A stretch of DNA of 64,000 bases from Cytophagales bacterium CG12_big_fil_rev_8_21_14_0_65_40_12 (GTDB lineage: Bacteria > Bacteroidota > Bacteroidia > Cytophagales > Cyclobacteriaceae): the NCBI GenBank assembly GCA_002786855.1, contig PCUU01000065.1:62001-126000 (forward strand), written 5' to 3'. Below are positions 1 through 64,000 of the stretch, one piece after another. The notes beneath the pieces were generated by a model. It did no database searches. It had not been told where the DNA came from and saw nothing but the letters and a program-made list of their open reading frames with translations. A program made the translations under genes and the position numbers. Each line of letters begins with the position of its first letter. Positions within the stretch are counted from its first letter, which is position 1.

Positions 1-28
1 TTATCTTTCCTCTTAAAAAGTGTATCAG

Positions 29-36
29 TAGCTTTA
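29..36 (+). promoter_or_regulatory. possible -7 promoter element before dgt
   Basis: TAGCTTTA is one base off the Bacteroidota -7 consensus TAnnTTTG and ends five bases before the dgt start codon. No clear -33 TTG could be placed because the window begins here. Weak call. Confidence 0.25.
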
Positions 37-41
37 CGGCA

Positions 42-1361
42 ATGAAATGGCTACAAATTCTATCTCTTGATTCTAAAGAAATTAATGATAATCAGACCAG
101 AACAGTCTTCGATCGGGATTTTGATCGCATTATCTTTTCTCATCCCTTTAGAAAATTGCAAGACAAAACTCAGGTACATCCTTTGCCAGAGCAGGACTTT
201 GTACACACGCGATTAACTCATAGCCTAGAGGTTTCCAGCGTTGGCCGATCGCTAGGACGTTTAGTTGGAGCACAGCTTTGTGAAAAATACGAGTACTTAA
301 ATACAACGGTCTCCTCACATGATTTTGGAGCAATTGTCGCTGCGGCCTCATTAGCCCACGATATCGGCAACCCTCCATTCGGGCATTCTGGTGAATCATC
401 CATTTCTGATTACTTCATTAATAAGGAGGAATCGTGCAAGCCTTTCTTCAATAACAATGAGTGGGCTGACCTTATAAATTTTGAGGGAAATGCTCAAGGT
501 TTTAGATTGCTCAACAAAACTGGTTACCAAGGACTGAGATTAAGTGCTGCGACACTTGCCACTTTCACAAAATACCCTAGACCTTCATTGGTCGAAAGTC
601 AAGATAAGAAAAGACGAAGCCAGAAGAAGTTTGGGTTTTTCGAGCCAGAACGCATCACCTTTAGAAATATGGCCACCGAACTAGGTCTGGTCGAAGTGGG
701 TCCAGATCAATGGTGCAGACATCCTTTAGCTTTTTTGGTTGAAGCAGCTGATGACATTTGTTACCATATAATTGATCTCGAAGACGGGTGCAATTTGGGC
801 TTAGTCTCTTACGACCAAACCGTTTTACTTTTAGCTAATATTATAGGAGATAGATTTCAGCCTGAAAAACTGAATGCAATACCTAGCATTAAAGAAAGAA
901 TTGGTGTCTTAAGGGCGCTCGCCATTAATCAACTTATAGAAGAATGTGTTGCGCTATTTATGCAGAAAGAAGAAGAAATTCTTCGCGGTGAATTCGATCA
1001 ATCATTAGCTGATGAAATTCCTTCTAAAGAGGCGATGTCCAAAATAATAGACGTCTCAATTACCAAAATCTATAGAAGCAGAAATGTTCTTGAAACCGAA
1101 TCAGCAGGTTATAAGGTACTCAATGGTTTGCTCGAAATATTTGTGCCTGCTACTCTCGCAAGTCACGACAAAAAAATGTCCAAGAAAGACCAGACCTATT
1201 TTAGGCTGCTTCCTGATGAAACTCAATTAGAAATTAAGGAGGCCGCCACTCCCTATTTAGCCATTAGAGCAATGCTAGACTATGTGGCTGGAATGACCGA
1301 TTCCAATGCTCTTAACCTTTACCGAATCATCATGGGAATTTCGCTTCCGGGTAGAAGGTAA
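42..1361 (+). CDS. dgt: dGTP triphosphohydrolase (dGTPase, HD superfamily)
   Basis: Predicted to hydrolyse dGTP (possibly other dNTPs) to the nucleoside and tripolyphosphate, so it acts on the cytoplasmic dNTP pool. The 439-residue protein has the HD-domain metal ligands: His60 in TRLTHSLEV, the His106-Asp107 pair in AHDIGNPPFGHSGE, and a later Asp in EAADDICYHIIDLEDG. The N-terminus with FRKLQDKTQV is typical of Dgt. Length fits the E. coli-type dGTPase rather than the short YfbR type. ATG start six bases after a possible -7 element. It stands alone: the next gene has its own promoter-like element. Substrate preference among dNTPs cannot be read from sequence. Confidence 0.93.
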   Translation: MKWLQILSLDSKEINDNQTRTVFDRDFDRIIFSHPFRKLQDKTQVHPLPEQDFVHTRLTHSLEVSSVGRSLGRLVGAQLCEKYEYLNTTVSSHDFGAIVAAASLAHDIGNPPFGHSGESSISDYFINKEESCKPFFNNNEWADLINFEGNAQGFRLLNKTGYQGLRLSAATLATFTKYPRPSLVESQDKKRRSQKKFGFFEPERITFRNMATELGLVEVGPDQWCRHPLAFLVEAADDICYHIIDLEDGCNLGLVSYDQTVLLLANIIGDRFQPEKLNAIPSIKERIGVLRALAINQLIEECVALFMQKEEEILRGEFDQSLADEIPSKEAMSKIIDVSITKIYRSRNVLETESAGYKVLNGLLEIFVPATLASHDKKMSKKDQTYFRLLPDETQLEIKEAATPYLAIRAMLDYVAGMTDSNALNLYRIIMGISLPGRR

Positions 1362-1421
1362 GTGAGCTGAACTGTTCTTTATAAAATGCTGTTTTTCACG
1401 ACTGTAAGAAAGGATTTCTAT

Positions 1422-1429
1422 TACCTTTG
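1422..1429 (+). promoter_or_regulatory. -7 promoter element TAnnTTTG before the RND exporter
   Basis: TACCTTTG matches the Bacteroidota -7 consensus exactly. Its final TTG is the upstream in-frame TTG that would otherwise be taken as the start codon of the exporter. Transcription would begin about 6-8 bases later, which makes ATG 1445 the better start with a very short leader. Confidence 0.5.
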
Positions 1430-1444
1430 TTGTCTTTGAAAAAA

Positions 1445-3886
1445 ATGTGGTCTAAAATCCCCCATATCGTACTAAAATACAGGTTCGGCCTGATGCTTTT
1501 CCTGCTCATCTTCACGGTGTTCATGGGCTTCATGGCGCGTAATGTAAAAATGGCCTTCAATTTCAATACGGCCGTTCCAGAAACAGATGAAAATTATAAG
1601 TACTTCCAAAATTTCAAAAAGAACTTTGGGGAAGACGGAAACATACTCGTTTTAGGCGTTCGAGACAGCAGTTTATATGAAGTAGAAAACTTCAATAGAT
1701 ACATTGCTCTTAATAAGGAATTGCAAAATGTCGAAGGTATCACCAATGTGATCTCGTTGGCCACACTTCAAAGTATAGTCAAAGACACGGTCAACCAGAG
1801 TTTTGGACTCCAACCACTTATTACCAAAAACCCAAGCAACCAAGTCGAATTAGATTCCTTAATGGCTGCTGCGCTGAACTTAAAATTCTACAGCGGGCAA
1901 ATCATGAATGTAGAAAATGGGGCTACATTGATTTTGATCACCATGGACAGGGAAGTTTTGAATTCAAAGCTTAGAAACGATGTTGTAGGTGACATTCAAA
2001 AAATAGGAAGTTCCTTTTCTTCAGACACAGGAATTCAGCTGCATTATTCAGGCATGCCTTTCGTAAGGACGGTAATGCAGGAAATGACATCAAAAGAACT
2101 CAAGCTATTTATTGTGCTGTCTATTGCCATTACCGCACTTATCCTCTTTCTCTTTTTCAGATCATGGACAGCAGTAGTATTCCCGTTGATCGTTATCGGA
2201 GTAGTTGTGACTTGGGTATTGGGCACATTAGGCATTTTAGGTTACGATATCAATGTATTAACAGGACTTATTCCCTCCATTATTATAGTAATAGGTATAC
2301 CCAATTCTATCTACCTATTAAATAAGTATCATCAAGAATTTGCCAAGCATGGCAATAAAATGCGTGCGCTTAGCTTAATGATCAGAAAAATTGGTCTGGT
2401 AACCTTTATCACCAACTTCACTACAGCAATTGGTTTTTTAGTGCTCGTCACTACGAATATCAAATTACTTACAGAGTTTGGATTAGTAGCTGGTATCAAC
2501 ATTCTGGCCACCTATGTGGTAAGCATGGTGTTAATTCCGGGTATTTTTTCATATCTGCCAGCGCCAAAACCTGCACAGCTAAAGCACCTAGAATTTAAAT
2601 TCTTAGGCCGCTTTTTAACGCTTCTAGATTTACTTGTGCACAGACATCGTTATCGCGTGTTCATTGTTACCACAGTAGTGCTTGCCGTTTCGATATTCGG
2701 AATCACTAAGCTCTATTCGGTAGCTTACATGGTGGACGACATTCCAGAAGAGTCGCGACTAAAACAAGACCTTTATTTCTTCGAAGAAAGCTTTAGTGGT
2801 GTACTTCCCTTAGAGATCATTATCGATTTTGGTAAACCTCGATCTTCTCTCAATGCTAGGAATTTACGTAAAGTAGAAAGACTCGAAGAAGGTTTAGACT
2901 CTATTGATTTTGTTTCGCAACCCGTTTCAATTGTAAGTTTTGCTAAAGCGGTGCGTCAAGCCTATTATAATGGCGACTCAAAACGATACAGTCTACCTAG
3001 CCCAAGTGATAGAAATGCGATTCTTAGCTACTTAAGTAATCAAAATGATAATAAAACCTTCCTCAATAGTTTTGTAGACACCACTGGCCAAGTGCTCCGT
3101 GTTTCTCTCAAGACTTGGGATCTTGGTTCTGTCAAAATGGATTCATTAATCACCAATGTTATCGAACCTAGAATTGATGAGGTTTTCGGTGATGACACTG
3201 AGATTCAAACCAGTGTTACCGGTTCAACACTGCTGTTTGTGAAAGGCAATAAATTCCTGATTAAAAACTTAAGGATGTCTTTGCTGTTGGCCTTTGCCAT
3301 TATTGCCATTATCATGGCCATTTTATTCGCGAATTTTAGAATGATCATCATCTCAATGGTGCCTAACTTCATACCACTGATTCTCACAGCAGGTATAATG
3401 GGTTATTTTGGCATACCACTGAAACCAAGTACGGCTTTGATCTTTAGTATTGCCTTCGGTATCTCAGTTGATGATTCTATTCACTTCTTAGCTAAATACA
3501 GACAAGAACTTTTTGCAAATAAGTTCTTCGTTCCAATTGCCATAAGTAAAAGTATCAAGGAAACTGGAGCAAGTATGCTTTATACCTCGATTGTCCTTTT
3601 CTTCGGATTTGTCATTTTTGTGTTTTCCGATTTTGGGGGAACAGTAGCACTAGGTTTATTGACTTCGCTCACACTCTTATTTGCCATGGTGACGAACCTT
3701 ACAGTCTTGCCAGCATTGCTGATGGTATTTGATAGTGGAAAACGAAACAAAAACCGACATCCTCTGATTGAACACTATGAATTTTATATCGAAGATGAAG
3801 ACGAAGAAATTGATACTCAGAATCTGCTAATTAAAAACAATGATCCATTTGTTGGGTCGACAGACAAAAATAATATTGATTCCTAA
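1445..3886 (+). CDS. RND superfamily (MMPL-type) exporter, inner membrane
   Basis: Predicted proton-driven exporter of hydrophobic or lipid-like substrates in the inner membrane. It has the twofold RND layout: one N-terminal helix, a soluble loop of about 190 residues, five to six helices, then a repeat of the same unit. The second half carries the GISVDDSIHFLAKYR stretch typical of the predicted-exporter (COG1033) group. It is 813 residues from ATG 1445, or 819 from the TTG at 1427, which I reject because it lies inside the -7 promoter element. There is no membrane-fusion or outer-membrane partner nearby, so it is unlikely to be a tripartite HAE pump. The acidic C-terminal tail (EDEDEEIDTQ) is unusual. 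Substrate unknown. Confidence 0.85.
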   Translation: MWSKIPHIVLKYRFGLMLFLLIFTVFMGFMARNVKMAFNFNTAVPETDENYKYFQNFKKNFGEDGNILVLGVRDSSLYEVENFNRYIALNKELQNVEGITNVISLATLQSIVKDTVNQSFGLQPLITKNPSNQVELDSLMAAALNLKFYSGQIMNVENGATLILITMDREVLNSKLRNDVVGDIQKIGSSFSSDTGIQLHYSGMPFVRTVMQEMTSKELKLFIVLSIAITALILFLFFRSWTAVVFPLIVIGVVVTWVLGTLGILGYDINVLTGLIPSIIIVIGIPNSIYLLNKYHQEFAKHGNKMRALSLMIRKIGLVTFITNFTTAIGFLVLVTTNIKLLTEFGLVAGINILATYVVSMVLIPGIFSYLPAPKPAQLKHLEFKFLGRFLTLLDLLVHRHRYRVFIVTTVVLAVSIFGITKLYSVAYMVDDIPEESRLKQDLYFFEESFSGVLPLEIIIDFGKPRSSLNARNLRKVERLEEGLDSIDFVSQPVSIVSFAKAVRQAYYNGDSKRYSLPSPSDRNAILSYLSNQNDNKTFLNSFVDTTGQVLRVSLKTWDLGSVKMDSLITNVIEPRIDEVFGDDTEIQTSVTGSTLLFVKGNKFLIKNLRMSLLLAFAIIAIIMAILFANFRMIIISMVPNFIPLILTAGIMGYFGIPLKPSTALIFSIAFGISVDDSIHFLAKYRQELFANKFFVPIAISKSIKETGASMLYTSIVLFFGFVIFVFSDFGGTVALGLLTSLTLLFAMVTNLTVLPALLMVFDSGKRNKNRHPLIEHYEFYIEDEDEEIDTQNLLIKNNDPFVGSTDKNNIDS

Positions 3887-3913
3887 AGGCCATTTCAGGC
3901 CATTCCCATAAAC

Positions 3914-3919
3914 AAGGAG
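3914..3919 (+). promoter_or_regulatory. ribosome binding site deciding the GTG start of ileS
   Basis: AAGGAG lies five bases before GTG 3925. Strong Shine-Dalgarno sequences are scarce in this window, so it supports the GTG start over later ATG codons. Confidence 0.5.
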
Positions 3920-3924
3920 TAAAA

Positions 3925-6900
3925 GTGAAAAAGTACAACGAATATAAGAATCCGAATTATGCTGAAATAGGGGAGCAAATGCTCGATTTCTGGAAGAAGA
4001 ACAGCATATTCGAAAAATCAGTAGACACTAGAGAAGGGCAACCTTCTTTTACCTTTTATGAGGGGCCGCCATCAGCCAATGGCACCCCAGGGATTCACCA
4101 TGTAATGGCGAGAACCGTAAAAGATATTTTCTGCCGTTACAAAACGCAAAAAGGCTTTCAAGTAAAAAGAAAAGGAGGCTGGGATACCCACGGACTTCCT
4201 GTCGAACTTCAGGTAGAAAAGGAATTAGGTATTACTAAAGAAGACATTGGTAAGAAAATTTCTGTAGAAGAATACAATCAAAAGTGTCGTGAGGCGGTAA
4301 TGAAATTCAAAGATCAGTGGGACGATCTTACTGAAAAAATGGGCTATTGGGTAGACTTAGAAAACCCATACATCACCTTCGAAACCAATTATATCGAAAC
4401 GCTTTGGTCGCTTTTAAAACGACTTTACGATAAAGACCTTATTTATAAAGGCTACACCATTCAGCCTTATTCACCAGCAGCAGGTACAGGTCTTAGTTCA
4501 CACGAATTGAACCAACCAGGCACTTATCAAGATGTGAAAGACACGTCTATGACGGCCATGTTTAAAGTAGAAGGCACAGAAAACGACTTCTTCTTGGCCT
4601 GGACCACTACCCCTTGGACATTGCCTGCCAACAACGGTTTGGCCGTTGGCGCTGGTATTGAATACGTAAAGGTGAAAACCTTCAATCAATACACTTTTGA
4701 GCCAATCAATGTGATTTTGGCAAAAGACAGGCTGGCTTCATTCTTCAGCGATAAGGCAAAAGAAATTAAGCTGGAAGATTACAAGCCCAATGATAAGCTG
4801 ATTCCTTTTGAGGTAGTTGAAAGCTTCAAAGGACGCGATCTAGCGGGTAAGAGCTACGAGCAATTGATGCCATACATTCCTCTAGAAAAACCAGCTTTTA
4901 CGGTGGTTATCGGTGATTTTGTGACTACGGAAGATGGTACGGGTATCGTTCATATTTCGAAAACCTTTGGCGCAGACGATTACCGTGTTTCGGTGATGAA
5001 TAACATGCCAGGTGTATTTGTGAAAGACGAAGAAGGTAAGGATGTTCCGATCGTGAACAAGCAAGGAAAGTACGTGGCTGAGATCACTGACTTTGCTGGC
5101 ATGTATGTAAAGAACGAATATTATTCTGATGAAGAACGTCCTGAAAAATCGCTCGATGTTTTAATTTCCATCAAACTGAAAGAAGAAAATAGGGCTTTCA
5201 AAGTAGAAAAATACGAGCACTCATACCCGCATTGCTGGAGGACAGATAAGCCAATTTTATACTATCCACTAGATTCGTGGTTCATTAAAACCACAGCGTT
5301 CAAAGATCAAATGGTGGCTTTGAACAAAACGATTAACTGGAAACCCGCCTCAACAGGCGAAGGCCGTTTTGGTAACTGGCTGGAAAACCTCGTGGATTGG
5401 AACCTAAGCCGTTCTCGCTATTGGGGAACTCCATTGCCAATTTGGGTTTCGGAAGATATGAAAGAGCAGAAATGCATTGGTTCATTGGCAGAATTGAAAG
5501 CCGAAGTTGAGAAATCAATTGCGGCTGGTTTTATGACTGAGAGCATTGGCGAAGACTTCGATTTACATAGACCATACGTGGACGATGTGTATTTAGTGAG
5601 TGATTCTGGTCAGAAAATGACTAGAGAAGCTGACCTTATTGATGTTTGGTTCGATTCAGGCGCCATGCCTTATGCGCAATGGCATTATCCTTTCGAGAAC
5701 AAAGAAATTTTCGAATCGAATTTTCCAGCTGATTTTATAGCTGAAGGAGTTGATCAAACCCGTGGTTGGTTCTTTACACTTCACGCCTTAGCGGTAATGC
5801 TTGAGGGCAAAGTGGCGTTTAAGAATGTAATCGCCAATGGTTTGGTGCTCGATAAAAACGGCAACAAAATGTCGAAGCGATTGGGCAATGCCATCAACCC
5901 GTTCGAAACCATCAGCAATTTTGGCCCAGATGCCACACGTTGGTACATGATCTCCAACGCAAACCCTTGGGACAACCTCAAATTCAACATTGAAGGCGTA
6001 GGCGAAGTACAGAGAAGGTTCTTCGGAACGCTTCAAAACACCTATGCCTTCTTTGCATTGTATGCCAATTTAGATGGTTTCACTTTCGAGGATGCTGAAA
6101 TTCCTTTGAACGAAAGACCAGAAAGTGACCGTTGGATCTTGTCTCGATTGAATAGTTTGATCAAGGATGTAGACCAAGCCTACAACGATTACGAACCTAC
6201 CAAGGCTTCACGAATGATCATGGATTTTGTGACCGATGAAGTCAGTAACTGGTATGTGCGTTTGAACAGAAAACGTTTCTGGAAAGGCGATTACGACCAA
6301 GGCAAAAAAGCGGCTTACCAAACACTTTATACTTGCTTGGTAACCGTGGCTAAATTGGCCGCACCGATTGCACCATTCTACATGGATCGTTTGTACAAAG
6401 ACTTAAATGCAGTGTCTGGTAAAGAAGGCTTCGAATCGGTTCATCTTTCTGATTTTCCTGTGGCAGATGAAGCTTGCATTAATGCAGATTTAGAAGCACA
6501 AATGATTTTGGCACAAACCATTTCTTCATTAACACACTCTATTCGTAAGAAGGAAAAAATCAAAGTACGTCAGCCATTAACTAAAGTGATGGTGCCTGTT
6601 TTAGATGAAAAAACCAAGCAGTACATAGAGGCCGTTCAGGATTTGATCATGACGGAAGTCAATGTTAAATCTGTCGAATTCATTGATGACGCTTCGGGCA
6701 TTTTGGTGAAAAAGGTGAAGCCTAACTTCCGCAGTTTAGGTCAAAAATTTGGCCCTAAAATGAAGTTAGTTTCAGCCGCCATTGGCCAATGGACTAAAAC
6801 GGAAATTGCTGCCATCGAAAAGAACGGAAGCCTAGATATTAATTTAGAAGGAGAGGTGGCGACACTTTCTTTAGAGGATGTTGAAATCTCTAGCGAAGAC

Positions 6901-7230
6901 ATTCCGGGCTGGTCGGTAGCGAGCGAAGGCAAAGTAACGGTAGCACTCGATATCTCAATTACTGAAGCGCTTCGTGCCGAAGGTATAGCCCGTGATTTTG
7001 TGAACAGGATACAAAACCTAAGGAAGGATTCGGGCATGGATGTTCAAGACAAGATCAACATCGTGGTCGCCAAAAACGAAGACCTGATCAATTCGGCCCT
7101 GACTACTAATAAGGATTATATCTGTGAAGAAACTCAGGCGGTGAGTTTAGAAATTGTTGAAATGCTCTCTGGTGCAGAAAGTATTGAGATTGACGATTGG
7201 AATATTGATTTGACGATCACGGTTAACTAA
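3925..7230 (+). CDS. ileS: isoleucyl-tRNA synthetase
   Basis: Charges tRNA-Ile with isoleucine in the cytoplasm (class Ia synthetase). The HIGH-like signature is the variant PPSANGTPGIHH (about residues 48-59) and the KMSKR loop is at residues 648-652. The large CP1 editing domain sits between them (for example AWTTTPWTLPANN). The C-terminal anticodon-binding part includes VSNWYVRLNRKRFW. At 1101 residues it is the long form; the short bacterial type is about 930. The long form resembles the eukaryote-like IleS2 group, members of which can be mupirocin tolerant (family knowledge, not shown here). GTG start. lspA follows after five bases, so the two are probably co-transcribed. Confidence 0.97.
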   Translation: MKKYNEYKNPNYAEIGEQMLDFWKKNSIFEKSVDTREGQPSFTFYEGPPSANGTPGIHHVMARTVKDIFCRYKTQKGFQVKRKGGWDTHGLPVELQVEKELGITKEDIGKKISVEEYNQKCREAVMKFKDQWDDLTEKMGYWVDLENPYITFETNYIETLWSLLKRLYDKDLIYKGYTIQPYSPAAGTGLSSHELNQPGTYQDVKDTSMTAMFKVEGTENDFFLAWTTTPWTLPANNGLAVGAGIEYVKVKTFNQYTFEPINVILAKDRLASFFSDKAKEIKLEDYKPNDKLIPFEVVESFKGRDLAGKSYEQLMPYIPLEKPAFTVVIGDFVTTEDGTGIVHISKTFGADDYRVSVMNNMPGVFVKDEEGKDVPIVNKQGKYVAEITDFAGMYVKNEYYSDEERPEKSLDVLISIKLKEENRAFKVEKYEHSYPHCWRTDKPILYYPLDSWFIKTTAFKDQMVALNKTINWKPASTGEGRFGNWLENLVDWNLSRSRYWGTPLPIWVSEDMKEQKCIGSLAELKAEVEKSIAAGFMTESIGEDFDLHRPYVDDVYLVSDSGQKMTREADLIDVWFDSGAMPYAQWHYPFENKEIFESNFPADFIAEGVDQTRGWFFTLHALAVMLEGKVAFKNVIANGLVLDKNGNKMSKRLGNAINPFETISNFGPDATRWYMISNANPWDNLKFNIEGVGEVQRRFFGTLQNTYAFFALYANLDGFTFEDAEIPLNERPESDRWILSRLNSLIKDVDQAYNDYEPTKASRMIMDFVTDEVSNWYVRLNRKRFWKGDYDQGKKAAYQTLYTCLVTVAKLAAPIAPFYMDRLYKDLNAVSGKEGFESVHLSDFPVADEACINADLEAQMILAQTISSLTHSIRKKEKIKVRQPLTKVMVPVLDEKTKQYIEAVQDLIMTEVNVKSVEFIDDASGILVKKVKPNFRSLGQKFGPKMKLVSAAIGQWTKTEIAAIEKNGSLDINLEGEVATLSLEDVEISSEDIPGWSVASEGKVTVALDISITEALRAEGIARDFVNRIQNLRKDSGMDVQDKINIVVAKNEDLINSALTTNKDYICEETQAVSLEIVEMLSGAESIEIDDWNIDLTITVN

Positions 7231-7235
7231 ACCAC

Positions 7236-7841
7236 TTGAATTTCAAGTACTCAAAATACTTCCTCCTCACATTGGCCGCCATCCTGATTGATCAAGCGGT
7301 CAAGCTTTATGTGCACTTTAATATGGTACTGGGCCAAAGTGGGGAGGTCAAAGTTTTTGGCGATTGGTTTAAGCTCCATTACATATTGAATGAGGGAATG
7401 GCCTTTGGACTTCGCTTCGGGTCAGAATGGGGTAAACTGGGGCTTACGGCCTTCAGAATGACCGCCATGGTTTTTATCTCAGTATATCTCTTTAAGCTGG
7501 CCAAAAAAGGCATGAATGCGGGACTATTATGGAGCATCGCCTTAATTCTTGGTGGCGCTATAGGCAACGTAATCGACAGTATTTTTTACGGTGTCTTTCT
7601 GAACAATGCTCCTTATGATGCAATAACGCCATGGTTTCATGGCAAAGTAATCGACATGTTCTATCTAGATCTTTGGGAGGGCTATGTAGCAGACTGGGTA
7701 CCTCTTTGGGGCGGAAAGCAAATTGCACTTTGGCCGATTTTCAATGTAGCAGACATGTGCATTTTCGCGGGTGTGGCCTTGATCCTAGTTTTTCAAAAGC
7801 GATTTTTCTCGCATCGCCCGAATCACTCAACAACAGCATAA
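7236..7841 (+). CDS. lspA: lipoprotein signal peptidase (signal peptidase II)
   Basis: Inner-membrane aspartyl protease that removes signal peptides from diacylglyceryl-modified prolipoproteins; several clients lie in this window (GldK, SprE, other lipoproteins). It has four predicted membrane helices. The catalytic aspartates are Asp114 in GNVIDSIFYG and Asp173 in FNVADMCIFAG, and YILNEGMAFG is the conserved Asn-containing segment. At 201 residues it is longer than the 160-170 of E. coli because of the loop between helices 3 and 4, as in other Bacteroidota. The TTG start lies five bases after ileS. In many Bacteroidota a DksA-like gene lies between ileS and lspA; it is absent here. Confidence 0.95.
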   Translation: MNFKYSKYFLLTLAAILIDQAVKLYVHFNMVLGQSGEVKVFGDWFKLHYILNEGMAFGLRFGSEWGKLGLTAFRMTAMVFISVYLFKLAKKGMNAGLLWSIALILGGAIGNVIDSIFYGVFLNNAPYDAITPWFHGKVIDMFYLDLWEGYVADWVPLWGGKQIALWPIFNVADMCIFAGVALILVFQKRFFSHRPNHSTTA

Positions 7842-7926
7842 CCTACAAAAACATAAGGCCGTTCTGTAATCAGAACAAGCGTTATTAAATATTCCACCCC
7901 TCGTAGTACATCATGCGCTTTATAAG

Positions 7927-7946
7927 AAAAGCAACCCTTTGCTTTT
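7927..7946. terminator. hairpin between convergent lspA and the 7956 lipoprotein gene
   Basis: AAAAGCA and TGCTTTT form a 7-bp stem with a six-base loop, flanked by A/T runs on both sides, so it could terminate both converging transcripts. The stem is A/T-rich and therefore weak. Confidence 0.4.
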
Positions 7947-7955
7947 AAAAATCAG

Positions 7956-8480
7956 TCACTCTTTAATCTTAGCCCTAAAAGTACCATAAGTAAATTCAAG
8001 TTTTTCTGGTGGAGTAGGACCATCTTCATCATCTCGTGATAAGTTTAAAGAAACATTAAATATGCCTTCAATGTAGTTTTTAGATGCGTTGTAATTCAAT
8101 ATTTGGATAAAGTTGTCAGTGGCTGTTGTATCCAGCTCATATATATCTCCAACAACATCTCCATCATCAATTATAGTACTATAATTTGCCGAAATTAATC
8201 CCTTTTGGTTTTGTCGATTTAGAGTAACAATCTTTTGTTTTTTGAAATTGATAACAAACTGACGAATGTCAAAAGTCTCCCTCCAGAAACCTTGCTCACT
8301 AAAAGTATCGGCCCTTAAAATATATGTTGAGTCTGTTATGCTGCTCATATAGCATTTTGCTGTCCATGTCTCTCCATTTTTTAGGGCAGTTACCTCACCC
8401 GTATAAATATCCGGTATTGCATCATCATTGCTACAGGAGAAAAATAATATTGCAGTCAAAAACAAGAAAAACGACCTCAT
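7956..8480 (-). CDS. small lipoprotein of unknown function
   Basis: The 174-residue protein starts with a lipoprotein signal (hydrophobic stretch ending LFFSCSNDD, Cys16), so it is predicted to be lipid-anchored after LspA processing. The rest reads as beta-rich and resembles Bacteroidota lipoproteins with a DUF6252-like fold; that assignment is tentative. The start lies two bases after the stop of the upstream T9SS-protease frame, so both are in one transcription unit and may be functionally linked. No catalytic motif seen. Confidence 0.7.
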   Translation of the reverse strand: MRSFFLFLTAILFFSCSNDDAIPDIYTGEVTALKNGETWTAKCYMSSITDSTYILRADTFSEQGFWRETFDIRQFVINFKKQKIVTLNRQNQKGLISANYSTIIDDGDVVGDIYELDTTATDNFIQILNYNASKNYIEGIFNVSLNLSRDDEDGPTPPEKLEFTYGTFRAKIKE

Positions 8481-8482
8481 GA

Positions 8483-10342
8483 TTAATTCTTTATAAACTT
8501 TATAGTCTTTTCGAACCCACTTAAATTACTGATTTTCAACAAGTAAATCCCTGACTTTAAATTTGAGGTGTTCAATGTTTGCTTACTATTACTAGGGTCG
8601 ATTGAAGAAAACGTGGACTCTACGATGATATTACCTTCGAAATCAACCACCCTGACCAAAGTAGCTCTTTCAGACAATGGCAGTTGATAAGACAATAAGT
8701 AAGAGGTCGGATTGGGGAAAACGATCAGTTCGTTTTCTTCAAAATTATTTTCTGTGGCCAAATCGCTTCGATTATTAAAGTCCATCAAAGTACTGTCAGG
8801 GCACACCGTGCAAGGGCCACCGTCCAAAAATGAGTTTCTTACGAAATGGTAGTCCGAGGCCGTCTGACTGCTGCCATCACTCATATTAAGCACAACTTCT
8901 AAGTCCTGATCTGTAGGCATGGTGAAACTGAGATTGGGTGCGCTTCCTACTGTGTAATAGCCCGTTCCCGTATTCACCCTCCATTGGTAGGTGTATGGAC
9001 TCTGCCCATTCGTGGTAGCAGCCGAAAAAGAGAGTCCATCGCCATTATTAGCTGTACTGGGTCCATATATTGTAACGCTAAAGTTGGGTTGTGTGAATCT
9101 GAAGTCCTCCAAAATATGCCCGTTATTATTGATGGTTTTAACGTTAAAGCTAATGCCTACAACACCAGTAGCTTTGTTCTGATGTGTGACACTAGGATTA
9201 GAAAAATGTAAAACCCTTTCTCTATTATTATCTGGTGTACCCATAATAGATCTGTATTTATCCAGAAAAGGCCATATTCCCGAATTCCAAAAATGTCCGT
9301 GCGCATCCCCAGGAGTATCATCTACAGCAAATTGATGTCTTGCGCCAAATAAATGAGCAGTTTCGTGAACCCAGGTAATATTAGAGGTTGCAGCAGCCAC
9401 TTGTACTATCCCATAAGCATCATCCTCATCAGGGCCTATTTCCGAAACAACTCCAGCAACACCAGGATAATTACCCGAAGTGAACAGTAATACAATATCA
9501 GCCTCAAAATCATCACGAAGCTGCTGCGCCTGTGTATTGTCTCTTAGGTCTTTAACATCTTGTGAAATATTATTCCCATCACTATTCTCAATAAAGCTAA
9601 AAGGCTGTACTCCCGCCAGCACAAGACTTGAAACAACTTGGCTATTGACGGAAGCCGAAACCCATTGAGCCCTTGCCGTATTTGCCAGGTCATTCATATT
9701 CAATCCCGTACCTGCCGCGGCAGGCGTGTACAAAACGAGTACCTTTATTGAGGCATTCGGGCTTGCACGGGCAAAACTTTGACTGGACATTGCTCCTTTA
9801 TATTGTTGGTTTTGATCATTTACTTTGCTCTCAGGAGTATTTTCATTGGTATCGGGAGTCGCACAACTAAGTTGGTTGAGCTTTTTCATATTGTATTCGA
9901 CCAACGCGGCATACCCATTTTCCAAATATTGAATATCATAAACCGCGCCCTTATCTCTTATCTGTCCAAAGGTTCTACCATTTTCAGAGATTAACATGAC
10001 CTGTCCCCCATTGAATGTCCCATTGTATTGAAAGTTAGATTTTGAACTGTAATCTATTCTCTGAGTTTTGGAATGAACGCGCCCCAGTCTTCCAGGCATG
10101 TCGAATTCAATTCTGTCATTCTTAACAGCTTCAGCCAAATTTGATACCTCAATTATTTTTACACTAAGATAATCATCAGATTGCTTAAGTTTTTGAATAC
10201 GTGCCTGCTCTACTGTTGATAATTTCTGCAGAATTTAGTCAGGCATGCTCTTAAGAGCTACGGGGCTTTTTAACGTTTCCTGTGCAATGGCCTTCGTTCC
10301 CACTAGCACAAATAGAGCTAAGATAAAGGTAAATTTTTTCAT
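8483..10342 (-). pseudogene. T9SS-sorted reprolysin-like zinc metalloprotease, broken by a premature stop
   Basis: The full frame begins at ATG 10342 with a signal peptide (MKKFTFILALFVLVGTKAIAQ), but codon 36 (10237-10235) is TAA. The frame then continues without shift for more than 580 codons. The only later ATG (10138) gives 551 residues without any export signal. That part has a metzincin zinc site HETAHLFGARH (full-frame residues about 326-336, the HExxHxxGxxH pattern), a PKD/Ig-like domain, and a C-terminal T9SS type A sorting domain (starts VFPNPTSY, ends KTIKFIKN). Such a substrate needs Sec export before GldKLMN-type secretion, so the gene as read is probably inactive. Alternatives are a sequencing error, a very recent nonsense mutation or stop readthrough. 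The lipoprotein gene follows two bases downstream. Confidence 0.82.
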
Positions 10343-10729
10343 ATTGTTTTTAGTTTGAGTTATTCATCACTGGCTTATACGATTCAATTTTTTTCAATTA
10401 TATAGGCATAGTGATACAATTATATACTATTTATTTCATAATTCATGGATATCGCAAAAGGAATTTTCAAAAGTTATACATAAAGCATTTTAGTATATGT
10501 AAAGGGCTGCGATGGGGTCTAGAAAATGCATAAAGAACTACCCTTTTTAGAATAGAGATAGCACACTGCATAATATGGTTTAGTAATTGGATATAAAACA
10601 AATCAATTGTCTACCAGGTATACTCTCTTCTTTCTTAAAATATTTTAATACAAGAAAAAGGTAAAACTATTTCTTATTTACATCATAATCTGATACCTTA
10701 ACTAACCAAATAGTTTTTAAAGATCAGAT
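10343..10729. other. AT-rich intergenic region between divergent protease genes
   Basis: These 387 bases separate the divergent T9SS protease and the M16 protease and must hold both promoters. I found no exact TAnnTTTG on either strand. TATAATTG occurs twice on the minus strand as a one-mismatch -7 candidate. No open frame, repeat or stable hairpin stands out. Confidence 0.4.
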
Positions 10730-13585
10730 ATGAAAAATCGAATTTTAACATTGATGGCTTCGGCAGCGCTACTGTTTGCCCTTCCATTGTTCACTTATGG
10801 CTTGCAAGAGCTCCCTAAAGACCCATCCGTTAAGATTGGTCAACTCGAAAATGGCTTCACCTATTATATTAGAAAGAATGCCAAACCAGAGCATCGAATC
10901 GAATTTAGATTAGCAGTAAAAGCAGGTTCGATTTTAGAAGATGATGATCAACAAGGGTTGGCACACTTCACCGAGCATATGCTTTTCAATGGTACCAAAA
11001 ACTTCGAAAAGAATGAATTGGTGAGTTTTCTTCAAAAAATGGGGCTTGAATTTGGTGGCGATCTGAACGCCTACACCAGCTTCGATGAAACTGTCTACAT
11101 CCTGCCTACGCCAACAGACGACAAAGAAAACTTAGATAAAGCCCTTACGGTGCTCAGCGATTGGGCCCACAATGCCACTTTTGACAACGCAGAAATTGAT
11201 AAGGAAAGAGGCGTTGTAATGGAAGAGTGGCGGCTCAGACTGGGTGCCTACGAACGAATGAGACAAAAAACTTGGCCTGTTGTATTGGCAGGTTCGCGCT
11301 ATGCCGAACGATTGCCCATCGGCAAGCCCGAAGTACTGGCCAATTTTGAATATGATGCCGTAAAACGTTTTTATCGCGATTGGTACCGACCCGATTTAAT
11401 GGGAATCATTGCTGTGGGCGATTTCGATCCAGCTGAAATGGAAGCCAAAATCAAGCAATATTTTGGGCCAATTGAGAATCCAGCCAACCCTAAGAAAAGA
11501 GAATACTACGATCTTCCACCCTTTAAAGGTACAAGGGTGGCCGTGGCTACCGATGACGAAGCCACAGGAAGTTCTATCTCAGTAAGTTTTATTACACCCG
11601 GCACCACCAAACCTGAAAATACCAAAAAAGCCTTTAGAGAAGGGATACTGAATGGGCTTTATTCACAAATGATCAACCAACGGTTAAGCGAAAAAGTACA
11701 GTCCGAGAATCCTCCATATTTGTTCAGTTTTAGCGGCTATGGTGGCTCATTAGGCAAATACAAAAAGGAATACAGCATTTACGTGAGCGTAAAAGACGGG
11801 ATGTTCAAAGAGGGGCTTCAAGCCGCCATGGTTGAAAATGAGAGAGTCCGCAGGTATGGATTCACCGATGGAGAACTTGAGCGTGTAAAAGCACTTTATT
11901 TGAATTCGTACGATAGAAGGGCAAAAGAAGCCGATAAAGCAGAATCTGGTCGAATCGTAAATACCTATGTCCAACATTTCCTGAATGGCGGAACCGTACT
12001 TAGCGAAAAACAGCAATTGGATTTAATGAATGAATTGCTTCCTACGATAAAAGTGGAAGAAATCAATGAATTGGTAAAAGGTTGGATTACTGAAGACAAT
12101 CAAACGATTACGATAGAAGCCAAGGCTGATCAAGAAGCAAACATCCCTTCTGAAAGTGAATTGAAATCCATCATGACGGGAGTCAGGAGCGATGCATCCA
12201 TTGAGCCATATGCCGAAGAAAAATTAGCAAGCACATTAATGACTTCTGTACCAAAGGCAGGAAAAATAGTCAGTGAAAGCACTAATGCTGCGACCGAGAT
12301 AACCAAACTTGTACTTTCAAACGGTGCTGTAGTGTATCTAAAGCCAACAGATTTCAAAAATGATGAGGTAAGAATGAGTGCTTACAGTGCTGGGGGTTCA
12401 TCACTTTACAATGTAGATGAATATATGAGTATCGTGAATGCAAGTCAGGTGGTGTCACAACTTGGCCTTGGCGAATTTAGCCAAATCGATTTAGGTAAAT
12501 TCATGACAGGAAAAACGGCTTCGGTAAACGCTTATATCGGGCGGTATGAAGAAGGAATGTCGGGTTTTTCGAGTTTAAAAGATTTAGAAACCTTTTTCCA
12601 AATGGTCAATTTGAAGTTTACAACGGTTCGTGAAGATGAGCAGGCCTTTAATAGCTGGCTTACCAGGACCAAAACCCTTTATGCCGATTTCGGTTCAAGC
12701 CCAGATATTAAATATCAAATTGAATCTCAAAAAATTCTCTACGGAGATAACCCTTGGGTCCGTGGACTTCCAACTCCAGAGGAAATGGATAAAATTTCAT
12801 ACAAAAGGGCCATTGAAATCTATAAAGAGCGCTTTGCAGATGCCAGTGACTTCAGTTTTGTATTCGTAGGAAACATCGACATGACGACCTTTAAGCCACT
12901 GCTAGAACAGTACATTGCCAGTTTGCCCGCAACGAACAGCAAAGAGTCGATCGTAGACCTCAACGTATTACCAGTTTCGGGTGTGGTCAATGAAAATGTA
13001 TACGCAGGAGTGGACGACAAAAGTAACGTGAGCATCACCCTAAGTGGGGATTACGATTATACTTTAGAGAATAACGGACTGATGAGCACTGCTGCAAGCA
13101 TTCTGACCAATAAAATGATCGAAACCCTGCGCGAAGATATGGGTGGCGTTTATGGCGTGGGTGCAAGGGCCTCGCTATCAGACACGCCTCAAGAACGATT
13201 CACATTTTCCATTTCTTTCCCATGCAAACCAGACAATGCCGATGCACTGGCCGAAGCCGCCTTGAATGAGTTAGAAAAACTCAAAAAAGGCGAATTCACT
13301 GATGAAGACCTGCAAAAAGTAATCACTGCGCGTATTCAAAATTACGATGAGCAAATTAAAACCAATGGCTATTGGGAATCCATGATTCAAAGCTACGCCA
13401 AAGCAGAGGTGGGCTTCGAAGAAATCCTAAAGTCAAACGATAGGAATAAAGCCATTACAAAAGAACAAGTCGTGGCGGCAGCCAATCGTTATTTGACTGG
13501 TGAGAATATGGTCAAGATCGTAAAGCTCCCAGACAATTATAAAAAAGGAGACAGTAATTTAAATCAGGAAATCAAAAAGAATTAA
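10730..13585 (+). CDS. M16 family zinc peptidase (pitrilysin/insulinase-like), exported
   Basis: Predicted periplasmic zinc protease. It has an N-terminal signal peptide (hydrophobic residues 5-24). The inverted zinc motif HxxEH is at residues 79-83 (HFTEH) and the third ligand is Glu159 in KERGVVMEEW, about 76 residues later as expected. The 951 residues contain two M16 halves: the active N-terminal one, and a C-terminal half without a zinc site but with the conserved GGVYGVGARA region. This is the two-domain PqqL/pitrilysin plan on one chain. A strong terminator follows, so it is monocistronic. Substrate unknown. Confidence 0.92.
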   Translation: MKNRILTLMASAALLFALPLFTYGLQELPKDPSVKIGQLENGFTYYIRKNAKPEHRIEFRLAVKAGSILEDDDQQGLAHFTEHMLFNGTKNFEKNELVSFLQKMGLEFGGDLNAYTSFDETVYILPTPTDDKENLDKALTVLSDWAHNATFDNAEIDKERGVVMEEWRLRLGAYERMRQKTWPVVLAGSRYAERLPIGKPEVLANFEYDAVKRFYRDWYRPDLMGIIAVGDFDPAEMEAKIKQYFGPIENPANPKKREYYDLPPFKGTRVAVATDDEATGSSISVSFITPGTTKPENTKKAFREGILNGLYSQMINQRLSEKVQSENPPYLFSFSGYGGSLGKYKKEYSIYVSVKDGMFKEGLQAAMVENERVRRYGFTDGELERVKALYLNSYDRRAKEADKAESGRIVNTYVQHFLNGGTVLSEKQQLDLMNELLPTIKVEEINELVKGWITEDNQTITIEAKADQEANIPSESELKSIMTGVRSDASIEPYAEEKLASTLMTSVPKAGKIVSESTNAATEITKLVLSNGAVVYLKPTDFKNDEVRMSAYSAGGSSLYNVDEYMSIVNASQVVSQLGLGEFSQIDLGKFMTGKTASVNAYIGRYEEGMSGFSSLKDLETFFQMVNLKFTTVREDEQAFNSWLTRTKTLYADFGSSPDIKYQIESQKILYGDNPWVRGLPTPEEMDKISYKRAIEIYKERFADASDFSFVFVGNIDMTTFKPLLEQYIASLPATNSKESIVDLNVLPVSGVVNENVYAGVDDKSNVSITLSGDYDYTLENNGLMSTAASILTNKMIETLREDMGGVYGVGARASLSDTPQERFTFSISFPCKPDNADALAEAALNELEKLKKGEFTDEDLQKVITARIQNYDEQIKTNGYWESMIQSYAKAEVGFEEILKSNDRNKAITKEQVVAAANRYLTGENMVKIVKLPDNYKKGDSNLNQEIKKN

Positions 13586-13601
13586 CTCGATCGAATTGGG
13601 C

Positions 13602-13640
13602 AAAAAAAGGGATGGGCGAATTGCCTATCCCTTTTTTATT
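13602..13640 (+). terminator. rho-independent terminator of the M16 gene
   Basis: AAAAAAGGGATGGGC pairs with GCCTATCCCTTTTTT over 15 bp with one G-U pair and a five-base loop, followed by a T-rich tail. It lies 17 bases after the stop codon. Confidence 0.88.
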
Positions 13641-13685
13641 TTCAATGTTAACTCAATGTTAATTTAATATTACCAAAAAGTTTCT

Positions 13686-13693
13686 TACCTTTG
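13686..13693 (+). promoter_or_regulatory. -7 promoter element before the 13723 gene
   Basis: TACCTTTG is an exact TAnnTTTG match 30 bases before the start codon. It lies downstream of the M16 terminator, as expected for a new transcription unit. No convincing -33 TTG was found. Confidence 0.5.
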
Positions 13694-13722
13694 ATGGTTA
13701 TTCACCAAAAAAACACGGAGGC

Positions 13723-14073
13723 ATGGAAACTGAAAAAGTAATTGAAGGAAGAATTGAGGAGTTAAAGTGGAAGTCTTTACCTCCTTTCGAAAGATTAGTT
13801 CAAAACAAAGAAAGCTTACAAAACAATAAGTTCAATACAAAAGAGCGGCTGAAAGAACTTAACTGGTATCTGCTGTCCTCTAACGTGCTCATCATTATGA
13901 TGTCACTTGGAGTAGCCGTTTCTGTATTTCTTCAGCAAGTTGGGTTAGAAGTCGTATGGTTTTTCGTTTTTGCCTTGGCGCTATTATTGGCCCAAAGGTT
14001 AGAATTGAGCTATAGATTGAGCAATCTCAACGAAGTCAAATTTTTGAAGAAGCTAAGGAAGGACATTAAATGA
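13723..14073 (+). CDS. small two-helix membrane protein of unknown function
   Basis: I do not recognise this 116-residue protein. It has a charged N-terminal half (residues 1-46), two adjacent membrane helices (about residues 48-69 and 73-91) and a basic C-terminal tail ending KKLRKDIK, so both ends are probably cytoplasmic. GGAG lies just before ATG 13723 and an exact -7 element lies upstream, which supports real expression. It converges on the DUF721 gene with a five-base gap. The short inverted repeat across the junction is too weak to call a terminator. Confidence 0.65.
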   Translation: METEKVIEGRIEELKWKSLPPFERLVQNKESLQNNKFNTKERLKELNWYLLSSNVLIIMMSLGVAVSVFLQQVGLEVVWFFVFALALLLAQRLELSYRLSNLNEVKFLKKLRKDIK

Positions 14074-14078
14074 GTGAT

Positions 14079-14393
14079 TCATAAAAGGATCACTTCATTT
14101 ACGATTGGTTGCCCAAATTCCTTGGCCAACAAAACCAAAATTTTATTCTTGGACATATTAAGCTCGTGCCGCAGCGGTGCAGAGCTCAAGTGTACATAGA
14201 GCTTTTTGTCCTTGATGTAAATCTTAGTCGTGCGCTTGGCAATCGCAAGCCCCATTACCCTCTCCCAAGAGTTGATCAAATTCGTTTCATTGAACTTTTG
14301 CTCAATATTGAATGATTTGAGCATATCTTTCACTGCATCACCAATATTTTCTGGCTGGCTCTTTCTAGGTGCTTTATAGTATCTCTCGCTCAC
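14079..14393 (-). CDS. DUF721 (DciA-like) protein
   Basis: The 104-residue protein matches the DUF721 pattern: LINSWERVMGLAIAKRTTKIYIKDKKLYVHL followed by LRHELNMSKNKILVLLAKEFG. In other bacteria DciA proteins of this family recruit or load the replicative helicase DnaB; Bacteroidota members are usually short like this one. The basic, low-complexity N-terminus (residues 1-16) is typical. hemW lies 119 bases downstream on the same strand's 5' side, separated by a stretch with no clear element. Function by family only. Confidence 0.8.
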   Translation of the reverse strand: MSERYYKAPRKSQPENIGDAVKDMLKSFNIEQKFNETNLINSWERVMGLAIAKRTTKIYIKDKKLYVHLSSAPLRHELNMSKNKILVLLAKEFGQPIVNEVILL

Positions 14394-14512
14394 TTTTTGC
14401 TCTTTCAGATTAAAGGTAAGGCTTCATTGGGTCAGATTTGTACTGGAAGCCAAATTAGATGATATTTAACTCAAATTCAGTAGCATTTTCAATGCATCTA
14501 CTTGGGCATAGG

Positions 14513-15652
14513 CTACGAAAGCTCATCGAAAACAAATAAGTCAGCGGCAATTTTATCTGCCAAGAGCTTTCCTTTGTTGGTCAGGGTAATACATTGTTCT
14601 TCGATTTCAATCATTCCCTGAGTAAAAAGTCCGTACAAATAATCCTCTCTCAGCGCCAAAAGATTCACTCCGTATTTTGACGTCAGAATCTGATTATCGC
14701 AACCCCATTTAGTCCTTAAACTTGTTAAGATGTATTCGTTCATTTGATCCTCACGCGTCAAAATGATCTTTTCAAATGGAATTTTTCTTTCCGCTAAACT
14801 CTTCAAATACTTAACGTTGTTCGACACATTAGCCTGTTTGAAATTACCGTTGAAAGAGTGCGCTGAAGGCCCAATTCCAAGATATTTCTCTTGTTTCCAA
14901 TAATTGCTGTTATGCTGAGATTCATAGCCTGGCTGAGCAAAATTTGAAATCTCATATTGCTCATAACCATAACGGTTGAGTGTTTCAGTTAAAATCTCGA
15001 ATTGTTGGGCGGCATATTCCTCCTCTACATCCTCCATTTTTCCTTTCGCAACCCAATTCCCAAAGGCTGTTTTCGGCTCGATCGTCAAACAATAAGAAGA
15101 AATATGCTCGGGCCTCATCAATACGGCTTTCTTCAAATCGCTTAACCATAAATCATGATTTGGCGCTGGCAAAGCATAAATTAGATCGATACTAATGTTC
15201 TCGAAACCAGCCTTCCGAGAATCATAAAAACACTTTTCGGACTGCTCGGCATTATGCTGGCGGTTCATCCATGCCAAATGCGACCCATGAAAAGACTGAA
15301 TCCCAATACTCAATCTATTGATGCCCGCTGCGCGAAAAAAGGAGAGTTGATGAAGGTCAAGGTCATCCGGGTTGGCTTCTAAAGTGACTTCAGGATTGCT
15401 CGAGAGATTAAAATAATAGCGAATCTGTTTCAAAATACGCTTTACATGCTCCTCATTCATCAAGGAAGGAGTCCCGCCTCCAAAATAAATGGTATTTACC
15501 TGATCATTATTAAAATAGCTGGCCTGCAATTCGAGTTCTACACAAATCGCATCAATCATTTCGTCCATCTGATGAACCGACTGGGTGAAATGAAAGTCGC
15601 AATAATGGCAAGCTTTCTTGCAAAATGGAATATGAATGTATAATCCGGCCAA
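14513..15652 (-). CDS. hemW: HemW, radical SAM heme chaperone
   Basis: Radical SAM protein related to HemN but acting as a heme-binding chaperone rather than coproporphyrinogen oxidase. The iron-sulfur motif CxxxCxxC is Cys11, Cys15, Cys18 in IPFCKKACHYCDF; HemN would have a longer N-terminal part before the cluster. YFGGGTPSLM is the next conserved segment, and the C-terminal HemN_C domain ends the protein (379 residues). The start codon is TTG at 15652: MAGLYIHIPFC is the expected HemW N-terminus and no ATG lies closer. It diverges from the BamA-like gene with only 32 bases between, so both promoters are packed there. Confidence 0.93.
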   Translation of the reverse strand: MAGLYIHIPFCKKACHYCDFHFTQSVHQMDEMIDAICVELELQASYFNNDQVNTIYFGGGTPSLMNEEHVKRILKQIRYYFNLSSNPEVTLEANPDDLDLHQLSFFRAAGINRLSIGIQSFHGSHLAWMNRQHNAEQSEKCFYDSRKAGFENISIDLIYALPAPNHDLWLSDLKKAVLMRPEHISSYCLTIEPKTAFGNWVAKGKMEDVEEEYAAQQFEILTETLNRYGYEQYEISNFAQPGYESQHNSNYWKQEKYLGIGPSAHSFNGNFKQANVSNNVKYLKSLAERKIPFEKIILTREDQMNEYILTSLRTKWGCDNQILTSKYGVNLLALREDYLYGLFTQGMIEIEEQCITLTNKGKLLADKIAADLFVFDELS

Positions 15653-15684
15653 AGAATCGTTAATTTGAAGCTAAATTTCGCTGA

Positions 15685-17442
15685 ATGTCGAAGATATACT
15701 TAAAGTATATTTATTACTCGATCCTGATGTTAATTTTCTGTTCCCCAGTGTTGGCGCAGAAAAAATACATGCTTGATATCCTCACGAGTGATCAGGATAA
15801 ATCAGCGCTAAGGAAATTAAAATATTCAAGAGAATTTTCTGATTCATTAAGTCTGATTCAAACTGTAAATGGTGTAGTAAGCACCCTTCATTCAGAAGGG
15901 TATTTATTGGCGCAACTCAACACTATAAAATCAAACATAACCACCTCTACAATTGAAGCCCACCTTTCAGTCGGAGAAAAATTTCAATGGATACGGCTTT
16001 CAGAAGGAAACGTGGAGAAAGCCCTTTTAAGAAGAAGCGGGTTTAAAGAAACGCAGTTCTCAGAAAAGCCCTTTCGGTTCGATCAAGTGGCTAAGCTAGA
16101 AAAATCATTGCTCACCTTTGCCGAAAGAAATGGCTATCCTTTTGCCAGCCTGAAATTAGATTCGCTTAGGCTTGAAGCCAATAAAATTGGTGCTTCACTT
16201 AATTTAGACCTAGGCCCGCCCATCTCCTTCGACAGCTTGGACATAAAAAGCAATTTTGAAATCAAGAGCCGTTTTCTTGGTAATTACTTGGGCATCAATC
16301 AAAACAGCCTCTATGACCAAAGGAAGATCAACTTCATAGGCCAAAGGCTACGAGGTTTGCCTTATTTAAGATTGAGCGAAGCCCCCGTATTGACCTTTCA
16401 AAACTCTGAGGCCACGGTGCATCTTCAACTTGAAAAAAGACCCGTCAATCAAATCGATGCCATAATTGGATTTCTGCCCAATTCCAGCCGATCTAATCAA
16501 TTGTTAGTGACTGGCCAAGTCGATATTGATTTGTTAAATCCTTTTGGATCAGGTAAAAAAATTGGTCTGCATTGGAGAAGGCTAAGCGAAGAAACCCAAA
16601 GTCTAATCTTGCAATATGAGCATCCTAACCTTGTTGGCAGCCCCTTAGATTTTAGCTTTGAATTCGACTTTTTAAAACAGGATACGCTTTTTACAAAGCG
16701 CAACCTAGACCTAAAATTTTCTTATAACTTAGGCGGAAACAGTTTTCTCAATGTTTTTACAAAAGTTGAAGGGACTGACCTCATTGGGGTTCCAAAACTC
16801 GAATCGAACGGCAGGCCGAACGTAATTGATTTCGACCTGACCTCATATGGCTTGGGCTTTGAATGGAATAATTTCAACGATCCATTTGTGATTACAAGAG
16901 GTACAGGCTTGTCGATAAGTGCTTCCACAGGCAATAAAAAGATCCGGCCCAATAATGGCCTTTCATCGGAAGTCTATGAAGACCTGGATTTAAAAACGCT
17001 GCAATACACCTTTACTGCCAATTTTGAGCATTATTGGCGAATCAAGCAGAATTTCGTGCTCGTGAACAAGCTTAATGGTGGATTAAAAATAAATGATGAT
17101 CTCTTTCAAAATGATGCATTCAGATTGGGCGGGCTGCAAACGCTCCGAGGGTTTAATGAAAACCTCTTTTTCGCCTCACAATATGCACTCACCACACTAG
17201 AGGGCAGATTGCTTTTTGACGAAAGTTCCTATTTGTTACTTTTTACAGATTTAGCCTATATCAAGAGCGACTTTCAGCAAATCAACTCAAGCGAACTTGC
17301 CCAGGGTTTGGGAGCAGGATTAAGTTTTGCAACCGACTCTGGAATATTTAATTTTGTTTATGCCTTAGGGAGTGCAGACCGCATTGGGGCATTTAATTTT
17401 AATCAATCCAAAATCCACTTTGGCTATACCACAAGGTTTTAA
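15685..17442 (+). CDS. BamA/TamA-like outer-membrane protein (POTRA + barrel)
   Basis: Predicted Omp85-superfamily outer-membrane protein. It has a signal peptide (residues 1-24, cleaved near VLAQ), POTRA-like segments (about residues 40-260) and a C-terminal beta barrel with the FRLGGLQTLRGFNENLFF segment, which corresponds to the Omp85 signature near the end of the barrel. It ends in an aromatic residue (IHFGYTTRF), the usual barrel C-terminal signal. At 585 residues it is shorter than BamA (about 800), closer to TamA. The main BamA is likely elsewhere. The DUF4271 gene follows after one base, so they are co-translated. Confidence 0.82.
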   Translation: MSKIYLKYIYYSILMLIFCSPVLAQKKYMLDILTSDQDKSALRKLKYSREFSDSLSLIQTVNGVVSTLHSEGYLLAQLNTIKSNITTSTIEAHLSVGEKFQWIRLSEGNVEKALLRRSGFKETQFSEKPFRFDQVAKLEKSLLTFAERNGYPFASLKLDSLRLEANKIGASLNLDLGPPISFDSLDIKSNFEIKSRFLGNYLGINQNSLYDQRKINFIGQRLRGLPYLRLSEAPVLTFQNSEATVHLQLEKRPVNQIDAIIGFLPNSSRSNQLLVTGQVDIDLLNPFGSGKKIGLHWRRLSEETQSLILQYEHPNLVGSPLDFSFEFDFLKQDTLFTKRNLDLKFSYNLGGNSFLNVFTKVEGTDLIGVPKLESNGRPNVIDFDLTSYGLGFEWNNFNDPFVITRGTGLSISASTGNKKIRPNNGLSSEVYEDLDLKTLQYTFTANFEHYWRIKQNFVLVNKLNGGLKINDDLFQNDAFRLGGLQTLRGFNENLFFASQYALTTLEGRLLFDESSYLLLFTDLAYIKSDFQQINSSELAQGLGAGLSFATDSGIFNFVYALGSADRIGAFNFNQSKIHFGYTTRF

Positions 17443-17443
17443 T

Positions 17444-18151
17444 ATGATGATTTACAGTCAATTGGAAATGGTTGCCAGCAGAGATGCATTTATTGTTTTA
17501 CTCATGCTTTTGCTGATTGCTTTTGCAATATCCAAAGTCGCTTTCCCGAAGGTATTCTCTGAATTGATTTCCCCTAATAAGCTTTTTGGTTTTAGGGTGC
17601 GCGAAGATCTAGGTACAAATCTAAGGCCTTTTAGCTCGGAGCATCTTTACTTTACTGCGCTCAGTTCTTTAAGTATTTCTTTTGTTGGGCTTTATCTTCT
17701 AAATTCTTTGGCCATTGGTTCATTGCCCGATTACCTTATCATTGATCATTTTGGTGTTGCTATTTTGCAGTGGCTTGGTTTGGCGCTCGGATTAAATATT
17801 CTGGTCTACATTAAGTTCATGTTAATTTTAATCTTCGCCTCACTCTTCGATATGAAGGAGGCGATTTCGCGACATTTTATAGATATGATCAACGCTTCGT
17901 TGTTTTTCTTTCTAATAATGCTGCTTTTCCTTGGGCTAATCAGTCTTTCATCATTCATTCCAAATCCCCAATACGTACATGCAGCAGTACTTGTGGCGAT
18001 TCTATTCTACTATTATAGAGGACTATTGATTTACGTGAGATTGCTGAACGAACGGGCACATAGCAAATTATATATATTTTCGTACATTTGCGCCACAGAA
18101 CTGGCCCCACTCACAATTGGGTTGGTCTTAATTTTCAATAGCCAAATCTAG
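17444..18151 (+). CDS. DUF4271 integral membrane protein
   Basis: A 235-residue polytopic membrane protein with about six hydrophobic helices and the segment VAFPKVFSELISPNKLF typical of the Bacteroidota family DUF4271. No biochemical role is known for the family. The longer frame from 17372 is rejected: its first 24 residues overlap the end of the BamA-like gene, and ATG 17444 sits one base after that gene's stop, the normal spacing for coupled genes. hemD starts 20 bases downstream. DUF4271 next to hemD and the porP-gld cluster is a recurring arrangement in Bacteroidota, so membrane or secretion support is plausible but unproven. Confidence 0.8.
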   Translation: MMIYSQLEMVASRDAFIVLLMLLLIAFAISKVAFPKVFSELISPNKLFGFRVREDLGTNLRPFSSEHLYFTALSSLSISFVGLYLLNSLAIGSLPDYLIIDHFGVAILQWLGLALGLNILVYIKFMLILIFASLFDMKEAISRHFIDMINASLFFFLIMLLFLGLISLSSFIPNPQYVHAAVLVAILFYYYRGLLIYVRLLNERAHSKLYIFSYICATELAPLTIGLVLIFNSQI

Positions 18152-18170
18152 CAGAACAAGTATAGAACTT

Positions 18171-18950
18171 ATGTCTAATAGTACACAAGAGGACAGGCTT
18201 AAAGAGGTCAAGAGCATCCTAGTATCTCAGCCCAAACCATCTGATGATAAATCACCTTATTATATTTTAGCCAACAAGTATAAGATCAAAATTGATTTTA
18301 GGCCATTCATTCAGGTGGATCCGATTAACGTCAAAGACTTTAGAAAACAAAAAGTTGATGTTCTGAAACACACGGCTGTAATCTTTACCAGTAGAAATGC
18401 GGTTGACCATTTTTTCAGGCTTTGCAAGGAACTGAAAGTTGAAGTGCCTGCCGACATGAAATACTTTTGCATTTCTGACCAAACTGCAAATTATTTGCAG
18501 AAATACATTGTGGTGAGAAAGCGGAAAATCTTCACTGGATCAAGGACCGCACAAGATCTTATTGAGATATTAAAAAAGCATAAGAACGAAAAGTACATCT
18601 TTCCATGCTCGAACATTCGCAAAGAAGACATCCCTGTTTTCTTGGAGGAGCAAAATTATCATTTCACAGAGGCCATTATTTACGAGACCGTGGCAAGTGA
18701 TCTGTCAGATTTGGATGATGTACTTTACGATATCATAGCTTTCTATAGTCCGAGCGGAATCAATTCTCTTTTTGTGAACTTCCCGAAGTTCAAGCAAAAT
18801 AATACAAGAATAGCCGTTTTTGGGCCGACTACGGCACAAGCGGCACGCGAAGCTGGACTTATCATTGATATAGAAGCGCCATTACCAAACGCCCCTTCTA
18901 TGACAGGAGCCTTGGAGCTTTACATCAAAAAGGCCAACAACCTGGATTAA
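18171..18950 (+). CDS. hemD: uroporphyrinogen-III synthase
   Basis: Cyclises hydroxymethylbilane to uroporphyrinogen III in the cytoplasmic heme pathway. The 259-residue protein has the two-domain HemD plan, with the family segments FTSRNAVDHFF (about residues 70-80), KYIFPCSNIRKEDIP, and DIIAFYSPSGINSLF plus AVFGPTTAQAAREAGL in the second domain. HemD is poorly conserved and these short motifs are its main marks. hemW is nearby on the other strand but no other heme gene is here. It is the last gene before the porP promoter, as in many Bacteroidota T9SS loci. Confidence 0.88.
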   Translation: MSNSTQEDRLKEVKSILVSQPKPSDDKSPYYILANKYKIKIDFRPFIQVDPINVKDFRKQKVDVLKHTAVIFTSRNAVDHFFRLCKELKVEVPADMKYFCISDQTANYLQKYIVVRKRKIFTGSRTAQDLIEILKKHKNEKYIFPCSNIRKEDIPVFLEEQNYHFTEAIIYETVASDLSDLDDVLYDIIAFYSPSGINSLFVNFPKFKQNNTRIAVFGPTTAQAAREAGLIIDIEAPLPNAPSMTGALELYIKKANNLD

Positions 18951-19021
18951 CGATTGGCTTTTGGCGGTAAGCGGCAATGCCGTTTTCTTGTAATATATTT
19001 ATCGCTACTGAATATTTCGGT

Positions 19022-19029
19022 TAGATTTG
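19022..19029 (+). promoter_or_regulatory. -7 promoter element of porP and the gld cluster
   Basis: TAGATTTG is an exact TAnnTTTG match 13 bases before the porP start codon. The nearest upstream TTG is too far for the usual 19-23 base spacer, so the -33 half is uncertain. Confidence 0.5.
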
Positions 19030-19042
19030 TCGTTACGAGATT

Positions 19043-20008
19043 ATGATTAGAACTCTTCGCTACACATTGGTTCTTCTGATTACAAGTACCTTTAGCATTT
19101 TTGCACAGCAAGATGCTCAATTTACGCAGTACATGTACAATCAGCTCTATTACAATCCCGCGTTCGCTGGCTCGGGAGAGGGCAGCTCGTTAACCGCAAT
19201 TCATCGCTCTCAGTGGTTCGGTTATGATGGCAGTGTCAATCAAGGAGGCGCACCAAACACACAGCTGATCAGCTATAACGCAAAATTAGAAAAATTTAAA
19301 ACGGGCCTTGGACTCTACATAAGTAACGACAACTTAGGCCCTAGCAACAATTTTCAAGTTCAAACGGCCCTCTCAAGAAACATCAATCTACCAGATGGTA
19401 GCATTCTGACAGTAGGCATAAACCTAGGGTTTTTTTCGAGCGCTATCAATTTTGATGATATCATTGTAGTCAACCCTGGCGACCCAATCTCCAATGGCAC
19501 TGGTAAAGAATCGCAGATTCGTCCTGACTTTGGAGCAGGAATTATTTATCGAAAAGGAAAATTTTTTGGTGGTTTCAGTTCAAATCACTTACTTCAACCA
19601 AAATTTGACTTTGGAGAAAGCCAAGTTTCTAATCAATTAAATCGACACTACTATTTGACAATGGGCTATGATTATTCATTAAGCCCACAAATAAAGATCA
19701 CCCCAACTGTTTTACTTAAATCTGTAAGTCTAAATACTTACAATATTGATGTAAGCGTTATTGGCGAGTACAATAACAATTTACGGGCTGGATTGGCCTA
19801 TCGGCAGTCCGAATCGGCATCTTTAATTTTAGGGTACAAAATATTGAGTGATCGTTCTTTAACTTTAGCCTATGCTTTCGATTTCGTAGTAGGAAATCGT
19901 CAGAGTAAGGAGCCTACATCGCAGGAGTTAATGTTGATTTATAATTTCAAATCTGTTCCGGGTATTGCGGGCAGAAGAATCATCAGAACCCCCAGATTCA
20001 GGTACTAA
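19043..20008 (+). CDS. porP: PorP/SprF family T9SS outer-membrane protein
   Basis: Predicted outer-membrane barrel of the type IX secretion system. It has a signal peptide (residues 1-21, ending IFAQ) followed by the family hallmark DAQFTQYMYNQLYYNPAFAGS, seen at the mature N-terminus of nearly all PorP/SprF proteins. The 321-residue length fits. It stands directly before gldK, as PorP does before PorKLMN in Porphyromonas, hence the symbol. SprF paralogues, which help secrete particular adhesins such as SprB, look alike; position favours PorP. The 150-base gap to gldK shows no terminator, so one transcript may run through gldN. Confidence 0.93.
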   Translation: MIRTLRYTLVLLITSTFSIFAQQDAQFTQYMYNQLYYNPAFAGSGEGSSLTAIHRSQWFGYDGSVNQGGAPNTQLISYNAKLEKFKTGLGLYISNDNLGPSNNFQVQTALSRNINLPDGSILTVGINLGFFSSAINFDDIIVVNPGDPISNGTGKESQIRPDFGAGIIYRKGKFFGGFSSNHLLQPKFDFGESQVSNQLNRHYYLTMGYDYSLSPQIKITPTVLLKSVSLNTYNIDVSVIGEYNNNLRAGLAYRQSESASLILGYKILSDRSLTLAYAFDFVVGNRQSKEPTSQELMLIYNFKSVPGIAGRRIIRTPRFRY

Positions 20009-20158
20009 ACTAAAGTTTTTTTAAAATTATGATTTTGAGAATTTTGGTCAGTGGACTAGAATTACGATAAGAAAATACTATTTTTCGCGCTTTATTTAAT
20101 TAGTTGGCAATAAGAGTAACCGCTTATTAGTTAAGTAGAAACAAGAATTAAGCAATCA

Positions 20159-21412
20159 ATGAGGAGAATACACGCTGGGTTTGCGATTTTAATAGCCGTC
20201 TCTTTTACCACAGGATGCTCTATGTTTAAGGGTTTTCTTGGAGGTGGAGGCATGAGTAAGGTGGAAAAGCTTAACGCTGAAGGCCAACTAATGGGAGTTC
20301 CCGACAGGGAGGGATGGTACCAAGAAACGCCCTTTGGTATGGTACAAATTCCGGGAAACACATTTTTCATGGGCCAAGCCGATGAAGATGTTGCCGCCTC
20401 TCAAATCAACTTCAATAGACAGATCACAGTCAGTTCATTTTTAATGGACTCAGAAGAAATCACTAATAATGAGTATCGCCAGTTTCTTAATTTTATCGAT
20501 ACCATTTCCCAAGATCCAAACGAGCAATATTGGACCCAACAAGTGAAGCAGGAAGTTACTCCAAACCCAAATGTTTGGGACAGCGAGTTTGCCTATCATA
20601 TGGGTGATAAAATGACACAATACTACTTCAGTCACCAAGCATTTGATGACTATCCCGTGGTAGGCGTCAGTTGGGAATCTGCTGCAAAATTTACCGAGTG
20701 GAGAACTGAGCATCTCAACATTGGTCGTCAAGAAGATGAAACTGGTGGTGGAGGTGGTCTTTTTGGAGGTAAAAAGAAAAGACAAGCCCAAGACAATGGC
20801 GTTCAAGGCTTAGGTGGCCCAGGTCAATTGGGTGCTGCTCCTCAGGGTGTTCAAGGACAGCCTAACCAGCCAAACACAACTTTTAAGAGTACTTTACCTA
20901 TCGAAAAAAGATATCCCAATTTTAGATTGCCAACCGAAGCTGAATGGGAATATGCAGCCCGAGGTGGACGCGAAATCATAAAATACCCATGGGGTGGCCC
21001 TTATACCAGAAACAGACAAGGTTGTTTTTTAGCCAACTTTAAACCTGGTAGAGGCAATTATAGTGATGATGGTTATCCTTATACTGCCCCTGTTAACGCT
21101 TTTTTACCTAACAATTTCAACCTATACAATATGGCGGGTAATGTTGCTGAGTGGTGTCTAGACGACTTTTCTCCAATTTACAATCCATTGGTTTGGGATT
21201 TGAACCCTGTGTTCTTATACAAAGACAATGAAAGAAACAACCCAAATTATGGCAAAAAAGTAGTCAGAGGTGGCGCTTGGAATGATATTTCTTATTACCT
21301 GCAAACTGGAACACGCACATACGAATATAGAGATGTCGAATCTGCTAGCATCGGGTTTAGATGTGCGATGGACTATTTAGGAAGCGCGGGTGACGATTTT
21401 GGAACCAACTAA
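20159..21412 (+). CDS. gldK: GldK/PorK, T9SS lipoprotein
   Basis: Lipoprotein that forms the periplasmic ring of the type IX system with GldN under the outer membrane. A lipoprotein signal ends at Cys20 (SFTTGC). The rest is a formylglycine-generating-enzyme-like (SUMF1) fold, with FRLPTEAEWEYAARGG and YNMAGNVAEWCLDD as its marks; GldK is not known to have enzyme activity. Between about residues 194 and 240 there is a low-complexity Gly/Gln/Pro-rich insert with a KKKR patch inside the SUMF1 domain. gldL follows 31 bases later. Confidence 0.96.
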   Translation: MRRIHAGFAILIAVSFTTGCSMFKGFLGGGGMSKVEKLNAEGQLMGVPDREGWYQETPFGMVQIPGNTFFMGQADEDVAASQINFNRQITVSSFLMDSEEITNNEYRQFLNFIDTISQDPNEQYWTQQVKQEVTPNPNVWDSEFAYHMGDKMTQYYFSHQAFDDYPVVGVSWESAAKFTEWRTEHLNIGRQEDETGGGGGLFGGKKKRQAQDNGVQGLGGPGQLGAAPQGVQGQPNQPNTTFKSTLPIEKRYPNFRLPTEAEWEYAARGGREIIKYPWGGPYTRNRQGCFLANFKPGRGNYSDDGYPYTAPVNAFLPNNFNLYNMAGNVAEWCLDDFSPIYNPLVWDLNPVFLYKDNERNNPNYGKKVVRGGAWNDISYYLQTGTRTYEYRDVESASIGFRCAMDYLGSAGDDFGTN

Positions 21413-21443
21413 ATTTTAATCTTCAACCTTATTTAATACACAT

Positions 21444-22256
21444 ATGGCAAACAAATCATTTAAAGAGAATTTTTACGGCAACATTATGCCGAAAATTTAT
21501 GGACTAGGCGCAGCGGTAGTAATCGTAGGAGCGATGTTTAAGCTAGAAGGATGGGCTGGAGCAACACCCATGCTTATTTTAGGACTTAGTGTTGAAGCAC
21601 TTATTTTTGCTTTTAGTGCTTTTGAACCTAAAGCTACAGACTATACACAGAAATTATACGAAGCCAATGCCGCAGGAGCTGGATCAAATGGTCAAGCCGC
21701 TAAAGACGAAATCAGCCTAGGCAAAATTTTAAAAGAAGCAGCCATTTCTAAAGAAGGCTTAAAAGGTTTCAGCGATGGCATGAACGCTATCGCTACAAAC
21801 GCCAAGCAAATGTCTGAAATGTCGAATGCAGTGGCTGCTACCAATGCATATGCAGACAACGCGAACAAGGCTTCCGAAAGCTTAGCTAAAATCAATCAAA
21901 GCACTACTGCCACTGCCACTGCATTAGCTCAAATGGCAGAAGCATCTAAAGGCGCTGGTGAAATCCAAGGTCAATTGAAAACAACTATAGGTCAATATCA
22001 GCAACAAATGCAAAATGCTGCTGCTCAGTTGGATGCTTTGAACAAAGTTTACAAAGAAGAATTGAACGATTCTCAATCGCATGTTAAGGCGATTAAATCA
22101 TTCTATGCAAATATAGACACTGCTTTGGCAGGAGTAACTGCTGCTACCAAAGAAGCAGAAGAATTTAAGGTTCAAATGGGCAAACTAAACACCAATGTAA
22201 ATTCACTGAATAAAGTGTACGGTGCTATGTTGTCTGCAATGAAAACATCTAATTAA
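21444..22256 (+). CDS. gldL: GldL/PorL, T9SS motor membrane protein
   Basis: Inner-membrane part of the proton-driven GldL-GldM motor that powers type IX secretion and gliding. Two membrane helices lie at about residues 18-33 and 43-60; Glu51 in the second helix corresponds by position to the functionally important glutamate of Flavobacterium GldL (alignment by eye). The remaining 200 residues are Ala-rich and predicted helical/coiled coil in the cytoplasm. gldM starts 11 bases downstream. Confidence 0.95.
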   Translation: MANKSFKENFYGNIMPKIYGLGAAVVIVGAMFKLEGWAGATPMLILGLSVEALIFAFSAFEPKATDYTQKLYEANAAGAGSNGQAAKDEISLGKILKEAAISKEGLKGFSDGMNAIATNAKQMSEMSNAVAATNAYADNANKASESLAKINQSTTATATALAQMAEASKGAGEIQGQLKTTIGQYQQQMQNAAAQLDALNKVYKEELNDSQSHVKAIKSFYANIDTALAGVTAATKEAEEFKVQMGKLNTNVNSLNKVYGAMLSAMKTSN

Positions 22257-22267
22257 ACTGATCTATT

Positions 22268-23875
22268 ATGGCAGGAGGTAAGGAAACCCCACGGCAGAAG
22301 ATGATTGGTATGATGTATCTCGTACTGACCGCTCTTCTCGCCCTTCAGATTAAAGATTCGGTACTTGAAAAGTTTGTGTTGATGGAAGCAGGTTTGGAAA
22401 CATCCAATGCTGTTTTCTCGACAAGCAATTCTCAAGTAGTTGCGAATATTGATAAAGCAGCAAGAGATCAAGGTTCGAAAGAAAGCGATATGGCCGTTGT
22501 GAATGCAGCAAAATCAGCCAGGGCTAAGACTACAGAAATCATCGATTATCTTGAAAGCGTAAAGAAGGAAGTTGGATTGGTCTCTTCAGGAGGCGATGAA
22601 GCTGCCATCTACGAAAGAAGTACTTTAAAGAAGTATGAAGAACCTTCTAACTACCTAGTAGAAAAGAAGAATGCTGATGAAATGAAAACCAAATTAGAAG
22701 CATACAATGCCGAAATGACTTCTATACTAGGTGCGGTAGGTATCAACAAGTCTTGGTCTTCTTTGGCCTTAGATGCGAGTGAAATTGAATTCTATAAGGA
22801 CAACCCTGAAGAAAAAGGAAAGGATTTTGCTAACCTCAACTTCTACAAAACGCCTTTAGCGGCTGTTTTAGCTCAGGTTACTTTCTATCAGAATCAAATC
22901 TACGCTCGTGAATCAGAAGCCTTAGGCCTATTAGGTGGAAGAGTTGGAGCTACGGCAGTGAAAGGTTTTGACCAAATCACTGGAACTGTTTTGCCAACTT
23001 CTAACATCGTGACTGCTGGAACCGAGTTTGAAGCAGAAATTTTCTTGACTGCGTCTAACTCTGCTTTAGAGCCAACGATGACGTTCAAGGGACAACCCAT
23101 TCAAGTAGAGAATGGTAGAGGTAAAATCAAGTTCAAGGCCTCAGCAAACAGCTATAACAAAGACAATCTTTCAGAGCAAACTTTTCAGGCTGAGATCAAG
23201 TATAGCGATGGTGGTGAAATGAAAACTGTGCCTATTACCCATACTTATATGGTGGCTCAGCCAGTAATTGAAGTAAAGGCAGAAGCCATTCAGAACTTGT
23301 TCCAAAACTGCGCTAACGTGCTTCAAATCAACGTGCCCTCTTTAGGACCGGCTTACAATCCATCTTTTACTTTGACTGGAGCTCAGCAAAAAGCAGGCTC
23401 TAAGAAAGGTGAAGTTGTGGTTATACCAGGTTCAGGTACTAGAACTGTTGCAATTGGCGTTAGTAGTGGTGGAGCAAAAATCGGAGATGTAAGTTTCACA
23501 GTAAAATCTATTCCTAGGCCAAACTTTAAGGTTTTGGTGGGCGGTAGTGAATATAACCCTGAAAAAGGTTTAGCCACAGTGCCCAACAGCATTACTTTGA
23601 AATTAGAGCCAGATGCAGATTTCGCTAAGAATTTTCCAACTGACGCTAACTTCTTCGTTTCAAAAGGAAAAATTCTTTTGATCAAGAATAACCGTCAAAG
23701 TGGTTCAATTGATATCACAGATGCGGGTACTGACTTCTCGCTAGCGCCTATCAAAAGTAGAATTGCCTCTGGTGACAGATTAGTTGTAATTGTAGAAGAA
23801 TACACTCGCTTGAATTACAATAAGGAACGCGAAGTTGTTAAGTATAATGGCAATGCATCCCTAAACATTAATTAA
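22268..23875 (+). CDS. gldM: GldM/PorM, T9SS motor periplasmic protein
   Basis: Partner of GldL: one N-terminal membrane helix (about residues 13-27, in KMIGMMYLVLTALLALQ) joins the motor, and a long periplasmic shaft of stacked beta domains reaches toward the GldK/GldN ring. The N-terminus MAGGKETPRQKMIGMMYLVLT is the family signature. The 535-residue length is normal. The stop codon ends one base before the gldN start, so the two are translationally coupled. Confidence 0.96.
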   Translation: MAGGKETPRQKMIGMMYLVLTALLALQIKDSVLEKFVLMEAGLETSNAVFSTSNSQVVANIDKAARDQGSKESDMAVVNAAKSARAKTTEIIDYLESVKKEVGLVSSGGDEAAIYERSTLKKYEEPSNYLVEKKNADEMKTKLEAYNAEMTSILGAVGINKSWSSLALDASEIEFYKDNPEEKGKDFANLNFYKTPLAAVLAQVTFYQNQIYARESEALGLLGGRVGATAVKGFDQITGTVLPTSNIVTAGTEFEAEIFLTASNSALEPTMTFKGQPIQVENGRGKIKFKASANSYNKDNLSEQTFQAEIKYSDGGEMKTVPITHTYMVAQPVIEVKAEAIQNLFQNCANVLQINVPSLGPAYNPSFTLTGAQQKAGSKKGEVVVIPGSGTRTVAIGVSSGGAKIGDVSFTVKSIPRPNFKVLVGGSEYNPEKGLATVPNSITLKLEPDADFAKNFPTDANFFVSKGKILLIKNNRQSGSIDITDAGTDFSLAPIKSRIASGDRLVVIVEEYTRLNYNKEREVVKYNGNASLNIN

Positions 23876-23876
23876 A

Positions 23877-24839
23877 ATGAAAACTCTCTCAGTAATTGGT
23901 TTACTATTCTTAATGAGTTTCAATGGTTTTGGACAAGCCAATGCCAATGGAACTGCGCCTATTGATAGCGTAGAAAATTCGAGAAGATATAATATCAATT
24001 CAATAAGGCCAATCCGTAGTGAAGACGTAATGTTTAGCATTCGGGTATGGTCTAAAATGGACCTGAGAGAGAAAATCAATGAGGGCTGGAATTCTAAGAA
24101 TTCTAAAATCGTTGAAATCATTTTTGAAGGCATTGATTTATGGTACAATTCTGCTGAAGGTGAAGGAATAGCTCCTTACAACCCTTTGACTCAAGGATTT
24201 GATGATAAAGACTTGCTTTCGGACCGGAATACCTATGTAGACAGGATCATCATTGATGGAACTAAAGGGGAAGATCCTACTTTGGATGAAATCGATCGAT
24301 GGAAAATTGAGGCAACGACTCGTGGAGAAGATGCTGATGCCTATGTACAGCAAAAAACTAGAGAAAAGTTAGCCCCTGATACAATTCCTAAGAATCAAAT
24401 ATCGATCCTTGAAATTGAGGAAGATTTGATCTTTGACCGTAACCGTTCTGTGCCTATTTGGGACATTCAAACGGTAAAAGTTGTGGCCCAGGCTGAAATT
24501 GCTGGTGGTGCCGAAAAAGAGATGGTAAGAATCAAATACAAAGATTTGACTAGTTACCTAGATAAGGTTTATCGTGAAAGTGTTGCCAACAAAGAGCAAA
24601 ATGTGCGCGCTTTCTGGTTCAATCCTAGAAACCCTAGAAATTTCGACATCAGCTTAAACAATGCTTTTGATTTGAGATTGTTCAGCTCTAACATCACTAA
24701 GTTTTCGAACCCAAGTGATGCGGCAATGGAAAACTTCTTCAGAAATCAAATCGAATCAGGCAAACGTAGTTTAATGGAGATTTCAAGGGACTTCAGATAT
24801 CAATTGCTAGAATCTATACATAACCTTTGGGAGTATTAA
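23877..24839 (+). CDS. gldN: GldN/PorN, T9SS periplasmic ring protein
   Basis: Periplasmic partner of GldK in the ring of the type IX secretion system. It has a signal peptide (residues 1-20, ending FNGFGQ) and the family segments SIRPIRSEDVMFSIRVWSKMDLREKIN and EDLIFDRNRSVPIWDIQTVKV. The 320-residue length is typical. It is the last gene of the cluster: a perfect palindromic terminator follows 16 bases after the stop, shared with the convergent uvrC. Confidence 0.96.
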   Translation: MKTLSVIGLLFLMSFNGFGQANANGTAPIDSVENSRRYNINSIRPIRSEDVMFSIRVWSKMDLREKINEGWNSKNSKIVEIIFEGIDLWYNSAEGEGIAPYNPLTQGFDDKDLLSDRNTYVDRIIIDGTKGEDPTLDEIDRWKIEATTRGEDADAYVQQKTREKLAPDTIPKNQISILEIEEDLIFDRNRSVPIWDIQTVKVVAQAEIAGGAEKEMVRIKYKDLTSYLDKVYRESVANKEQNVRAFWFNPRNPRNFDISLNNAFDLRLFSSNITKFSNPSDAAMENFFRNQIESGKRSLMEISRDFRYQLLESIHNLWEY

Positions 24840-24855
24840 TAAAATTGAAGACGAT

Positions 24856-24885
24856 AAAAAAGGGACGCTTAAGCGTCCCTTTTTT
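24856..24885. terminator. bidirectional terminator shared by gldN and uvrC
   Basis: AAAAAAGGGACGCTT is followed directly by its exact reverse complement, giving a 13-bp stem with a TTAA loop and T runs on both strands. On the minus strand it contains the stop codon (24871-24869) and the last codons of uvrC, so for uvrC the terminator lies partly inside the coding region. Confidence 0.93.
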
Positions 24886-26674
24886 GTTGGAAGAAGTTCT
24901 GAACGAGATTTGCCCGGTTCTCACCCACAAGCGCTACCAATGCATCTCTTGATGCCTGCTCAATACCGCTCATCGTTCGGAATTCCTTCATAAGCTTATC
25001 CACCGTAAAACGCCCAAGGCCTTTAACATTCTCTAGCTCAAAATTAAAGCTGTTCTTCGATCTTAAATCTCGATGGAAAGTAATGGCGAACCTGTGCGCC
25101 TCGTCCCGCAATTTCTGAATTAATCTCAGCGCTTCTGATTTCTTATCTATATGCAAGGCGAACTCATCCTCAGGAAAATATATTTCTTCCAAACGCTTGG
25201 CTATCCCTATGATCGGCACATCACCATAGATGCCCAATTGCCTCAAAGCATCACAAGCAGCATTTAGCTGGCCCTTGCCGCCATCTATAACAACAAGTTT
25301 GGGAAGAGGTTGTTTTTCTTCCAAAAGTCGCTTATAACGCCTGCCTACCACTTCGGTCATTGAGGCAAAGTCATCGGGGCCTACTACCGTTTTGATCTTA
25401 TAATGTCTGTAATCCTTCTTAGATGGCCTACCCATTTTAAAGCAGACCATCGAGGCCACTGGGTTTGTTCCTTGAATGTTGGAGTTATCGAAGCATTCAA
25501 TATGCACAGGTAATTCTTTTAACTGAAGATCTTGCTGAAGCTGCTTTAGGACCCTGCTTCCTTTGTCTTTGACATTGTCCAATGTCTCGTATTTTTCCTT
25601 CTTGGCAAAAAGCGCATTCTTAAGGGAAAGCTCAATCAGCTTTTTCTTATCCCCAATTTGGGGCACCTGAATTTGAATGGTATCCGATTCGATCTCAAGT
25701 TCTTTATTCGTCAGCACCTCTTTTGTGATGCTTTGATAACGATCTCTCATTTCTACCATCATCAAAGCCAGAATATCCTCATCCGATTCTTCTAGTTTCT
25801 TTTTTATTTCAGATGTTTTGGAAAGATTGATCATTCCATTCTTGATCCTTAGATAATTTACAAAGGCAAATTTCTCCTCAGAAACGATGGTAAAAACATC
25901 TACATCGGCAATTTTTGGGCTTACCACTACGGATTTCGATTGGAAATTCTCGACCATTTCTAGCTTCTCTTTGAATTCCTGCGCCTTTTCAAATTGTAGG
26001 GTGGAAGCCGCTTCGAGCATTCTTTCCTTAAAATAACTCTTAGGCAAACTCAGGTTACCTTTTAGAATATTCAAGGCCTGATCCACATCTTTGAGATAGT
26101 CCTCTTCTAATTGAAGTCCCTCACATGGCCCTTTGCAATTGCCAATATGGTATTCCAAACAAACCTTAAACCTGCCTTTTGCAATATTGTCCTCAGACAA
26201 ATCAAATCTGCATGTGCGAAGCGTGAACAAGGTGTTAATCAGTTTTAATAAGCTATTCATGGCCTTTACATTGGCATAAGGCCCAAAATACTTACCATTG
26301 GATGGAATCAATTTTCGGGTACTGTAAATCCTTGGGAAACGCTCGTTTGAGACACAGAGATAAGGGAAAGTCTTGTCGTCTTTCAGCAGAATGTTGTATC
26401 GCGGTTGATTCTGCTTGATCAAATTGTTTTCGAGCAACAGTGCATCAAATTCTGAGTTCACCAACGTGATTTCTATGCTCTGAATCTCCGATACCATCCT
26501 GAGTGTCTTTCTATTTACCCCAGCTGCCTTACTGAAATAGCTCGAAACCCTTTTTTTTAGGGATTTTGCCTTACCTACATAAATAAGGGTATCCTCTATG
26601 TTGTAATAACGGTATACCCCCGGACTATCAGGTAATTTCGATATCTCTTTAGGGCTAAAGCGATTGGCTTCCAT
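24869..26674 (-). CDS. uvrC: excinuclease ABC subunit C
   Basis: Nuclease of nucleotide excision repair that cuts on both sides of UvrB-bound lesions. An N-terminal GIY-YIG nuclease domain (GVYRYYNIEDTLIYVGKA, about residues 19-37) is followed by the cysteine cluster CRFDL/CLEYHIGNCKGPCE, a UVR motif (FEKAQEFKEKLEMVE), the RNase H-like second nuclease (CFDNSNIQGTNPVASMV, LVVIDGGKGQLNAA) and C-terminal helix-hairpin-helix motifs. 601 residues, complete. Its ATG overlaps the stop codon of the PBP1A gene by one base (TAATG). The shared terminator overlaps its 3' end. Confidence 0.97.
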   Translation of the reverse strand: MEANRFSPKEISKLPDSPGVYRYYNIEDTLIYVGKAKSLKKRVSSYFSKAAGVNRKTLRMVSEIQSIEITLVNSEFDALLLENNLIKQNQPRYNILLKDDKTFPYLCVSNERFPRIYSTRKLIPSNGKYFGPYANVKAMNSLLKLINTLFTLRTCRFDLSEDNIAKGRFKVCLEYHIGNCKGPCEGLQLEEDYLKDVDQALNILKGNLSLPKSYFKERMLEAASTLQFEKAQEFKEKLEMVENFQSKSVVVSPKIADVDVFTIVSEEKFAFVNYLRIKNGMINLSKTSEIKKKLEESDEDILALMMVEMRDRYQSITKEVLTNKELEIESDTIQIQVPQIGDKKKLIELSLKNALFAKKEKYETLDNVKDKGSRVLKQLQQDLQLKELPVHIECFDNSNIQGTNPVASMVCFKMGRPSKKDYRHYKIKTVVGPDDFASMTEVVGRRYKRLLEEKQPLPKLVVIDGGKGQLNAACDALRQLGIYGDVPIIGIAKRLEEIYFPEDEFALHIDKKSEALRLIQKLRDEAHRFAITFHRDLRSKNSFNFELENVKGLGRFTVDKLMKEFRTMSGIEQASRDALVALVGENRANLVQNFFQQKRDA

Positions 26675-29004
26675 TAATAAATCTCGGGATCGTAAATGGT
26701 GGAATCACTGCGCGAAGTGTCTTGAGGACTAAGAATATCTGTAAATCTTTGGCAATCAATCTCCAAACTGAGATTGGCTGGCTTTGGAAATTTGGCCTTC
26801 TTGATGTTCAAGGTTGTATCCTTATATACTTTTTCGAAAAATCTTCCTACAATTGGCAATGCAGTTCTTGCTCCCTGCCCATCAGGCCAATAACGAAAAT
26901 GCACCGCGCGATCATCACCACCTACCCAAGCACCCGCCACTAAATCCGTGGTTACACCCACAAACCAACCGTCAGATGCATTTTGCGTAGTGCCTGTTTT
27001 AGCACCAATTTCATTTTCCGATTGGTTGTAATTGGTGATGCCATACTCACTCCATAGCCTTGTACCCGAACCTCTCCTAGTTGTTTCTTGCAACATATTC
27101 AACATTACGTAGGCAACATCCTCACTTATGGCTTGCTTTTTCTGAGGTACTTTGCTCCAGATAACATTTCCGAAACGATCCTCTATTTTTGTCACGTAGT
27201 GGGCTTCAATGTGTGTGCCTTTATTGGCAAAAGTGCCAAAAGCAGAAACTATTTCGTGCAAAGACACATCAACAGTTCCCAAGGCGATGGCATAATAAGG
27301 GTCTATTTGTGATTCAATTCCCAAACGATTGGCCATATCTGCTACTTTTTGCGGCTTTACAATGTCCATTACCCTGGCCGAAATAGAGTTTACAGACTTG
27401 GCCATGGCCAGTTTCATCGTCATTCTTTCTCCACTAAAGCGATCTTCTGCATTTTGTGGTGCCCAAGGCTTTGCTTGGCCAGGGATTTTAATGGTAATCG
27501 GCTGATCGATAAATTCGAAACAAGGCGAATACCCTTGTTCTATGGCTGTAGTGTATAAAAAGGGTTTGAAGAGTGAGCCCGCCTGCCTTTTTCCTTGGCG
27601 CACGTGATCGAACTTGAAGTATTCATAATCTATGCCTCCTACCCAAGCCTTAATTTCTCCTGAATGGGGATTTGCGGCCATAAATCCGGCCTGTAAAAAG
27701 TGCTTATAGTATTTCAACGAGTCCATCGGGCTCATAAGGGTATCAATCGCGCCCTTCCAAGAGAACACCCTCATTGGCACAGGCTTATTCAAATAGTAAT
27801 TGATCGAATCCTTATTCGATCCATACTGATTCACCAGTGCGCGGTACCGCTCGGTCCTTGGCAATACTTCCGCCTCGATAAATCCCTTGATTACTTTTCC
27901 ATCACTGTCAATCCAAGGTTCTCTTCTCGAACCATTGGCCTCTTTTAATGAGTTCCAAAAATTGGCTTGCACTTGACGCATGGTGCTGTCCATGGCCTGT
28001 TCGGCATATAATTGCATTCTACTGTCCAGCGTGGTATAAACCCGCAAGCCATCAGCAAATAAATCATAGCCTAAATCCTTTGTGATTTTGTTCAGGTCCT
28101 TTTTCATTTCCTCGCGGAAATACTGCGCCAAACCAAAATTTTGGTCTTGAACATTATAATCAAGCGCAATGGCTTTTGGCGCTAAGGTATCGTATACCGA
28201 TTTGTCTAAATAACCATATTTAATCATCTGATTCATTACCACATTCCGCCTTTGACGAGAGTTTTCTGGATTTCTGACGGGGTTGTAGCGAGTAACGGCT
28301 TTTTGTAAACCCACCAAAACGGCAGCTTCTTCTACATTCAAATCAATAGGCTTTTTGTTGAAAAAGGTTTTAGCGGCTGATTCAATTCCAAAAGTATTGC
28401 TGCCGAAAGTCACCTGATTGAAATACATGGCCATGATTTCTTGTTTGGTGTATGACTTTTCTAAACGAACCGCCAAAATCCACTCTTTGGTTTTATAGAT
28501 CAATTGGTCGAGTAGTCGGTTAATGCCCTCTAGTTGGCCTTTTTCATCCTCTTCTATTACCCTGGTTTCGAATAGGTTTTTAGCCAACTGCTGGGTTACG
28601 GTACTTCCTCCACCTTGTGGATTAAAAGTAAGCACGCCATAAGCCGCTCGTATCATACTGCGCAAATCAATGCCCGAGTGCCCTTCAAAACGAATATCTT
28701 CAGTAGCCTTTAATGCATTGATCAGGTTTTCGCCAAGCTCATCATAAGTTACTGTTGTGCGGTTGTCTCGGTAATAGCTGCCTAGAATTTCACCATCAGC
28801 GCTGTAGAGAATAGAGCTCAAGTTTTGTTCTGGATTTTCCAATTGCTTGTAGCTGGGCAGCTCTCCAAACCAATTGCCCACATTCGAACTTACCGACCAG
28901 ATATAAACCGGAAAACCGACAAAACCCAAAACAAAAAACACCCACAAAATAATTGTGAGCTTTTTGAAAATCCTTTTATGATTACTCTTTTCTGCTGTGG
29001 CCAT
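26674..29004 (-). CDS. penicillin-binding protein 1A (class A bifunctional PBP)
   Basis: Builds peptidoglycan: a GT51 glycosyltransferase polymerises lipid II and a penicillin-binding transpeptidase cross-links it. One N-terminal membrane helix (about residues 14-37) anchors it. GT51 motifs are EDIRFEGHSGID (catalytic Glu102) and GGGSTVTQQLAKNL. Transpeptidase motifs are the SxxK nucleophile Ser477 in AGSLFKPF, SVNS, and KTGTT in IGAKTGTTQNASDGWFVG. 776 residues, complete. The gene lies two bases after sprE and overlaps uvrC, giving a sprE-PBP1A-uvrC unit. Confidence 0.95.
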   Translation of the reverse strand: MATAEKSNHKRIFKKLTIILWVFFVLGFVGFPVYIWSVSSNVGNWFGELPSYKQLENPEQNLSSILYSADGEILGSYYRDNRTTVTYDELGENLINALKATEDIRFEGHSGIDLRSMIRAAYGVLTFNPQGGGSTVTQQLAKNLFETRVIEEDEKGQLEGINRLLDQLIYKTKEWILAVRLEKSYTKQEIMAMYFNQVTFGSNTFGIESAAKTFFNKKPIDLNVEEAAVLVGLQKAVTRYNPVRNPENSRQRRNVVMNQMIKYGYLDKSVYDTLAPKAIALDYNVQDQNFGLAQYFREEMKKDLNKITKDLGYDLFADGLRVYTTLDSRMQLYAEQAMDSTMRQVQANFWNSLKEANGSRREPWIDSDGKVIKGFIEAEVLPRTERYRALVNQYGSNKDSINYYLNKPVPMRVFSWKGAIDTLMSPMDSLKYYKHFLQAGFMAANPHSGEIKAWVGGIDYEYFKFDHVRQGKRQAGSLFKPFLYTTAIEQGYSPCFEFIDQPITIKIPGQAKPWAPQNAEDRFSGERMTMKLAMAKSVNSISARVMDIVKPQKVADMANRLGIESQIDPYYAIALGTVDVSLHEIVSAFGTFANKGTHIEAHYVTKIEDRFGNVIWSKVPQKKQAISEDVAYVMLNMLQETTRRGSGTRLWSEYGITNYNQSENEIGAKTGTTQNASDGWFVGVTTDLVAGAWVGGDDRAVHFRYWPDGQGARTALPIVGRFFEKVYKDTTLNIKKAKFPKPANLSLEIDCQRFTDILSPQDTSRSDSTIYDPEIY

Positions 29005-29006
29005 AA

Positions 29007-31571
29007 CTATTGGTAAAATCTTTTATGAAACTGGATATAAGCTTCCAAGGCTTTGGACTGATAAAGCATCTGGAAATTATCTCGAGATATTGCAAAATTA
29101 TTAAAATTTGAGTCGACTTCTATTTTAAAGTCTTTCAGTGCTTTCGACAGGGCCCTGTGATAGGCCTCTGCGGTCTTTTTGTCGGCAAACGAGTTGATGA
29201 ACATTATGCCAAGGTTCTTGCTCTCATCCAAAACCAACTGACCGATACTCAACTTTAGATGACTGAAGGTTTCCTTGTTATAGCTGTCAATCAAAGCTTT
29301 TAGTTGAGTGGCGTTCGTTACGGTCTGTTCAAACACTACGGCCTCCAAGTGAAGCAACTTAAAATCTTCGCTGTATTCAAAATCCTCACTTCGCACTATG
29401 GTTTCCTTGATTGGCTTCAAAGCTCCAAGCAACTCGTTGGCATAAATATTCAGTTTGCCTTCTGGGTATTTCTTTGTGAATGCTTTCAATCCTTCTTCAT
29501 AAGAAAACAAACTCTCCGTTTTGGCCTTTAGGATCACCGCCAAAAGCTCAACAGTCGGCAAAAAGTCCACATCCTCGAAAGACTCCAAAGCATCTCTCAA
29601 TATTTGATCTGCCTTTACATATTGACCATTTTCATAAGCCGAATAGGCAGTGGCATATACTTGCTGTAGTGCTTTATTTCTAGCCTCCTTTTCTGCCAAA
29701 TAATTGGGGTTGATCAAAGTTTTGGCAATAAGCGACTCTGGAAATTCCTCTATGATCTGAAGCTTATAGGCATTGGCCTGACCCGGATCATCTACCAGAT
29801 AAATTGTGTAAAGCGCATAGAGCGTCTCTAGTCGAAATTCAGATGTTGGGTATTTTTGAAGCAGGGTTTTGTAGGTGCTTGCAGCCTTAGGCACCCTTTC
29901 CAAGCCAAAACGATATACACTGCCCAACTTAAAATAAGCCGCTTGATTCTCTAAGTGAAGTTTCGTTTTTGCCTCGGTTGTTGTGGGTATAGAAGCCAAA
30001 AGCGCCTCTTTTTTGGCTATCCGCTCATCGCTTTCTTTGTTCGTTTTGGCTTCCTTTGGAATGTCTTCGGCCACAATCGCCTCCTCAGCCTCATCGTCAT
30101 TGAATGCAGTTTCTTTGGTGGATCTTCTCCAATTGTCTTCCAATGGCCTATTCCCCCATCTTCGCTGAAACTCCAATGCGCCTAAATCAACTGCAGCGGC
30201 ATTATAAAAATACCATTCTCCCGAATTATCATTGGCGGAAAAACCCACTCCTCCAGATCCATTGATAGCGCCTGTTGTTACGGCATTTCTTCGCTCCTCT
30301 TTTTTCTTTTCTCTTTCCTTTTCTTCCAGATCATCGAGATAGTTGTCTAAAAAGGCATCCAATGAAACGGCATTTAATTCGGCCAACGACAAAAGACTGT
30401 CGTTCTTGCTGATGACATTAAGCTGGGTCACAAATTCATTCAATACCTCTTTGCGCTTGGCATGAATCATATAGTCATCAATATCGGTGGGCATAATAGC
30501 CACCGCACTATCGTAATATTTACTTGCCAATTCAAATTTCTCAAATACCTCAAAGTACAACTGGCCAGCCCGCAAGTAGGAGAGTGATTTTTGCCTTGGC
30601 GAGGGTTCTTCTACCGCCACTGCCTTAAAGTAATTGCCAAGGGCAAGGTCGTAATTGGTCAATCGCTTTTCGAACTCTCCCATTTCATAATAAATCTTGC
30701 CCATGAATTCCTTGTTCTTGCCGTCTTTCAGAAGATTGGCGTAGAACTTTCTGGTCTTCTCAATTTCTGTTGGAGAGCTTGCCGAGCTTACATTTTTCAT
30801 GTTCAGTCTCGCAAAGAAAGTAAGGTCGTAAGGTGGAGTGCCGCTCAAAGAGGCTTCGTAATATTGATAGGCCTCAGAATTATTGCCATTGGCTTGCTCA
30901 ATTTGGCCTAAAATGAAATTGATCCTCGATCTGGTGTCTCGTTCTGGCACAATCTCACTTACTTCCTTTAGGTTCTTGGCCATTGAATCAAAATCGCCCT
31001 CCCTCTGATTGAAATAGGCCAGCTGAACTTTGTAATTAGCCATGTTCTCTTCTGTCAGTTCTTGGGTTTCTAAGAAATTGGCGACATCAAGTGCTTTTTC
31101 TTTATCGCCAGCATCCATGTAAGTCTGCATCAATACAATCAAGGCGGCATGTCGGGTAGGATCGTCAGTACTTGTTTGGTTGATGTATTGCAGGGTTTCT
31201 ATGGCAAACTGAAACTCGGCCCTTAAGTGCCGGATTTTTCCAATAATCAAATAATTATCGTCAGTCCAATCACTTGATCCATACCATTCAATTACTTGTG
31301 AGGCCTTTTTAAAAGCATCTTCCAATTTGTTTTTATTGCTATTGATGATGCCCGAGTCGATATCAGGATAGATTTTGAGCACCTGATCGTAATTGTATTG
31401 ATAGGAATTGGCAATCTCGGTGTAAACCTCGGTAAGGTATTGGTCGGCATAGAAATAACCGTTATAGCGTGCATTCATGTTTTGATAGCCTTTTGAATTA
31501 CACGCCAAAAGCAAAACAGTAATGCTTAAAAAATAGAAGCTTCTAATAATATGTGGTAAACTGCGTTTCAA
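29007..31571 (-). CDS. sprE: SprE/PorW-type TPR lipoprotein of the T9SS
   Basis: Predicted periplasmic lipoprotein needed for type IX secretion and gliding. A lipoprotein signal ends at Cys24 (LLLACNSKGYQNMNARYNGYFY, the family N-terminus). The 854-residue chain is built of many TPR-like helical pairs with a charged central segment (EEKEREKKKEERR, about residues 420-433). The length is close to Flavobacterium SprE (about 870). The start codon is TTG 31571, placed directly before the only signal peptide. The neighbouring gld cluster 4 kb away on the opposite strand supports the assignment. Which T9SS step it serves cannot be read here. Confidence 0.88.
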   Translation of the reverse strand: MKRSLPHIIRSFYFLSITVLLLACNSKGYQNMNARYNGYFYADQYLTEVYTEIANSYQYNYDQVLKIYPDIDSGIINSNKNKLEDAFKKASQVIEWYGSSDWTDDNYLIIGKIRHLRAEFQFAIETLQYINQTSTDDPTRHAALIVLMQTYMDAGDKEKALDVANFLETQELTEENMANYKVQLAYFNQREGDFDSMAKNLKEVSEIVPERDTRSRINFILGQIEQANGNNSEAYQYYEASLSGTPPYDLTFFARLNMKNVSSASSPTEIEKTRKFYANLLKDGKNKEFMGKIYYEMGEFEKRLTNYDLALGNYFKAVAVEEPSPRQKSLSYLRAGQLYFEVFEKFELASKYYDSAVAIMPTDIDDYMIHAKRKEVLNEFVTQLNVISKNDSLLSLAELNAVSLDAFLDNYLDDLEEKEREKKKEERRNAVTTGAINGSGGVGFSANDNSGEWYFYNAAAVDLGALEFQRRWGNRPLEDNWRRSTKETAFNDDEAEEAIVAEDIPKEAKTNKESDERIAKKEALLASIPTTTEAKTKLHLENQAAYFKLGSVYRFGLERVPKAASTYKTLLQKYPTSEFRLETLYALYTIYLVDDPGQANAYKLQIIEEFPESLIAKTLINPNYLAEKEARNKALQQVYATAYSAYENGQYVKADQILRDALESFEDVDFLPTVELLAVILKAKTESLFSYEEGLKAFTKKYPEGKLNIYANELLGALKPIKETIVRSEDFEYSEDFKLLHLEAVVFEQTVTNATQLKALIDSYNKETFSHLKLSIGQLVLDESKNLGIMFINSFADKKTAEAYHRALSKALKDFKIEVDSNFNNFAISRDNFQMLYQSKALEAYIQFHKRFYQ

Positions 31572-31650
31572 AATTTTCGTTGGCCCAATGAAGGAACGAA
31601 ATTAAATCTTAATTAATACAAATAAAGAAAGCAGATTGTCTATTAATCTA

Positions 31651-31658
31651 TAATTTTG
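31651..31658 (+). promoter_or_regulatory. -7 promoter element before the M23 peptidase
   Basis: TAATTTTG is an exact TAnnTTTG match 18 bases before the GTG start, in the gap divergent from sprE. A matching -33 element was not found at normal spacing. Confidence 0.45.
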
Positions 31659-31676
31659 AATCCCTAAAAAATTGCA

Positions 31677-32534
31677 GTGGCAAAGAATAAAAAAACCCTT
31701 TCGAACTGGTTGAATAACAGGCACATTCTGATCATTCAGAATGAAGAAGACTTTTCGCATAAAGCAACTTACAACTTTACCTATGCCCGAATCGTTTTCT
31801 TTGCTTTTCTTGGGCTTGGGGTCATTTTTCTGCTCAGTTTCTATTTGGTGAATACCATTTTGGCACAGTGGTTCGACCCCAGTTATGCCGAACGCGAAAC
31901 CAGAAAGGACCTTGTGGCCATGAGCCTTTCCTTAGATTCGCTGGCTTCGGAACTAGAAAATCGGGATTTGTTCATTCAAAGTATTCGCAAAGCCTTGGAA
32001 GGCGAGGCCGCAGACCAAGAACAAATTACTTCGGAACAAGCAGCAGCAGGCGTGCAATTGACCACCAGCCCCAATTCCAATCAAATTGATTCCCTTTTTA
32101 AATCGCAGTTCGAAACAGGAGGGGATTTTCTTTTAAATCAAACGTTAAACAACCTTGAACTACGGCAGACTTATTTGTTTTCGCCAATCAGTGGTTATGT
32201 ATCTCAGGCCTTCGACCCCAAAAATGAGCATTTCGGCATTGATATCGTTTCTAAGAAGGATGAACCCGTAAAATGCATTGCTGATGGTACTGTTATTTTT
32301 TCGTCTTGGACCCAGGATGCTGGCAACGTGATTGCCGTACAACATAAAGAAAACTTAATATCTGTTTACAAACATAATTCGGCTTTGACCAAAGAAGTGG
32401 GTAATTTTATCACAGCAGGCGAAATTTTGGCTATTATCGGCAATACTGGGGAGTTGACCAATGGCCCACACCTGCATTTTGAACTGTGGTACAACGGCAG
32501 CGCTGTGAATCCTGAAGATTTCATCGTATTTTAG
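31677..32534 (+). CDS. M23 family peptidoglycan endopeptidase, membrane-anchored
   Basis: Predicted LytM-type zinc peptidase that cuts peptide cross-links in peptidoglycan, or activates another hydrolase. A membrane helix lies at about residues 39-62, a coiled-coil-like linker follows, and the C-terminal M23 domain has HFGIDIV (zinc ligands His and Asp) and GPHLHFELW (active-site HxH), so the site is complete. GTG start. The bactofilin gene follows 29 bases later; M23-bactofilin pairs are recurrent and in other bacteria help set cell shape, so a joint role in local wall remodelling is likely. Confidence 0.9.
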   Translation: MAKNKKTLSNWLNNRHILIIQNEEDFSHKATYNFTYARIVFFAFLGLGVIFLLSFYLVNTILAQWFDPSYAERETRKDLVAMSLSLDSLASELENRDLFIQSIRKALEGEAADQEQITSEQAAAGVQLTTSPNSNQIDSLFKSQFETGGDFLLNQTLNNLELRQTYLFSPISGYVSQAFDPKNEHFGIDIVSKKDEPVKCIADGTVIFSSWTQDAGNVIAVQHKENLISVYKHNSALTKEVGNFITAGEILAIIGNTGELTNGPHLHFELWYNGSAVNPEDFIVF

Positions 32535-32563
32535 CCAAGACTCAACCTATAAAATTAGATCAA

Positions 32564-32989
32564 ATGTTCTCATCGAAAGAAGAAAAAAGGACGACCGAGG
32601 AGCAAAGCAACACCAGCAACACCATCGGTAAAGACACCACCTTAGAAGGCAGTATAGAATCTACAGGCAATATTCGGGTGGAAGGCAAAATATACGGCCA
32701 TGCCAAAGCCAAAGCCAAATTTGTAATGGGCAGCGATGCCCTTGTGGATGGCAACGTTACCGCAAGAACAGCCGAAATTGCGGGCACTATCAAAGGCAAT
32801 ATCGAAATTTCTGAACTCTTGGTGCTTAAGCCCACCGCGGTAATCAATGGAGATATCCTTACCAATAAGTTGATCGTGGAGCCAGGCGCAACCTTTAATG
32901 GAGGCTGCAAAATGGGACACCTTGCCAAAGAAATCGAAATTGGGAAACCCGCGAGTCATATCAGGGAAGTAGCCATTAAAAGGGCATAA
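32564..32989 (+). CDS. bactofilin (polymer-forming cytoskeletal protein)
   Basis: The 141-residue protein has the central bactofilin beta-helix repeat (about residues 20-125), with steps such as TTLEGSIESTGNIRVEGKIYG and EIAGTIKGNIEISELLVLKPTAVINGDI, flanked by short charged tails. Bactofilins self-assemble into filaments without nucleotide and recruit wall enzymes at the inner membrane. The charged N-terminus (SSKEEKRTTEEQ) and its place right after an M23 peptidase gene suggest it scaffolds that enzyme. The AtpZ-like gene follows after 34 bases. Confidence 0.92.
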   Translation: MFSSKEEKRTTEEQSNTSNTIGKDTTLEGSIESTGNIRVEGKIYGHAKAKAKFVMGSDALVDGNVTARTAEIAGTIKGNIEISELLVLKPTAVINGDILTNKLIVEPGATFNGGCKMGHLAKEIEIGKPASHIREVAIKRA

Positions 32990-33023
32990 GCAAAAGCCTG
33001 CTTTCTGAATTTCACGGAAATCT

Positions 33024-33236
33024 ATGCCTGATCAGGACAAAAAAGGCCCGAATAACTACCTTAAATACTCTCAGCTGGGAATCCAACTTTTTGTGACCAT
33101 TGCGCTTTGCGGCTGGCTTGGCTATAAAATGGATGAGTGGTGGAATAACGGAAAAGCGCTATTTGTCATTATTATGATTTTTGTAGGCAGTGCAGGGGCC
33201 TTCTACCAACTTTATAAATCCCTTCCGAAGGAGTAA
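33024..33236 (+). CDS. AtpZ/AtpI family small membrane protein
   Basis: The 70-residue protein has two membrane helices (about residues 18-35 and 44-63) joined by a short loop, with the family marks YSQLGIQLFVTIALCGWLGYKMDEWW and FYQLYKSLPKE. AtpZ/AtpI proteins are linked to F-type ATP synthase assembly or magnesium supply and usually precede atpB. Here the ATP synthase genes do not follow: the next gene is a ThuA protein on the other strand, whose end lies only five bases away. It is probably the 5' stub of a relocated atp operon or a stand-alone copy. Confidence 0.82.
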   Translation: MPDQDKKGPNNYLKYSQLGIQLFVTIALCGWLGYKMDEWWNNGKALFVIIMIFVGSAGAFYQLYKSLPKE

Positions 33237-33241
33237 AGCTC

Positions 33242-33994
33242 CTATTTCAAAACATATTCAATTCCTCCTAAAAGGTGCTTTAAAAAAATGGGGTCAGTAT
33301 ATGCCTTTTCGGTATGGCCCAAACCCGTGTAAAACATTCTTCCGCCATCAAATTCCCTGTACCAAGCAATCGGGTGATTGGCTCCGTTCTCTCCACCTTT
33401 ATAACTGGTTTCATCCAAATTCAAAAGCACATTGAGCCCGCTTGCCATGCTTTTATAATTGTACCATTCATCAAAGTGAAGCCATGGTTGCGGCAAATCT
33501 TTGGTCGCAGGGTGCTCATTATCCATTACCTGAAGGCTTGCCTCTTGCTGATGCGGATGGCTCAAAAAATAGGCTCCTACCAATTGATTGTACCAAGGCC
33601 AATCATATTCCGTATCGGCTGCGGCATGAACGCCCACAAAACCACCCCCCTTTTGAATGAACCTTTCAAATGCCGCTTGTTGAGCAGCATCCAATACATC
33701 GCCCGTGGTACTCAAAAAGACCACGCTGTTGTAGGCCGACAAGGTTTCGTCCGTGAACCAAGAGGCCTCCGAAGTAGTGTCTACCTCAAAACCATTTTGT
33801 TCGCCCATCAGTCGAAGGGCCCCCACACCACTTGGAATCGAAGCATGATAATACCCTGCCGTTTTCGTGAAGACAAGCACCTTCTGCGGTAGGGCTGAAC
33901 CACAACTGAGTGTAAACACTAAAAAACTCAAAATTAGTACAGAAGCTAATGTTGGTTTTAACCGCGACTTGAAAATAGTGGAATAGGAATTCAT
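33242..33994 (-). CDS. ThuA-like protein, predicted lipoprotein
   Basis: ThuA domains have a glutamine-amidotransferase-like fold and occur in carbohydrate-related loci; the reaction is generally unknown. Family marks here are VLVFTKTAGYYHASIPSGV at the domain start, GGGFVGVHAAADTEYDWPWY and the C-terminal RMFYTGLGHTEKAYTDP. A lipoprotein signal ends LVFTLSC, Cys31 when counted from ATG 33994. I prefer that start: the nine extra residues from 34021 would precede the signal peptide. The CotH and GH3 genes nearby suggest an accessory carbohydrate region, but the link is only positional. Confidence 0.85.
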   Translation of the reverse strand: MNSYSTIFKSRLKPTLASVLILSFLVFTLSCGSALPQKVLVFTKTAGYYHASIPSGVGALRLMGEQNGFEVDTTSEASWFTDETLSAYNSVVFLSTTGDVLDAAQQAAFERFIQKGGGFVGVHAAADTEYDWPWYNQLVGAYFLSHPHQQEASLQVMDNEHPATKDLPQPWLHFDEWYNYKSMASGLNVLLNLDETSYKGGENGANHPIAWYREFDGGRMFYTGLGHTEKAYTDPIFLKHLLGGIEYVLK

Positions 33995-34135
33995 ACAATT
34001 AAGGTCAATTAAAACATCCATAATTTAGTGCTTTTCTATTGAGATGCCGCATTTCCGCTTTGGTCCAAACGATAAACAATTTGTTATGAACACGTTTAAT
34101 CCGTTAATTACGTTTTACACCTTTAACCCCGCAAT

Positions 34136-35539
34136 ATGACTTTGCCTAATACCGCTCGTATGCTCTCGCTGTTAGGAGTATTCCTGCTTAGCTTTTTTGC
34201 GCAATCATGCGACAATGATCCGGGGCCAGTTATACCTCAAGAAACATTTGTGCTTGGGCCATATGAAGGCCAAGTACCTTATATTAAGATCAATACGATT
34301 GGGAACACTATCCAAGACAGCCCTAAAATTGGGGCAGAAATGACGGTTTTTGTCAACAAGGAAGAGGTGTTGAGAGCACCAATTGGTATAGAATATAGGG
34401 GCTCCACTTCCTTCACGCTGTTCGCTAAAAAATCTTATGGTTTAGAAACCCGAGATGATTCTGGAGATGGCGTATCGGTAGAAGTGCTAGGCCTGCCCGA
34501 GGAAGAAGATTGGATCCTCTATGGCCCTTATAGCGACAAAACATTTCTAAGGAATGTGCTTATTTATGAGCTCTCGAATGAGATTGGTCAATATGCGGTA
34601 AAAACGAAATTTGTAGAATTACAAATCAACGAAACCTATCAGGGCACTTATGTTTTGATGGAGAAAATCAAAAGGGACAAAAATAGAGTAGACATCAAAA
34701 AGCTAGAGCCTGAGGACACCGATCCTAATGATATTACGGGAGGTTATATTTTGAAGATTGACAAAACCTCGGGCGATGGCAATCCCGATGCGCTTTATAC
34801 TGAAGACATCAGCTTTCGTTCAGACTATGGCGTAAGCGGCAATGCTTTGAGTTATGCCGCCTATGGACAAAAGAGAGGAGAAGAAACCTATTTTCTTTAC
34901 GAATACCCGAAAGAGGATGATATCACAACCATTCAAAAAGCGTACGTCAAAGGCTATATCGATGACTTTGAAAATGCGCTCTTGGGCACTGGTACAGGAA
35001 GCTATACCGACTTTATTGATGTAAATAGTTTTGTCGATTTTTTCCTTTTGAATGAATTAAGTGCCAATCCTGATGCCTACCGAATCAGCACCTTTTTGCA
35101 TAAGAATAGAGGTGAGAAATTGAAAATGGGGCCTATCTGGGATTTCAATATTGCCTTTGGAAACGATAGTAGAAGTTCATCTGAAAAGTGGATTTATAAA
35201 TACAACCTCGATTATCCTAACGACTTATGGTTAGTCCCTTTTTGGTGGGAAAAGTTAATGGCAGATGCTCAATTCAAGGCCGCAATTAAGACCAGATGGA
35301 ATGAACTTAAGGGTACTGTGTTTTCTCAAAGCCATATTGACAGCAAATTGAACGAACATATCGCTTTCCTCGATGAAGCTGGATCGATTGATCGTAACTA
35401 CAAAAAATGGCAGGTGCTTGGGGTTCCTTTAAGCTTCAACAGCTTTGTGGGCCAAACCTATGACGATGAAGTGGATTATGTAAAAGGCTGGATTGCAAAC
35501 CGTATTGCTTGGATGGACAGCCAAATTCAGGGGTTTTAA
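34136..35539 (+). CDS. CotH kinase family lipoprotein
   Basis: A lipoprotein signal ends at SFFAQSC (Cys25), so the protein is probably surface- or membrane-anchored. The body matches the CotH fold: RGSTSFTLFAKKSYGLETRD, LPEEEDWILYGPYSDKTFLRN, GTYVLMEKIKRDKNRVDI and GPIWDFNIAFGND, the last holding the likely metal-binding Asp. Bacillus CotH is an atypical kinase that phosphorylates spore-coat proteins; in Bacteroidota the substrates are unknown and the proteins are secreted. 467 residues, complete. It stands alone between divergent ThuA and convergent GH3 genes. Confidence 0.87.
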   Translation: MTLPNTARMLSLLGVFLLSFFAQSCDNDPGPVIPQETFVLGPYEGQVPYIKINTIGNTIQDSPKIGAEMTVFVNKEEVLRAPIGIEYRGSTSFTLFAKKSYGLETRDDSGDGVSVEVLGLPEEEDWILYGPYSDKTFLRNVLIYELSNEIGQYAVKTKFVELQINETYQGTYVLMEKIKRDKNRVDIKKLEPEDTDPNDITGGYILKIDKTSGDGNPDALYTEDISFRSDYGVSGNALSYAAYGQKRGEETYFLYEYPKEDDITTIQKAYVKGYIDDFENALLGTGTGSYTDFIDVNSFVDFFLLNELSANPDAYRISTFLHKNRGEKLKMGPIWDFNIAFGNDSRSSSEKWIYKYNLDYPNDLWLVPFWWEKLMADAQFKAAIKTRWNELKGTVFSQSHIDSKLNEHIAFLDEAGSIDRNYKKWQVLGVPLSFNSFVGQTYDDEVDYVKGWIANRIAWMDSQIQGF

Positions 35540-35622
35540 ATTTTACGATGAGCACAACCCTCAGTGACTGTAATTACAAAGTCACGAATGCTGAAGATGA
35601 GTAATGCCCGCGAGCATAGATT

Positions 35623-38283
35623 TTAATTTTTCAGTTGGATCGTTGATTCCAAGGTAAAAGTATCGCTTAATCCTTCTTGCGAATTTTTGCCAACCATTAT
35701 TCTGAATTTACCCGCTTCAACTACTCGCTCCATTTTCCTGTTCCAAAGGGAAAGGTCTTCAGGCCCTAAATCGAAACTTAGCCGCTTACTTTCTCCAGCA
35801 TTGAAATGGATCCGTTGGAAACCCTTGAGTTCTTTTACCGCTGTGGTTACAGAGCTAATCAAGTCGCTTAAATAGAGTTGTACCACTTCTTCACCCGCCC
35901 GAGTTCCAGTATTGGTGACCGTCACTTCGATGTGAATTTTACCTTCCCCTTGGTTGGTAATCTGAAGGTCTTTATAATCGAAAGAGGTATAACTTAAACC
36001 GTAGCCAAAAGGGTAAAGCGGTGTGATTTTCTCATCGACATAGCGGTGATTTCTGGTGGGTTTGGCGCTGTAATACATCGGCAGTTGACCCACACCTCGG
36101 GCCACCGTAACTGGCAAACGACCCGCAGGATTGTAGTCTCCAAATAAGGTTTGAGCGACTGCTAAGCCTCCTTTTTCTCCAGGAAACCAAGCTTCTAAAA
36201 TAGCAGGCACTTTCTGATCCAAACTGTTAATGGATAAGGGGCGGCCATTGAGCACAACACAGACTACGGGAGTTCCAGTAGCTAGAATGGCGTCTACAAA
36301 TTCCTTTTGAAGCCCATAGAGTTCCAAGCTACTAACGTCTTTATTCTCTTCTACCAGTTCGTTCGATTCACCGACCACCACAATGGCCACGTCTGATGAT
36401 TTTGCCTGCGCGATCGCTTCCGTCAAATCGGGCTTCTGTATGTTCCAGTTGAGATAAGCCTTGGCGCCATAACCACCTTCCCATACATCCATTCTGATTT
36501 TATATTCCTTTCCTTTTACAAAATCCATTGGCGCAGTTTCGATACTTGTCGCTCCCTTTTCCCAATTGTCAATCACCAATTTGTCGTCTACCCAAAGCCT
36601 TACACCATCATCGGAACTTACGGCCAACCATCCGCTAAATGATTGATCTGGTTGAAGGTAACCTTCCCATGCAACAGAGAAGTGATCTTCACCAACTCCT
36701 TCGCCTGGAGAGCCCGGCCATTCAAACGCTACTTGCTTATCAATTCTGGTGAGCACGGGTTCGCCCTCGACATTTCTATTGTTGAAGAAACTGGCATTCA
36801 ATCCGTTTTGCGATTTGTCTTTGGTTTTAAAGTTGGCCAGCGGAATGGGTTGGCCTTTATAAATCAAAGGAACACCTTCGGAATACACTACTTCCGTATT
36901 TGCTCCGAGCAATTGCTTCACACCTTCATAAACCGTGATGGCTTTTTTGTTTTTCACAGAATAGCCACCCAAAACGGACTCATTCGCCAATGGCCCAAGC
37001 ACTGCGACTTTCTTCAAGTTTTTACTGAGGGGCAATAAATCTCCTTCATTTTTAAGCAATACCATCGATTTCAAGGCTGCTTCTAAGGCGAGATTTTGAT
37101 TTTCCTGACTGTGATTTCTTTCGTCAATAAGTCTTTGCTCAGTGTATGGATTTTCGAACAGTCCCAACAAGAATTTCAACCTCAAAACGCCTGATGCTGC
37201 TCTATTGACTTTTGAGATATCGAGTGCTCCTTCATTCACCAATTCTATAATGGTTCGCTGAAATTGATCATTTGGGAAATCGTAGAACTGCATATCGATG
37301 CCCGCAGAAATGGCTTGCCGGATGGATTCTTTCGGGGAATCGCTGGATTTATGACTGCTCTGCAAAAAGCGAATCGCGCCAAGGTCAGAAACCACGATGC
37401 CTTTAAAACCCCATTCGTTTCGAAGCACTTCCGTCATCAGCCATTCATTGGAGGCATTGGGAATTCCATCAATTTCGGAATACGCGGCCATGGTGCCCAA
37501 AGCGCCTCCTTCCATAAATGCTTTTCTGAATACAGGAAGGTAATCCTGTCTTAAAGACCTTTCTCCCAACAAAACAGGGCCCGCATTTCCTCCTGCTTCT
37601 GGTGATCCGTGGGCGGCAAAATGTTTGGGTTCTGCCACCATTGAGCGGTCAGAACTCAAGTCTTTTCCTTGGATGCCTTTGATCAAGGCGGTGCCGAGTT
37701 CGGCAGATAAATGCGTGTCTTCTCCCAGCGTTTCTGCAATTCTACCCCAGCGTGGTTCTCTGCCCAAATCGAGATTGGGGCCTAAACCGAAATGTACACC
37801 ATGCGCCCGGCCTTCGGTACCAATGACCTCACCCACCTTTTCCATTAAGGCTTTGTCCCAAGTAGCGCCCAGTCCAATGTTCATGGGGAAAGCAGTACTG
37901 CCTTCACCCATATAGCCGTGCAAAAACTCAGACATAAGTAATGCGGGAATTCCCCAACGGTTATTCTTGATGATAAATTCTTGAAGTTGATTGGCTGCTT
38001 TGGCGTCTTTCGGATAGTAATCGTGTACCGCACCTGCACCCAATTTCTCTCCGATTAACTCTTTGGCCAGCGCTAGTGAAAAGGCCTCTCCTTCTTTAAG
38101 GTTAGCCCCGTTGTACATGTCCATTTGCCGTACCTTTTCTTCCAAAGTCATTCTTGAAAGCAGGTCAGAAACCCTTTCTTCCACTGGAAGCTTGGCGTTT
38201 TGGTAAGGATATTTTTGGGCAAATAGTGATATGCCCACTACCTGGCAAAGTATGATTAAACTGAAAATTCGCTTTTTGAGCAT
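35623..38283 (-). CDS. GH3 family glycoside hydrolase with PA14 domain (beta-glucosidase-like)
   Basis: Predicted exported exo-acting hydrolase of beta-linked glucosides or xylosides. It has a signal peptide (residues 1-22, ending SLFAQ), a GH3 N-terminal barrel with catalytic Asp300 in GIVVSDLGA (SDW is commoner), the KHFAAHG motif at 220-226, and a GH3 C-terminal domain into which a PA14 domain is inserted (about residues 488-615, with GWLAVSSDDGVRLWVDD). A fibronectin III-like domain ends the chain. 886 residues, complete. PA14 insertions in GH3 enzymes often help bind the sugar. No SusC/SusD pair is present, so this is not a classical polysaccharide utilisation locus. Confidence 0.93.
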   Translation of the reverse strand: MLKKRIFSLIILCQVVGISLFAQKYPYQNAKLPVEERVSDLLSRMTLEEKVRQMDMYNGANLKEGEAFSLALAKELIGEKLGAGAVHDYYPKDAKAANQLQEFIIKNNRWGIPALLMSEFLHGYMGEGSTAFPMNIGLGATWDKALMEKVGEVIGTEGRAHGVHFGLGPNLDLGREPRWGRIAETLGEDTHLSAELGTALIKGIQGKDLSSDRSMVAEPKHFAAHGSPEAGGNAGPVLLGERSLRQDYLPVFRKAFMEGGALGTMAAYSEIDGIPNASNEWLMTEVLRNEWGFKGIVVSDLGAIRFLQSSHKSSDSPKESIRQAISAGIDMQFYDFPNDQFQRTIIELVNEGALDISKVNRAASGVLRLKFLLGLFENPYTEQRLIDERNHSQENQNLALEAALKSMVLLKNEGDLLPLSKNLKKVAVLGPLANESVLGGYSVKNKKAITVYEGVKQLLGANTEVVYSEGVPLIYKGQPIPLANFKTKDKSQNGLNASFFNNRNVEGEPVLTRIDKQVAFEWPGSPGEGVGEDHFSVAWEGYLQPDQSFSGWLAVSSDDGVRLWVDDKLVIDNWEKGATSIETAPMDFVKGKEYKIRMDVWEGGYGAKAYLNWNIQKPDLTEAIAQAKSSDVAIVVVGESNELVEENKDVSSLELYGLQKEFVDAILATGTPVVCVVLNGRPLSINSLDQKVPAILEAWFPGEKGGLAVAQTLFGDYNPAGRLPVTVARGVGQLPMYYSAKPTRNHRYVDEKITPLYPFGYGLSYTSFDYKDLQITNQGEGKIHIEVTVTNTGTRAGEEVVQLYLSDLISSVTTAVKELKGFQRIHFNAGESKRLSFDLGPEDLSLWNRKMERVVEAGKFRIMVGKNSQEGLSDTFTLESTIQLKN

Positions 38284-38434
38284 AGGATTTTATTCTCTTA
38301 GTTCGAAAAAATAGCCATCCACTTATCACTGTTTTTTGCCATGGACAGGCTTTGCTGAAAGGGTCAATTTACGGAAATGAGTTGGGATATTTAGTCTATG
38401 GCGGAGGGCTTTGACTTACCAATACTTGCTTCAA

Positions 38435-38464
38435 TTGACTTGATGACGAAAATCTTTATCTTTA
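38435..38464 (+). promoter_or_regulatory. candidate promoter of the 38469 antitoxin-like gene
   Basis: TTG (38435-38437), a 19-base spacer and TATCTTTA (38457-38464, one base off TAnnTTTG) fit the Bacteroidota promoter layout. The start codon lies five bases after the -7 element, so the message would be essentially leaderless. Confidence 0.4.
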
Positions 38465-38468
38465 CTTC

Positions 38469-38693
38469 ATGACGATCGAACAAAAGAAAATATCGCTTAT
38501 TAACTGGATAACAAACCTTGAAGACGAAGTGATAATTGATCAGTTAGCAGGATTTCAAAAGACTTCCTTGGATGAACTTCCTAAAGCAATAGTAGAATTA
38601 CTAAAAATGGCAGAAGCTGAGCCGGAGGAAAATCTCATTAAGCATACAAGTGTTAGAGATATTCTGAATATGTATCGTCCTGAAATAGGTTGA
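38469..38693 (+). CDS. small antitoxin-like protein, no toxin partner
   Basis: The 74-residue acidic protein resembles the short helical proteins that precede RelE/ParE-type toxins in Bacteroidota (MTIEQKKISLINWITNLEDEVIIDQL at the N-terminus). Resemblance is by pattern only. No toxin-sized frame follows on the same strand; the downstream 50 bases lead into a tRNA terminator hairpin copy. It may be an orphan antitoxin left after toxin loss, or unrelated. A plausible promoter lies directly before it. Confidence 0.55.
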   Translation: MTIEQKKISLINWITNLEDEVIIDQLAGFQKTSLDELPKAIVELLKMAEAEPEENLIKHTSVRDILNMYRPEIG

Positions 38694-38721
38694 CCATAAT
38701 CTTTTGTTGAGATAGATCAAA

Positions 38722-38805
38722 AAACAAAAAGCCTCAGATTGCTCCGAGGCTTTTGTACCAGAGGCGGCCCCGATGCTTCGGGGTGAACCGCACGACCAGA
38801 TGGTC
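38722..38805 (-). repeat. partial tRNA-Leu 3'-end copy with a palindrome in the T arm
   Basis: This unit repeats 38810-38882 (terminator plus the 3' end of tRNA-Leu as far as the variable arm). In the T arm the nine bases GACTTGAAC of the real gene (plus-strand reading) are replaced by 20 bases holding the hairpin CCCCGATGCTTCGGGG (38768-38783) and TGAA. It cannot make a tRNA. The tRNA-Gly copy at 39091-39144 shows the same replacement at the same place. Confidence 0.75.
38726..38755 (-). terminator. duplicated copy of the tRNA-Leu terminator
   Basis: This is an exact repeat, 88 bases away, of the AAAAGCCTC...GAGGCTTTT hairpin at 38815-38842. It is the distal end of a duplication that also copies the 3' part of tRNA-Leu. 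Confidence 0.7.
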
Positions 38806-38814
38806 TTACAAACA

Positions 38815-38842
38815 AAAAGCCTCAGATTGCTCCGAGGCTTTT
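38815..38842 (-). terminator. terminator of tRNA-Leu
   Basis: On the minus strand AAAAGCCTC and GAGGCTTTT form a 9-bp stem with a 10-base loop, followed by TTTGTTTG. It starts two bases after the tRNA 3' end. Confidence 0.8.
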
Positions 38843-38843
38843 G

Positions 38844-38927
38844 TACCAGAGGCGGGACTTGAACCCGCACGACCAGATGGTCACAAGATTTTAAGTCTTG
38901 CGTGTCTACCAGTTCCACCACTCCGGC
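38844..38927 (-). tRNA. tRNA-Leu (TAA)
   Basis: An 84-base class II tRNA: acceptor GCCGGAG pairs with CTCTGGT (two G-U pairs), discriminator A, D arm with CTGGTAGA, anticodon stem CAAGA/TCTTG with loop CTTAAAA giving anticodon TAA, a long variable arm (TGACCATCTGGTCG) and T arm GCGGG-TTCAAGT-CCCGC. CCA is not encoded. It reads UUA/UUG codons. It is followed by a terminator and a defective 3'-end copy. Confidence 0.96.
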
Positions 38928-38982
38928 ATCGACTATCAGATAGTCAAGTTTTTTGGTAGTATTTAAGACCTATTGGCCTTAA

Positions 38983-39012
38983 AATAAAAAAGCGAGATCA
39001 CAATCACGCTTT
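38983..39012 (-). terminator. terminator downstream of tRNA-Gly
   Basis: Minus-strand AAAGCG-T-GAT and ATC-T-CGCTTT form a stem with one T-T mismatch and a TGTG loop, followed by TTTTATTTT. It would end transcripts from tRNA-Gly and its partial copy before tRNA-Leu. Confidence 0.65.
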
Positions 39013-39032
39013 CTTTTCTTTATCGAGATACA

Positions 39033-39050
39033 ATTCCGAACCTTCGGAAT
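39033..39050. repeat. palindrome with the same core as the tRNA-copy hairpins
   Basis: ATTCCGAA-CC-TTCGGAAT is a perfect 8-bp inverted repeat. It shares the core CCGA-nnCT-TCGG with the palindromes at 38768 and 39106. The flanks do not clearly match a tRNA. Confidence 0.5.
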
Positions 39051-39090
39051 GTACCTTGCGACTCATTTTAAAGACTTGTGTCTTTACATA

Positions 39091-39144
39091 ATGAGCGGGA
39101 GACGGTCCCGATACTTCGGGACGAACCGCACACCATCTTGGCAA
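39091..39144 (-). repeat. partial tRNA-Gly 3'-end copy with a palindrome in the T arm
   Basis: ATGAGCGGGAGACGG matches the real gene's 3' end and its flank (39197-39211). The T-loop bases GATTCGAAC are then replaced by 20 bases holding TCCCGATACTTCGGGA (39106-39121) and CGAA, after which CCGC...TTGGCAA again follows the tRNA with growing divergence. Beyond 39144 the match fades. It cannot fold as a tRNA. Confidence 0.65.
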
Positions 39145-39199
39145 ATTACGTATTTCGTCTACTCATAAACAGAAGAATCGAAGTCTCCTCCATTTCATG

Positions 39200-39272
<73 letters not shown>

Positions 39273-39499
39273 TTATTTCAACACTAAAAATTCACTCTTA
39301 TTGCGAATTGGAGTGCAAATTTAACTAAGGGCTTCAAATATGCAACGGGTTTACCAAAAAAATAATTAAAAATACGCTTTTGCCTAAGCTTGGGCAAGGA
39401 AACACGTCCGACCATGCAACCCTTGTTACTTTTTTCAATCCATGCAGTAATGAATAACCATCATTATCGTCAGATCAGTAAGCACTAACCCAAACCTCC

Positions 39500-41863
39500 A
39501 TGATTAAAAACATTTTTATCACCGCCCTCCGCGTATTTTGGAAAGAACGCGGCTATTCCATTTTGAATATTCTAGGCCTCACGGTCGGTATAGCCTCCAG
39601 CTTAATGCTGTTCCTCTACATTCAAGACGAAAAATCTGTCAACCTTTTCCATAAAGACGTTGATCGAATTTATCAGGTCATGGAACACCAGCGCTACTCT
39701 GGCGGTTACGTGCTCACCACCACGGCCAACCCTGGGCCGCTTAAAGATGCCTTCAAAGCTGAAATGCCCGAAGTGGAATACATTACTCAAATGACTTGGG
39801 GGCAGGAGCGGTTGTTTATTGTAGGCGACCAATCATATAAGTCCCAAGGACGAGTAGCCAGCGAAGATTTCTTTCAGGTTTTCGACTTTCCATTTATCGA
39901 AGGTGCTAAGGAGGGCAGCCTCACCGCTCCAGACATTATTTACCTCTCTGCTTCTTTAGCAAAACGCATTTTCAATCGTACGGACGTAATTGACAAGGCC
40001 ATCATGGTCAATGGTTGGGGAGAATATAAAGTGGGTGGGGTTTTCAAAGACCCTCCTGTCAATTCTACCTTAGACTTTGAATTTGTAATGCCCATTGAAC
40101 CATGGTTAAAAACCAACGAATGGCTTGAAGACTGGGGTAATAATGGCATTAGAGACTATGTTAAGCTGCATTCAGGGGTTGACGCCAGCGCATTCAATTC
40201 AAAGATCAAAGACTATGTTAAAACAAAAAATGAAGGTTCGGTAGTTGAACTCTTTGTGCAGAACCTTGGAGAACAATATTTGTATGGAGGATTTAAAGAT
40301 GGCTTACCAAGTGGTGGCAGAATTACTTATATAAGGCTATTTGGTTATGTAGCGATTTTCATTCTGGTCATTGCTTGTATCAACTTTATGAATTTAGCCA
40401 CTGCCCGAACTTCGAAAAGGGCCAAAGAAGTTGGGGTTAAAAAAGCGGTTGGTTCAACGAGAGGTCAGTTAGTGGCTCAGTTCATGGGAGAGTCCATCAT
40501 CATGGCATCGATCTCAACACTTTTGGCCGGGCTAGTCATTATGCTGCTATTGCCGAGCCTGAATGCCTTTACAGAAAAGGAAATGGCATTTTCCTTATTA
40601 AATGGCGCTGATCTTTCTTTGCTGTTGAGTATGGCATTGATCGTAGGCGTTTTGGCTGGAAGCTATCCTTCTCTATTTCTTTCTTCTTTTTCAGCTATAA
40701 AAGTGCTTCGTGGTAGCTTCAAATCATCTACTTGGACCAATGGCATTCGAAAAGGATTGGTTGTTTTTCAATTCCTAATCTCCATTTTCTTGATCATAAG
40801 TAGTTTAGCTGTACATAAGCAAATCACTTTCGTAAAAAACAAAAACCTGGGCTACGATAAAGAAAATGTAATTTATATTCCTTTGGAAGGTAAACTACAG
40901 CAGGAAAGCACCATTGATCTATTTAAGGCCCGAATGCTCGAAAACCCTAATATTCTGAACGTTTCTACGGCCAGTAATACCCCAATTGATATCGGAAGCT
41001 CTACCTCAGGTGGTTATTCCTGGGAAGGAAAAGACCCAAATAGCCAAGTGCTATTCACGGTTTTGCAGGTAAGCAATGACTTTATTGAAACCTTGGGCAT
41101 GGAAATGAAAGAAGGACGTTCTTTCGACCCCAACTTGATAAGTGACACTTTGAATGTGATTATCAATGAGCAAACCGCTAAGAACATGAATGTGGAAAAT
41201 CCATTGAACCATCCCATCACATTCTGGGAAAGAACAGGCAAAGTAGTCGGGATTGTTAAGGACTTCCATTTTGCTTCCTTGCACAATAAAATCGACCCTT
41301 TGGTCATCGCCTTGAGACCAGAATCTTCAAGTTTTATGTTTCTGAAAACTAATGCGGAAAATACAGAAGCCACTTTGAATTATGTTGAAAGTGTATTTAA
41401 AGAAGTAAATGGCCAATATCCTTTCGAATACCGTTTTCTGGATGAACAATATGAGGGACTGTATAGAAGAGAATCTGACATAGGGGTGTTGGCCAATATC
41501 TTCACACTAATTGCTGTGTTTATTTCCCTTTTAGGTTTGTTTGGACTGGCATCTTTTGCGGCAGAACAAAGGATCAAAGAAATAGGCATCAGAAAAGTGC
41601 TGGGCGCTGGAGTTGGCAATCTGATTTTACTTTTAGCGAAGAACTTCCTATTGCTTGTTTTATTAGGTTTTGCTGTAGCCGTACCGCTGGCTTATCTCTT
41701 TTTAACTGATTGGATGTCATCATTCGAATATACCACTACCATTGGCCCAAGCATTTATGCGCTATCCGGTGTGGCTTCCATTTTAATTGCGCTGCTTACG
41801 GTGAGTTATCATTCACTTCGCGCTGCGGCCTCAAATCCAGTTAAGAGTTTGAGGTATGAATGA
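39500..41863 (+). CDS. FtsX/MacB-type ABC transporter permease
   Basis: A 787-residue inner-membrane permease of the duplicated type common in Bacteroidota. The first helix (about residues 21-41, NILGLTVGIASSLMLFLYIQ) is followed by a MacB-like periplasmic domain, an FtsX unit of about three helices (residues 280-400), a second helix plus periplasmic domain, and a final FtsX unit (residues 670-780) ending SNPVKSLRYE. The family extrudes lipoproteins, peptides or drugs, or acts mechanically. The ATPase subunit is not in the window. It is flanked by tRNA-Gly and a convergent gene, so it is monocistronic. Confidence 0.88.
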   Translation: MIKNIFITALRVFWKERGYSILNILGLTVGIASSLMLFLYIQDEKSVNLFHKDVDRIYQVMEHQRYSGGYVLTTTANPGPLKDAFKAEMPEVEYITQMTWGQERLFIVGDQSYKSQGRVASEDFFQVFDFPFIEGAKEGSLTAPDIIYLSASLAKRIFNRTDVIDKAIMVNGWGEYKVGGVFKDPPVNSTLDFEFVMPIEPWLKTNEWLEDWGNNGIRDYVKLHSGVDASAFNSKIKDYVKTKNEGSVVELFVQNLGEQYLYGGFKDGLPSGGRITYIRLFGYVAIFILVIACINFMNLATARTSKRAKEVGVKKAVGSTRGQLVAQFMGESIIMASISTLLAGLVIMLLLPSLNAFTEKEMAFSLLNGADLSLLLSMALIVGVLAGSYPSLFLSSFSAIKVLRGSFKSSTWTNGIRKGLVVFQFLISIFLIISSLAVHKQITFVKNKNLGYDKENVIYIPLEGKLQQESTIDLFKARMLENPNILNVSTASNTPIDIGSSTSGGYSWEGKDPNSQVLFTVLQVSNDFIETLGMEMKEGRSFDPNLISDTLNVIINEQTAKNMNVENPLNHPITFWERTGKVVGIVKDFHFASLHNKIDPLVIALRPESSSFMFLKTNAENTEATLNYVESVFKEVNGQYPFEYRFLDEQYEGLYRRESDIGVLANIFTLIAVFISLLGLFGLASFAAEQRIKEIGIRKVLGAGVGNLILLLAKNFLLLVLLGFAVAVPLAYLFLTDWMSSFEYTTTIGPSIYALSGVASILIALLTVSYHSLRAAASNPVKSLRYE

Positions 41864-41872
41864 TTGGATTGA

Positions 41873-42343
41873 CTACTTCACTGGCGCATAAGGATTAATT
41901 TCTCTGAGCTTTTCTTCTAAAGCGCGAAGGTCTTTGATCCTTAGCCAACTGACCCTGATTTTATGTTTGACCATTTTGTCCTCACTGTCGAGGAGATTAA
42001 GGCCAATGTGCAAATGGTCGGTTTCGAAATAGCTATCGAAGTTGTACTTAGTAATCAGTAGTGATTTTTCCTTTTTCGAAAATAGTTTTTTAGTGTTTAC
42101 CACTACGCCATTATCTGCTTCGATGGCGGTAAGGTATATGGGCCAATTGACGAGGCTAGACATAAATCCAAAAATAGGAGCAAAGGCAACTAAAAGCAGC
42201 AAACTCGTCATGTCTGGCGCAATTATGTATTTATAAAAAAATATGAAGACCACGAATACGAGGTAGAAATAGAGCAAATACTTGAATCGATTCACCTTGC
42301 CTTTATTGCTGATCTGTTTCATAGTTTTGGTTTGAAATTCCAT
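41873..42343 (-). CDS. membrane protein of unknown function (PH-like C-terminal part)
   Basis: I do not recognise this 156-residue protein. Two adjacent membrane helices (about residues 22-40 and 43-65) are followed by a soluble domain with alternating strands and a final helix (LRALEEKLREINPY), reminiscent of bacterial PH-like membrane proteins; that is a pattern impression only. ATG at residue 8 (42322) is an equally good start. It ends nine bases from the permease stop on the opposite strand, and the SpoU gene lies 20 bases upstream, so it may be co-transcribed with it. Confidence 0.6.
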   Translation of the reverse strand: MEFQTKTMKQISNKGKVNRFKYLLYFYLVFVVFIFFYKYIIAPDMTSLLLLVAFAPIFGFMSSLVNWPIYLTAIEADNGVVVNTKKLFSKKEKSLLITKYNFDSYFETDHLHIGLNLLDSEDKMVKHKIRVSWLRIKDLRALEEKLREINPYAPVK

Positions 42344-42363
42344 TTGTAAGGTAGTGAAAAGGC

Positions 42364-42897
42364 TTAGCCAAATTTAATTTTTGAAGTTAAATCCCACAGC
42401 ACCACACCTATGCTTACTGAAATATTGAGTGAATGTTTTGTGCCGAATTGAGGGATTTCTAAACAAGCATCTGCCACTTGGACAACGGCATCTTCAACGC
42501 CAAAAACTTCGTTTCCAAAAACCAAAGCGTACCTTTTTCCTGATGACACCTGAAAAGCTTCCAAAGAAATACTTCCTTCTGCTTGCTCTACCGCCAACAC
42601 TTCGAAACCTTCGGTTTGCAGCTTGAGACAAAGGGCAGCTGTATCTTCAGCGTATTCCCATTCAACCGATTCTGTTGCGCCTAAGGCAGTTTTATTGATT
42701 TCGCGATGAGGGGGTTGTGCGGTTATGCCACAGAGATAGATCTTCTCAATGGCAAAGGCATCTCCTGTTCTAAAGGCAGAGCCCACGTTGTTCATGCTTC
42801 TCACATTGTCGAGCACCAAAACGAGCGGTAATTTTTCCGAAGTTTTAAACTCCTCCAGACTCATTCGGTCTAGCTCGTCATTCTTAAGTTTTCGCAT
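42364..42897 (-). CDS. TrmH/SpoU family RNA 2'-O-methyltransferase
   Basis: SAM-dependent methyltransferase acting on ribose 2'-OH of tRNA or rRNA. The SPOUT motifs are present in order: NNVGSAFRTGDAFAIEKIYLCG (motif 1), KRYALVFGNEVFGVED (motif 2) and the knot SLNISVSIGVVLWDL (motif 3). At 177 residues it lacks the N-terminal extension of TrmB/RlmB-type members. The start at 42897 (MRKLKNDEL) replaces 42948: the longer form would begin inside the terminator of the upstream gene. The target nucleotide cannot be told from sequence. Confidence 0.92.
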   Translation of the reverse strand: MRKLKNDELDRMSLEEFKTSEKLPLVLVLDNVRSMNNVGSAFRTGDAFAIEKIYLCGITAQPPHREINKTALGATESVEWEYAEDTAALCLKLQTEGFEVLAVEQAEGSISLEAFQVSSGKRYALVFGNEVFGVEDAVVQVADACLEIPQFGTKHSLNISVSIGVVLWDLTSKIKFG

Positions 42898-42947
42898 TGC
42901 CGAAATTAAAAAAAGTATTCCTAACCATTGGCAAAAACAATTGGGCA

Positions 42948-42977
42948 TAAAAAAAGTAAGGGCCTTTTGCCCTTACT
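42948..42977 (-). terminator. terminator of the 43003 barrel gene
   Basis: On the minus strand AGTAAGGGC and GCCCTTACT form a perfect 9-bp stem with a five-base loop followed by seven T. It lies 26 bases after the stop of the barrel gene and shows that the methyltransferase gene starts downstream of it. Confidence 0.9.
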
Positions 42978-43002
42978 CCACACTAGGCCTTCACAAGAAC
43001 CA

Positions 43003-43617
43003 TCAAAAATGAAAGCCAACATAAAGTGTTAAAGCCGAATTCTTAGCATCACTAGCAGCTTCGCCAGCAAATGAACCAGACTTTCCTATTTCTTTAAATC
43101 CATAATTATATCGTACTCCTAAGATTCCGCCATCAAAATCATAGCCTAGGCCAGCAGCCATACCATAATCGAGTGTGTTGAAATCATCACGATCTAATTC
43201 TTGAACTGAGTTGATTGAACCATCGCCATCAACATCCTTAATTTTTACGTCTACCAGAAACCCTACATAAGGTCCGGCATGGATATTAAGTTTTCCAAAA
43301 TTTGCGGTAAACATGACTGGCACTTTTATATAGTTGAGGTTAAACCTGTATGTCCCGCTTCCTGATAAAAAATTGTCGTATTGAAGCGCAGCACCATTTT
43401 GGGAATAAAGAAATTCGTATTGAATTCCCAGGTTGCCAGCCAGGTTGTGTTTGCTATAAATACCGATATTGAGCCCAACTTTGGCATTTTCATCGTCCAC
43501 ATTATCCACGTATAAATTCGAAATATTCGTCCCAACAGTGAATCCTGTTTGAGCTTTCAGTGTGGTGACAAAAGCCATCATCAAGGCTGAAAGACATATT
43601 ATTTTGATAGTTTTCAT
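43003..43617 (-). CDS. outer-membrane beta-barrel protein (porin-like, PorT family type)
   Basis: A 204-residue protein with a signal peptide (residues 1-22, ending TLKAQ) and a small eight-strand-type barrel (TGFTVGTNISNLYVDN, NLGIQYEFLYSQNGAAL, LNIHAGPYVGFLVDVKI, GILGVRYNYGF), ending in the aromatic signal LYVGFHF. It fits the Bacteroidota outer-membrane barrel domain group whose roles are mostly unknown. Monocistronic: terminators lie on both sides. An acidic loop, KIKDVDGDGS, looks like a calcium-binding sequence. Confidence 0.82.
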   Translation of the reverse strand: MKTIKIICLSALMMAFVTTLKAQTGFTVGTNISNLYVDNVDDENAKVGLNIGIYSKHNLAGNLGIQYEFLYSQNGAALQYDNFLSGSGTYRFNLNYIKVPVMFTANFGKLNIHAGPYVGFLVDVKIKDVDGDGSINSVQELDRDDFNTLDYGMAAGLGYDFDGGILGVRYNYGFKEIGKSGSFAGEAASDAKNSALTLYVGFHF

Positions 43618-43668
43618 AATTTTTATGTTTTGGTGGTGCTTAATGAATAAGCGATCCGGTTGTGAAAG

Positions 43669-43694
43669 AAGGTGCCCAGTTGAGCGGGCACTTT
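43669..43694 (-). terminator. weak terminator-like hairpin after the coiled-coil lipoprotein gene
   Basis: GTGCCC and GGGCAC form a 6-bp stem with an eight-base loop, extended by two A-T pairs past a mismatch. The T tract on the minus strand is poor (CTTCTTTC), so termination is uncertain. Confidence 0.35.
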
Positions 43695-43735
43695 CTCGTT
43701 TGATTAGAATTCTCTAATCTGTCAATGGTTATTGA

Positions 43736-44653
43736 TTAGCTTTTTGTAGAAATGACCAAGTATTTAGAAACCTTCCAAAATTTTTCAGGAACGGTAATTT
43801 CTAGGTATTTGATGTTCTCTTCGTTTTCGTCTTGAATGATCACATAAGAATCGGCAGGATGTTCTGATATCAATTGCACTTGCGAAGCTTCAATCGGTAA
43901 CTTATTAAATTCTCTAATGTCGATTTTAATGTATTCATCGTCATTGGCAGACTCATTCAGGTCGATTGATCTGCCCAAGCCTAGAAAACCACGTTCCTTA
44001 GTTACCAAACCACGCTCCTTTAAGTCCTTGTAAGAACCTACTGCATATCTTACGGTGTTCAGATTGTCATTCAAACCATTCAAAAGTTCGATTTCTTGTT
44101 CTTTATCTGAAATCACTCTTACCTGATTTGCCGATTGGATTTGAACCGAGTCATAAAGTCCCGCTATGACTTGGAACTGCTCATTCTTCATTTCAATTTG
44201 GTCCTTCAGGTCAATGATCAAGGCACTTCTTTCTTCCAAATCTGCTGTCAGTTGGTTGATTCTTTTTTGGAATCCGCTGGTTTTCAAGTTTGAATTTCTA
44301 AGCTTACCGTTGAGTTCTGCGATTGTCTTATTCGATTCGTCTACCAAGGTGCCGATCATATCAAGCTCTTTGATCAGCTTGTCCTTGCTTGATTTTTTGC
44401 CCGATTCAGTATCGGCTATAAGTTCGTGTTTCTTTACTATTGCAGCCACCTGGCCTTCGACCTGATTCATGAGATTCAGTACCTCGTTAAATTCATTTTC
44501 CTTCGAAACCAATTCAGATTTCATTTGCGCTATTGATACCTCTTGGTTTTTTAGTTTTGTTTCCTGCTCGCTATTGCAAGAAGTAAGACTGATTGTGGCT
44601 AACCCTGCAATGGCGAGTAGCATCGCAGCTTTATTAGTTCTTTGATTTTTCAT
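43736..44653 (-). CDS. coiled-coil lipoprotein under a sigma-54-type promoter
   Basis: A lipoprotein signal ends at LTSC (Cys26). Residues about 30-185 are a long heptad-type coiled coil (LNQVEGQVAAIVKKHELI, AELNGKLRNSNLK), followed by a compact C-terminal domain of about 110 residues (GLVTKERGFLGLGRSIDLNES onward, then YVIIQDENEENIKYLEITVP). It resembles Bacteroidota proteins annotated as Cbp1-family collagen-binding adhesins; that label is tentative and no binding function is implied. A -24/-12 promoter stands 46 bases upstream, and the sigma-54 activator gene lies just beyond it, separated by a terminator. Confidence 0.75.
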   Translation of the reverse strand: MKNQRTNKAAMLLAIAGLATISLTSCNSEQETKLKNQEVSIAQMKSELVSKENEFNEVLNLMNQVEGQVAAIVKKHELIADTESGKKSSKDKLIKELDMIGTLVDESNKTIAELNGKLRNSNLKTSGFQKRINQLTADLEERSALIIDLKDQIEMKNEQFQVIAGLYDSVQIQSANQVRVISDKEQEIELLNGLNDNLNTVRYAVGSYKDLKERGLVTKERGFLGLGRSIDLNESANDDEYIKIDIREFNKLPIEASQVQLISEHPADSYVIIQDENEENIKYLEITVPEKFWKVSKYLVISTKS

Positions 44654-44698
44654 GGCTACTATTTTTTAAAGTTTAAAATCACTGTGTGACCTTCTTTT

Positions 44699-44714
44699 TG
44701 CCAATTCGATACCA
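44699..44714 (-). promoter_or_regulatory. candidate sigma-54 (-24/-12) promoter of the coiled-coil lipoprotein gene
   Basis: On the minus strand TGGTATCGAATTGGCA has GG and GC separated by exactly 10 bases, fitting the sigma-54 pattern TGGyay-N5-TTGCA apart from G for T before the final GC. The transcript would begin about 12 bases later, giving a leader near 35 bases before ATG 44653. The neighbouring gene encodes a sigma-54 activator. Confidence 0.6.
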
Positions 44715-44770
44715 AAAAGGGAAAAACATACAACTCATTGATATTCATATATTTGAAAGCCATATAAACA

Positions 44771-44799
44771 AAAAACGCTCTACAAATGAGAGCGTTTTT
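44771..44799 (-). terminator. terminator of the sigma-54 activator gene
   Basis: AAAAACGCTCT and AGAGCGTTTTT form a perfect 11-bp stem with a seven-base loop and T-rich tail on the minus strand, 35 bases after the stop codon. It separates the activator gene from the promoter-lipoprotein unit downstream. Confidence 0.92.
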
Positions 44800-44833
44800 A
44801 TCAAAATGAAATGAATTTTAAGGGATAGACAGT

Positions 44834-46183
44834 TTATTCCTCCATCTCTTTTAGCATTCTGTAAATGGTGGATTGACCAATGTCCAATTTCTGAGCTACA
44901 AGCTTAATATCGTCATCGTAGTTTTTGAGGTAGAGCTTCACAATGCGTTGATTATATTCCTTCAAACTCATTTCTTCGCCCGACATTTCGGAGATTACGT
45001 CTCGTGTTCCGAAGGTAATGTCATCGGGCAGAATGGTTTCACCCTCGGCCATTACTACGGCCAATTCTACCACTGATTTAAGTTCTCTGATATTTCCGGG
45101 ATAGGCATATCCGAGCAGCTTTTTACTGGCCTCGGAACTAAGTGCTTTGGTAGCCAACCCATTTTCTTTGCAAAAAGCGGCAATAAAATGCTTGGCCAAC
45201 ATCAATACATCTTTTCCTCTTTCTCGTAATGGAGGCAATTGGATGATGATACCAAACAAACGGTAGTACAAATCTTCTCTAAAATTTCCGGCCTTTACTT
45301 CTTCCAGCAAATCGCGATGAGTGGCTGCCACAATACGACAATTGATTTTGACGGTTTCCTTTCCGCCAACCCGAGTAATTTCCTTTTCTTGAAGCACTCT
45401 GAGTATTTTGGCTTGAAGGGTCTTGTCCATTTCACCCATTTCATCCAAAAACAAAGTGCCTCCATCGGCTTGTTCAAACTTTCCCAAATGTCGATTAGCA
45501 GCTCCGGTAAAGGCTCCTTTTTCATGACCAAAGAGTTCGCTCTCTGCCAACTCTTTAGGAATCGCGCTCATATTCACTGCAACAAACGGATGATTCTTTC
45601 TATCAGAATTATAATGTACGGCTTTGGCCACTAGCTCCTTGCCAGTTCCTGTTTCGCCATAAACAATTACTGATATATTGGTCGTAGTTGCCTTTTTTAT
45701 CAAGTGAAAAACCTTTTTCAGCGGTTCACTTTGGCCTATAATTGAGTTTTGAAAGTCATACTTTTGTTCAACCTCAGAAAGTAAAACCTCGATTCTCTTT
45801 TCTAAATAAGACTTGTCTCGGATGTGCTTGATGACATTATGAAGCCTGTCCTTAATGTCCTTGGTTTTTGAAATATAGTCGTAAGCACCAATTTTTAGCA
45901 AACCCACAGCGGTATCGATTTCGCTCTGTTCAGAAATGATAATCACTTTTATTTCAGGCACTTGCTCCCTTATTTTTAAGAGCAGTTCTTCCCCATTGAA
46001 ATCTGGCAGTCGATAATCCAGTGTTATGACTTTCGGCTTTTCCTTCAGTGCGGCCAGTAACGACTCTCCGTTTTCAAAGGACTTTACTTTAAAATCAGGG
46101 TTGAGTTCTAACGTATAAACCAGCAGTTTGCGGTACCATTCGTCATCTTCAACTACAAAAATGGAAAAAGAAGCTTCGTTCAT
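44834..46183 (-). CDS. sigma-54-dependent response regulator (NtrC/AtoC family)
   Basis: Activates RNA polymerase carrying sigma-54 when phosphorylated. Domains in order: receiver (residues 5-120; phosphorylatable Asp56 in VITLDYRLPDFNG), AAA+ (about 140-375; Walker A GETGTGKE, the sigma-54 contact loop GAFTGA, Walker B GGTLFLDEMGEM) and a Fis-type helix-turn-helix (about 410-449, VAQKLDIGQSTIYRMLKEM). Complete at 449 residues. ATG 46183 is chosen over TTG 46189, which belongs to the -7 element. No histidine kinase is adjacent; the hybrid kinase 1 kb upstream is a possible but unproven partner. Likely target: the -24/-12 promoter at 44699. Confidence 0.94.
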   Translation of the reverse strand: MNEASFSIFVVEDDEWYRKLLVYTLELNPDFKVKSFENGESLLAALKEKPKVITLDYRLPDFNGEELLLKIREQVPEIKVIIISEQSEIDTAVGLLKIGAYDYISKTKDIKDRLHNVIKHIRDKSYLEKRIEVLLSEVEQKYDFQNSIIGQSEPLKKVFHLIKKATTTNISVIVYGETGTGKELVAKAVHYNSDRKNHPFVAVNMSAIPKELAESELFGHEKGAFTGAANRHLGKFEQADGGTLFLDEMGEMDKTLQAKILRVLQEKEITRVGGKETVKINCRIVAATHRDLLEEVKAGNFREDLYYRLFGIIIQLPPLRERGKDVLMLAKHFIAAFCKENGLATKALSSEASKKLLGYAYPGNIRELKSVVELAVVMAEGETILPDDITFGTRDVISEMSGEEMSLKEYNQRIVKLYLKNYDDDIKLVAQKLDIGQSTIYRMLKEMEE

Positions 46184-46186
46184 AAT

Positions 46187-46194
46187 CAAATCTA
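46187..46194 (-). promoter_or_regulatory. -7 promoter element abutting the sigma-54 activator gene
   Basis: TAGATTTG on the minus strand is an exact TAnnTTTG match and ends three bases before ATG 46183, so translation would start at or almost at the RNA 5' end. No good -33 TTG was found at normal spacing. Confidence 0.5.
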
Positions 46195-46245
46195 CAAAAT
46201 GATAATTTCACTAAATTATTTAATTTGAAAAAGTAAGGGAAGGGC

Positions 46246-46278
46246 ATAAAAAAACCCGAGGTTAACTACTCCTCGGGT
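46246..46278 (-). terminator. hairpin terminator in a gene-free stretch
   Basis: ACCCGAGG and CCTCGGGT form a perfect 8-bp stem with a nine-base loop, followed on the minus strand by seven T. It lies between the sigma-54 activator and a 480-base stretch without a convincing gene. It would end a transcript from the zinc-finger gene at 46761 (with a long 3' untranslated region) or from a small RNA. Confidence 0.75.
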
Positions 46279-46760
46279 ACTAAACAAATAAACTACTAAC
46301 TGTATGAAGAGGAACACTCTTTTGTGCCCCATATTTTCGTTTTAATTTTCAATAAGAACAACGCTGATCATTTAAAGATGTTTCAACAATGCTCTTGGAT
46401 TTTTGATTATTCGATCACTTGCCGATCGATTACAGTACAAAGATCGTTTTAAGCACTGATAAAGTTCTATTGTCAAAATTAATTTAACGTTAATTAACCA
46501 TCCACTTGCATAATATGGCGTCCAAAAAAGCTGAATAGCCAAATGGGCTCAGATTTATTTTTTGAGTTAAGCGCCAACTGACTGATGAATATTGCTAAGA
46601 GGTTTAATAATTCGTTAGAGAAGAAAATATTGAAATCGAGTTGTTTGTAGTTAATTCTAAAAATTAATGGGCTTGTGGTAATCCCATCAAGTGCATGCTG
46701 TTGGTGGGTAAAACGTTGGGACTGCCAGGAAGGCACCTTTTCAAAGGCAACATCAAAAAA
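46279..46760. other. gene-free stretch with possible leader or small RNA sequence
   Basis: About 480 bases without a credible gene. On the plus strand the terminator-like hairpin at 46254-46278 is followed by ACTAAACAAATAAACTACTA and then a 13-codon frame at 46303-46344 that begins MKRNTLLC, reminiscent of SusC-type 5' leaders but with no gene behind it. On the minus strand the same DNA would be an untranslated transcript ending in the hairpin. An 80-codon minus-strand frame (46494-46736) has no family features and is not called. Confidence 0.35.
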
Positions 46761-47156
46761 TCAAAAACCCTTTGCCGTTACTTTTATCTCTCCAGTTCCA
46801 TTGCAATTCGGACACTTTACATAAGCTGATTTTCCCGAACCATCACAGTAGTAGCAACTAACGATCATAAAATCTCGCCCTCTGGTAATTTTATTGGGCT
46901 GTATTGGCGTTTCATTGGTTTCTAATTTTGTATTTGCCTGCTTGATCTTGATTAATTTGAGCCTTTTTCTTTCCTTGGCGTTTGCCAGATTAATCATCAT
47001 AGATGGCAACTCCATGAACTCCGGATGCGCCTTTACCAACTCCAGAATATTGTCATAAATGCTTTTTGAATTGTTCTTGAGGTTTCGAACCATCCATTTT
47101 CGTCCGAATTCTAAGTATTCTGCTTCAAGGTGGTTGATGCTATGTATTTTTGCCAT
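46761..47156 (-). CDS. small protein with one DnaJ-type CxxCxGxG zinc module
   Basis: A 131-residue protein of unknown function. The N-terminal 70 residues are helical and basic (FGRKWMVRNLKNNSKSIYDN). Near the C-terminus, CYYCDGSGKSAYVKC...CNGTG gives two CxxCxGxG-type cysteine pairs (CYYCDGSG and CPNCNGTG), as in the cysteine-rich region of DnaJ, enough for a single zinc site where DnaJ has two. There is no J domain, so it is not a DnaJ. It lies 92 bases after the hybrid-kinase operon and could be its last gene. Confidence 0.7.
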   Translation of the reverse strand: MAKIHSINHLEAEYLEFGRKWMVRNLKNNSKSIYDNILELVKAHPEFMELPSMMINLANAKERKRLKLIKIKQANTKLETNETPIQPNKITRGRDFMIVSCYYCDGSGKSAYVKCPNCNGTGEIKVTAKGF

Positions 47157-47248
47157 TGCAATAATTTTTTAAGCTCAAAATCTAATCATAAATAAGAATT
47201 TTTACAAGAAAACAAGTATTAGGAGGTTGATCTCGAAATGAAAACTAA

Positions 47249-49117
47249 CTACAAATATTCCTTAAGTTGCCCCAAAGCTAAGATCGCTTGCTTTTTGAAA
47301 GTGTAAAAGGGTTTTAAAATAGCCGTGTTTGACATCTCGTTTTCAAGCATTTTGTGCAATTCTTCACGCTGAAAACTCAACGTGGTAATGCCTAAATAAT
47401 CGATGCTTGGCCTGATTTTGTGTAAAATCTTCTTAGCAGAGGCCTGCTCGTTCATTTCAAGAGCAGAAGTAAGGGATGCTAACTCCTGTGGTAGTGTTTC
47501 GTAAATTGTTTTCAGTAATTCACCCAAAAAGACTTTGTCTCCTCCCACTGTGCGTTCGAGTAAACTCAAATCAATTTTTAAATCTGATGTTTCGACACTT
47601 AACAGCATTATTTTCTCGCACAACAAAGCCAAGTCGATCGGCTTTTGGATCCACTGCCAATTTTCGGTTGTTTTCAGCGTTGAATATTTCTCGCTAGAAT
47701 CTCCACTAATGAACAGAAAGGGCGTTGAAATGCCCATTTCTCTACTGCTTTTTAGTATGTCTATTCCCGAACTGTCACCTAATTGAACGTCCGAAATAAC
47801 GAGGTCAAAAGCGCCAGAGTTAAGGCTGTCCTTCAGAGCCCTTCCTGTCCGCACCAGTTCGAGATCAACCGACTGGCTTCTCAAAAACTCTTTCAAAATG
47901 GCCTGATTGACAGGATCATCCTCGGCCAATAGAATTTTAAGTCCATTGATTTTCGGTTGAACCTCAATCGGCCGATGCTCCAAATGACCTAAAGTAAAAC
48001 TCAATTCAAAGGTCATTGCTGTGCCTACACCCAATTCACTTTTAATTTCAAGCTGTCCGCCAAAGGCTTCAACCAGTTTTATGGCGATTCCCAAGCCTAA
48101 GCCCGTTCCGCCAAATTCTCTTGCGGTTGAGTCCTGCGCTTGGGCGTATGGCTCAAGCACTTTGCTCATTTGTGCTGGAGTCATTCCCATTCCAGAGTCG
48201 GTAAGGCTGAAGAGCAATTTTACTTGGCCTCTATTCGATTCGGTAACTGCAATTTGTAATGCTACTTTCCCTTTTTTTGTAAACTTAAAGCTGTTGCCAA
48301 CCAAGTTATATAATATCTGTTTTAAGCGAGTAGGATCACTTTTTAACACAATCGGTTCCGTAGGTAGTTCAAGCTCCAATTGCGTTTCTCTTTGCTGTGC
48401 CTCAAATTGAAATCCAGAAATCACATTCGAAACCTCGTCCTGGAGTGAGAAATCAATAGATTCGAAAGTGAGTTTGCCGGCCTCTATTTTCGAAATATCA
48501 AGAATATCATTGACGATTGAATTGAGGTGCAAAGAGGTAGATCTAATGGCAGGCAAATAGGTGGTCAATTTCTGTTCATTCGCTTCTATAAGACTCACCA
48601 AACCTGCAATACTGCTTAAAGGAGTACGCATTTCATGGCTCACCTGCGCAAAAAACTCATTTTTGAAGTCTTGAATTCTTTTCAATTCTAGGTTTTGGAA
48701 TTCGAGTAGCTGGTTTTCCATATCAGCTACCCTCTTTTGTAATAGGGCTACTTCTTCATTGATGGCGCTTTCATTTCGGCTTTGTTGAATACCTAGCAGA
48801 CGGTCGTAATCGGCTGTTTTATCAAAAATAACCCACTGAATTCTGTCTTCTGTAATCTTTCGAAATGTTAGGTTAAAGAGTGCGTTTACAGGTTCTGTCC
48901 ATACCACTTCGGGGAAATCATGAACCTCGTTCTCTTGCATATTGACGAAAACTTCCGCCAGACTTTCTAAAAAAATGAACTGATCAAATACTTTGGTGTC
49001 TGGCTCAATTTTGAACAGGGTATCGCAACTCTCAATTAAAATTCCTTCGGTATCAAAAATTACAACTTGAATTTTCGAGGCCACCTCTTGGAGTTTTATT
49101 TGATCTAAGTGATTCAT
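47249..49117 (-). CDS. hybrid sensor histidine kinase with receiver and Hpt domains
   Basis: Cytoplasmic phosphorelay protein with no membrane helix. Order: a PAS-like input domain (residues 1-105), a coiled-coil linker, HisKA (His161 in FFAQVSHEMRTPL), HATPase (NLVGNSFKFTKKG, TDSGMGM, GGTGLGLGI), a receiver (391-505; Asp443 in LVISDVQLGDSSG) and a C-terminal Hpt-like domain (about 525-622; His566 in ILHKIRPSIDYLG). It can in principle run a full His-Asp-His relay, but the output regulator is not fused. Its ATG overlaps the GTPase stop (ATGA), so the kinase is translationally coupled to the small GTPase upstream, which suggests the GTPase feeds into the kinase or the reverse. Confidence 0.92.
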   Translation of the reverse strand: MNHLDQIKLQEVASKIQVVIFDTEGILIESCDTLFKIEPDTKVFDQFIFLESLAEVFVNMQENEVHDFPEVVWTEPVNALFNLTFRKITEDRIQWVIFDKTADYDRLLGIQQSRNESAINEEVALLQKRVADMENQLLEFQNLELKRIQDFKNEFFAQVSHEMRTPLSSIAGLVSLIEANEQKLTTYLPAIRSTSLHLNSIVNDILDISKIEAGKLTFESIDFSLQDEVSNVISGFQFEAQQRETQLELELPTEPIVLKSDPTRLKQILYNLVGNSFKFTKKGKVALQIAVTESNRGQVKLLFSLTDSGMGMTPAQMSKVLEPYAQAQDSTAREFGGTGLGLGIAIKLVEAFGGQLEIKSELGVGTAMTFELSFTLGHLEHRPIEVQPKINGLKILLAEDDPVNQAILKEFLRSQSVDLELVRTGRALKDSLNSGAFDLVISDVQLGDSSGIDILKSSREMGISTPFLFISGDSSEKYSTLKTTENWQWIQKPIDLALLCEKIMLLSVETSDLKIDLSLLERTVGGDKVFLGELLKTIYETLPQELASLTSALEMNEQASAKKILHKIRPSIDYLGITTLSFQREELHKMLENEMSNTAILKPFYTFKKQAILALGQLKEYL

Positions 49118-49593
49118 GCCATCATCGCTTTGGTCAATCGTAGAAAGGCTTCTTCTACGTATTCGCCAGTTTTGGCACTTGTGGTCCTGATCTCTAAAGA
49201 CAATCCACTCAAAATTTGCTTTGTCTCCTCTTCGGTCAAGAGGTCTTTTTTATTCGCCAATACTTCTATCGGAACTCCAGGTAATAACTCTTTGATGTAA
49301 TCTAGTTGTTCATGCAAGTTGTTGTAGGTGGATGGTCTGGATAGGTCGAAAACGTATAGCACTCCGTGTGCCCCTAATTGGTAACTTTTGGGCACTTTGC
49401 TCTGGGCCGTTTCACCGGCAATGTCCCAAATCAATAGGTTGACCTTTAACCCATCTACATCAACCTCTTTCTTATCGATTTTTACGCCTATGGTAGTGAG
49501 GTAAGCCTCCGAAAATTTGCTATGGACAAACTGCTGCACCAAAGAGGTTTTTCCGACTCCGAAATGGCCAACGAGGATTACTTTTTTATTCAT
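49114..49593 (-). CDS. Rab/Ras-like small GTPase
   Basis: A single-domain small GTPase of 159 residues. P-loop GHFGVGKTS (residues 9-17), switch I threonines TTIG (33-36), G3 WDIAGE (56-61), G4 NKKD (114-117) and G5 TSAK (138-141) are all present. The catalytic Gln of Ras (WDTAGQ) is Glu61 here, so intrinsic hydrolysis may be low or partner-dependent. There is no C-terminal cysteine for prenylation. ATG 49593 is the start: it overlaps the end of the upstream gene by eight bases, and the 24 residues of the longer frame match nothing. It lies between a longin/roadblock-like partner and a hybrid kinase in one operon. Confidence 0.9.
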   Translation of the reverse strand: MNKKVILVGHFGVGKTSLVQQFVHSKFSEAYLTTIGVKIDKKEVDVDGLKVNLLIWDIAGETAQSKVPKSYQLGAHGVLYVFDLSRPSTYNNLHEQLDYIKELLPGVPIEVLANKKDLLTEEETKQILSGLSLEIRTTSAKTGEYVEEAFLRLTKAMMA

Positions 49594-50422
49594 CCTTATC
49601 GAAGTTTTCGAAGTACTTTGCCAAACCTTCGGCAATTTCATTTTGGGCATCGGACTCGGCACCATGCTTTGCCCTTTTCAATACTTTTTGAGCAAAATCC
49701 AAGAGCGTGTCATCTAGCTTATCGCGAAATTGGGCATTCATACCCCCTGATGTAACCACCGCTACGAAGAAGGATTTGAAATTTTTGATGGTGATTTTAA
49801 AGTTGTCGTAATCAATGTTAGAAAGTTCTTGCGTTTCACCAGTAAAGGCATCTTCTACAAAAGCCTTGATGGCAGTAAGCATTCCCGCTACCATGTCACG
49901 ATCTAAAGCTGCGCTTTTGGAAAAACTTCCTAGAAGCATACCCGAATTTCTTTCGATCACATAGATTTCTTCAATCTTAGGTTCAATCAGCTTTGAGATG
50001 ATCATGTCTTTCTGAGGTGTGCCAGAGATCCACGCCTTGATCCGGATCTTCCAACCTTCCCACGAAAAAGCCAATTCCATTTGGTGATCAATCCGCTCGG
50101 AAAGCTTTTCCATTTCATTGGTAATGTACTTTTTGATCATTCTGCCTATGATCGGGTAAAGCACCTCCACCACTTCGTCTTGCGACTCTCTGATCTGCTT
50201 GCTGATGGATTCTGTAATTTGAGGACCGAATAGTTCGGGGAATTTGTTTTTGAGATTGACGCGTTCATCAGCTAAAATAGGCTGAATTTTCTCCTCAAGC
50301 CTGTTTCTAGAGTTGATTTGATCGTCTAAATCCTCGAGTTTTTGGGCAAGTTGATCTCTCTCCTCCCAGTCTTTCTCCAGGAGGATTTCCCTCAATTTAT
50401 CAAATCCCAGCCCTTTGTTCAT
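49586..50422 (-). CDS. GTPase-module partner protein (coiled coil + roadblock/longin-like)
   Basis: A 278-residue soluble protein with no named function known to me. Residues 1-60 are coiled coil; 60-140 contain a helical segment (VEVLYPIIGRMIKKYITNEMEKL) followed by WKIRIKAWISGTP; residues about 150-235 have the pattern of a roadblock/longin-type fold (IEEIYVIERNSGMLLGSF, DMVAGMLTAIKAFVEDAF, FFVAVVTSG). This arrangement resembles the N-terminal region of some OmpA-family proteins in cyanobacteria and proteobacteria that also neighbour small GTPases, but without the OmpA domain (from memory, not searched). Such folds often bind or regulate small GTPases, and the GTPase gene overlaps its end. 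Confidence 0.7.
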   Translation of the reverse strand: MNKGLGFDKLREILLEKDWEERDQLAQKLEDLDDQINSRNRLEEKIQPILADERVNLKNKFPELFGPQITESISKQIRESQDEVVEVLYPIIGRMIKKYITNEMEKLSERIDHQMELAFSWEGWKIRIKAWISGTPQKDMIISKLIEPKIEEIYVIERNSGMLLGSFSKSAALDRDMVAGMLTAIKAFVEDAFTGETQELSNIDYDNFKITIKNFKSFFVAVVTSGGMNAQFRDKLDDTLLDFAQKVLKRAKHGAESDAQNEIAEGLAKYFENFDKDE

Positions 50423-50431
50423 GGGTTATTG

Positions 50432-50782
50432 TTATTCCGCTATTTGTTTGCCCATTTCTTGAAGCAAAGCGCCAAGCATTTTTCGGTTCACTTTTTTATG
50501 ATCAAGGTCGGTTACTGCTTCGTCCATATCGGCCCTTAGCTGAGTTACCTTCTTGTTCATGTCGGCCCTCAAGTCGTTGATGATGTTGTTGAGCTGATCG
50601 CGAGTATCGTTCAGTTCATTTTCAATTTCCAATCTAGTGCGCTTTATTAGTGCTTTGATTTCATTGAATTCAGCATCGTATTGCTGCATGCTTTCACCAA
50701 AAATGAGTTGTTTAACTGCGTCAATTTTCGGGTCGCCTGAAGAAACCATTGTTTTCTTCTCTTCTTCTTTTTCCTTAGCCAT
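50432..50782 (-). CDS. coiled-coil protein of the GTPase operon
   Basis: A 116-residue, highly charged protein that is almost all helix: residues 35-95 show heptads (IKALIKRTRLEIENELNDTR, DLRADMNKKVTQLRADMDEA), ending in a short conserved-looking tail RKMLGALLQEMGKQIAE. It has no signal peptide or membrane helix. It lies nine bases before the roadblock-like gene and two bases after the PG-binding gene, so it belongs to the same transcript. Scaffold or regulator of the GTPase module is the natural guess; nothing in the sequence proves it. Confidence 0.7.
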   Translation of the reverse strand: MAKEKEEEKKTMVSSGDPKIDAVKQLIFGESMQQYDAEFNEIKALIKRTRLEIENELNDTRDQLNNIINDLRADMNKKVTQLRADMDEAVTDLDHKKVNRKMLGALLQEMGKQIAE

Positions 50783-50784
50783 GT

Positions 50785-51414
50785 TTATTGAATTAAAGCT
50801 TTGAGTGTTTTTTTATCGACTATTCCAGAAGGGAACAGCCCTTTACTTTGTTGAAATGCTTTTAATCTGTTGGTGGTAATTAAGTTGAAAATGCCGTCTT
50901 GCGGAATGCTATCCGCAGAAGTATTCAACATTTTTTGAAGCTCCCAAACCGCACTGCCAGAATCTCCTCTTTGCAGTCCTATTAAATAATCATGCTTAGC
51001 ATATTCGAGGTCTTCAAGGGTGAGTCCTTGCTCAAAAAATAACCTTACTTTTTCATTGGTATATCCTTGGGATTTTAGGCTTGCTGATTTTTCCAGTTTA
51101 CTTTGGAGCATGAGCGCTGTCGCCCTCAGCAATTCGTAATATTCGGTGGCTTGGCTCGATTCAAAGTTTTCTTTCTCCATAAATCGAACGTCTATTTTTT
51201 GATTTCGCCACAGTGACCTGGCATAGCTGCCGACTTCCATGGCGGTTTTGTAATAGGTTTTGAGCACCAAAGTGTCATAGAACTCAGTATCGATTTTCTC
51301 GCTAATTGGAAAATCATAATCCGATGGAGGATTGAACCTTCGGTCCTTTAAATACTGAACAGAAACATAGGCTATAATGCCAATGATTATTGCAAAGGTG
51401 AGTAATCGCTTCAT
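50785..51414 (-). CDS. membrane-anchored protein with C-terminal peptidoglycan-binding domain
   Basis: First gene of the GTPase operon. An uncleaved N-terminal helix (about residues 4-19) anchors a 209-residue protein whose C-terminal 65 residues match the PG_binding_1 fold (GLQRGDSGSAVWELQKMLN, DGIFNLITTNRLKAFQQSKGL, IVDKKTLKALI). The middle part (40-135) is helical and unrecognised. It could link the cytoplasmic GTPase/kinase module to the cell wall. A clear hairpin lies upstream and ends the preceding gene, so transcription of the operon starts between 51415 and 51575. Confidence 0.72.
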   Translation of the reverse strand: MKRLLTFAIIIGIIAYVSVQYLKDRRFNPPSDYDFPISEKIDTEFYDTLVLKTYYKTAMEVGSYARSLWRNQKIDVRFMEKENFESSQATEYYELLRATALMLQSKLEKSASLKSQGYTNEKVRLFFEQGLTLEDLEYAKHDYLIGLQRGDSGSAVWELQKMLNTSADSIPQDGIFNLITTNRLKAFQQSKGLFPSGIVDKKTLKALIQ

Positions 51415-51575
51415 GGCAGCTCTTCGTTAAGTAAGATCAACAGGCATAAAAATAGAGAAAATTTCTATCTCAACTATTGTTCACCTTGATTGAAACAGAA
51501 TTCCAATACAATAAAGAGCATTTCAACCTCATTATTTTTCAATAAATAAAAGTATTGAAGCGCTTTATGACAACA

Positions 51576-51604
51576 AGGGCCAACCTTTGACAAAGGTTGG
51601 CCCT
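51576..51604 (-). terminator. terminator of the barrel-GLPGLI unit
   Basis: AGGGCCAACCTTTG and its exact reverse complement lie one base apart, giving a long stem of up to 13-14 bp around a small loop, 26 bases after the barrel gene stop. The T tract on the minus strand is modest (TTGTTGTC), but stem strength is high. Confidence 0.75.
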
Positions 51605-51629
51605 AGAGTATTTTTAGGTAGATTGGCAG

Positions 51630-54323
51630 TTATAGGTCGTATTTTACACTGAAGAGCCAGTAGCGCTTTTGGATATAGTATTCAAAAGTGCTTATAAGAC
51701 TTTCTGAGAACGAGTCTCTTCTTATGCCTGTGGTATTCATTAAATTCATGCCTTCTGCCTTAAACTCCCATTTGCTTTTCTCTTTTCGGTAGGTGAGCTC
51801 GGCATTCAGCAAGTCATAGAATGTCTCCGTTGAATTAGACTTGTTGATGTACTGATTGTATTCGTAATTAATATTGAATCTAAAGCCTTTAAGAAATTCA
51901 ATATCTAGGTCCACATTTGGTTTGTGATTTTGGAATTTGCTCTTTTGATTCCCGCCCTCATAACCGCTAAGCGTTAAATCGTAGCCAAACTGAAATTGAA
52001 AAATCCCTAAAAAAACGGTTCTAATTGAAGCTTGATAAGTCTGGCGGAAGTTGATATTCCGATTGGCAATATCGCTGATTTGATTGTTGCTGATTGATCT
52101 GTTCCAATTGGCAGATACATTGACCGTCCAGTCATTAAATCGCTTATCGGAGCTGACAAATCCTGTCAAGCTCTCATTGGCTGTGCCAATATTTATGGGG
52201 CTATTCACCCTTTCCAAGCCGTTGAACTGGATAATATTGGTGACATCATCCAAGCTCTTTCGATAAGACATTCCTCCATAAACATTGAAAAAACTGAACA
52301 TATTGAATCTGAAGTAATTCAAACTGAAGTTATGGTACCAGCTATTTTCAAGATTTGGATTTCCTGCGAAAAGGGAATTATACCCGCCAACAATAATCCC
52401 ACTGGCCACATTTTGGATATCCGTAAAATTGGTGCCAATGTTATAAGCCATGGTGAGCGAGTGCGAACTGCCAAACTGATACTTTGCATTGACTGAAGGT
52501 AGGAGCAAAGTCTTGTTAAACCCTTCTACTTCATCATTCTGAATATTCTCGATATCATAGTAGTGCAGGTTCAATGCTGGTGTAAGTGTGAGTTTACCAA
52601 GTTTAGTTTTGTAGAGTATACCTACATAGTAGTCTTGAAAGGTATAGTCTACAAGGTTGTTAAAGTCTGCTCCGCTAATCGCGTTCTCCGAATTGGAATT
52701 TAACCTCTCCAAAAGACCCGAGCTTAAAGATTGGCTTGTGTAGTTATTGCCAATTTTGAAGTTGATATGATTCGTTTTGTTTAAAATCCTGTAGTAATTC
52801 AAGGCTGATTCCTGCTTGTTTGTTTGCACTTCTTTCAACTGAATTAAATTAAAAGGGGAAGTACCTGTTAAAGGAATTATTGAGGCAAAGGGTTGCTGAG
52901 ACGCCATTAAATCATAGGTTGGGTCTTGATTCTGGTATTGATAAGACGCCTCGAATGAGAAAACATTTTTGTCGTCTGGGGCATAAAAGCCTCTCAACTG
53001 CTGTTCTACGGATATTGGTGCTTGGCTTGTTGCGCCAATAATTTCGTTGTTGACATTGCCAAAAACAGACTGCTGAATATCACGATTGTTGATATCTGAC
53101 AATCTACTAAAAACGCTGTAATCTAATTGCAGGCTTGGATTTGGGGTATACTTTGCCGCAAATTTCAATAGGCCTAAATCGCTTTCTGCTTTTTGAGTTG
53201 AAGTCAGCAATTCTTGATTGTTGCCCGGCTGAAGCACATAAGACCTCAATTGCTGCGAACCAAAAGTATTGTCGGTTTTGGCACCGATTGCAAAACCAGA
53301 AAATGAAATTTTCTCGCTTGGTTTCAAGCTGTAACTCAAGGCAGCCAGCTGATTGTTAAGTTCTTGCGCATTATTGCGCTCGGCCATTGGAATACCCAAC
53401 TGGTTAGAACTCACCTGAAAGCCAGAACCCGCGCGACTGGCAAAACTTCCAAAACCTCCATTGAACCTGAAAAAGTCGCTTGAAGTAAAAGCAAGTTCAC
53501 CAACGTTATTGGCATCTGCAATGAGATTGATATTGGTTTTGGGATTATAATAAAAAGCATTGGCATGTCCTCTGTACCTGCCCTCTGGCCCTCCACCTAA
53601 TTCAACATCACCAAAAACCAAGTTCTTCTTGTCACCTTTTAGCTGGATATTCAAGGCCAGTTGTTCACTGTTATTGACACCGCTTAACGGACCAATATCA
53701 TTGAAATTCTGAAGTACCTGCACTTTATCCACCACATTGGCGGGCAGGTTTTTGGTAGCTAATTTTGTGTCACCTTCAAAAAACTCCTTCCCATCCACTA
53801 AAAGTTTATCCACCTTTTTTCCTTGAACAGTTACCTCACCATTTTCATCTACCTTAAATCCTGGTAAATCGGAAAGCACATCTCCTAATTTCCGCTCATT
53901 CCCTTGGGTAAATACATCGGTTTTGTACGTAATAGTATCCCCTTGAATTAGAATAGGCATTTCAGTGACCACTTCAACGTCTCCAAGTTGCTGAACGTCA
54001 TTTCTTAGCGTAATAAGGACAGGAACGCCCCCATTGTCTTTAGCGGTAAAAACTTTCTCGTATGGCAGAAAGCCTATGAAACTGGCTTTGAGTTTATACA
54101 CTTTATTCTCCTCTAAGTTGAGTCGAAACTGCCCTTGCTTGTTGGTGACCCCAAAAGAGGCGATGGACTTTTTAACGGTGTCCATCGCCAACACATTGGC
54201 AAATTCCAGTGGCAAGCCCAGTGAATCACGAACTTCACCCTCAAATACCACTCTTTGCTGACCAAGCAAGGCAAAGTTTGAGAGCCCCAACATTAGAATA
54301 ATGACGGTAAGTAATTTTTTCAT
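51630..54323 (-). CDS. TonB-receptor-like outer-membrane barrel with carboxypeptidase-like N-domain
   Basis: An 897-residue outer-membrane protein. Signal peptide (MKKLLTVIILMLGLSNFALL...GQQ), a carboxypeptidase-regulatory-like beta domain (about residues 25-105), a plug-like domain (GDVLSDLPGFKVDENGEVTVQGKKVDKLLVDGKEFFEGD), then a long barrel. It belongs to the 'outer membrane beta-barrel' group paired with GLPGLI proteins, not to SusC: no SusD is present. The start at 54323 is chosen over 54401 because the extra 26 residues would precede the signal peptide. It follows the GLPGLI gene by 28 bases. Confidence 0.87.
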   Translation of the reverse strand: MKKLLTVIILMLGLSNFALLGQQRVVFEGEVRDSLGLPLEFANVLAMDTVKKSIASFGVTNKQGQFRLNLEENKVYKLKASFIGFLPYEKVFTAKDNGGVPVLITLRNDVQQLGDVEVVTEMPILIQGDTITYKTDVFTQGNERKLGDVLSDLPGFKVDENGEVTVQGKKVDKLLVDGKEFFEGDTKLATKNLPANVVDKVQVLQNFNDIGPLSGVNNSEQLALNIQLKGDKKNLVFGDVELGGGPEGRYRGHANAFYYNPKTNINLIADANNVGELAFTSSDFFRFNGGFGSFASRAGSGFQVSSNQLGIPMAERNNAQELNNQLAALSYSLKPSEKISFSGFAIGAKTDNTFGSQQLRSYVLQPGNNQELLTSTQKAESDLGLLKFAAKYTPNPSLQLDYSVFSRLSDINNRDIQQSVFGNVNNEIIGATSQAPISVEQQLRGFYAPDDKNVFSFEASYQYQNQDPTYDLMASQQPFASIIPLTGTSPFNLIQLKEVQTNKQESALNYYRILNKTNHINFKIGNNYTSQSLSSGLLERLNSNSENAISGADFNNLVDYTFQDYYVGILYKTKLGKLTLTPALNLHYYDIENIQNDEVEGFNKTLLLPSVNAKYQFGSSHSLTMAYNIGTNFTDIQNVASGIIVGGYNSLFAGNPNLENSWYHNFSLNYFRFNMFSFFNVYGGMSYRKSLDDVTNIIQFNGLERVNSPINIGTANESLTGFVSSDKRFNDWTVNVSANWNRSISNNQISDIANRNINFRQTYQASIRTVFLGIFQFQFGYDLTLSGYEGGNQKSKFQNHKPNVDLDIEFLKGFRFNINYEYNQYINKSNSTETFYDLLNAELTYRKEKSKWEFKAEGMNLMNTTGIRRDSFSESLISTFEYYIQKRYWLFSVKYDL

Positions 54324-54351
54324 AAAATCGAGATCTTGACCTTTTGGGAGA

Positions 54352-55197
54352 TTAATTACCGCCCACTTTAATTTGAATTTTCTCTCCCTTACCACCCCCA
54401 TTGCTGAATTTCTGCATCATTTCTTGCGTCTTTTCATCGGTAATGACTTTCAGTTCATCGCGGCTCACTTTTTTACCTTTAGAGGGTTTATTGATTTCAA
54501 CTCCTTCAGCAGGATTGAGTGTGATTTTTGTGCACAAAAAGGTCGTAGAACCATCGGAAACCTCTAAGATTAAGCCCGGCAGGCCCCAATAATCTGAAGG
54601 TCCTTGAGAAACTGGAATTTCGGGAGTGTACCAAGCGGTGATTTCAGTGGTATCCATGACGGTTTTCATTTCATTTTGTTCTCCATCGAAGGACATTGTT
54701 TTGCGCTCAGAAATATTGGTATAAGTTGCCTTATAAGCATTATAATCACCAATCTTTCGACTCTCTTCTCCCATCACCCACTCTCTAGATTCTAAAACAT
54801 CATCTACTAAAAAGGGCTTGGAAAACACATCTGCTTCTCTCAAATACTTCATTTCAGAAGTGTTTTTATAGAGTGTTCCGCCTCCGGCTGAAGACATTTG
54901 GATCACTACTCCACCACCAGAGGCCACGGCTGGTCCGCCATCTAAGCTTTCTACTTCCTTCCAAACCGATTCGCTCAAGTTGAACTTTAGGGTATACTCT
55001 TTCTGCATTTGCTTTTGCATTTTCTCTTTGAGTTGCGCTTCCATTTCTGGACTCATGCCATCACCGCTGAAGCTAAAATTCTTCATTTTGGTTGAGGATT
55101 GATAAATGGCTTCTCCTTGAAAATTTTGAGAAAACAAAATACCTGGTAGCATCATTAATGCTATGAACATGGCAAAAACTGTGTTGATCTTTTTCAT
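54352..55197 (-). CDS. GLPGLI family exported protein
   Basis: A 281-residue protein with a signal peptide (residues 1-24, ending GILFSQ) and the motif that names the family, YWGLPGLILEV (about residues 208-218), in a beta-rich domain with YKATYTNISE before it. Role unknown; members occur almost only in Bacteroidota and usually next to a TonB-receptor-like barrel, as here. A Met-rich segment (MEAQLKEKMQKQMQKE) is notable. It is divergent from the histidine-kinase gene, and the shared intergenic region holds three GTTAA repeats. Confidence 0.92.
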   Translation of the reverse strand: MKKINTVFAMFIALMMLPGILFSQNFQGEAIYQSSTKMKNFSFSGDGMSPEMEAQLKEKMQKQMQKEYTLKFNLSESVWKEVESLDGGPAVASGGGVVIQMSSAGGGTLYKNTSEMKYLREADVFSKPFLVDDVLESREWVMGEESRKIGDYNAYKATYTNISERKTMSFDGEQNEMKTVMDTTEITAWYTPEIPVSQGPSDYWGLPGLILEVSDGSTTFLCTKITLNPAEGVEINKPSKGKKVSRDELKVITDEKTQEMMQKFSNGGGKGEKIQIKVGGN

Positions 55198-55253
55198 TTT
55201 TTAATTGCTTTGAACTTTATGTTTTCAAATCACGGCATGTCAAATCAAATACT

Positions 55254-55281
55254 GAGTTAACGAGTGTTAACGTGTGTTAAG
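55254..55281. promoter_or_regulatory. three 10-bp-phased GTTAA direct repeats, likely response-regulator site
   Basis: GTTAA occurs at 55256, 55266 and 55276, exactly 10 bp apart, within GAGTTAACGA-GTGTTAACGT-GTGTTAAGCC. One-turn-spaced direct repeats are the typical binding site of OmpR-family regulators (compare CpxR, GTAAA-N5-GTAAA). They lie just upstream of the -33 element of the kinase gene and about 60 bases upstream of the GLPGLI start. Confidence 0.6.
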
Positions 55282-55283
55282 CC

Positions 55284-55316
55284 TTGAAGCTCAGGAGTAT
55301 AAAGTAGTTATATTTG
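55284..55316 (+). promoter_or_regulatory. promoter of the two-component operon
   Basis: TTG (55284-55286), a 22-base spacer and TATATTTG (55309-55316, exact TAnnTTTG). The GTG start codon at 55321 comes four bases after the -7 element, so the message would be leaderless or nearly so. Confidence 0.6.
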
Positions 55317-55320
55317 AACT

Positions 55321-56811
55321 GTGAAAAGGAGCCAGTTTAAAGCGACAATTTATTTGATCTCATTTACAGTGCTGCTTACTGTAGGGATCCAAGTGTATCG
55401 AAATATTCAAAACTACAATTTGAATAAGCAGCGCTTTATCAATGATGTGCAAGTTGCCTTAGACATTGCTGTTGAATCCTACTCAGCTGAGCAGGCCAAA
55501 AATGATATCTTTTTTCTTTTCGGGAATGAATTTGAAGGCAATGGCAACCCTTCAATTACAATCAATGGGTCAAATACCTCAGATTCTTTAAAATTTAAGG
55601 CTTTTGCTTATTCCGGCCAAACAGAGGTGAAGATCGACACGCTGCCTAAGCGCGTTTTCGGTACTAAACATTGGATTTCGAAACAACTATCGGATTCTAA
55701 TAAACTGCCCAGCGTTGGCGCTGTGCAGAGCATCAAAGTTTTTGCCAATGGAGATAGTTCCGCTCTAGGCTCTCGTTTTGAAGCGCTCACCACAAAAATT
55801 GCACTCTCCTTGGTCCGAGATTCCATTGATTTCAACACACTGTCCAAATATATGGACAAGGAGTTGGGAAGAAAGCAAATCAATATTGAGTTTGCCTTTG
55901 TACAGCTTAAAAAGGATGCGGCTTTGCACCAATCGGCTGCCTTTGACAAATCAGAACTGCCATTATCCATCATTTCGAAATCCACTTATTTACCAAAAGA
56001 TCAGCAGCTTCAGCTTTCTTTTTCGAATGCCTCTGCAATCATTCTTAAGCGAGGCTTGGCGGATTTGTTGATTTCACTGCTTATCTCTGTGGCTGTAATT
56101 GGTTCTTTGTTATATCTCTACAGAATTATCAATGAGCAAAAAGCTTTGGCCGAAATAAAGAACGACCTCATCAGCAATATTACCCACGAATTTAAAACGC
56201 CTATTGCCACCGTGAATTCCGCATTGGAGGGAATCGCTAATTTCAATCAGCAAAACGATCAAGAGAAAACAGCCAAGTATATCGACATTTCGATAGGCCA
56301 ATTGAAGAAGCTCAACCTAATGGTTGAAAAGCTCTTGGAAACTGCTACGCTCGAAAGCGAATCCCTTGAAATAAGAAAAGAACCCATCAACTTGAGTCAA
56401 ATTCTACATACGCTTTTAGAAAAATATAAAATGGTGGCCGGTGCTAAGGAAATCATCTTCCATGAAGACTCGCAAGACGTGATCATTGAAGCGGATCCGT
56501 TTCATATCGAAAATGCCATTTCGAACCTTATTGACAATGCGATAAAATATGGCGGCAATAGAATAGAAATCTCTTTGGCCCACAGCAATGGAAAAGCACA
56601 GGTGGTCGTGAACGATAACGGGGGATTTATAGAGAAGAGCCAAAAGGAAAGAGTGTTTGACAAATTCTATAGGATCCCAACGGGAAACCAACATGATGTC
56701 AAAGGTTTTGGGATTGGCCTGTACTACACCAAAAAGATTATTGAAAAACATGGGGGGAGTATACAGCTGGTACTAAAGCCACAACTCACAAGTTTTGAAG
56801 TAGCATTCTGA
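55321..56811 (+). CDS. sensor histidine kinase (RprX-like)
   Basis: Membrane sensor kinase of 496 residues: helix 1 (about residues 9-25), a periplasmic sensing domain of about 210 residues, helix 2 (about 242-265), HisKA with the phosphorylated His289 in DLISNITHEFKTPIATV, and a HATPase domain (NLIDNAIKYGG, GFGIGLYYTKKI). No HAMP domain is evident. It overlaps the response-regulator gene by one base (TGATG), so the two are made together. Divergent GLPGLI and barrel genes are the likely targets. The resemblance to Bacteroides RprX is by overall pattern. Confidence 0.92.
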   Translation: MKRSQFKATIYLISFTVLLTVGIQVYRNIQNYNLNKQRFINDVQVALDIAVESYSAEQAKNDIFFLFGNEFEGNGNPSITINGSNTSDSLKFKAFAYSGQTEVKIDTLPKRVFGTKHWISKQLSDSNKLPSVGAVQSIKVFANGDSSALGSRFEALTTKIALSLVRDSIDFNTLSKYMDKELGRKQINIEFAFVQLKKDAALHQSAAFDKSELPLSIISKSTYLPKDQQLQLSFSNASAIILKRGLADLLISLLISVAVIGSLLYLYRIINEQKALAEIKNDLISNITHEFKTPIATVNSALEGIANFNQQNDQEKTAKYIDISIGQLKKLNLMVEKLLETATLESESLEIRKEPINLSQILHTLLEKYKMVAGAKEIIFHEDSQDVIIEADPFHIENAISNLIDNAIKYGGNRIEISLAHSNGKAQVVVNDNGGFIEKSQKERVFDKFYRIPTGNQHDVKGFGIGLYYTKKIIEKHGGSIQLVLKPQLTSFEVAF

Positions 56812-57491
56812 TGAGCGCCAGAATTAAAATACTACTTGCCGAAGATGAAACCGCCCTCGGCACCATCATTCAAGAAAGCCTTGAAACCCGAGGCTTTGAG
56901 GTACTTTTTTGTGAGAATGGCGAACAAGCCCTAAGCCTCTATAAAACCGAAAAACCTGAATTGCTTGTGCTAGACGTTATGATGCCAAAGAAAGATGGCT
57001 TCTCTCTGGCGAAAGAGATCAGAATGAGCAATGAGAACATTCCCATCATTTTCCTCACTTCAAAATCAAGGACCGAAGATGTAGTGGAAGGCTTTGGCAT
57101 TGGCGGCAACGACTATTTGAAGAAGCCTTTCAGCATGGAAGAGTTAATCGTTCGAATTCATGCCTTGCTGGATAGAAAGAGAAGGAGGGAGTCTTCGGAA
57201 GAAATCGCGATTGGCAATTACCGTTTCAATTTCTCGAAGCAGCGTTTGGCCATCAATGGCCATGAAACTATGCTTACCCATCGCGAAGCTCAGTTGCTTT
57301 TTTCTCTCAGCGAAAACCGCAATGAGGTAACTGACCGAAGCATTATCTTGAACCAACTTTGGGGCAATGATGATTTTTTTAATGCCCGGAGTATGGATGT
57401 TTTCATTACCAAACTCCGTAAAAAACTCGCTGAGGATGATTCAATAGAGATTTTGAATGTCCGCGGATACGGCTATAAATTGGTTTGTTAG
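56811..57491 (+). CDS. OmpR-family response regulator (RprY-like)
   Basis: DNA-binding partner of the kinase upstream. Receiver with phospho-acceptor Asp55 in LLVLDVMMPKKDGF, conserved Lys in YLKKPFSMEEL, and a winged-helix C-terminal domain (FFNARSMDVFITKLRKKL, then VRGYGYKLV). 226 residues, complete. The PFSMEEL and FFNARSMDVFITKLRKKL segments closely resemble Bacteroides RprY as I remember it. The 10-bp-phased repeats at 55254-55281 are its expected binding site. Confidence 0.94.
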   Translation: MSARIKILLAEDETALGTIIQESLETRGFEVLFCENGEQALSLYKTEKPELLVLDVMMPKKDGFSLAKEIRMSNENIPIIFLTSKSRTEDVVEGFGIGGNDYLKKPFSMEELIVRIHALLDRKRRRESSEEIAIGNYRFNFSKQRLAINGHETMLTHREAQLLFSLSENRNEVTDRSIILNQLWGNDDFFNARSMDVFITKLRKKLAEDDSIEILNVRGYGYKLVC

Positions 57492-57528
57492 ATCTCTATT
57501 AAAAGTTTCATTAAACTAGATTAACAGA

Positions 57529-60204
57529 TCACATCGTGAACACTTTGACTAAAGTGTCTTTTCCCTTGAGTTCTCTTTTTTTATAATAGTCGTAGATTCT
57601 ATCTCCTTGAATAATTATGACCTTTTCAACAAGTAGGTAATCTAGTTTTTGAATTGATAAATCAGGCCTTAATACCCCATCAAGTTCAATGATTGGATTG
57701 CTATTCTTCAATCTTGCAAATGTAATCTTCTTCTGTTCTGCTTGGCTGATAACATTACCAAAACTGATTTCCGAATATTCATTAGTAAATACTGTTGCTT
57801 GATATTCCCTACTCTCGAATATAGAATCAGGATCCACATTGTGCGCTTCGTTTGTACTTGCCCTGATCAATTTGATTTTATCTCCTTTCAGCTCAGGGTA
57901 AAAAACTCTTATTGCGTCTAAATTAGATAGAACGTCAAGATACTTTATTTGATCACTGGCTTTTTGAAATTGCTTCTCCGTTACAATTTTGCCGTCCAAT
58001 TCATAAATTAACTCTGAGTCGGTTTTGTCTGCCAATGCAAATTCAAGCCTCGCTTTTGTACTATTGGTTTTGGCCGTAGTAGAATCAATATTCTTCAAAT
58101 AAATGGTTTTTTCACTGCGCTTCTTTTTCTTCTCGATGCCTTTATATGTTTCAACAATGATAATGCCCTCTACTTGCGTAGTGTCGTATTTTCTTTTGTG
58201 AAGTTCAGCATCATTTTTAATTACTGTTAATGACTTAATATCGGCAGGGGTGATATCATTTAAATTTGCCCCTTTCACTCCATCCACCTCAATCGGCAGC
58301 TGAATAGTGTCCTTTCGTTCCTTTATTCTTATTTGAGCAAAGTTTCCGTCTTTTACAGTAATTCCTCTTAACCTCACAGCTTGAGAAGATGAATTAGTGG
58401 ATGCTTTCCAATCAACATTTGGATCGGTGATGATTCTTATTATGCCTTCGACTTGGGTTGTATCTAATGAAAGTCGAGCTATTTCACTTTTATTCTTTAT
58501 CACAGAAATGGATTGAATCAAATTTGGGTCTAAGCCATCCAAGGCCAACCCACTTTCTAGAATCTCTCCGTTGATTTCATACACGACACTAGCATTTTGT
58601 TCTATCGATCCCACGATTCTTACAGCCTCAGCACTATCAAGATTTTGACTTTTAACTGTTTTAATTGTAACCCCACTTCCATTAACTGTTCTTACTTTGA
58701 GCCCCTTGTCTGTTTGGACTGAGTCTAGGTCTATTTCGATAACTCCATAGGTTCCCTTTATCCAATATTTATCTTCAATTCGATGATACTCGTTTCTGAT
58801 CGAATCAATTCTTGACTTCCATTCTTCCTCAGTGGGCAATCGAAATTTTGACGAATCAATATCGTCTTTTAGACTAAACCTCAGTGTTCCACTGTATTCT
58901 GAAGTCACATCGTGCCTAAAGCTTTGGATTTGATCATAAGCGGCCAAATAAATAGCATACTCTTCACCCTTGATTTCCTCTTTATTAAGAAAGATTAGCG
59001 TCTTATTACCGTTCTTATTGGGCCTAATACTTATTCTAGAATTAGGTTTTAAAATCTCCAATATTGCTTTGTTAATTTTGGCGGTATCCTGCAACTGAAT
59101 TTTCTTCACTTCAACAGGTTCATTGGCTTTCTCTTCTAGCTTTAAATTGTTATTCATTCCTGTATTGGCACTCATCAAGAAAAAACTAAGCAATAAAAGG
59201 CCGAAGGAAAGCAAACCGCTGAGCCAATTGGTTTGTGGTTGTCTTTGGACAATGCGTTTGATTCGTTTTAGCATTTGATTTCTTGGCCCAGCAAAAGCCA
59301 GAGCAGGTGAACTGGGTTTGGGTCGTAAATTGAATTCGGAAATTCTTGTCAACGCTTTGGCCAAAACCAACGGATTTGAAATGAGCAAAACAGTGCTTTC
59401 ATCACAATCATACTCACGCTCATCATCTAATTGAGCATTCAACCACCAGAAGGCTGGATGATAAAAGTACACCACTTGCAAAACGTTGATAACTATGTTG
59501 ATAAGGAAATCATTTCTTTTGATGTGCGCCAATTCATGCAATAAAATAGCCTCGATTTGCTCCGTTGGCAAAGCTTGAATTAGACCTAAAGGAAAGATGA
59601 TCATAGGCTTAAGCACACCCATGACCAAAGGCGAAGAAACAGCCTCTGATTGCTTTAAAAGGACTTTACCCTTGATTTTCAGTTGATTACAAAGCTGATC
59701 TAAATGACTTAATAAAGTAGAATCCTCAATTAGCTTAGACTTGGTTTTCAGGCGGTTAAGAAAAATGAAGCCTCCTAACATTCTGATTGTGAATAACAAA
59801 GCTCCAATCAGCCAAATGGCTAAAGCGATATCTGCATTTTGGGCTGTCCAACGCAGCCAAAACGAGAATGGCGACTGATTTGCGAACGACTCAATTAATT
59901 CAGTTTTGGGAACATCAGCAGCCATCAATTTTTGAGGAACAGAATACGCCTCCATGGATATTTCAAATGGCAAAGTTGATTCAACTTGAGAAAAATCTAA
60001 ATGTCCATAAAGTGTAATACCAGAAAGAATGGGCAAAGTAAGCAAGGCAATGAGTACCAAATTAAATCGATAAGCGGGACGAGCCTTCTTCATAAAAAGG
60101 AGTATGAAAAAGCAGAATAGTAAGACGAGCGCTCCTTGCCAAAGCGAGTCCAATATTGTGAGGCCTACTGCCTCTGTCCATTGTGAGTTTAGGAATGTTT
60201 TCAT
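57529..60204 (-). CDS. M56 family metallopeptidase (BlaR1/MecR1-like) with plug-like repeats
   Basis: Membrane zinc protease paired with a BlaI-type repressor. Four membrane helices (about residues 20-38, 47-62, 125-150 and 325-345); the zinc motif HELAH is at 223-227, followed by a DEREYDCDE segment. After the last helix, about 540 periplasmic residues replace the penicillin-binding sensor of BlaR1. Within them a plug-like unit recurs: LIQSISVIKNKSEIARLSLDTTQVEGIIRI and IKSLTVIKNDAELHKRKYDTTQVEGIIIV. Start overlaps the repressor stop (ATGA). The signal it senses is unknown; a beta-lactam sensor domain is not seen. Confidence 0.88.
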   Translation of the reverse strand: MKTFLNSQWTEAVGLTILDSLWQGALVLLFCFFILLFMKKARPAYRFNLVLIALLTLPILSGITLYGHLDFSQVESTLPFEISMEAYSVPQKLMAADVPKTELIESFANQSPFSFWLRWTAQNADIALAIWLIGALLFTIRMLGGFIFLNRLKTKSKLIEDSTLLSHLDQLCNQLKIKGKVLLKQSEAVSSPLVMGVLKPMIIFPLGLIQALPTEQIEAILLHELAHIKRNDFLINIVINVLQVVYFYHPAFWWLNAQLDDEREYDCDESTVLLISNPLVLAKALTRISEFNLRPKPSSPALAFAGPRNQMLKRIKRIVQRQPQTNWLSGLLSFGLLLLSFFLMSANTGMNNNLKLEEKANEPVEVKKIQLQDTAKINKAILEILKPNSRISIRPNKNGNKTLIFLNKEEIKGEEYAIYLAAYDQIQSFRHDVTSEYSGTLRFSLKDDIDSSKFRLPTEEEWKSRIDSIRNEYHRIEDKYWIKGTYGVIEIDLDSVQTDKGLKVRTVNGSGVTIKTVKSQNLDSAEAVRIVGSIEQNASVVYEINGEILESGLALDGLDPNLIQSISVIKNKSEIARLSLDTTQVEGIIRIITDPNVDWKASTNSSSQAVRLRGITVKDGNFAQIRIKERKDTIQLPIEVDGVKGANLNDITPADIKSLTVIKNDAELHKRKYDTTQVEGIIIVETYKGIEKKKKRSEKTIYLKNIDSTTAKTNSTKARLEFALADKTDSELIYELDGKIVTEKQFQKASDQIKYLDVLSNLDAIRVFYPELKGDKIKLIRASTNEAHNVDPDSIFESREYQATVFTNEYSEISFGNVISQAEQKKITFARLKNSNPIIELDGVLRPDLSIQKLDYLLVEKVIIIQGDRIYDYYKKRELKGKDTLVKVFTM

Positions 60205-60578
60205 GGCTGACCTCCTTCTAGTTTTTCAATTAGTTTTTTGATCGCCTCCAATTCCGATTTAGATGTTTTACCCTGACCAAGGGCTTGCATTACTAGGCTC
60301 GAAGCCGATCCACTAAAAGCGCTATCTACCAAACGATTTAATAAAGTTGCCTGCACTTTATCTTGATCAATGGCCGCTTTGTAAATATGCGTACGTGAAG
60401 TTTCATCACGTGCCACCAAGCCTTTTTGCGCCATAATTTGCATCAATTTCAGGGTGGTGGTGTAGCCAATCTCTCTTTCTTGATTCAATGCTTCGTTCAC
60501 TTCTCTTACCGTAGCAGCGCCTTTGCTCCAAAGCACTCCTAATATTTCGAGTTCCGATGCTGTGGGCTTATTTTCCAT
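60201..60578 (-). CDS. BlaI/MecI/CopY family repressor
   Basis: A 125-residue dimeric winged-helix repressor. N-terminal DNA-binding part TASELEILGVLWSKGAATVREVNEAL ... GYTTTLKLMQIMAQKGLV, and C-terminal dimerisation and cleavage region (about residues 80-125). ATG 60578 is used: the 21 extra residues from 60641 would place the start inside the operator-promoter region. The linked M56 protease is expected to cut it on signal. Three identical-core palindromes surround its promoter, so it very likely represses its own operon. Confidence 0.94.
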   Translation of the reverse strand: MENKPTASELEILGVLWSKGAATVREVNEALNQEREIGYTTTLKLMQIMAQKGLVARDETSRTHIYKAAIDQDKVQATLLNRLVDSAFSGSASSLVMQALGQGKTSKSELEAIKKLIEKLEGGQP

Positions 60579-60593
60579 ATCAAATACTTTAAG

Positions 60594-60609
60594 TACGACA
60601 ACCTTCGTA
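60594..60609. promoter_or_regulatory. repressor operator O1 at the transcription start
   Basis: TACGACAACCTTCGTA, an inverted repeat TACGA-N6-TCGTA. It covers the expected transcription start of the repressor operon. Confidence 0.65.
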
Positions 60610-60610
60610 A

Positions 60611-60642
60611 CAAAAATATACGAATCAATTCGTAATGCCAAA
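60611..60642 (-). promoter_or_regulatory. promoter of the repressor-M56 operon
   Basis: Minus-strand TTTG (60642-60639), a 20-base spacer and TATTTTTG (60618-60611): both elements fit the Bacteroidota consensus exactly. Transcription would start near 60605, giving a leader of about 27 bases. Confidence 0.75.
60619..60634. promoter_or_regulatory. repressor operator O2 in the promoter spacer
   Basis: TACGAATCAATTCGTA, a perfect TACGAA-N4-TTCGTA inverted repeat located between the -33 and -7 elements, the strongest place to block RNA polymerase. Confidence 0.8.
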
Positions 60643-60648
60643 TTTATT

Positions 60649-60664
60649 TACGAATTCATTCGTA
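60649..60664. promoter_or_regulatory. repressor operator O3 upstream of the promoter
   Basis: TACGAATTCATTCGTA, the same TACGAA-N4-TTCGTA inverted repeat, 30 bp centre-to-centre from O2 and just upstream of the -33 element. Confidence 0.75.
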
Positions 60665-60897
60665 TACCATTCTCAATTTTGGTTTTCATTCCATATTACC
60701 ACAGATGTCAAGAATACATCAACCAATTTCAATTCCTCGTGTCTGGTTGGTTTTGGAATGAAAATCAACATTTAAAAACAGTTGACACCGAGGATGCCGT
60801 CTTGAACTAACCTTCTATCATTTTTAATACTCATTCATATCATTATTAGTGAGTTAGTAACCCGCTTTGTCATATTTTAATCCCCTGACTAAATCTA

Positions 60898-63381
60898 ATG
60901 ACAAATATGAAAGCCAAACTCCATTTCAAAAGCCTCGCTGGTATACTTGTGCTTTTTATACTCTCGATTGGCAATATTCTGATTGCTCAATCGCCCAGTG
61001 GTTATCAACGACCACCAGAAGAAATAGCCAAATTAATTGACGCTCCCTCCACACCTTCCGTGAGCATTGACTCTAAAGGAGAATGGATGTTATTGATGGA
61101 ACGGCCCGGTTATCCATCCATTGAAGAGATTTCTGCACCAGAATTAAGAATTGGCGGTACTCGAATCAATCCAGCCACTAATGGCCGAAGCCGCCAAAAT
61201 CCTATGGTGGGCATGAGCTTGAAAAACCTAAAAACCAATGCTGAATTTCAATTTGAAGGTATGCCGAGCAAACCGCAAATTGCCAATGTGAGCTGGTCAT
61301 TGGACGAAACCAAAATCGCTTTTACCAACACCACTGAAAATGGAATTGAACTTTGGTATGCCGATGTTGCTACTAAAAAGGCCCAAAAACTTACAGAAGC
61401 CATTGTGAACAATGCCTACATCAGCGCATTTCAATGGATGCCTGATAATTCTAATCTACTAGTCAGTACAATTGCAGACAACCGAGGAAGCGAACCCAAA
61501 AAACCTCTTGCCCCAAAAGGACCCGTTTTGCAAGAAACGGAAGGTGCAGTTGCTGCTTCTAGAACTTATCAAGATCTACTAGAAAACTCCCATGATGAGA
61601 CCCTTTTCGAATACTACACTACTGTACAATTGAGAAAAGTAGATTTAAGTGGAAAGAGTGTAAAAATAGGGGCTCCAGAAATTATTAAGGATGCTACAGT
61701 TTCTCCTGATGGTCAGTATATTTTGGTAGAAACCATCCAAAAGCCTTTTTCATATTTAGTGCCTGCTTCTCGTTTCCCTTTCAATTATGAGCTATGGACT
61801 GCAACAGGTCAAGAGCTTAAAGTCTTGGCTCAAATCGATTTAGACGAAGTAAGACCCAATGGATTTGATGCTACCCGAAAAGGGCCTCGCAGTATGAACT
61901 GGAGGGCCGACAAGCCAAATGAGCTCTTCTGGGTGGAAGCTAAAGATGGCGGTGACCCAAATTTAGAAGTAAAGGAAAGAGATGTGGTTTACACGCTCAG
62001 CGCTCCTTTCAATGATAGTCCTACAAAATTTGCATCTACTAGTTTAAGGTTCTCTGGTATTGACTGGGCAGACGAAAATAACGCATTATTGAACGAATCG
62101 TGGTGGGCAAGCCGAATGGAAAAAACCACTTTGATCAATCCATCAAAGCCTAATACAGCAGGCACTGTAATCATAGATAGAGCAACAACCGACCGATACA
62201 ACGACCCTGGAAGTCCTGTTATGGTGAAAAATGAATACGGTTGGAATGTCTTGCTTCTAGAGAAAGACAATATTTTCATGAGAAGCACAGGCGGTTCTCC
62301 TGAAGGTGATCGTCCTTTCTTGAGTAAATTCAATTTAAAAACTAAGAAAGCTGAAATCCTTTTCAGATCAGAAGCACCTTATTATGAAAGAGTTACTGAC
62401 CTGATTTCAAAAAAAGGCGATCAAGTAATTACACTTCGCGAATCCGAAAAAGAAGCACCAAATTATTACCTCAGAGATCTCAAAAAAGGAAGCATGACTG
62501 CCCTTACGGAATTTCCACACCCACAACCTTCTTTATTGGATGTGAATAAAGAAATCATCAAGTACGAAAGAAAGGATGGGGTTAAATTGACGGCAACTCT
62601 TTATACGCCTGCTGGCTATGATAAGGACCGAGATGGCCGATTGCCCGTGTTGGTTTGGGCATATCCAATTGAATATAAGTCTGTGGCTACTGCCTCTCAA
62701 GTAAGAGGAAGCCCCTATTCTTTTACACGAGTCAGTTCTGGCTCACCACTTTTTTGGGTGCTTAGAGGCTACGCGGTTATGGAAAACACTGAAATGCCAA
62801 TTATTGGAGAAGGAGACAAAGAACCTAACGACTCATTTAGAGAACAATTGGTAATGAATGCCGAAGCAGCAATTAACAAAGTAGTTGAAATGGGTGTAGG
62901 CGATAGAAACAAATTCGCTGTGGGTGGTCATTCATATGGCGCATTTATGACGGCCAATTTACTTGCACATACTGATTTGTTCGCTGCTGGAATTGCAAGA
63001 AGCGGTGCCTACAATAGAACACTTACTCCTTTTGGCTTCCAAAGAGAAGAGAGGACCTATTGGGAAGCTCCGGATTTATACAATGGAATGTCGCCATTCA
63101 TGCATGCCGACAAAGTGAATGAACCACTTTTGCTTATTCATGGTGAAGCAGATAACAACTCTGGTACCTTCCCTATCCAAAGTATTCGTTTCTATAATGC
63201 CATAAAAGGACATGGTGGAACAGCAAGACTTGTGATGTTGCCCAACGAAAGCCATGGTTATCAAGCCAAAGAATCTATCATGCATATGCTATGGGAAATG
63301 GATTCATGGATGGAAAAACACGTTAAAAATGCAACCACCCGACCGGAAGACACCAAGGTGAGCACAAGAGATAAAGAATAA
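60898..63381 (+). CDS. S9 family prolyl-oligopeptidase-type serine peptidase, exported
   Basis: Predicted periplasmic serine peptidase. N-terminal signal peptide (hydrophobic residues 14-30, ending ILIAQ), a beta-propeller-like N-terminal domain (about 60-560) and a C-terminal alpha/beta-hydrolase domain. Catalytic triad: Ser679 in GGHSYGAFM, Asp752 in HGEADNNSGTFP and His786 in NESHGYQ. The HGEADNN and YQAKES environment is closest to the glutamyl-endopeptidase-like S9 branch of Bacteroidota (from memory). 827 residues, complete; ATG 60907 is an alternative start. Between it and the repressor region lie 230 bases with no gene. Confidence 0.93.
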   Translation: MTNMKAKLHFKSLAGILVLFILSIGNILIAQSPSGYQRPPEEIAKLIDAPSTPSVSIDSKGEWMLLMERPGYPSIEEISAPELRIGGTRINPATNGRSRQNPMVGMSLKNLKTNAEFQFEGMPSKPQIANVSWSLDETKIAFTNTTENGIELWYADVATKKAQKLTEAIVNNAYISAFQWMPDNSNLLVSTIADNRGSEPKKPLAPKGPVLQETEGAVAASRTYQDLLENSHDETLFEYYTTVQLRKVDLSGKSVKIGAPEIIKDATVSPDGQYILVETIQKPFSYLVPASRFPFNYELWTATGQELKVLAQIDLDEVRPNGFDATRKGPRSMNWRADKPNELFWVEAKDGGDPNLEVKERDVVYTLSAPFNDSPTKFASTSLRFSGIDWADENNALLNESWWASRMEKTTLINPSKPNTAGTVIIDRATTDRYNDPGSPVMVKNEYGWNVLLLEKDNIFMRSTGGSPEGDRPFLSKFNLKTKKAEILFRSEAPYYERVTDLISKKGDQVITLRESEKEAPNYYLRDLKKGSMTALTEFPHPQPSLLDVNKEIIKYERKDGVKLTATLYTPAGYDKDRDGRLPVLVWAYPIEYKSVATASQVRGSPYSFTRVSSGSPLFWVLRGYAVMENTEMPIIGEGDKEPNDSFREQLVMNAEAAINKVVEMGVGDRNKFAVGGHSYGAFMTANLLAHTDLFAAGIARSGAYNRTLTPFGFQREERTYWEAPDLYNGMSPFMHADKVNEPLLLIHGEADNNSGTFPIQSIRFYNAIKGHGGTARLVMLPNESHGYQAKESIMHMLWEMDSWMEKHVKNATTRPEDTKVSTRDKE

Positions 63382-63394
63382 GAAAATCGATGAG

Positions 63395-63421
63395 ATTGCC
63401 TTCTGAAAGTCGGAAGGCAAT
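63395..63421 (+). terminator. hairpin after the S9 peptidase gene
   Basis: ATTGCCTTC and GAAGGCAAT form a perfect 9-bp stem with a nine-base loop, 13 bases after the stop. No T tract follows, so it may terminate only partly or protect the 3' end. Confidence 0.45.
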
Positions 63422-63552
63422 GCTCAATTAAGCATAAGAATGAATACCGATTAATTTAAAATTATGGTCAAATCTCTTATTCGAAGATTTAGCCGTAGCC
63501 ATATCCTTTTTGAAAATTGACCCATTTAATTCAACCCAAAAATAAATCAAAA

Positions 63553-64000
63553 ATGAACCGCTCTCAACTCAGCTCTCTTCTGACCGCCATAATATTGCTT
63601 GCCTTTGTGGCGCATCCGGGCTTTTCGCAACGCAAAAAATCTGATAAAGAAGACACAAAAGAAATTTCCGATCCATTAAAACCTTTTTCCCTTTCTTCTT
63701 TAAAATTTAGAAACATCGGGCCTGCACTTACTTCAGGCAGAATAGCGGATTTAGCAGTAAACCCTAAAAATTCAAGTGAATTTTATGTGGGCGCAGCAGC
63801 TGGAGGAGTTTGGAAAACAACCAACGCAGGCAATACCTTCACCCCAATTTTCGATGGACAAGGTTCGTATTCTATCGGGACGGTTGAAATCGATCCAAAT
63901 AATCACAGCGTCATTTGGGTAGGCACGGGAGAAAATAACAACCAACGCTCTGTTTCTTACGGAGATGGAATTTACAAGTCGGAAGACGGAGGAAGTTCTT
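63553..64000 (+). CDS. exported BNR/sortilin-type beta-propeller protein (5' part, cut by the window end)
   Basis: An open frame from ATG 63553 runs off the window end (149 full codons seen). Signal peptide: hydrophobic residues 7-25, ending HPGFSQ. The mature part starts the Bacteroidota VPS10/BNR propeller pattern: FRNIGPALTSGRIADLAVNP, FYVGAAAGGVWKTTNAGNTFTPIFDGQ, and IWVGTGENNNQRSVSYGDGIYKSEDGG, where W-K-T-x-N-G-x-T and Y-K-S-x-D-G-G are BNR (Asp-box) repeats. Full-length relatives are about 1000 residues. Function of the family is not established; it follows an S9 peptidase on the same strand, 171 bases away. Confidence 0.88.
   Translation, partial: MNRSQLSSLLTAIILLAFVAHPGFSQRKKSDKEDTKEISDPLKPFSLSSLKFRNIGPALTSGRIADLAVNPKNSSEFYVGAAAGGVWKTTNAGNTFTPIFDGQGSYSIGTVEIDPNNHSVIWVGTGENNNQRSVSYGDGIYKSEDGGSS

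What the first reader, a model, noticed from the sequence alone, without database searches (positions are those of the whole stretch)
47249..51414. Compact operon joining a Rab-like GTPase, a roadblock/longin-like partner, a coiled-coil protein, a wall-binding membrane protein and a hybrid phosphorelay kinase
Five genes are packed with gaps or overlaps of 2, 9, -8 and -4 bases, so they are made together. Seen in sequence: a complete small GTPase domain, a partner with coiled coil plus a roadblock/longin-like segment, a membrane protein with a peptidoglycan-binding domain, and a soluble kinase carrying PAS-like, HisKA, HATPase, receiver and Hpt-like domains. Known: roadblock/longin proteins regulate small GTPases (MglA/MglB). 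Inferred: this is a signalling unit in which GTPase state and a His-Asp relay are coupled, perhaps reporting on the wall or on gliding polarity. I know of no described system with this exact gene set.
Basis: partly seen in the sequence, partly recalled or inferred. Interest (0 to 1): 0.78.

Follow-up and report, generated by a model that had tools for sequence, protein, structure and literature searches.

The report
Wall-anchored Rab-like GTPase signalling operon
A bacterium carries a conserved five-gene unit in which a Rab-like molecular switch, probably tied to the cell wall by partner proteins, seems to control a plug-in signalling protein; the general kind was described from genomes in 2014 but I found no experiment on it, and this form differs in its parts and points to an amino acid that may complete the switch.

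Summary
In detail: five minus-strand genes, 51414 to 47249, gaps 2, 9, -8, -4. It is a real unit: 23 of 26 loci in the same family hold all five genes on one strand, and GTPase and 278-residue protein occur in the same 26 of 196 genomes. It is not a new kind: it matches the computationally described 'Group 1 Rup' systems (PMC4316618). It is a variant: the partner domain, fused to a membrane helix and OmpA elsewhere (8 of 8 scanned, one 0.2 bits under the cut-off), is split from a separate wall-binding protein; the output is a hybrid phosphorelay kinase, LytTR in some relatives. New leads: the partner core looks roadblock/longin-like by weak profile scores, AlphaFold being uninformative; and a linker glutamine of the output (residue 112) is present in 38 of 38 GTPase-linked outputs but absent in 6 of 6 related proteins from near-complete genomes without the GTPase, whereas the GTPase lacks its own catalytic glutamine (35 of 35). 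Best reading: a wall-anchored G-protein switch gating a swappable output. Gliding is unsupported. Mechanism is inferred.

The parts
50785..51414 (-). PGB209: N-terminal TM helix, middle helical part, C-terminal PG_binding_1 domain (residues 152-207); inner-membrane placement inferred
   Evidence: E 1.1e-11; alignment of 24 relatives; the fragment of L039 left out; TM; relatives in the same 26 genomes, in G058 as two pieces on two contigs, plus G119
50432..50782 (-). CC116: coiled-coil protein without TM, with a conserved N-terminal stretch around 'KIDAVKQLIFG'
   Evidence: (F28, G29 invariant in 25); 39 and 53 (HMM relatives next to OmpA-fused partners, incl. Nostoc, Rhizobium, Mesorhizobium)
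49586..50422 (-). P278: relative of the 'unknown domain' protein of Group 1 Rup systems; N-terminal coiled coil, conserved helical middle, core (about residues 140-258) roadblock/longin-like by weak profile scores
49114..49593 (-). Rup-type (Rab/Ras-like) small GTPase, 159 aa; G3 motif WDIAGE lacks the catalytic Gln
48683..49117 (-). NT: N-terminal input domain of the output protein, shared with LytTR outputs; Q17 and linker motif Q112-x-R-N115
47249..48682 (-). Hybrid phosphorelay part of the output: HisKA, HATPase_c, receiver, Hpt-like (Hpt below cut-off)

Best explanation
A Group 1 Rup-type signalling module, in a split Bacteroidota form. SHOWN by sequence: one co-inherited, tightly packed gene block; a Rab-like GTPase without its own catalytic Gln; a partner protein (P278) homologous to the N-terminal, pre-TM part of OmpA proteins; a separate TM wall-binding protein (PGB209) where other groups have the OmpA part; an output protein whose N-terminal domain (NT) is common to kinase and LytTR outputs. 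INFERRED: P278, with a roadblock/longin-like core, holds the GTPase at the inner membrane together with CC116 and PGB209 and probably sets its nucleotide state (GEF or platform) according to wall or envelope state; GTPase-GTP binds NT; the linker glutamine Q112, just before the coiled coil leading to the kinase core, completes the GTPase active site or binding site, so that the output is effector and timer at once; here the kinase passes phosphate His-Asp-His to an unidentified response regulator. The GTPase is taken to be upstream of the output, because the output domain is exchanged while NT stays.
For: Co-inheritance: P278 (E <= 0.001) and GTPase (E <= 1e-25, a threshold I chose) in the same 26 of 196 genomes; all five genes on one strand in 23 of 26 loci (17 in the window's order, 6 in the order GTPase-output-CC-P278-PGB; the other 3 are a contig end, PGB on other contigs, and CC not detected); GTPase next to output in 25 of 25. 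Flanking genes change between same-genus relatives while the block stays (L034/L035 against L032/L033). Homology of P278 to the N-terminal part of OmpA proteins (OmpA in 8 of 8 scanned of 12, 7 over the cut-off; Mesorhizobium annotated OmpA family - Rab family GTPase - cyclase-domain protein). Split (26) and fused (12) loci fall on two sides of one branch, 99/94. Exchangeable outputs on one NT: hybrid HK, PAS-HK, HK-REC, LytTR; outside the class sigma-54 activators, HKs and a cyclase-domain protein next to the GTPase. G3 Gln missing in 35 of 35. Q112 present in 38 of 38 GTPase-linked outputs (33 by alignment; 5 by eye), absent in 6 of 6 NT proteins of genomes (completeness 97-100%) without a family GTPase or P278; those 6 keep Q17. 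Roadblock-like core: hhalign P 2.8e-4, probability 41%, 100 colinear columns, above 200 of 200 column shuffles; longin families are the most frequent weak Pfam matches (12 and 5 of 42; next 3 of 42).
Against: No experiment; all mechanism is inference. The fold of P278 rests on sub-threshold scores: no significant Pfam or PDB match; a first hhalign against 15 roadblock rows gave only P 0.0076, probability 5%, and the whole P278 profile P 0.0013, probability 18%; the unrelated NT control scored 23.1 (P 0.0034) over 46 columns against 28.1; unrelated proteins match Fuz_longin_1 as well as P278 does and the window's own genome gave no match; AlphaFold and Foldseek were uninformative. The 6 orphan NT proteins are only two genera, and their whole linker has changed, so Q112 could be a contact or structural residue. 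NT homology to outputs of other classes is weak (P 0.0015 for one set, none for the other), so Q112 there is read from a short motif. Three OmpA-fused loci (L077, L078, L082, one genus) show no GTPase within the 15 kb fetched. One split P278 relative reaches a hydrophobicity maximum of 1.7, near the weakest PGB209 relatives.
Confidence: 0.55

Rival explanations
1. Conservon-like direction: the kinase is a sensor or regulator upstream and the GTPase is the output, with P278 acting as an MglB-like GAP.
For: Actinobacterial conservons join HK-like protein, roadblock protein, a further protein and GTPase, and PMC4316618 posits the GTPase as their output (passages and section 18; PMC13343842 abstract). 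The window kinase gene lies next to the GTPase gene.
Against: The kinase part is replaced by LytTR (Pfam in 2 of 2 scanned; the others by eye) while NT stays, and by sigma-54 activators or a cyclase-domain protein in other groups; such domains are end effectors. The receiver and Hpt-like domains make the window kinase a relay of its own. No PF03259 in the genome.
Confidence: 0.2
2. MglA/MglB-like polarity switch that positions gliding or envelope machinery; the kinase only adjusts it.
Against: GTPase profile's best PDB matches are Rab-type (57 of 60 shown so named); partner not recognised by PF03259; patchy distribution, 26 of 196 genomes of the family; outputs are transcriptional or enzymatic. 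GldJ search gave sub-cut-off matches in 52 of 52 genomes, so no test of gliding.
Confidence: 0.1
3. P278 is only a membrane-proximal scaffold with no effect on nucleotide state; the output alone regulates a constitutively loaded GTPase.
For: P278 fold assignment is weak; Q112 covariation concerns the output, not P278.
Against: P278 is found in the same genomes as the GTPase and its relatives are the part joined to TM and OmpA elsewhere; neither fact excludes a pure scaffold.
Confidence: 0.2
4. Unrelated genes that happen to be co-transcribed.
For: None found.
Against: The same genes together in 14 genera in two gene orders, and relatives of four of them together in Cyanobacteria and Alphaproteobacteria.
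Confidence: 0.01

Closest known systems
Group 1 Rup systems (Wuichet and Sogaard-Andersen 2014, PMC4316618; passages plus sections 16 and 18 seen)
   Same: Rab/Ras-like single-domain GTPase without G3 Gln; coiled-coil gene; conserved unknown-domain protein; signalling output with a glutamine-bearing N-terminal domain; Bacteroidetes and a Mesorhizobium member named in the paper; not coupled to MglB
   Different: Here TM and wall binding are on a separate protein with PG_binding_1 in place of OmpA; outputs are hybrid phosphorelay kinase or LytTR (the passages seen name DGC/PDE and HK; the supplement was not seen); unknown domain compared with roadblock/longin; a linker Gln that tracks the GTPase
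Actinobacterial conservons / AGPS (CvnA-D)
   Same: Operon of histidine kinase, roadblock-type protein, further protein and small GTPase
   Different: MglA-type GTPase, MglB-type CvnB and a membrane kinase according to the papers; here Rab-like GTPase, kinase without TM, no PF03259, wall-binding subunit
MglA/MglB
   Same: GTPase with a roadblock-related partner (inferred fold)
   Different: Partner not recognised by the MglB Pfam family; GTPase closest to Rab-type chains; relay kinase and wall protein in the unit
Eukaryotic longin-type Rab GEFs (MON1-CCZ1, HPS1-HPS4, FUZ-INTU; TRAPP; their GEF roles recalled)
   Same: Rab-like GTPase with a possibly longin-type partner; these longin families are the most frequent weak Pfam matches, and TRAPP BET5 the best, non-significant PDB match (E 0.34)
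   Different: Matches below every cut-off; bacterial, linked to wall and signalling output; homology not established

Membership tests
Group 1 Rup system | Small single-domain Ras-superfamily GTPase close to Rab/Ras/Ran/Rho | tested here: met
   159 aa; PF00071 E 2.7e-32; 57 of the 60 PDB matches shown (of 757) are named Rab, Sec4 or Ypt
Group 1 Rup system | No catalytic Gln in G3 | tested here: met
   WDIAGE in the window; 35 of 35 aligned GTPases without Gln
Group 1 Rup system | Neighbouring coiled-coil cytoplasmic protein | tested here: met
   CC116, no TM; HMM relatives beside OmpA-fused partners
Group 1 Rup system | Conserved unknown-domain protein | tested here: met
   P278 is homologous to the N-terminal part of OmpA proteins beside such GTPases
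Group 1 Rup system | That protein continues into TM and OmpA ('often' in the paper) | tested here: not met
   P278 ends after 278 residues without TM; a separate PG_binding_1 protein lies in the operon. Not decisive, since the paper says 'often'
Group 1 Rup system | Output protein with N-terminal domain bearing an invariant Gln | tested here: met
   Q112 in 38 of 38. Which Gln the paper's figure shows could not be seen
Group 1 Rup system | Position inside the paper's Group 1 clade | not tested
   The paper's sequences and supplement were not available
MglA/MglB | MglB partner of family PF03259 | tested here: not met
   No match for P278; 0 in the whole genome
Roadblock/longin superfamily (P278 core) | Significant similarity to the fold | tested here: inconclusive
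   hhalign P 2.8e-4, probability 41%, P 0.0076 with a smaller set; weak longin Pfam matches; structure prediction failed
Conservon / AGPS | MglB-type CvnB and membrane kinase CvnA | tested here: not met
   No PF03259; kinase without TM
PAS domain (NT) | Match to PAS profiles | tested here: not met
   No Pfam PAS match in 24 of 24 at E <= 1; hhalign to 5 PAS domains P 0.15

The most novel reading that the evidence does not exclude
A bacterial counterpart of a Rab GTPase with a longin-type regulator, anchored to the cell wall, in which the downstream effector itself supplies the catalytic glutamine in trans (Q112 in the linker to the output), so that GTP hydrolysis is the act of signalling; one input domain is plugged into histidine-kinase or LytTR outputs in this class and, by short-motif evidence, into sigma-54 and cyclase-domain outputs in other bacteria. 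If the longin relation is true homology, the Rab-longin pairing predates or is shared with eukaryotes.
Probability: 0.25. Interest if true: 0.88.

Novelty: new variant of a known kind. Interest (0 to 1): 0.6.

Why it matters
PMC4316618 states that no Rup member had been characterised by experiment in 2014, and none of the papers listed in my searches of the open-access library reports one since ([quoted passage not shown] This locus gives a compact operon that could be tested, and narrows the 2014 guess of a glutamine in trans to one residue in the output's linker that is absent where the GTPase is absent. It also suggests that the unknown partner is a roadblock/longin-type GTPase regulator, which would join bacterial wall sensing, two-component signalling and Rab-like switching in one machine.

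Tried and rejected
PDB sequence search with P278: best are coronavirus spike coiled coils (best E 0.0064), taken as coiled-coil attraction and rejected; with the core profile: best TRAPP BET5, E 0.34, not significant. NCBIfam 'VpdC' match of P278 (E 5e-4, 18 bits against a cut-off of 1000) rejected. Viral-contig scan with P278: none. GldJ as a gliding marker: matches in 52 of 52 genomes, none over the cut-off, uninformative. NtrC-type regulator 44834-46189 as part of the unit: found in the loci of 2 of 4 same-genus relatives only, so not counted as part. NT as a PAS domain: no support. Q17 as the trans glutamine: set aside, since it is E or D in 8 of the 10 distant outputs aligned (4 E, 4 D; the 2 cyclase-type ones have Q) and is kept in proteins of genomes without the GTPase.

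Rows dropped before counts: L044 has no output because its contig ends; L039 and L040 (broken outputs) are not in the NT alignment A5, and the PGB fragment of L039 not in A7; L077, L078 and L082 have no GTPase in the locus, so they are not in the 38; L124 and L125 are extra NT copies in G072, a genome that has the operon, so they are in neither the 38 nor the 6 (L124 keeps Q112, L125 has Y). The 38 are 26 of the class (24 aligned; L039, L040 by eye) and 12 others (9 aligned; L080, L083, L085 by eye; the reading frames of L083 and L085 were chosen by eye among overlapping ORFs). In the 6 (L119-L123 aligned, L128 by eye) the change in L122, L123 and L128 is loss or shortening of the linker. G119 (60% complete, has PGB209, GTPase not found) is left out of the 6; its NT keeps a Q-x-x-N motif and has no Gln at the place of Q17 by eye. 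The roadblock set is 31 rows from 30 loci, so at least one locus is in it twice. The Pfam scans compared used different limits, E <= 10 for the cores and E <= 1 for NT. The core alignment A8 holds 42 sequences, 26 split and 16 from outside the family.
Full report
OBSERVATION. The GTPase is taken to start at the ATG at 49593, which gives the Ras domain from residue 4 on and the 8-base overlap; a longer open frame exists. The genome is in the same genus as Roseivirga sp. E12, because the same-genus relative G192 has a contig of the same length as that record with the locus at the same place.

A REAL UNIT. A search of 196 genomes of the family found P278 in 26, from 14 of 84 genera. The GTPase family at E <= 1e-25 is in exactly those 26. 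PGB209 relatives (E <= 1e-10) are in 30: those 26 (in G058 as two pieces on two contigs, in G009 with a stop inside), G119 (60% complete), and three that match only the PG_binding part. NT is in 32: 25 of the 26 (not G155, whose contig ends there) and 7 more. Of 26 loci, 17 have all five genes in the window's order and 6 have all five as GTPase-output-CC-P278-PGB; the remaining three are a contig end (L044), PGB on other contigs (L046) and CC not detected by BLAST (L049). The detected genes are on one strand in 26 of 26; GTPase and output are neighbours in 25 of 25, with a 4-base overlap in 17. Some of these genes are broken or cut: the outputs of L039 and L040, the PGB of L039, the short output of L056. 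In two loci (L036, L043) about 2.1 kb lie between CC and P278.

WHAT P278 IS. A profile search of 395 genomes of the phylum found 14 with P278 relatives, two of them of the window's genus. One same-class genome has a stand-alone 283-aa protein (L073); the other 11 genomes (12 loci) carry the domain at the N-terminus of 589-636-aa proteins. Of 8 scanned, all 8 match OmpA at the C-terminus, 7 over the cut-off and L083 at 27.0 bits against 27.2; a hydrophobic segment follows the domain (maximum 1.88-2.64). Plasmid records add Nostoc, two Rhizobium and a Mesorhizobium at 21-31% identity; in the last the genes are annotated OmpA family protein, Rab family GTPase, adenylate/guanylate cyclase domain protein, with a CC relative upstream. 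This is the Group 1 Rup neighbourhood of PMC4316618. Three OmpA-fused loci of one genus (L077, L078, L082) show CC but no GTPase in the 15 kb fetched. In a tree of 38 GTPases the 12 from fused loci and the 26 from split loci are separated by one branch, 99/94, so one change between the two forms suffices for these loci.

FOLD OF P278. The core (residues about 140-258) against 15 PF03259 rows gave P 0.0076, probability 5%. Against 31 rows it aligned over 100 colinear columns, score 28.1, P 2.8e-4, probability 41%; 200 column shuffles gave mean 11.0, maximum 22.7; the reversed profile 13.2; the whole P278 profile P 0.0013, probability 18%; but the NT profile, as a control, gave 23.1 (P 0.0034) over 46 columns. 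Scanned one by one, 12 of 42 cores match Fuz_longin_1 and 5 of 42 Intu_longin_1 weakly (best E 0.0063 and 0.0033; the next family 3 of 42), while no family recurs among 24 NT sequences (stricter limit). In whole genomes Fuz_longin_1 gave 20 matches at E <= 10 in 52 genomes; 5 are P278, four of them in one genus, the window's own is not among them, and other proteins score as high. So roadblock/longin-like is likely, not shown. PMC3521125 (passages) treats longin and roadblock as related GTPase-binding domains.

THE OUTPUT AND ITS GLUTAMINE. The window kinase shares its first part (about 140 residues) with proteins of 7 loci that are not kinases: 6 show a different C-terminus, LytTR in the 2 scanned with Pfam, and the seventh (L056) is cut short. 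Q17, G25, Q112 and N115 are invariant in 24 NT sequences. The GTPase lacks its own catalytic glutamine in 35 of 35, and the 2014 paper noted that the output's invariant glutamine might matter for that. Q112, in a Q-x-x-N/R/Y motif of the linker, is present in 26 of 26 outputs seen in the class and 12 of 12 outputs next to the GTPase elsewhere (5 of these 38 by eye). Six NT proteins come from six genomes of 97-100% completeness, in two genera, with no family GTPase (only two weak partial matches, in G088 and G180, E 9e-5 and 5e-4, in 455-456-aa frames) and no P278; all six keep Q17 and none has Q112 (the sixth by eye). Distant outputs tend to the reverse: 8 of 10 aligned have E or D at Q17 and 9 of 9 alignable keep Q112. 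This favours Q112 as the residue tied to the GTPase, as catalyst or contact. Limits: two genera, a changed linker as a whole in the six, and weak homology of the distant NT regions.

CC116 AND P278 N-TERMINUS. They share a 21-column motif (P 2.6e-4); pairing of the two is a guess.

MECHANISM (inferred). Wall or envelope state reaches P278 through PGB209; P278 loads or holds the GTPase; GTPase-GTP engages NT; the linker Gln ends the signal by hydrolysis; the kinase relays phosphate to a regulator not identified. That the GTPase is upstream rests on the exchange of output domains.

NOVELTY. The system kind is known from genomes. New here, as far as the listings of my searches show (open-access library only; the 2014 supplement was not readable): the split PG_binding_1 form, LytTR and sigma-54 outputs, the roadblock/longin lead, and the covariation of Q112 with the GTPase. 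Papers: PMC4316618 passages and sections 16 and 18; PMC3521125 and PMC4915359 passages; PMC13343842 outline and abstract; all others search listings only.

Noticed in passing
L119 4188-5555, L120 3730-5097, L121 4572-5939, L122 4603-5868, L123 4846-6111, L128: Orphan NT proteins with a kinase-like middle and an Hpt-like end (by eye), in genomes without the GTPase; the two whose neighbours were listed (L119, L122) sit beside a response-regulator-like gene.
   Followed up: partly
L124, L125 (genome G072): Two extra NT copies outside the operon: one short with an in-frame stop reported by the search, one fused to a kinase without the linker Gln.
   Followed up: partly
window 44834-46189 (-): NtrC-type sigma-54 regulator with receiver domain downstream of the operon, kept nearby in two of four same-genus relatives; a possible but unproven receiver of the relay.
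   Followed up: partly
window 46761-47156 (-): 131-aa protein with a DnaJ-like CxxCxGxG zinc motif (weak Pfam match).
   Followed up: no
L039 and L040: Output genes of two draft genomes are broken into two frames; sequencing error or decay not decided.
   Followed up: no
L077, L078, L082: P278-OmpA fusions with CC but no GTPase within the 15 kb fetched, in one genus.
   Followed up: no
window about 20318-21205 (+): Protein with sub-cut-off match to the GldJ family model (contig 82318-83205), perhaps a formylglycine-enzyme-fold protein (label recalled).
   Followed up: no
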